19,361 bases of DNA from a bacterium (GCA_021792615.1 JAJYUJ010000043.1:1-19361); one strand, 5' to 3'; positions 1 to 19,361 are shown, counted from the first letter of the stretch. The notes: generated by a model not told the origin, from the sequence alone. Program-made: numbers and translations.

Positions 1-29
1 GATGCGGGGGGCTCTTCTATACCGCGATC

Positions 30-58
30 TTGACTATTATAGAACGAAGACCTATATT
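30..58 (+). promoter_or_regulatory. Sigma70-like promoter for the radical SAM gene
   Basis: TTGACT at 30-35 and TATATT at 53-58 are 17 bp apart, each one base from consensus. The radical SAM gene starts at 170 behind an AGGAGG ribosome site (159-164), leaving a leader of roughly 100 bases. No upstream gene is visible inside the window. Confidence 0.5.
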
Positions 59-169
59 GCCGGTAATACCTATCCATCATAGATTTTTGCGATTTCCGTA
101 AAAACTCCATAAGCGCTAACAGACCAAGTCTGAGCGAGAACATATAAAAATTGTCTTGAGGAGGTTAAT

Positions 170-1588
170 ATGAAGGATACAAAACTCAGCAGGACCCTTT
201 TACAAGGGTTGACAAATGTTGCCGCACACATTCCGGACAGTATGTTTCTCTCCATGGTAAAACCGCAGGTGGATCTCATTCAATACCCGGACGCACGGGA
301 TTTTATCAATCTGTTGCTCCTTAATTTTAAACGTCAGTATAAACGTCTCGCGCCGGCAGTCAAAAAAAGGTTCGTGGAGAACCTGTTCGGGAACGCCATG
401 CTGTTTGCATCTGAAAAAATACATGCGTTTACCGACACCTACGGATTTATCCCTCCCTCGCTTACGGTCATCAGTCCGACCTTCCGGTGCAATTTGAAAT
501 GTTACGGCTGTTACTCGGCAAACTACGCGCAGGACGATGTGCTGGATTTTAACACCATCGACAGGATCCTGACCGAGGGCAAGCAGTACGGTATGTATTT
601 TGCGGTCATTACCGGCGGAGAACCGTTCATACGAAGGGACATGATGAAGATCTTCGAAAAACACAACGACATGATCTTTCAGGTTTACACGAACGGCGTT
701 TACATAGAAAGGGACAATCTTGCGAAGGACATCGTCAACCTCGGGAACATCATCCCGTGTTTCTCCGTAGAAGGGTTTGAAGAACAGACCGATGCACGGC
801 GGGGCAAGGGCGTGTTTCAAACGGTGATGGCTCTGATGGACGAACTGAACTCGCTGGGCGGGCTTTATGGCTTTTCGGCAACAGCGACAAAAGAAAACAA
901 CGAACTCATCGTGAGCGACGAGTTCGTAGATTTCTTCGAGCAGAAGGAATGCTTCGTCGGCTGGTATTTCAACTATATGCCCATTGGCAGAAGCCCTGCT
1001 ATCGATCTCATGCCGACGCCGCAGCAACGGCACTTCCGCGGCGAAAGGATCCGTTCGCTCAGAAAAACACGGCAACTGCCTATTGTCGATTTCTGGATGG
1101 ACGGGACGGTTGCGGGTTCACAGGGGCACGCATGCCTTGCCGGCGGAAGAGGGTACTTCCATGTTACGGCAAGCGGCCATGTAGATCCCTGCGTGTTTGT
1201 GCAGTACCATACGGACAGTATCATGGACAAGAAAGTCATCGATATACTCCGCTCACCCTTGTTTACGATGATACGGAAGCGCCAGGAAGAGTATACCAAT
1301 CTTTTAAGGCCGTGCATGGTTATCGACCGTCCGCAGGTGCTCAGGGACGTCGTTGCTTCGACCGGTGCAGTACCTTCGCAGGGTGGGGGATGGGAAACCG
1401 TAACGACCCTCGGCCCCAGGCTTGATGACTACGCCCGCGAGTACGAAAAAATTGCAACTCCTCTCTGGGACAATGAATACAAAGGGCCAAAAGAGACGGG
1501 CACCGAACATCATATAGGGAATGGTACGGCCGGGGATTACATCAATATGTTCGGTGATAAGGTAAAGAAAAAAATGCTCCATACTTAA
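170..1588 (+). CDS. Radical SAM protein with SPASM-like C-terminal cysteines
   Basis: A 472-residue protein. The radical SAM signature CNLKCYGC (CxxxCxxC, Cys107, Cys111, Cys114) binds the 4Fe-4S cluster that cleaves S-adenosylmethionine, and GGEP at 149-152 is the usual SAM-contacting motif after the second strand. The N-terminal 95 residues are a helical extension without cysteines. Further C-terminal cysteines (in GHAC, DPCVF and RPCMVID contexts) look like a SPASM or twitch auxiliary cluster region, which is typical of enzymes acting on peptides or larger substrates. ATG at 170 is set by the strong AGGAGG site. The substrate cannot be named: no precursor peptide is visible next to it, and the neighbours are a lipase and a hydrolase behind their own promoter. 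The family call is firm; the function is open. Confidence 0.9.
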   Translation: MKDTKLSRTLLQGLTNVAAHIPDSMFLSMVKPQVDLIQYPDARDFINLLLLNFKRQYKRLAPAVKKRFVENLFGNAMLFASEKIHAFTDTYGFIPPSLTVISPTFRCNLKCYGCYSANYAQDDVLDFNTIDRILTEGKQYGMYFAVITGGEPFIRRDMMKIFEKHNDMIFQVYTNGVYIERDNLAKDIVNLGNIIPCFSVEGFEEQTDARRGKGVFQTVMALMDELNSLGGLYGFSATATKENNELIVSDEFVDFFEQKECFVGWYFNYMPIGRSPAIDLMPTPQQRHFRGERIRSLRKTRQLPIVDFWMDGTVAGSQGHACLAGGRGYFHVTASGHVDPCVFVQYHTDSIMDKKVIDILRSPLFTMIRKRQEEYTNLLRPCMVIDRPQVLRDVVASTGAVPSQGGGWETVTTLGPRLDDYAREYEKIATPLWDNEYKGPKETGTEHHIGNGTAGDYINMFGDKVKKKMLHT

Positions 1589-1645
1589 AAAACCCGGCCT
1601 CCAGTAAGAAGAGCAAATAATTTTGTGGAATGTTCTAAACGGGTA

Positions 1646-1675
1646 TTGACAACTGTCCCGCGGATCTCCTATAGT
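1646..1675 (+). promoter_or_regulatory. Sigma70-like promoter for the lipase operon
   Basis: A perfect TTGACA at 1646-1651 and TATAGT at 1670-1675 are separated by 18 bp. The lipase ATG is at 1810, so the transcript would have a leader of about 125 bases. The leader contains a small AGTCT/AGACT hairpin near 1772-1787 just before the AAGAGGAGGAGA ribosome site. Confidence 0.55.
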
Positions 1676-1809
1676 ATATCCAAGCAGCAGATTGTCTTGA
1701 GCATCAAAACTAAAAAGCTATTGCTTCGACGGTTCTTACATCAGGTATGCACGTATCCTTGCGGTAATGATGAGTCTAAAAAAGACTTCACATAAAGAGG
1801 AGGAGACCT

Positions 1810-2712
1810 ATGGTAAGAAAGGCCTTTAAAAGGGGTTTAATGGCTGTATCCGCGGTGATGGTGTTCATCTTTGTTGTCTTTGCGAGCAATGCGCGTGCAA
1901 ATGGTCCGACAAAATATCCTATCGTGCTTGTCCACGGGTGGTTTGGATTTGCAAAAATTCTCGGCGTTTCCTATTTCTACGGTGTGCAGAATTATCTGGA
2001 ATCCCAGGGGTACAAGGTTTATGTGACGCAGGAGGATATGTTCGGAACGATCCAGACAAGGGGTGCGGAACTCGCCGGCCAAATTCAGACTATCCTTAAC
2101 CAAACAGGTGCAGGGAAAGTCAATATTATCGCTCACAGCATGGGTGCACTGGACGCCCGGTATCTCATTTCAAGCCTTGGTTTCGGAGACAGGGTTGCCA
2201 CGCTCACCATGATTGGAGGGGTAAATCACGGCACCAGTATAGCGGATGTCGCCCTCGGTCTTATGCCGGGTTCTATGCAAGATGCACTGGGTATACTATC
2301 GTGGTTCGCGGGGTGCTCGGTTGATCAGGAAAACTATGCGACCTGTGAGCAAAATGCCATAACATCCGCACGGCAGCTAACCGAAAAATATGTGCGGGGA
2401 ACCTTTAATCCCGAAAATCCCAACGACCCGAGAGTAAAGTACTTTTCTTATGGCGGAAGCACCTGGCCATTTTACATAAACCCTGTCGTGGCCCTTGTCA
2501 TGGTGCCTTCTTGGCTGATCATTTATGCAAACGAAGGAGCAAACGACGAGCTTGTATCGGTCAGCTCGGCAAAATGGGGGACGTACATGGGGACGCTGCA
2601 TACGGACCATCTTGGTGAGGTTGGCCAGCTTCTCGGGGTTCCGGCCGAAGGATTTCAATGGCTGAAGTTCTATGGCACGATAGCCCAGAATTTGAAAAAT
2701 ATGGGAGATTAG
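1810..2712 (+). CDS. Secreted triacylglycerol lipase, family I type
   Basis: A 300-residue alpha/beta hydrolase. Residues 1 to about 30 form a classical signal peptide (basic start, hydrophobic core, ARA-N cleavage site), so it should be exported. VLVHGWFG carries the oxyanion-hole HG motif. AHSMG (Ser110) is the nucleophile elbow. A late Asp in NDELVS and a His in HTDHLGEV fit the catalytic acid and base of family I.1/I.2 bacterial lipases, where a HLxEV-like motif is characteristic. Cys169 and Cys179 could form the conserved disulfide. It should hydrolyse long-chain triacylglycerols or related esters outside the cytoplasm. No lipase-specific foldase gene is seen here. The start is supported by a strong AGGAGGAGA site. 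It lies first in a unit with the second hydrolase and the Dabb gene. Confidence 0.88.
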   Translation: MVRKAFKRGLMAVSAVMVFIFVVFASNARANGPTKYPIVLVHGWFGFAKILGVSYFYGVQNYLESQGYKVYVTQEDMFGTIQTRGAELAGQIQTILNQTGAGKVNIIAHSMGALDARYLISSLGFGDRVATLTMIGGVNHGTSIADVALGLMPGSMQDALGILSWFAGCSVDQENYATCEQNAITSARQLTEKYVRGTFNPENPNDPRVKYFSYGGSTWPFYINPVVALVMVPSWLIIYANEGANDELVSVSSAKWGTYMGTLHTDHLGEVGQLLGVPAEGFQWLKFYGTIAQNLKNMGD

Positions 2713-2717
2713 ATTTC

Positions 2718-3506
2718 TTGTATAAGAGGATAAACGGATTTGATATGTTTTACCGGGACCAGGGGAACGGGATTCCCCTGGTCTTCCTTCATGGGTTTCC
2801 GTTGACCGGCGATATATGGGATCCGCAGATCAAGGCACTCAGCGCAAAGGCACGGGTCATTGTGCCCGACCTGCGGGGATTCGGGAAGTCCGGAGTTACC
2901 CCCGGTACGTATACCATGGAATTGTACGCGCAGGATCTGAAAAAACTGCTGGAAACGATCGGCATCAACAAGGCAGTGCTTGCGGGTATCTCCATGGGCG
3001 GCTACATTGCCTTCGCGTTTTACCGGTTGTTTCCATCGAGCGTGAGGGCGTTGGTACTGCTCGATACAAAGGCAGGCGCGGACTCTGAAGAGGGTAAGAA
3101 AGGCAGGATTACTCTGGCGCAAAGGGCCCGCAGCGGAGAAATGGATAAGATTGCGGATGAATGGGCAGGAAGGCTCTTCGCACCATCGACCATAAAGACA
3201 AGGCCTGAGATCGTACGAACGGTAAGGGACGGTGTCTTGAATACTTCTCCGGAGGCAATAGCAAACGCATCGCTTGGTATGATGGAAAGGCAGGATTCCA
3301 CACCGCTGCTCGGCAGTATTTCCTGTCCGGTGTTGATCATGGTTGGAGAGGAAGACCGGCTTGCACCGGTCGAAGAAGCCAGACTCATGGCATCACAGAT
3401 AAAAAATGCAAGGCTTGAGATTATAAAAGGGGCGGGGCATCTTTCCTGTCTCGAAGCGCCGGAAGCCGTCAACGAGAGTATGCTCAAATTTTTATCAGAG
3501 CTCTGA
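2718..3506 (+). CDS. Alpha/beta hydrolase, enol-lactonase/haloperoxidase-like
   Basis: A cytoplasmic alpha/beta hydrolase of about 263 residues. VFLHGFPL gives the oxyanion HG, the GISMG elbow gives the nucleophilic Ser, GEEDRLAP gives the acid Asp and GAGHLSCLEAP gives the catalytic His. The order and spacing are normal for the 3-oxoadipate enol-lactonase/haloperoxidase-like group. The open frame reaches an ATG at 2658, but that would overlap the lipase by 55 bp. TTG at 2718 follows GGGAGAT (2702-2708) at good spacing and sits 5 bases after the lipase stop, so I prefer it. ATG at 2745 is a third choice, and family members often begin near that point. No signal peptide is seen. The true substrate is unknown; co-transcription with the lipase suggests ester breakdown. 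Confidence 0.85.
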   Translation: MYKRINGFDMFYRDQGNGIPLVFLHGFPLTGDIWDPQIKALSAKARVIVPDLRGFGKSGVTPGTYTMELYAQDLKKLLETIGINKAVLAGISMGGYIAFAFYRLFPSSVRALVLLDTKAGADSEEGKKGRITLAQRARSGEMDKIADEWAGRLFAPSTIKTRPEIVRTVRDGVLNTSPEAIANASLGMMERQDSTPLLGSISCPVLIMVGEEDRLAPVEEARLMASQIKNARLEIIKGAGHLSCLEAPEAVNESMLKFLSEL

Positions 3507-3577
3507 ATTGGGGAAGGAAAAAAAGTTCGAAAAATAGTAGCGCGCTGTCCCTGTTTTAAGATGTAAGAGGTGGAATG

Positions 3578-3880
3578 ATGATAAAGCATATCGTGATGTG
3601 GGAGTTTAAGGCATTTGCCGAAGGCAATGAAAAACAGAAAAACATCGAAGCGGTAAAAAATCTCCTCGAGGGGTTGAAAGGTAAAATAGAAAGTATCGTT
3701 CATCTGGAAGTCGGAACGCATATCGTAAACAACAGCTTTCCCTGCGATATGGTTTTATATGCAGGGTTCAAGGACAAGCAGGCATTGGAAGCATATCAAA
3801 AACACCCGCTCCATAAAGAGGTCGCAGGGTTTATCGGTAAGGTCAGCGAAAGACGGACCATCGTGGATTACGAATTGTAA
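3578..3880 (+). CDS. Dabb (stress-responsive alpha/beta barrel) domain protein
   Basis: A 100-residue protein starting MIKHIVMWEF, the classic opening of Dabb domains, and containing the usual YxxFKDKQALEAYQKHPLHKE segment. These dimeric ferredoxin-like barrels occur as small stand-alone proteins; some members are enzymes, and most bacterial members have no known reaction. ATG at 3575 or 3578 is possible. I take 3578 because AAGAGGTGG (3565-3573) is better spaced and the MIKH start matches the family. It follows the hydrolase after about 70 bases with no clear terminator, so it may share its transcript. Confidence 0.85.
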   Translation: MIKHIVMWEFKAFAEGNEKQKNIEAVKNLLEGLKGKIESIVHLEVGTHIVNNSFPCDMVLYAGFKDKQALEAYQKHPLHKEVAGFIGKVSERRTIVDYEL

Positions 3881-3963
3881 ATAGAAGCAGTCATCAAGAG
3901 CAGCCCGGCTGTGATGTACAGCATACCCCATTTCAGAACATCAATATCACCGCGCCTCAGCAT
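3868..3963 (-). pseudogene. Possible C-terminal fragment of a membrane protein
   Basis: Reading the minus strand from 3963 to a stop at 3868-3870 gives 31 residues beginning MLRRGDIDVLKWGM and containing one hydrophobic helix (MLYITAGLLLMTASIY). The frame stays open further upstream without a good start or ribosome site. It overlaps the end of the Dabb gene tail-to-tail. It looks like the end of a membrane protein whose 5' part has been lost where the lipoprotein gene begins, but it may be chance. Confidence 0.25.
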
Positions 3964-3968
3964 AACAC

Positions 3969-3997
3969 TTGACAGTTCAATGAAAGACTTATTTAAA
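3969..3997 (+). promoter_or_regulatory. Candidate promoter for the propeller lipoprotein
   Basis: A perfect TTGACA at 3969-3974 is followed after 17 bp by TTTAAA at 3992-3997. The lipoprotein ATG lies at 4096 behind AAAGGAGG (4083-4090), giving a leader of about 90 bases. This supports a transcription unit separate from the Dabb gene. Confidence 0.45.
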
Positions 3998-4095
3998 GGT
4001 GAACAATTGATAAGAATCACGAACAAACCAGTTGAACGGGAGCTCGCCCGCTGTTTATATCGCAGTTCTTCAATACAAATACCAAAGGAGGTATT

Positions 4096-5439
4096 ATGAA
4101 AGCAAGGGTAGCAACATTTTTATTTCTTTCATCAATGGTAATGCTGATGATTGCAGGATGCTCGGGAAAGAACGGTGCAACAGGGCCACAGGGAATTGCA
4201 GGCCAGAACGGGGCACAGGGAGTTGCAGGCCCGAACGGAATTGTAATCAGCAGCCTGAGCGCAACACCCAACACATTACTCCCCAACAGAACGGCAACAG
4301 CTATCGTCAATGCATACGCTCCGGCCGGCGTGACCCTGAACTATACATGGTCAGCATCGAACGGCTGGAAAGTAGCAGGGTACGGAACAACCGCAACGAT
4401 CACAGCGCCCATAGCATATAATGAAACTGGCTATATAACAGTAACCGTTGATGATGGTTCGGCGAGCATTACCGGTACAACGGTATTAAGCACGGTCTCT
4501 CAGCTCGTTACCAATACCTTTTCTGTCGGCTATAAACCTGAGGGCATAGCCATAGACGCATCCGGTAATATCTGGGTGGCAAATTCCGGTGAAAAAACGG
4601 TCTCCGAGCTCAGTCCCACGGGCACGACCATTGGGACGTATACCGTGGGCGTCGGGCCTCAAGGCGTTGCCATAGACGCATCCGGGGATGTCTGGGTATC
4701 GAACGGGGGCAACAACACGGTGTCGGAATTAAGCCCCACGGGCACGACCATAGGCGGGCCATTTACTGTCGGAATCAAACCCATGGGTATAGCCATAGAC
4801 GCATCCGGCGATGTCTGGGTGGCAAATTCCGGTAGCAACACGGTCTCCGAGCTCTATCCCACGAGCACGACCGTAGGCGGGCCATTTACTGTTGGAACCT
4901 CTTCCAACGCCATAGCCATAGATGCATCCGGCGATATCTGGGCTGTGAATTTAATGGATAACACGGTGTCGGAATTAAGCCCCACGGGCAAGACCGTAGG
5001 CGGGCCATTTACTGTCGGAACATATCCGAGTGGCATAGCCATAGCCACAACCGGCAACATCTGGGTCACGAATTTCGGAAACGGTACGGTATCCGAGCTC
5101 AGTCCCACGGGCGCGACCCTTGGGAAATATACCGTAGGGGGCTATAGCCCGCAAGGCATAGCCATAGACGCATCCGGCAATGTCTGGGTTGTTAATTCTT
5201 ACGGCAACAATTTAAACGGCAATAATCCGGGAACGGTAACAGAACTGCGACCTGATGGTACAATAGTCGCAAACTATGCCACAGGTTTTCGTCCCTACGG
5301 CATAGCCATAGATGCGCTTGGCGATGTCTGGGTCACGAATAATCAAGACGGCACGGTGAGCGAGATAGTGGGCGTCACACAGGGGCCGGAGTACTGGCCT
5401 TACACAGGTCCGGTATTCCCGGGCGGCGGAAATTACTGA
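4096..5439 (+). CDS. Lipoprotein with collagen-like, Ig-like and seven-blade propeller parts
   Basis: A 447-residue protein. Residues 1-21 are a lipoprotein signal ending in a lipobox (MIAGC, Cys22), so it should be lipid-anchored in the envelope. Residues 24-48 are eight Gly-X-Y triplets (GKN GAT GPQ GIA and so on), a short collagen-like spacer. Residues about 49-135 resemble an Ig-like/PKD domain. From residue 148 to about 428 there are seven repeats of about 41 residues, each like GIAIDASGNIWVANSGxN-TVSELSPTG, the NHL/Vgb (virginiamycin B lyase-like) blade motif; seven blades match a complete Vgb-type propeller. The repeats are also very similar at DNA level (4537-5380). Catalysis is not implied; binding or adhesion at the cell surface is more likely. 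It has its own promoter and a hairpin after the stop. Confidence 0.85.
   Translation: MKARVATFLFLSSMVMLMIAGCSGKNGATGPQGIAGQNGAQGVAGPNGIVISSLSATPNTLLPNRTATAIVNAYAPAGVTLNYTWSASNGWKVAGYGTTATITAPIAYNETGYITVTVDDGSASITGTTVLSTVSQLVTNTFSVGYKPEGIAIDASGNIWVANSGEKTVSELSPTGTTIGTYTVGVGPQGVAIDASGDVWVSNGGNNTVSELSPTGTTIGGPFTVGIKPMGIAIDASGDVWVANSGSNTVSELYPTSTTVGGPFTVGTSSNAIAIDASGDIWAVNLMDNTVSELSPTGKTVGGPFTVGTYPSGIAIATTGNIWVTNFGNGTVSELSPTGATLGKYTVGGYSPQGIAIDASGNVWVVNSYGNNLNGNNPGTVTELRPDGTIVANYATGFRPYGIAIDALGDVWVTNNQDGTVSEIVGVTQGPEYWPYTGPVFPGGGNY
4537..5380 (+). repeat. Seven tandem coding repeats of about 123 bp
   Basis: The units begin near 4537, 4657, 4780 and so on, and share the core ggcatagccatagacgcatc. 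Each encodes one propeller blade. Silent positions are also conserved, which points to recent duplication or gene conversion between units. The sixth unit is longer because of an insertion rich in Asn and Gly. Confidence 0.8.
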
Positions 5440-5446
5440 GGTTGAA

Positions 5447-5480
5447 AAAGCAGGGGCGAACGATCATTCATCCCTGCTTT
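5447..5480 (+). terminator. Hairpin after the lipoprotein gene
   Basis: AAAGCAGGG (5447-5455) and CCCTGCTTT (5472-5480) form a perfect 9-bp stem with a 16-base loop, starting 8 bases after the stop codon. The T-run after it is weak (TTTGGTTAT), so termination efficiency is uncertain. Confidence 0.5.
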
Positions 5481-5815
5481 GGTTATAAACCGAGTTGACA
5501 GCCCTCCAGAGGGTGAGCTTTTTAAACCGTCGGCAGGTCCTCAACCCGAAAAATGCGTTTGAAAAATAAGAAAGTTTATGTGATGAGCGATAATCCTGCG
5601 TCAAATAAAGGTATTCTTCGAAAATCCGATGAGGAAACCATACCGGGTAATAGCATATAAACATACAGAGGACTGAAATCTCGTTTCTATATGGAAATGT
5701 ATAGATATCAGGTGGATCGCGGGATTGAGCGAATAAGTAAACTTCCTTATTGCATTTTTCGGGTCAATGAGTGTGTACAGGCACAGGCGCTCCCGCGGAT
5801 AACTCTGCGGCACGA
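5481..5815. other. Convergent intergenic region with a possible small ORF
   Basis: This gap lies between the convergent lipoprotein and rarA genes. It contains a small plus-strand ORF at 5553-5660 (35 residues, beginning MRLKNKKVYVMSDNPAS) without a convincing ribosome site, and a short CCCTC/GAGGG hairpin near 5502-5513. I see no recognisable RNA gene or repeat. Confidence 0.3.
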
Positions 5816-7090
5816 TCAGCTTTTATTTCTTATCTTCTCCAGGTACGCCTTGATGATCTTTTCGTATCCGATGTCCTTGGGCAGGTAATAACGTTTGTCT
5901 TTCAGCTTGTCCGGAAGATACTGTTGTTCGACGTGCCCGCCCTCATAATCGTGAGGATATTTATAGCCCTCACCGTAGCCGAGCTCTTTGCCCAATTCCG
6001 TCACCGGATTGACGATATGCTTCGGTATTTCAAGATACCCGTACTTTTGAATGTCCGCCTTTGCCTTCAGATATGCCATGTAGGAGGTATTGCTCTTCGG
6101 TGAGGATGCGAGGTATGCGGCTGCATGGGCCATGGGGATAAATCCTTCGGGCATACCCACGACCTCGAATGCGTGGAACGCGGACACGGCAACGGTGAGG
6201 GCAATGGGATCCGCATTACCGATATCCTCCGATGCGAAGATGATCATCCGGCGCAGAACGAACCGCGGGTCTTCCCCGGATTCCAGCATCCGCGCAAGGT
6301 AGTACAGGGCTGCATCAGGGTCCGATCCCCGCATACTCTTTATGAAAGCGGAAATGGTATGATAATGCTCGTCTTCTTTTCTGTCATAGGGAAGCAGCGC
6401 GGATTCCGAGAGTTTCGCTGCATCCTCGATCGTTATGATACTGTCCGGCCTTTTCAAGGCAATGCCTGCAAGCAGTTCTACGGCATTCAGTGCCTTCCTG
6501 CCGTCTCCGTTGCTCCTGACGATAATAAAGTCCAGTGCATCATTATTGATTTTAATGTTGTCTCTGCCGAACCCGTTCTGTGTGTCCGAAAGCGCCCGCT
6601 CTATAATGACCTTTAATGCGTGCTCACCGAGCGGCTCGAATACCACAAGCGTGGTCCTCGACAGTAACGCCCTGTTCAATGCGAACGATGGGTTGTCTGT
6701 GGAAATACCGATAAACACGACACTGCCGTCTTCGACAGAGGGCAGCAGCAGTTCCTGCTGCGAGCGGTTGAGGTGCTGTAATTCATCGAGCATAAGAACA
6801 AGCCTCTTGCCGGAAAGGGTGTAGTCATGTGCCTGTTTTAAAACCTTGTTGATCTCCTTTGTGTTTGCGGAGACCGCTGTCATGGAAACGGTCTCATACG
6901 CAGGATTGGAGGTAATGATCCGTATAAAGGATGTCTTACCGCAGCCCGGCGGCCCCCAGATAATCATGGAGGGCAGCACACCCGCCTCCAGCGTCTGTCT
7001 CAGGGGTTTACCGGCGCCAAGCACATGTTCCTGGCCGACAAGTTCATCAAGGGTCTTTGGCCGCAATTTATAAGCAAGGGGTTGTTCCAT
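5816..7090 (-). CDS. rarA: Replication-associated recombination protein A (AAA+ ATPase)
   Basis: A 424-residue AAA+ protein of the RarA/MgsA/WRNIP1 family, which acts with single-strand binding protein at stalled replication forks. The start EQPLAYKLRPKTLDELVGQ is the family hallmark. Walker A is GPPGCGKTS at 46-54, Walker B is LVLMLDELQHLN, and sensor 1 is IGISTDNPSFALN followed by the LLSR arginine-finger element. The C-terminal half, with SMRGSDPDAALYYLARML and the KYPHDYEGG segment, matches the clamp-loader-like and MgsA C-terminal domains. Length is normal. ATG at 7088-7090 is the obvious start, although the ribosome site in front of it is weak. It is transcribed away from nadK, with 63 bases between the two start codons. 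Confidence 0.95.
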   Translation of the reverse strand: MEQPLAYKLRPKTLDELVGQEHVLGAGKPLRQTLEAGVLPSMIIWGPPGCGKTSFIRIITSNPAYETVSMTAVSANTKEINKVLKQAHDYTLSGKRLVLMLDELQHLNRSQQELLLPSVEDGSVVFIGISTDNPSFALNRALLSRTTLVVFEPLGEHALKVIIERALSDTQNGFGRDNIKINNDALDFIIVRSNGDGRKALNAVELLAGIALKRPDSIITIEDAAKLSESALLPYDRKEDEHYHTISAFIKSMRGSDPDAALYYLARMLESGEDPRFVLRRMIIFASEDIGNADPIALTVAVSAFHAFEVVGMPEGFIPMAHAAAYLASSPKSNTSYMAYLKAKADIQKYGYLEIPKHIVNPVTELGKELGYGEGYKYPHDYEGGHVEQQYLPDKLKDKRYYLPKDIGYEKIIKAYLEKIRNKS

Positions 7091-7094
7091 ATGT

Positions 7095-7123
7095 TTGTAT
7101 TAAAATTTATCTTGTTTTATGCT
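7095..7123 (+). promoter_or_regulatory. Candidate promoter for the nadK operon
   Basis: TTGTAT (7095-7100) and TATGCT (7118-7123) are separated by 17 bp, each four of six to consensus. They lie within the 63-bp gap between rarA and nadK, which must hold promoters for both directions. AGGAAGGAAAT before 7154 is the nadK ribosome site. Confidence 0.35.
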
Positions 7124-7153
7124 ATCAAAAAATGCAATAAGTAGGAAGGAAAT

Positions 7154-8008
7154 ATGAAGATAGCGCTTGTTGTAAAAAGTAAGAAGTCGGACGAGATTTA
7201 TCAAGAGATAAAAAGGTTCACGGAGTATCTCGACAAACGGGGTATAACAGTCGTTATAGAAGACAGCATGGCCGATACGGTAAACCCCTCGCTCGTCCGC
7301 TTTAAAAACAGCGTACCCGGCGATACCGATACCGTCGTTGTTTTCGGCGGAGACGGAACATTCTTATGGGCGATACGGCTTATCGGCGACAAGAACATAC
7401 CATTGATCGGCGTCAACATCGGCGGGCTCGGTTTCCTGACGGAGATCACCATGGACGAGCTGTACACGGTCACCGACCTTGTAATATCCGGCAAGGCCAC
7501 GTATGAAAAAAGGATGCGGCTGAACGCCCGTATTTTTGAAGATGATACTTCTATAATGTCCTACGACGTCCTCAACGACGCCGTCATATCAAAAGGCACG
7601 ATAGCAAGGATGGTGTCCCTTAAAACAAGCGTTGACCACAACTACCTGACAACGTATAAGGCAGACGGCCTCATCATATCGACATCCACGGGTTCGACAG
7701 CGTATTCAATGGCGTCCGGCGGGCCTATAGTCCACCCTACAACGGACACGATCATCTTAACTCCCATATCGCCCCACACGCTCACCAACAGGCCCATTGT
7801 TCTGTCCCCGGAGGCCATTGTCGAGATCGAACTTGAAAAAGACGAAAAGGACGTTGTCATAACCTGTGACGGGCAGGTATCGATGCCCGTTAAGAAGGGC
7901 AACAAGGTCTTGATATCGAAATCATCGCATTATACAACGGTCATAAAATCTCCATTCAGAAGCTATTTCCAGATATTGCGGGAAAAGCTTAAATGGGGTG
8001 AGCGATAG
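7154..8008 (+). CDS. nadK: NAD kinase
   Basis: A 284-residue NAD kinase, which phosphorylates NAD+ to NADP+ in the cytoplasm. The diagnostic GGDGT motif is at 65-69 (VVFGGDGTFLWA), followed by NIGGLGFLTE, the LNDAVIS segment and the glycine-rich TSTGSTAYSMASGGPIV motif that binds NAD. PISPHTLTNRP is the usual conserved C-terminal signature. Length and order are standard. The stop codon is immediately followed by the recN ATG with no gap, and nadK next to recN is a common bacterial arrangement, so translation is probably coupled. Confidence 0.97.
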   Translation: MKIALVVKSKKSDEIYQEIKRFTEYLDKRGITVVIEDSMADTVNPSLVRFKNSVPGDTDTVVVFGGDGTFLWAIRLIGDKNIPLIGVNIGGLGFLTEITMDELYTVTDLVISGKATYEKRMRLNARIFEDDTSIMSYDVLNDAVISKGTIARMVSLKTSVDHNYLTTYKADGLIISTSTGSTAYSMASGGPIVHPTTDTIILTPISPHTLTNRPIVLSPEAIVEIELEKDEKDVVITCDGQVSMPVKKGNKVLISKSSHYTTVIKSPFRSYFQILREKLKWGER

Positions 8009-9709
8009 ATGTTGAAATCCTTACGCCTGAAGGATTTTGCAATCTTTAAAGACATCACCGTCCAGTTTTCGGAGCATCTGTGCATCATAAGCGGCGAAAC
8101 CGGTGCGGGGAAGTCCATCATGGTCGACGGCATGCTCGTGCTGCTCGGCAACCGCACAGACCCGGGTGTCGTGAGAGAAGGCGCGGCCGAAGCTGTTGTT
8201 GAAGGGCTGTTCGAAACAGAGGAGAAAAGTCCTGCGGCGATATTCCTCCGGGAGCATGGTCTCGAGTCCCTGGATGAACTTGCGATCAAGCGCATCATCA
8301 ATGCACAGGGGAAAAGCAGGGTCTACATCAACGGCTCCCCTTCGACCCTCTCCCTGTTGTCGGATCTGACGAAGTTGCTGGTTGACATACACGGACAGCA
8401 TGAGCACCAGAGCCTGCTCGACGAACAAAACCACTTGAAACTGCTCGATGCTTATGCGGGCACGGAAAAATCCGCAGAACAGGTAAAGGCGGCGTATGCG
8501 GAGTTGGTGAAAACGATCGGCCGGTACAACAGCCTGCAAGCCAACGGTGCAAACTTAAAAAAAGAAGAGGAACTGTTAAAATTCCAGCTTTCGGAGATTC
8601 GGGCAGCGAACTTAAAGCCCGAAGAAGAGGCCACACTCGAAAAAGAGTACAATATCCTGTCGAATGCACAGCGTATGCTCTCGGAGCTCGATACCATATA
8701 CCAGGCCGTCTCCGGCGATGAGAACGGTGTGATTGCAAGCATACACAGATCCCTGAAACTCCTTTCGGGCTTGCAGGACATAGACCCGTACCTTAGGCAG
8801 TATGCCGGCAGGCTCGAAGCAGCGTCCGTCGAATTGAAAGATATTACAGCGGATCTCAGCTCGTACGCTGCAAAGATAGATATGGACCCGCAAAAACTCA
8901 ACCAGACGGAACAGCGCATCGAGCTCATCGAAAAAATGAAAAAGAAGTATGGCAAAACCATTGCGGATATACTGGAATATGCAGCGGCCATGGAAAAAAA
9001 AGCAGGCACCTTGAAAAATACGGATGAAGAGATCGCAGCCCTGCAGCAGAAGAGGGTGCGGCTCGAGAAAGAGCTTTTCCGGGACGCAGAAGAGCTCTCG
9101 GGGGCCAGGAAGCATGCCGCTGTCGGGCTCGGAAAGGCAGTCGTGCAGGAGCTGAAAACGCTGGGTATGAAGGATGCGGTGTTCGAAGCCAGGGTAGAGC
9201 CCCCGGGCAAAAAAGACGCCGTAACCATACAGGGGAAAGACATAAGCTCCGACGGCATGGACAGCGTACGGTATTATTTTTCCGCAAACCCCGGGTTTCC
9301 CGCAAAGCCGCTGACGGATATTATATCCGGCGGTGAGCTTTCAAGGACCATGCTCGCGATCAAAAGGGCTCTGGTCAAGGCATCCCCGGTACCGGTGCTT
9401 GTTTTTGATGAGATAGACGCAGGCATTGGCGGGACCACTGCGGAGATCGTGGGCAGGAAATTAAAAGAGCTTTCCGGTTACCACCAGGTCATCTGTATTA
9501 CGCATCTTCCGCAAATTGCCGGATTCGGTGATTATCATATACGTGTATCGAAGCATACGGCATCCGGGAAAACGGATGTTGCGGTACAGGTGCTTGACGA
9601 AAAGGGCAGGATGGAGGAGATAGCACGGATGTTGTCCGGCGAGAATGTGACGGAGCTTGCACGCAGGCAGGCAAAAGAATTTTTAAAATATGCAAAGGAG
9701 AAAACGTGA
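8009..9709 (+). CDS. recN: DNA repair protein RecN
   Basis: A 566-residue SMC-like ATPase that acts early in double-strand break repair. Walker A is GETGAGKS at 29-36, followed by the RecN-specific QHEHQSLLDEQNHLKLLD element. The middle (about 150-380) is rich in Glu, Lys and Leu and should form the coiled-coil arms. The ABC signature is SGGELSR from residue 440, Walker B is VLVFDEIDAGIGG with Asp467 and Glu468, and the late CITHLPQIAGFGD segment contains the switch His. Length and domain order are normal. It starts directly after the nadK stop and its TGA overlaps the GTG of the next gene. Confidence 0.96.
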   Translation: MLKSLRLKDFAIFKDITVQFSEHLCIISGETGAGKSIMVDGMLVLLGNRTDPGVVREGAAEAVVEGLFETEEKSPAAIFLREHGLESLDELAIKRIINAQGKSRVYINGSPSTLSLLSDLTKLLVDIHGQHEHQSLLDEQNHLKLLDAYAGTEKSAEQVKAAYAELVKTIGRYNSLQANGANLKKEEELLKFQLSEIRAANLKPEEEATLEKEYNILSNAQRMLSELDTIYQAVSGDENGVIASIHRSLKLLSGLQDIDPYLRQYAGRLEAASVELKDITADLSSYAAKIDMDPQKLNQTEQRIELIEKMKKKYGKTIADILEYAAAMEKKAGTLKNTDEEIAALQQKRVRLEKELFRDAEELSGARKHAAVGLGKAVVQELKTLGMKDAVFEARVEPPGKKDAVTIQGKDISSDGMDSVRYYFSANPGFPAKPLTDIISGGELSRTMLAIKRALVKASPVPVLVFDEIDAGIGGTTAEIVGRKLKELSGYHQVICITHLPQIAGFGDYHIRVSKHTASGKTDVAVQVLDEKGRMEEIARMLSGENVTELARRQAKEFLKYAKEKT

Positions 9710-10176
9710 TACGCAAGGCGAAAATGGGAGATGTGAAGGAGATGCAGAAGCTCATCGATGTTTATGCGAAAAAGGGCGAGATGCTCCCGCGCTCCCTGCT
9801 GGAAATATATGAGAATATCCGGGACTATATTGTTTATACACCCGATACCGGCGAGATTATCGGTGTGTGTGCCATGCACATCTTCTGGGACGGGCTTGCA
9901 GAGGTACGCTCGCTTGCGGTGAAGCAGGACCACACGCACAAGGGCATCGGCACCCGGCTGGTCCAGGCGTGCATAGACGAGGCGAAGGGGTTCGAGATTA
10001 ACCAGGTTTTCTCGCTCACCTACAAGCCGGGGTTTTTCGAGAAGCTCGGGTTCAGGATCGTTGACAAATCCCTGCTTCCGCAAAAAATATGGAGTGACTG
10101 CCTGAAGTGCCCGCAATTCCCGGACTGCAACGAGATCGCCTTGATCCTCGAATTGAGCAACGCGGAAAAAGTATAA
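9706..10176 (+). CDS. GNAT N-acetyltransferase, ArgA-like
   Basis: A 156-residue Gcn5-related acetyltransferase. The region EVRSLAVKQDHTHKGIGTRLVQACIDEA contains the acetyl-CoA binding motif (Q/RxxGxG/A, here HKGIGT), and FFEKLGFRIVDKSLLPQKIWSDCLKC resembles short stand-alone N-acetylglutamate synthases found in Deltaproteobacteria and some other groups. If that is right it carries out the first step of arginine synthesis; another amine substrate remains possible. A cysteine group (CLKCPQFPDC) near the C terminus is typical of this subgroup. The start is GTG at 9706, overlapping the recN stop by four bases (GTGA), which argues for translational coupling. Confidence 0.85.
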   Translation: MIRKAKMGDVKEMQKLIDVYAKKGEMLPRSLLEIYENIRDYIVYTPDTGEIIGVCAMHIFWDGLAEVRSLAVKQDHTHKGIGTRLVQACIDEAKGFEINQVFSLTYKPGFFEKLGFRIVDKSLLPQKIWSDCLKCPQFPDCNEIALILELSNAEKV

Positions 10177-10187
10177 ATGGCGCGTGA

Positions 10188-10604
10188 ATGAAAACATACC
10201 GTAAAGAGCTGTGGTTCGACGTTCAGGCGAGAAGGGCCTTTATAAACATCACGCCGCAGGTAGAAGAGTGCCTCAAGGAAAGCGGCGTCAGGGAGGGGCT
10301 TGTCCTGGTCAATGCCATGCACATCACGGCATCCGTTTTTATCAATGACGATGAATCCGGTCTGCACCATGATTTCGACGTGTGGCTGGAAAAGCTCGCA
10401 CCGCATGAGCCGGTGCAGCAGTACCGGCATAACAGGGGAGAAGAGAATGCCGACGCTCACATGAAACGGCAGGTCATGGGCAGGGAGGTCGTGGCAGCGA
10501 TTACCAAAGGGAAGCTGGATTTCGGCCCGTGGGAGCAGATCTTTTACGGCGAATTCGACGGTATGAGGAAAAAGAGGGTGCTGGTCAAGATTATCGGCGA
10601 GTAG
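10188..10604 (+). CDS. yjbQ: YjbQ/UPF0047 family protein
   Basis: A 138-residue protein of the YjbQ family (UPF0047, annotated as secondary thiamine-phosphate synthase). The conserved elements are visible in order: [32 protein letters not shown], the [18 protein letters not shown] histidine-rich segment and [14 protein letters not shown]. The histidines and Asp suggest a metal or phosphate site. The physiological role is poorly established; some members have weak thiamine-phosphate synthase activity. The start at 10188 is 11 bases after the GNAT stop, so it is the last gene of the nadK operon. The ribosome site is weak. Confidence 0.92.
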
Positions 10605-10800
10605 AAAGGCGGGACACCGGTCTTCATTGTCCCCCCCCGGCACGTGCCTGACGTGTCCTAAAACCTTTACCTGTTTCTTCATCCTCCTCATAAACTTCTG
10701 TGTTATCCCTCTTACATAGGAGGGACTAAGGGAGTTACCTTCTGCGTTTACTATTCTTTCAAACAAACGCCCGCTTTGGTCTACACGTACAAGTGGAAGT
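10605..10800. other. Spacer at the border of the accessory island
   Basis: After yjbQ there is a GGGACA/TGTCCC stem (10611-10616 with 10628-10633) that runs into a C8 tract, then the 10-bp palindrome GGCACGTGCC at 10639-10648. There is no U-tract, so it is a poor intrinsic terminator. The minus strand is open through this spacer and could be a decayed coding remnant (it reads VDQSGRLFERIVNAEG and further), with AGGAGGATG inside it. No plus-strand gene is visible. Confidence 0.35.
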
Positions 10801-10819
10801 ATGTTAAAGCCGAGTCAAT
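10801..10819 (+). repeat. Module A, copy 1 (short)
   Basis: The 19-bp sequence atgttaaagccgagtcaat is found here, at 11672 and at 13784, identical each time. In this copy the hairpin part seen in the other two is missing and promoter module B follows about 9 bases later. Confidence 0.85.
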
Positions 10820-10828
10820 TTCACTTGA

Positions 10829-10960
10829 GGAATTTATATTGCAATAATCATGCTTTTGGCTTATAAAAAACATCACTTCCTTGCAGTGCACAGAGATTAA
10901 CAAATCCCGAAAAAGGAGTTTGTCATTATGAATGAAATAAAGGATTCCATGGCCTTTGTT
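10829..10960 (+). repeat. Promoter-leader repeat (module B), copy 1
   Basis: A 132-bp block matching 11795-11926 with one mismatch, and 13631-13780 more loosely. It holds TTGCAA (10839-10844), 17 bp, TATAAA (10862-10867), then a leader, the ribosome site AAAAAGGAG, and ATG at 10928. The small ORF here (10928-11020) reads MNEIKDSMAFVVSLKARIKG and ends after 30 residues. The DUF4160 gene follows 59 bases later. Confidence 0.85.
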
Positions 10961-11016
10961 GTATCCCTAAAAGCAAGAATCAAGGGGGCCAGAATCTCAT
11001 CCTTGTTTCTTGAACC

Positions 11017-11045
11017 TTGACAAAAAGGACCGCAACAACTAATAA
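11017..11045 (+). promoter_or_regulatory. Possible second promoter for the DUF4160 gene
   Basis: A perfect TTGACA (11017-11022) is followed after 17 bp by a weak TAATAA (11040-11045). The gene starts at 11080 behind AAGAGAAGA. It may act with, or instead of, the promoter in the repeat upstream. Confidence 0.3.
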
Positions 11046-11079
11046 ATACAATATAGTTTCTATCGGATAAGAGAAGATA

Positions 11080-11337
11080 ATGCCAACGGTAAAAAATATA
11101 AAGGGTCCGTATCGCTTTTTCTTTTATAGCTTTGATTGCAACGAGCCAATGCATGTACATGTTCAGAGGGAAAGAATGGTATGCAAGTTCTGGCTGGAAG
11201 CTGTGGTGTTGGGTAAAAACTACGGATTTGCATCAGAAGAATTGAATACAATACGGAAAATTATTATTAATAATAAAAATAAGATTGTGGAGGCGTGGCA
11301 TGAACACTGCGGTAAAACTTCAAGAAGTAAGAATTAA
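11080..11337 (+). CDS. DUF4160 family protein (possible toxin-antitoxin partner)
   Basis: An 85-residue protein with the DUF4160 pattern: RFFFYSFDCNEPMHVHVQ, then KFWLEAVVL, then GFASEELNTIRKII and a C-terminal AWHEHC. The HVHV motif is the family hallmark. DUF4160 genes are commonly followed by a DUF2442 gene, as here, in small two-gene units that are suspected toxin-antitoxin modules; which partner is the toxin has not been shown to my knowledge. The ribosome site AAGAGAAGA is moderate. The last codons overlap the start of the DUF2442 gene by 38 bp, so the pair is translationally coupled. It sits directly downstream of module B copy 1. Confidence 0.85.
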   Translation: MPTVKNIKGPYRFFFYSFDCNEPMHVHVQRERMVCKFWLEAVVLGKNYGFASEELNTIRKIIINNKNKIVEAWHEHCGKTSRSKN

Positions 11338-11581
11338 GGACATAAAGATCACACAGGACAAAATTACAGCCCATCTCGTTGACGGACGGATCATCAGTGT
11401 CCCCCTTGCGTGGTCATGGCGATTGTCCGAAGCAACGCCACAGCAACGCGCCCATTATGAGATTATAGGGGATGGTGAAGGCGTACACTGGCCTGATATA
11501 GATGAGGACATTAGTGCAGAAGGAATGCTGTATGGTATCCCGGCTCAGCGGCATTCAAAGTCTACAACTACACGAAATTGA
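11300..11581 (+). CDS. DUF2442 family protein (partner of the DUF4160 gene)
   Basis: A 93-residue protein with the complete DUF2442 pattern: ITAHLVDGRIISVPLAWSWRL, then EATPQQRAHYEIIGDG, then the strongly conserved GVHWPDIDEDISAEGML. ATG at 11300 is preceded by GGAGG (11289-11293) at six bases, so I prefer it to an in-frame TTG at 11285. It overlaps the DUF4160 gene. NMR work on other members shows a small fold without known catalysis. It may be a DNA-binding antitoxin or a neutraliser of the partner protein; this is inference from gene order. Confidence 0.85.
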   Translation: MNTAVKLQEVRIKDIKITQDKITAHLVDGRIISVPLAWSWRLSEATPQQRAHYEIIGDGEGVHWPDIDEDISAEGMLYGIPAQRHSKSTTTRN

Positions 11582-11671
11582 AATAAGATATAGGGCATTC
11601 CCGGCCGGCTTTACCTCGACTCTTCTGCGTCATCTTAGACGGGCACGACACTATACGTTTATAAATTGCTT
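11582..11671. other. Short spacer after the DUF2442 gene
   Basis: Ninety bases with the GC-rich patch ccggccggc near its start and no ORF. No clear terminator is visible before the hairpin repeat that begins at 11672. Confidence 0.4.
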
Positions 11672-11787
11672 ATGTTAAAGCCGAGTCAATATGTCAGTAT
11701 CATCTCTTCCTCCTGTCTTTATAACAGGATATACTACTGACATTTTCACTTGGTAATTAGAGATCACATTTTCACCTGGCTGTCGCA
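11672..11787 (+). repeat. Hairpin repeat (module A-C), copy 2
   Basis: It begins with the shared 19-mer (11672-11690). ATGTCAGTA (11691-11699) and TACTGACAT (11735-11743) are perfect inverted repeats, with a nested CCTGT/ACAGG pair (11712-11716, 11724-11728), so a stem-loop of about 53 bases can form. It then carries two ATTTTCAC motifs and ends in ctggctgtcgca. Read on the minus strand it contains AGGAGGAAGAG-ATG, as at the start of a gene. The repeated GTGAAAATGT-like boxes recall the multiple terminal repeats of IS21-type elements, but no IS21 genes are present. Confidence 0.7.
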
Positions 11788-11794
11788 CCATTGC

Positions 11795-11926
11795 GGAATT
11801 TATATTGCAATAATCATGCTTTTGGCTTATAAAAAACATCACTTCCTTGCAGTGCACAGAGATTAACAAATCCCGAAAAAGGAGTTTGTCATTATGAATG
11901 AAATAAAGGATTCCAGGGCCTTTGTT
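11795..11926 (+). repeat. Promoter-leader repeat (module B), copy 2
   Basis: 131 of 132 positions match copy 1. TTGCAA is at 11805-11810 and TATAAA at 11828-11833 with 17 bp between them. The small ORF starts at 11894 and reads MNEIKDSRAFVLLRVLPENGAA, stopping at 11962. Its TAA is immediately followed by the ATG of a Cas3-like fragment. After position 11926 it diverges from the other copies. Confidence 0.85.
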
Positions 11927-11962
11927 CTCTTGCGGGTTTTGCCAGAAAATGGTGCCGCATAA

Positions 11963-12016
11963 ATGCCTATCCCGGACGAAAAAAATAAGGAATTTTACGC
12001 TCACAGCCGCTGTTAA
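11963..12016 (+). pseudogene. Short 5' fragment of a Cas3-type gene (fragment 1)
   Basis: The frame reads MPIPDEKNKEFYAHS and then RC and a stop. The EFYAHS motif is the start of CRISPR-associated Cas3 HD nuclease proteins (xYAHSxxGKPxxxW). A second, longer fragment at 12874 starts MPASSEKTVEFYTHS and shares ggaattttac-ctcacagc at DNA level. Similarity here is lost right after the HS codons (about 12007). It is a broken remnant, not a functional protein. Fifteen residues are few, so the call rests on the match to the second fragment. Confidence 0.45.
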
Positions 12017-12048
12017 ATATTTATTCCATTGAGTTACAGGAGGAATCT

Positions 12049-12081
12049 ATGCTATTCTTCAAAAAAGAATGGTTACATTAA
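12049..12081 (+). CDS. Ten-codon minicistron with a strong ribosome site
   Basis: ACAGGAGGAATCT-ATG starts a ten-residue peptide, MLFFKKEWLH, with a TAA stop. The ribosome site is among the best in the window. It lies about 90 bases before the TumE-type operon and may be a leader peptide or the surviving start of a deleted gene. Its function is unknown. Confidence 0.3.
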   Translation: MLFFKKEWLH

Positions 12082-12171
12082 GATCGGATTTCATAATAAC
12101 AACGGCGTTTTAAAATAAATAGGTAGCTCATCTATGATCCAGGATAGAACATAGGTGCAAGGAGGTTAACC

Positions 12172-12450
12172 ATGTCGGCTGTAATTAATATGGTTGCAAA
12201 AGAATTACATATGAATCCCGGAGAGCTTTTGAATGAGAGTGTAAGAAGTTATCTCGAAAAAAAGCTCTCGGTAATCGATGCTGAGATTTTCCTCATAGTA
12301 AAGAAATACGGCATTAAAGATGTTTTCGAGCTTGATGCAAAAGTAAAGAAGGGCTTTATACATGAGAAAGATGCCTACGATGATTATTTCACGCTGGACA
12401 ATCTCGAATCAGAGCGTAAGACAATAAAAAATATATTAGAAAAGCTCTGA
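12172..12450 (+). CDS. Candidate antitoxin next to a TumE-type toxin
   Basis: A 92-residue, highly charged, mostly helical protein (MSAVINMVAKELHMNPGELL at the start). The N-terminal 35 residues resemble the DNA- or toxin-binding start of small antitoxins; the C-terminal half (DAYDDYFTLDNLESERKTIK) is acidic and should be extended or helical. I do not recognise a named family with certainty. It has a strong AAGGAGG site before 12172, and its TGA overlaps the ATG of the next gene (TGATG). Order, size and coupling are those of an antitoxin-toxin operon. Confidence 0.6.
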   Translation: MSAVINMVAKELHMNPGELLNESVRSYLEKKLSVIDAEIFLIVKKYGIKDVFELDAKVKKGFIHEKDAYDDYFTLDNLESERKTIKNILEKL

Positions 12451-12806
12451 TGTCTACCATTGAAGACATCAAAAGAATAGCAGAAGTTGAGTTTTCGGAC
12501 ATTATCAGCAATGCTTATCAAATAGATTATAAGCTGCGGATTACATTAAGGAATAATAGCTTTATTGATGTATACCTGTCCCGGACATTAACCGGCAAAT
12601 TTGGTTTTCACTGGGAATGTAGAGATAAAAAAAGAACAATTTACCGATATGATAATTTTCCTGATAAAAAATGGCGGCATGTAGCGACATTCCCGCATCA
12701 TTTTCATAACGGTTCTCAGAATACTGCCGAAGCTTCACCGTTTCCACGTACGATAATTGACGGGTTCAGAGCGTTCATGGAATTCGTAAGAAACAAAGTT
12801 GGATAA
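12450..12806 (+). CDS. TumE-type toxin-antitoxin system protein (DUF6516)
   Basis: A 118-residue protein. YRYDNFPDKKWRHVATFPHHFHNGSQ matches the diagnostic YRYDNAPH-ATFPHHKH signature of the TumE/DUF6516 toxin family. Upstream, YQIDYKLRITLRNNSFIDVYLS and FGFHWE are the usual beta-strand segments. The conserved Asp and His residues could form a catalytic or metal site, but the activity of the family is not well defined. It starts one base inside the stop codon of the antitoxin gene, so the pair is coupled. Downstream it runs directly into a Cas3-type remnant. Confidence 0.8.
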   Translation: MSTIEDIKRIAEVEFSDIISNAYQIDYKLRITLRNNSFIDVYLSRTLTGKFGFHWECRDKKRTIYRYDNFPDKKWRHVATFPHHFHNGSQNTAEASPFPRTIIDGFRAFMEFVRNKVG

Positions 12807-12873
12807 CTTCCGTGCAGTTCTTTATTCAAACAAATGGTTCACCTGGTTTTTCCAAAAGAAGGTATTGAAGCCG

Positions 12874-13083
12874 ATGCCCGCGTCAAGTGAGAAAACTGTG
12901 GAATTTTACACTCACAGCATTGAAGGAAAACCAGTCCAAGAATGGCATCGGCTTGAAGAACATCTTAAGCAAACGGCGGAGTTAGCTAAGTCTTTCGCGG
13001 ATGAGTTTGGGTGTGGGGAATGGGCGAATCTTGCGGGCAGAGACCATATTATCTTTTCTTTGGATTACAATCACCTCCTGTAA
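12874..13083 (+). pseudogene. Truncated Cas3-type HD nuclease gene (fragment 2)
   Basis: The frame reads MPASSEKTVEFYTHSIEGKP, then VQEWHRLEEHLKQTAELAKS and FADEFGCGEWANLAG. This is the N-terminal start of Cas3 HD domains, where YxHSxxGKPxxxWxxLxxHL precedes the catalytic WHDLGK. Similarity stops at about 13038, exactly where the HD pair is expected (LAGR-DH instead of LAGxWHDLGK), and the frame then runs into a transposase remnant and stops at 13083. About 55 residues are left, without the nuclease site or the helicase. No other cas gene or CRISPR array was found. The frame is open upstream to the TumE stop. Confidence 0.7.
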
Positions 13084-13615
13084 CCCTGAGATTGCCTGAA
13101 GCGGGGTCACATACTTCAGGGAACTGTGCGGGTCATTATTGTAAATTTCCGTGAAGCGGTCAAGCCATTGAAACAACATCATCAACCGTAGGAAAACGCA
13201 TTGGTATTTCCCTGTGATATTTCAGTGTTTTGATAAAGGCCGCGATCCATGCCTGGTCATCCGGTGTATGAGGTCGTCCGTAATGTACTGGTGCACCTAA
13301 CAGGTCTTTAATAGAAACCCTTGTCCATGAAGCTTTCATGGCTAATCCCCTATCTGAATGGGCAATCAGGTTCATGTGGAGATACTCCGGCAGTCGTGTC
13401 AATGCTTCCGATACCGTTTTCATAAGGTCGCTGGATGAAACACCGTTTAAACAATGGCCTATAGAAAGCAGGTATCGGAAGGGCAATACCATGACCGGAA
13501 TAGCCCATACCTTGATCCCGGATTCGGTTACAAAGCAGGTTCCATCATAACACAGCAGAGAAAACCCTTCCCGTAACAGGCTGTGTGGGCTGACCCCTAT
13601 GCCGTCTGGTGTTTA
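13040..13615 (-). pseudogene. Decayed DDE transposase (integrase-core type)
   Basis: On the minus strand the frame from 13615 reads TPDGIGVSPHSLLREGFSLL, then CYDGTCFVTESGIKVWAIPV, then IAHSDRG (second catalytic Asp), then HTPDDQAWIAAFIKTLKYHR, then a frameshift near 13172-13185, then FTEIYNNDPHSSLKYVTPLQ. These are the successive blocks of IS3/IS481-like integrase-core transposases. The position that should hold the catalytic Glu (AWIEAF in relatives) is Ala (gcg). The N-terminal helix-turn-helix part is missing, and no terminal inverted repeats could be paired. It is dead: frameshifted, truncated and lacking Glu. Its left end abuts the broken Cas3 fragment, so its insertion may have cut that gene. 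Confidence 0.8.
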
Positions 13616-13630
13616 CATGGACGGTGAATT

Positions 13631-13780
13631 CTTATTGCAAACACCGGATTTTTAGCCTATATATCATATCACTTCCCTGCAGTGCACAGAGATTAACAAA
13701 TCCCGAAAAAGGAGTTTGTCGTTGTGAATGAAATAAAGGATTCCAAGGTCTTTGTTATGTCCCTAAAAGTAAGGATCAAG
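13631..13780 (+). repeat. Promoter-leader repeat (module B), copy 3
   Basis: This copy is more diverged than the other two, but keeps TTGCAA (13635-13640), a 17-bp spacer of different sequence, TATATA (13658-13663), the leader core and AAAAAGGAG. The small ORF starts with GTG at 13724 (VNEIKDSKVFVMSLKVRIK) and runs on into module A, ending at 13852 after 42 codons. Conserved promoter boxes around a changed spacer suggest that the promoter has been kept by selection. Confidence 0.75.
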
Positions 13781-13783
13781 ATA

Positions 13784-13873
13784 ATGTTAAAGCCGAGTCA
13801 ATCTATCAGTATCATCTCTTCCTCCGGTCTTTATAACAGGATATACTACTGACATTTTCACCCGGCTGTCGCA
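13784..13873 (+). repeat. Hairpin repeat (module A-C), copy 3
   Basis: It starts with the same 19-mer (13784-13802), followed by the hairpin module with some substitutions, and ends in cccggctgtcgca. Here A-C follows B directly, with no genes between them. CCGGCTGTCGCAA at its end is an imperfect inverted copy of TTGCAAACACCGG at 13635, so 13635-13873 could be a complete small element. Confidence 0.65.
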
Positions 13874-13924
13874 AATTTCAAGTGAAAAGCTGACAAGCTC
13901 CCATGAATCTGGTATGTCATTCTC

Positions 13925-16900
13925 ATGGCTGACCAGCTTCCAAAACAAGTATCAGATCTCATAGAACGATTTGAAAGAAACCAGCAGTCCTATACCTCCA
14001 GCCAATACAACGAAGCCCAGCTCAGACAGGAATTTATAAATCCTTTTTTTGAGGCACTCGGCTGGGATGTCAGCAACGAACAGGGCAATGCAGAGGCATA
14101 TAAGGACGTCATACACGAGGATGCAATCAAGATTGGCAGTGCAATCAAAGCACCCGATTATTGTTTCAGGATCGGCGGGACAAGGAAGTTCTTTGTCGAA
14201 GCCAAGAAACCTTCTATCAAGATTGATGATAATATAGATGCAGCATTCCAGCTTAGAAGGTATGCGTGGTCTGCAAATCTGCCGCTTGGTATTCTGACCA
14301 ATTTTAAGGAATTTGCAGTCTATGACTGCCGTGTAAAGCCTGCAAAAGATGATAAAGCTTCAAGTGCACGCATAAGCTCTTTTGCTTACACAGACTACCC
14401 GCAACAATGGAATTACCTTGTATCTGTATTCTCAAAAGAATCCGTGCTGAAGGGCTCTTTTGATAGGTATGCTGAATCAAGCAAATCAAAAAAAGGCACT
14501 GCTACGGTTGATGATGCGTTTCTGAAAGAAATCGAATCCTGGCGCAGCGAACTTGCTCATAAGATAGCACTACGCAATCCCACACTTACCACACGAGAGC
14601 TTAATTTTGCCGTGCAGCGCACGATAGATAGGATCATATTCCTGCGTATTTGTGAGGACAGGGGCATGGAGCAATACGGAAAGCTCCAGTCCATGATGAA
14701 CGGCGTAAACGTTTATAAACGCCTTTTCGAATTATTCCAGCGTGCAGACCAGCGCTACAACTCAGGGCTTTTCCATTTCAGCAAGGAAAGGGACCGTAAA
14801 GAAGAGCCGGACAATCTTACTCCCTTCCTGAACATCGATGATGAGCCGATAAAAGATATTATCAACCGGCTTTACTATCCCGAGAGCCCCTATGAGTTTT
14901 CAGTTCTTTCTGCAGACATACTGGGGCAGGTATATGAGCAGTTCCTCGGCAAGGTAATCAGACTTACAGAAGGACATCATGCCAAGATTGAAGAAAAACC
15001 AGAGGTCAGGAAGGCAGGCGGCATCTATTACACACCGACGTACATTGTGGATTACATCGTAAAGAATACGGTCGGCAGGCTTCTTGGCCAGGAACCTGAT
15101 TTAGCCCGTCATTCCCGCGAAGGCGGGAATCCAGCTTCTTCTCCCGTCGTCATTCCTGCGAAAGCGGGAATCCAGTCCCCTGATTCTTTCCCTCCCTTGA
15201 CGGGAGGAACGGAAGGGAGGGTGAAAAAACCTATCAATCCCAAAGATGCCTCTAAGCTACGTATCCTTGACCCCGCATGCGGTTCCGGTTCATTCCTTAT
15301 CGGAGCTTACCAGTATCTATTGGACTGGCATCTGGATTGGTATGTAAAAGACGGGGCAGAAAAATACGCTAAAGCTGCCAGACCTATATTGTATCAGGTT
15401 CAAGGCGGCAGCTATAGGCTGACTACTTACGAAAGGAAGCGCATCCTTCTCAATAATATTTATGGTGTTGACATAGACCCGCAGGCGGTTGAGGTTACAA
15501 AGCTGTCACTGTTACTCAAGGTCCTGGAAGGTGAGAGCAGCCAAACATTGGATGTGCAATTTAAACTATTCCACGAGCGTGCCCTACCTGATCTCGAAAA
15601 TAACATCAAATGCGGCAACTCCCTCATAGGACCGGATTTCTATCAACAGCAAAGCTTGAACCTCTTCAACGATGACGCACGTCTCCGCATCAACGCATTC
15701 GACTGGAACACCGAATTTAAAGACATCATGACCTCCGGTGGCTTCGATGCAGTCATCGGCAATCCACCATATGGTGCAACGTTTAGCAAAAATGAAGCTA
15801 TCTATTTCCAAGATAGATATAAAGTTTTTAGTGGGGTTAAAGATGTTTATGTCTGTTTCATAGAACGTAGCCTATCGATGTTAAATACAAGAGGCCGACA
15901 TTCATTTATTGTTCCATCAGCATGGCTTGGCGGACCCGAGTACACGAGACTACGTAATTTATTTTTACAATATCAAATTGAATTAATAATCCTCTTGCCA
16001 TTTGATGTTTTTAAAGATGCATATGTTGATACTACTGTCTTCGTAATCTCTAACCAATTTGTGAAACCAGAACATACAGTCCAAACCAATATTTTCCCTA
16101 AGAGGGAGAAACTCGTTACAATTAAATTAGCCGAAGATCGTTATCAAGCTATTCACCAATCTGAATGGGTTAACTCAGCGGATAATAAATTTGTGCTTGA
16201 TTCTAACACAGTGCGTCTTCTTGAACAGATAAGAAAGCAAGTTCATGCTACTTTTGCCGATGTTATCGAAATCAAGCGGGGAGTTCTTTTTGATAAAAAT
16301 TTACTCACCAAGAAAAAAACAGGAGTAAATAGCTATCGCTATTTTGAAGGCGACGTATATCGGTATCAACTCAATCTGATTACCGAGCACTGGATTGAAT
16401 TTAACGATATGATAAAAGAACGCCCTAAGGAATTTATATGGTTTGAAGAGCCGAGAATTTTAATGAGGCGTTTGGTTAATCGACGCCAAAGAATGATGTC
16501 TTCTCTGGCTACAGATACTTTTATTACAAACAAAAACTTATATAGCGTTCTATCTAAAGATAAATTACTTAGTATTGAAGCTCTATTAGGTGTACTGAAT
16601 AGCCGTTTAATATCCTATTTATACATTAATCAGGTAACTCAGGCAACTAAAGATGATTTTCCACAAGTGACAATTAAAGATGTTCTGGCACTTCCATTTC
16701 CTCAACTTTTAAAAGATAAAGCCCGTCATGATAAAATGGTCTCTCTTGTTGACCAAATGCTTTCACTCAACAAACAATTACCAACAGTAAAAACAGACCA
16801 TGAAAAAACCGCTCTCCAGCGCCAGATCGATACCATCGACAAGCAGATAGATGAACTGGTCTATGAGTTGTACGGGATAACAGAGGAGGAGAGGAAGATA

Positions 16901-16936
16901 ATTGAGGGGAATGGTATAGCGAATGACAATGAATGA
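13925..16936 (+). CDS. Type IIG restriction-modification enzyme (Eco57I-like)
   Basis: A 1003-residue fusion of nuclease, methyltransferase and target-recognition parts. Residues about 20-140 resemble the HsdR N-terminal nuclease fold, with Asp78 and Glu92-Ala-Lys94 as the PD-ExK site. The methyltransferase has motif I DPACGSGSF from residue 449 and motif IV NPPY at 613-616, typical of N6-adenine methylation. Residues about 770-960 are the likely recognition domain, and the tail with LYGITEEERKIIEG is common to the family. It should cut and methylate with one chain. Odd points: residues about 393-435 are an in-frame REP-type insert not expected between these motifs, and base composition becomes AT-rich from about 15775 to 16795. 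The ribosome site is weak. The promoter could be repeat copy 3. Confidence 0.9.
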   Translation: MADQLPKQVSDLIERFERNQQSYTSSQYNEAQLRQEFINPFFEALGWDVSNEQGNAEAYKDVIHEDAIKIGSAIKAPDYCFRIGGTRKFFVEAKKPSIKIDDNIDAAFQLRRYAWSANLPLGILTNFKEFAVYDCRVKPAKDDKASSARISSFAYTDYPQQWNYLVSVFSKESVLKGSFDRYAESSKSKKGTATVDDAFLKEIESWRSELAHKIALRNPTLTTRELNFAVQRTIDRIIFLRICEDRGMEQYGKLQSMMNGVNVYKRLFELFQRADQRYNSGLFHFSKERDRKEEPDNLTPFLNIDDEPIKDIINRLYYPESPYEFSVLSADILGQVYEQFLGKVIRLTEGHHAKIEEKPEVRKAGGIYYTPTYIVDYIVKNTVGRLLGQEPDLARHSREGGNPASSPVVIPAKAGIQSPDSFPPLTGGTEGRVKKPINPKDASKLRILDPACGSGSFLIGAYQYLLDWHLDWYVKDGAEKYAKAARPILYQVQGGSYRLTTYERKRILLNNIYGVDIDPQAVEVTKLSLLLKVLEGESSQTLDVQFKLFHERALPDLENNIKCGNSLIGPDFYQQQSLNLFNDDARLRINAFDWNTEFKDIMTSGGFDAVIGNPPYGATFSKNEAIYFQDRYKVFSGVKDVYVCFIERSLSMLNTRGRHSFIVPSAWLGGPEYTRLRNLFLQYQIELIILLPFDVFKDAYVDTTVFVISNQFVKPEHTVQTNIFPKREKLVTIKLAEDRYQAIHQSEWVNSADNKFVLDSNTVRLLEQIRKQVHATFADVIEIKRGVLFDKNLLTKKKTGVNSYRYFEGDVYRYQLNLITEHWIEFNDMIKERPKEFIWFEEPRILMRRLVNRRQRMMSSLATDTFITNKNLYSVLSKDKLLSIEALLGVLNSRLISYLYINQVTQATKDDFPQVTIKDVLALPFPQLLKDKARHDKMVSLVDQMLSLNKQLPTVKTDHEKTALQRQIDTIDKQIDELVYELYGITEEERKIIEGNGIANDNE
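15107..15175 (+). repeat. Two REP-type palindromes inside the restriction gene
   Basis: Two copies of cgtcattcccgcgaaggcgg plus gaatccag (15107-15134 and 15148-15175) form inverted stems. They are translated as RHSREGGNP and VIPAKAGIQ, the well-known product of such repeats in one frame. A further stem-forming repeat, ccctccctt with aagggaggg (about 15190-15221), follows. A third relative lies at 17974-18000 in reverse orientation. Confidence 0.85.
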
Positions 16937-17717
16937 TATCTATTTAAGTTTAATAATCAATTTAAGCTCCGGTATTATTATTTTTCTTCTTGGACTTTTT
17001 TGGCCGGTTATTCCTAAGTCATACCGCGGAGTTAAATTACGAAAATTTTGGAGCAAGCATGTTGTCGGACGGGATTTTGTTATAGCTTTTGGAGCATTGA
17101 AAGATTCTAGACTTGCACAACCTTCTTTGCCTTGTCCTCCCCAGACTCGCTGTCGTAATTTTAGATATGTCAAAACATATCATAATGGGAATACTATTTC
17201 TCTCGTAGGCCCTTGGAGTAATGTAGTTTCCGAATGTGAGATAAGATCAGCTTCATATATAATTAACACCCTCAGTGCATATAGAAAAACCCCTGTTATA
17301 GTCATGGACGATACAACTGCATATACGACTTTAGATCGAACTTTTGTATCTTTGGGTAGCCCTTCATCTAATGAAATAACAAATTTAGTTATTCGTGACC
17401 CCGAAAACAAATATTTAGAGTTTGCTCAGCCCGGCTCCGTTACCATTATACGTGATAAAATAAACGGCCGACAATTTGTAGGTTTTCAACCTCCTTATAT
17501 TAAAGATTACGGGATGATTTTAAAAATTCCAAACACAAGATTTCCAGGACATTACTTTTTTGTCTGTGCAGGGTTAGGAGAATGGGGAACGTCTGGTGCT
17601 TCGTGGTACCTTGCAACAAAATGGCGAGAACTAAAGAAAATATTTGGTGATGCCTTCGGCGTTGTAGTTGAAGTCGAAATAGGTTCTGATGAAAGTGCAA
17701 AAAGAGTGTTCCCTTAA
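16923..17717 (+). CDS. Membrane-anchored protein of unknown function next to the restriction gene
   Basis: A 264-residue protein with one N-terminal membrane helix (residues about 8-30) and then a soluble domain. Visible motifs are GSPSSN at 145-150, DYG at 195-197 and AGLGEWGTSGA at 216-226. From memory, this order (G-G/S-P-x-x-N, then DYG, then AG-GT) recurs in an uncharacterised family often fused to membrane or HTH segments; I cannot name a function. The start overlaps the last 14 bases of the restriction enzyme, and the gene is AT-rich like the recognition part of that enzyme. This suggests the two arrived together and are co-expressed. A role as sensor or accessory factor of the defence unit is only a hypothesis. 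Confidence 0.75.
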   Translation: MTMNDIYLSLIINLSSGIIIFLLGLFWPVIPKSYRGVKLRKFWSKHVVGRDFVIAFGALKDSRLAQPSLPCPPQTRCRNFRYVKTYHNGNTISLVGPWSNVVSECEIRSASYIINTLSAYRKTPVIVMDDTTAYTTLDRTFVSLGSPSSNEITNLVIRDPENKYLEFAQPGSVTIIRDKINGRQFVGFQPPYIKDYGMILKIPNTRFPGHYFFVCAGLGEWGTSGASWYLATKWRELKKIFGDAFGVVVEVEIGSDESAKRVFP

Positions 17718-17973
17718 TAGAGTATGGAATAGGTTATCTTTCCTTAGTAAATAGCTTTCCTAATCCTCCTCGTAGTAATAATTCTGCATCGCAGAAATAT
17801 CTATTAACTACTCCGCGATCTCTTTCTGACTATATCTGGAAAGTATTGGGATCAGGGTACACCCATGACATTTGACAGGCTTACAGAGGGATTGTTTCGT
17901 CGCAGCGCCTTTGGCACAGCTCCTCACAATGACACACCACTGCGCCCATCTTAAAAGAGGGGGAAAGAAGGAT
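17718..17973. other. Non-coding region with a decayed repeat
   Basis: There is no convincing gene. At about 17886-17937 lies attgtttcgtcgcagcgcct and following bases up to ctcctcacaatgaca, a decayed copy of the common half-repeat seen better at 18149-18235. The minus strand reads a few short frames with no start or family resemblance. Confidence 0.4.
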
Positions 17974-18000
17974 TGGATTCCCGCCTGCGCGGGAATGACG
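17974..18000 (-). repeat. REP-type palindrome, third copy
   Basis: tggattcccgcctgcgcggg plus aatgacg is the reverse complement of the two palindromes inside the restriction gene at 15107 and 15148. It forms the same stem and lies between genes here. Confidence 0.85.
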
Positions 18001-18122
18001 GAGAACTGGGGGAAATTCTCGCTTCTACTCGCCGGGGGATGAGGCGTCTGCCGTTTGACATTGGACATTTGGGGGCAGGGGAACAGAGAAGAATAGAGAA
18101 GAATAAGGGGGTCAAATCTTTC

Positions 18123-18260
18123 CAGGCTGTTGAAAAACTCGGATTACTGTCATTGCGAACGAAGTAAAGCAATCTCATTTTATTAAATCAATAAGTTATA
18201 GATTGCTCCGTCGCAAAATCGCTCCGCGCAATGACTTGCAGTGGCTTTTTCAACAGGCTG
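18123..18260. mobile_element. MITE-like element with nested inverted repeats
   Basis: Perfect 15-bp ends CAGGCTGTTGAAAAA (18123-18137) and TTTTTCAACAGGCTG (18246-18260) enclose a second inverted pair, GTCATTGCG (18149-18157) with its complement ending near 18235, inside which attgctccgtcgcaaaatcg lies. It has no ORF. Length is 138 bp. It fits a non-autonomous miniature element. Confidence 0.65.
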
Positions 18261-18284
18261 TTTCATTTTGACAAAGGACATATA

Positions 18285-18320
18285 GAGGTCCGGTATTAAA
18301 ACATCAGTGACCTCATTTTT
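18285..18320 (+). terminator. Possible intrinsic terminator
   Basis: GAGGTC (18285-18290) and GACCTC (18309-18314) form a 6-bp stem with an 18-base loop, followed by ATTTTTTAA. The long loop makes it weak. It would end transcripts from upstream before the next promoter. Confidence 0.35.
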
Positions 18321-18327
18321 TAATGCG

Positions 18328-18357
18328 TTGCCTATTGCATAGAATTCATTGTATAAA
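18328..18357 (+). promoter_or_regulatory. Candidate promoter of the HARE-HTH-like mini-ORF
   Basis: TTGCCT (18328-18333) and TATAAA (18352-18357) are 18 bp apart. The ATG at 18366 is only nine bases after the -10 box, so the transcript would be nearly leaderless; no ribosome site is seen. Confidence 0.4.
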
Positions 18358-18365
18358 ATAAATAT

Positions 18366-18536
18366 ATGAACTCATTCAAGGACATTGCTTATCAGATTTT
18401 GAAGGAAGCCGGAAAACCACTGCACAGCGTCGTGCTGAATACCGATCTTCATCAGGACAAGTTTATTTCAGTATCGCGTATTATTCTCATGTTACATCAC
18501 CTTGAGAACACGAAACAAGTCCGGAATGACAATTGA
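18366..18536 (+). pseudogene. Mini-ORF resembling the start of a HARE-HTH domain
   Basis: A 56-residue frame starting MNSFKDIAYQILKEAGKPLH, which matches the first helix pair of HARE-HTH winged-helix domains (F-K-D-x-A-Y-x-I-L-K-x-A-G-K-P-L-H). These domains occur in restriction-linked and RNA polymerase delta proteins. HQDKFISVSR may correspond to the wing, which in relatives follows a longer middle section, so the middle seems deleted. The end (HHLENTKQVRNDN) is not domain-like. It is probably a remnant, but a short regulator is possible. Confidence 0.45.
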
Positions 18537-18643
18537 CAATCAGCCCGGAAATAATTCCCCCCTTTTCGTATTTCTGAAAACGGGTATCTGTTCCTCTTTT
18601 TCAAAAGCATATCACATTGGATGAACAACAGATAAAACTTCTC

Positions 18644-18672
18644 TTGACAACTGTCACGAGACTCGTTACATA
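18644..18672 (+). promoter_or_regulatory. higBA promoter with overlapping palindromic operator
   Basis: TTGACA (18644-18649) is followed by a 19-bp inverted repeat TGT-c-ACGAG-a-CTCGT-t-ACA at 18652-18670, then a weak -10 region near 18667-18676 (TACATA or TATATG). The higB ATG is at 18680. A palindrome between -35 and -10 is the expected place for autorepression by HigA. That HigA binds here is inference. Confidence 0.5.
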
Positions 18673-18679
18673 TATGTCC

Positions 18680-18961
18680 ATGATTAAGACGTTTGCCGAC
18701 AAACATACTCGTGAACTCTATATATCCGGTAAATCGAAGCGATTGCCGGGCGATATTTTAAAAAGGGCTTTACGACGTCTGGAATATCTTGATTATGCGA
18801 CATGCATCGAAGATTTTAGGGTACCGCCAAGTAATAAATTGGAAAAACTCGGCGGCGACCGTTTAGGCCAATATAGTATAAGGATAAATGATCAATGGAG
18901 AATATGTTTTCGCTTTGTTGATGCTGATGCATATGATGTTGAGATAATAGACTATCACTAA
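18680..18961 (+). CDS. higB: HigB-type (RelE superfamily) toxin
   Basis: A 93-residue protein starting MIKTFADKHTRELY. KRLPGDILKRALRRLEYLD, then DFRVPPSNKLEKLGGDRLGQ, then YSIRINDQWRICFRF, then DAYDVEIIDYH are the family blocks in order. HigB toxins are ribosome-dependent mRNA interferases; the C-terminal Arg, Trp and Tyr/His residues are the usual active-site elements. The frame is open to a TTG at 18617, but all homologous sequence begins at the ATG at 18680, which lies just after the promoter and operator. The ribosome site is poor, which is common for toxins. It is followed after 16 bases by its antitoxin gene, in the toxin-first order typical of higBA. Confidence 0.93.
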   Translation: MIKTFADKHTRELYISGKSKRLPGDILKRALRRLEYLDYATCIEDFRVPPSNKLEKLGGDRLGQYSIRINDQWRICFRFVDADAYDVEIIDYH

Positions 18962-18977
18962 AGAAAGGAGGTGTGTT

Positions 18978-19292
18978 ATGAGCATACAGAACATTGGTAT
19001 AAGGCGGGTAAAACCGACCCATCCCGGTGAGATTCTGACAAAGGATTTTATGCCGGATTATGGTCTTACTACTGCGGCCTTGGCAGCTAAAATAAGAGTG
19101 TCCCGACAAACAATCAATGAGCTGCTCCGCGAAAGGCGTGCTCTTACCCCATCGATGGCGTTGCGGCTTTCCCGCTTGTTCGGGAACACACCGGAATTCT
19201 GGCTGAACGCGCAGAGGGCCGTAGACCTCTGGATTGAACAGAATAAAAACAAGAGAACACTTAAAAAAATAAAGACGCTGAAAGCGGCATGA
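18978..19292 (+). CDS. higA: HigA-type antitoxin, XRE family HTH regulator
   Basis: A 104-residue protein. RVKPTHPGEILTKDFMPDYG is the HigA hallmark opening, followed by an XRE helix-turn-helix (TTAALAAKIRVSRQTINELL) and RALTPSMALRLSRLFGNTPEFWLNAQ, which is the family core. It neutralises HigB and represses the operon through the DNA-binding domain. The ribosome site AAAGGAGG before 18978 is much stronger than that of the toxin, which favours antitoxin excess. The candidate operator is the palindrome at 18652-18670. Confidence 0.95.
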   Translation: MSIQNIGIRRVKPTHPGEILTKDFMPDYGLTTAALAAKIRVSRQTINELLRERRALTPSMALRLSRLFGNTPEFWLNAQRAVDLWIEQNKNKRTLKKIKTLKAA

Positions 19293-19361
19293 GAAACAAA
19301 TCAACAGGGAACCGCAGGAGCAGTCCTTGAAAGGTGAAATAGGTTAACAAGCAGGTGTAAC
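19293..19361. other. End of the window after higA
   Basis: Sixty-nine bases with no gene start, no hairpin with U-tract and no repeat seen elsewhere in the window. Confidence 0.4.

Follow-up and report, generated by a model that had tools for sequence, protein, structure and literature searches.

The window, by which we mean the whole stretch of 19,361 nucleotides analysed here, belongs to a bacterial genome (G000, the host; 2.54 Mb in 77 contigs, 99.55% complete) and contains putative toxin-antitoxin genes, scraps of cas3 and a restriction enzyme gene set among two kinds of repeats, modules B and A-C (Table 1). These features follow one another in the order B, DUF4160/DUF2442 genes, A-C, B, 15 cas3 codons, TumE pair, cas3 scrap, remains of an insertion sequence (IS), B, A-C and restriction enzyme gene. 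The repeats of the window all share one orientation (+), and their lengths (78-136 nt) and identities (82-99%) greatly exceed what chance would produce. A whole-genome search showed that the three B copies (B1, B2 and B3) are the only ones in the host, and that part of A-C, its C portion, also lies at host contig C35:235. A first reading made from the sequence by itself (the sequence-only reading) had described alternating repeats on one strand, DUF4160/DUF2442 genes, TumE and Cas3 fragments. The repeat search recovered the repeats where they had been placed, Pfam confirmed the genes, and the Cas3 fragments proved real: 11963-12010 encodes MPIPDEKNKEFYAHS and 12874-13083 encodes MPASSEKTVEFYTHSIEGKPVQEW, sequences that both match the N-terminal part of a relative's cas3 scrap, MPVAEEKTKEFYAHNIEGKPVQEW.

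Table 1. Positions, strands and supporting evidence of the features of the window.
Feature	Position	Strand	Evidence
A 19-mer	10801, 11672, 13784	+	Repeat search of window
Stub, 18 nt of IS right terminus, remnant of a deleted A-C copy	10802..10819	+	Identical to right terminus of full IS in L021 and to IS ends in L025/L026
Module B copies	10825-10960, 11791-11926 (99%), 13621-13756 (82%)	+	Repeat search of window
B1, chimeric cas3-type leader; 5' part like B2, 3' part like B3; -35 TTGCAA, 17 nt, -10 TATAAA	10829..10991	+	
DUF4160 protein, first gene of putative toxin-antitoxin pair, cargo 1	11080..11337	+	Pfam PF13711, E 1.2e-16
DUF2442 protein, second gene of putative pair	11285..11581	+	Pfam PF10387, E 2.2e-20
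Module A-C copies	11672-11749, 13784-13861 (96%)	+ (repeat orientation)	Repeat search of window
A-C, 115-bp internally deleted IS; right terminus joined to left terminus with transposase leader hairpin	11673..11787	-	
B2, cas3 leader	11795..11962	+	Best R2 match, 142.5 bits
Short leader ORF in B2, MNEIKDSRAFVLLRVLPENGAA, stop touching cas3 ATG	11894-11962	+	ORF
cas3' start scrap, about 15 codons (MPIPDEKNKEFYAHS)	11963..12010	+	N terminus as cas3 starts in G004, G006, G008
Presumed antitoxin partner of TumE (TumA by position only)	12172..12450	+	ORF overlapping TumE start
TumE toxin, cargo 2	12450..12806	+	Pfam PF20126, E 1.7e-16
Second cas3 N-terminal scrap (MPASSEKTVEFYTHSIEGKPVQEWHRLEEHL...)	12874..13083	+	Matches cas3 scrap of G006 C7
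Degraded transposase pieces of another IS	12982..13492	-	Interrupted ORFs; largest without Pfam match
B3, leader copy, 3' end cut by A-C	13627..13779	+	
A-C, 89-bp internally deleted IS	13785..13873	-	
Fused restriction-modification enzyme (HSDR_N, Eco57I methylase, TaqI_C)	13925..16936	+	Pfam

DUF4160/DUF2442 has been listed as a pair (PMC12654330), and TumE-TumA has been shown experimentally to be a toxin-antitoxin system elsewhere (PMC10584680). In the window, DUF4160/DUF2442 and the presumed TumA are putative toxin-antitoxin genes, assigned by family or position only. The presumed TumA had no Pfam or NCBIfam match, and its unit shares 89% DNA identity with the TumE unit of a relative, G004. 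Within the phylum, TumE was found only in the host and in G004, both times at B. No intact cas3 was found in the host, whose genome at the above completeness gave no Cas3_HD match, only scraps.

Module B was searched for in nine genomes of the phylum, most of them fragmented MAGs, holding four I-C-type loci of which one is only a remnant, using covariance models without structure (R1 and R2). Strong matches were obtained in G000 (three), G008 (three), G004 (two), G005 (one) and G006 (one), in addition to a partial copy on G006 C7 and a scar on G007 C73; weak matches (E above about 1e-4, e.g. G002 C91 and G007 C31) were left out of the count. About 12 places with B or B-derived sequence were found in this way, 11 at defence genes and one as the intergenic scar. 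B combines promoter-like hexamers and a Shine-Dalgarno-like stretch with a short leader ORF and the opening codons of cas3. In eight copies, a -35 hexamer TTGC(A/C)A and a -10 hexamer TAT(A/C)NN lie exactly 17 nt apart, and the mean pairwise identity of the copies is 0.95 in the -35 hexamer, 0.62 in the spacer and 0.76 in the -10 hexamer. The hexamers are followed 3' by GGAG(G/A)TTTG(T/C)CATT and then by the short ORF, which reads MKNLKVFVLLPVLQKGGPA in the third G008 copy (G008c) and MNEIKDSRAFVLLRVLPENGAA in B2, and whose stop touches the cas3 ATG. In G008c and in the second G004 copy (G004b), B lies immediately 5' of cas3c and the leader ends at the cas3 start codon. A generic sigma-70 consensus scan showed no excess of promoter-like sites and did not single out B, so that the case for promoter activity rests on conservation. 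This conservation suggests that B carries a promoter which would drive the genes behind it, in agreement with the promoter-bearing module of the sequence-only reading. B is the leader of a type I-C cas3, comprising putative promoter, untranslated leader, short ORF and first cas3 codons. At Cas3c loci of other phyla (L093-L103), B was not found, and no toxin-antitoxin pair was recognised upstream of Cas3c where sequence was available (a small by-eye check plus a few Pfam scans).

The leader-cargo order recurred in relatives. On G008 C21, tRNA-Asp is followed by B, an MNT/HEPN pair, B, a RelE-type toxin/HI1420 antidote pair, and a third B copy ending at the start codon of an 842-aa Cas3c, with Cas5c behind it. 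On G004 C360, B is followed by about 15 cas3 codons, the TumE pair and a second B copy, which leads into a cas3 scrap and then a 724-aa Cas3c and Cas5c. B also lies directly 5' of a PBECR2-like (below cut-off)/DUF2283 pair and an hsdM-like gene on G005 C79, and 5' of a 1409-aa Cas12b (C2c1 RuvC-like domain, E 1.2e-22) on G006 C4, while G006 C7 carries a possible PIN-type pair (by eye, without Pfam match) followed by the partial B and a decayed cas3. The cargo pairs consist of two small adjacent or overlapping genes of known toxin-antitoxin families (RelE/HI1419 with HI1420 antidote, MNT with HEPN, TumE with its overlapping partner, DUF4160 with DUF2442), and a toxin-antitoxin function is suggested by these families; current nomenclature places MNT/HEPN in type VII. 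At least four pairs, unrelated to one another, adjoin leader copies, namely the TumE, MNT/HEPN and RelE/antidote pairs, each between two copies, and DUF4160/DUF2442, with possibly a fifth in G006. The expectation that toxin-antitoxin and defence cargo lies between B copies was thus upheld in the window and independently in relatives. That unrelated toxin-antitoxin pairs recur between copies of the cas3 leader appears to be new; in the literature searched, nothing relevant came up on duplicated leaders or on toxin-antitoxin pairs located 5' of cas3.

The window shows this leader-cargo-cas3 order in decayed form, with cas3 lost. We consider it likely, on balance, that the region represents the decayed front of a type I-C CRISPR-cas locus in a defence island, with tandem cas3 leaders and toxin-antitoxin pairs between them. 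The relatives resemble a type I-C cas operon (cas3-cas5c...) in that B precedes Cas3c and then Cas5c and in that I-C-like repeats occur in G004 and G006, whereas toxin-antitoxin pairs and extra leader copies lie upstream here and the window holds only cas3 scraps. The one I-C repeat pattern searched, which degenerate repeats would escape, was absent in G000 and G008 and present in arrays in G004 and G006; by eye, the I-C spacers of the latter two had no match to B. As no Cas8c was found in any of the nine genomes, full I-C operons are not shown, although this absence is uninformative since the cas contigs end in cas5c.

Modules B and A-C are unrelated, separate entities. A search of relatives with the B3/A-C region returned many matches to C, often close to contig ends, in which TGTGATAGCCAAGTGAAAATGTC... 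is followed by a Shine-Dalgarno-like stretch and a transposase start. One locus, L021 (G007 C67), holds a nearly whole IS with a left end, transposase pieces (HTH_28 plus a weak rve_3 match) and the right end ...ATTGACTCGGCTTTAACA, and CCAGTATCTTCAAAT flanks it on both sides as a target duplication of 15-16 bp. We take the full IS to be ISNCY/IS1202-like, with a transposase of HTH_28 and rve-like domains. The A 19-mer is the right end of this IS, and L025 and L026 have the same right end behind a transposase C terminus (tblastn 7e-08). The termini of A-C correspond to this right end and to the left end of L021, L025 and L011 with the internal part deleted, which characterises A-C as a non-autonomous, internally deleted IS (MITE-like) whose right end is fused to the left and whose transposase is gone. 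A-C resembles other non-autonomous IS (MITEs) in keeping the two termini of the full element but no transposase; the window copies differ in that no target-site duplication is present, the flanks of 11673-11787 and of 13785-13873 sharing no repeat, so that a later rearrangement is likely. The 19-mer at 10801 was rightly recognised as a repeat, but its pairing with B as a module fails, what begins at 10802 being a stub of 18 nt from an IS end.

The same holds for the idea that A-C forms an end module with a hairpin: it is an IS derivative, occurs without B in relatives and is missing from the B-cargo units of relatives. The C hairpin lies in the 5' leader of the IS transposase and folds on the - strand (z -2.9 and -4.3), with weak folding on the + strand of the second copy (z -1.8); no terminator-like site was called there, and on these grounds the hairpin was rejected as a cassette terminator. 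The MITE-like nature of A-C, together with its abutting B in the first two copies (10802/10829; 11787/11795), would accord with an ordinary 240-bp MITE of A-C plus B, present in three copies with insertions, which the sequence-only reading had offered as its alternative. This explanation is extremely improbable: B is found with no A-C in G004, G005, G006 and G008, and C with no B in G004, G006, G007 and host contig C35; B lacks terminal repeats and finishes with cas3 codons, and there is an enrichment of cargo next to B.

Comparison of the unit junctions bears on whether B-cargo-(A-C) units, each with its own promoter and end hairpin, form a gene-cassette system moved by a recombinase. The alternation of B and cargo in three genomes and the defence genes that make up the cargo would agree with such a system, and the alternation of repeats and cargo is shared with integron gene cassettes. 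However, the junction from leader to cargo lies after cas3 codon ~15 (B2 and the first G004 copy, G004a), ~7 (G008a) or ~3 (G008b), or just past the Shine-Dalgarno-like stretch (G005), and the upstream edges vary too; in G008b, the HEPN stop codon abuts mid-leader. Junctions differ in every unit and no conserved recombination site was found at the cargo ends, unlike in integron cassettes, from which the present arrangement also departs in that several cargo units have a promoter. Copies a and b of G008 are without part or all of the promoter, implying that not every unit is independently driven. The variable junctions and the copies with incomplete or missing promoters argue against site-specific, integron-like cassettes, against fixed unit ends and against the earlier picture of units that each bring a promoter. 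As A-C is in addition an IS derivative missing from the units of relatives, a cassette system is very unlikely.

The B copies themselves recombine, as suggested by their resemblance within genomes and by the structure of B1. In the tree, B copies clustered by genome (G000 100/99, G004 96/97), with the exception of the G008 copies, which are not one clade. B1 and B2 show one difference in 10829-10960 and then 20/31, while in 10961-10984 B1 and B3 differ at 4/24 sites and B2 and B3 at 18/24; B1 is a B2/B3 chimera. Between the TumE units of G000 and G004, the genes are 89% identical and the leaders only 67%, the pattern that replacement of leaders by copies in the same genome would produce.

Exchange was also indicated on the cas side. 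The Cas3c proteins of G008 and G004 are 36% identical, whereas their leaders are 75% identical. The Cas3 of L102, from a different MAG outside the phylum, matches that of G008 at 82%, starting only at residue 18, and lacks B, implying that the G008 cas operon probably joined a resident leader. These observations also favour another explanation, according to which the cas operon was replaced time and again via the old leader, each round leaving behind a leader and a cas3 start, and the toxin-antitoxin pairs are island passengers with no functional link. Similar leaders before different cas3 lineages, Cas12b behind B in G006, and two cas3 starts with different continuations in both G004 and the window fit this scenario. 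By itself, it leaves unexplained why what sits between leaders is each time a two-gene toxin-antitoxin pair rather than genes of another kind, and we regard it as unlikely, though such leftovers may belong to the same story as the tandem leaders.

Under the tandem-leader explanation, the ancestral order would have been (leader - toxin-antitoxin)n - leader - cas3. The leader would have been duplicated in tandem, and the later loss of cas3 in the host would have left leaders, cas3 starts and toxin-antitoxin pairs, with A-C as an unrelated deleted IS that presumably landed beside B copies. Each full leader would drive the genes behind it, placing toxin-antitoxin pairs and cas3 under one shared expression signal. 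By whatever mode the first cargo may have entered, tandem leaders would serve as short stretches of homology for the acquisition, loss or exchange of cargo, and addiction to the pairs could make it costly to lose the locus.

It is common to find toxin-antitoxin pairs in the vicinity of CRISPR-cas loci, and it is debated whether such pairs are wired to the loci or simply neighbour them. Shared regulatory DNA would constitute a direct, testable physical link of such pairs to cas3, and leader copies would offer a simple path for the gain, exchange or loss of cargo. We tentatively raise the possibility, which we hold to be doubtful, that the pairs are wired to CRISPR-cas by leader sharing: a new pair before cas3 would receive a leader copy, both would be switched together, and loss or silencing of cas would be punished. 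If this were true, the leader would be a fixed site of expression at which defence cargo (I-C, Cas12b, toxin-antitoxin) could be exchanged, and the leader-sharing pairs would amount to a protein-based equivalent of CreTA that arose by duplication of the leader. CreTA is an RNA toxin-antitoxin guard of CRISPR-Cas, in which the RNA toxin is repressed by Cascade with a crRNA-like antitoxin (PMC9458426; PMC12737573). Both would be addiction-type modules nested beside cas genes that could penalise locus loss; the pairs here differ in being protein-coding, in belonging to several unrelated families and in sharing the cas3 leader sequence.

The site of the defence island was revealed by locus L121, a contig binned with G008 and 90.8% identical to the window, in which an nnrS-like gene comes after yjbQ and defence genes are absent from the interval. 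In the host, contig C24 ends 0.5 kb from the nnrS-like gene, and the first 226 bases of C24 match window positions 18113-18287 and 19309-19359. These results showed that the defence island occupies the site between yjbQ and the nnrS-like gene in the host, while the related site is empty.

The leader read in block B is not confined to cas3: the sequence 5′ of a Cas12b-like protein in G006, a relative from the same phylum, is the same leader as that found for cas3 in the phylum. The leader-like scar of B in another relative, G007, has a ribosomal-protein-like gene on one side and an unrelated ORF on the other, and no defence gene adjoins it. At the end of contig C387 in G004 (L127), a repeat of type I-E appearance immediately adjoins a type I-C-like CRISPR array. 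L121 (G008:C130), a contig assigned to the G008 bin, is 90.8% identical to the window, whereas another recN present in that bin is at 64%; the bin is probably mixed, or else L121 comes from an organism closely related to the host.

Sequence matching revealed that the start of host contig C24 corresponds to window 18113-18287 fused directly to 19309-19359. C24 thus apparently carries a copy of the site, with flanks as in window 18113-19361, without the HigB/HigA pair.

The REP-like repeats in the 1003-aa restriction-modification ORF are in frame and encode the stretch RHSREGGNPASSPVVIPAKAGIQS; further related copies occur at window 17974-18001. The repeat unit of the predicted lipoprotein spans 41 residues (about 123 nt), and the repeats are beta-propeller-like.

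Coordinates of the features discussed
Feature	Location	Remark
Predicted lipoprotein, 447 aa	window 4096-5439	
REP-like repeats, n=2 (CGTCATTCCCGCGAAGGCGGGAATCC)	window 15106-15178	within restriction-modification ORF
HigB/HigA pair	window 18617-19292	
Region with Cas12b-like protein, 1409 aa	L068 (G006:C4) 5100-9759	protein 3′ of leader
Leader-like scar of B	L087 (G007:C73) 4837-4915
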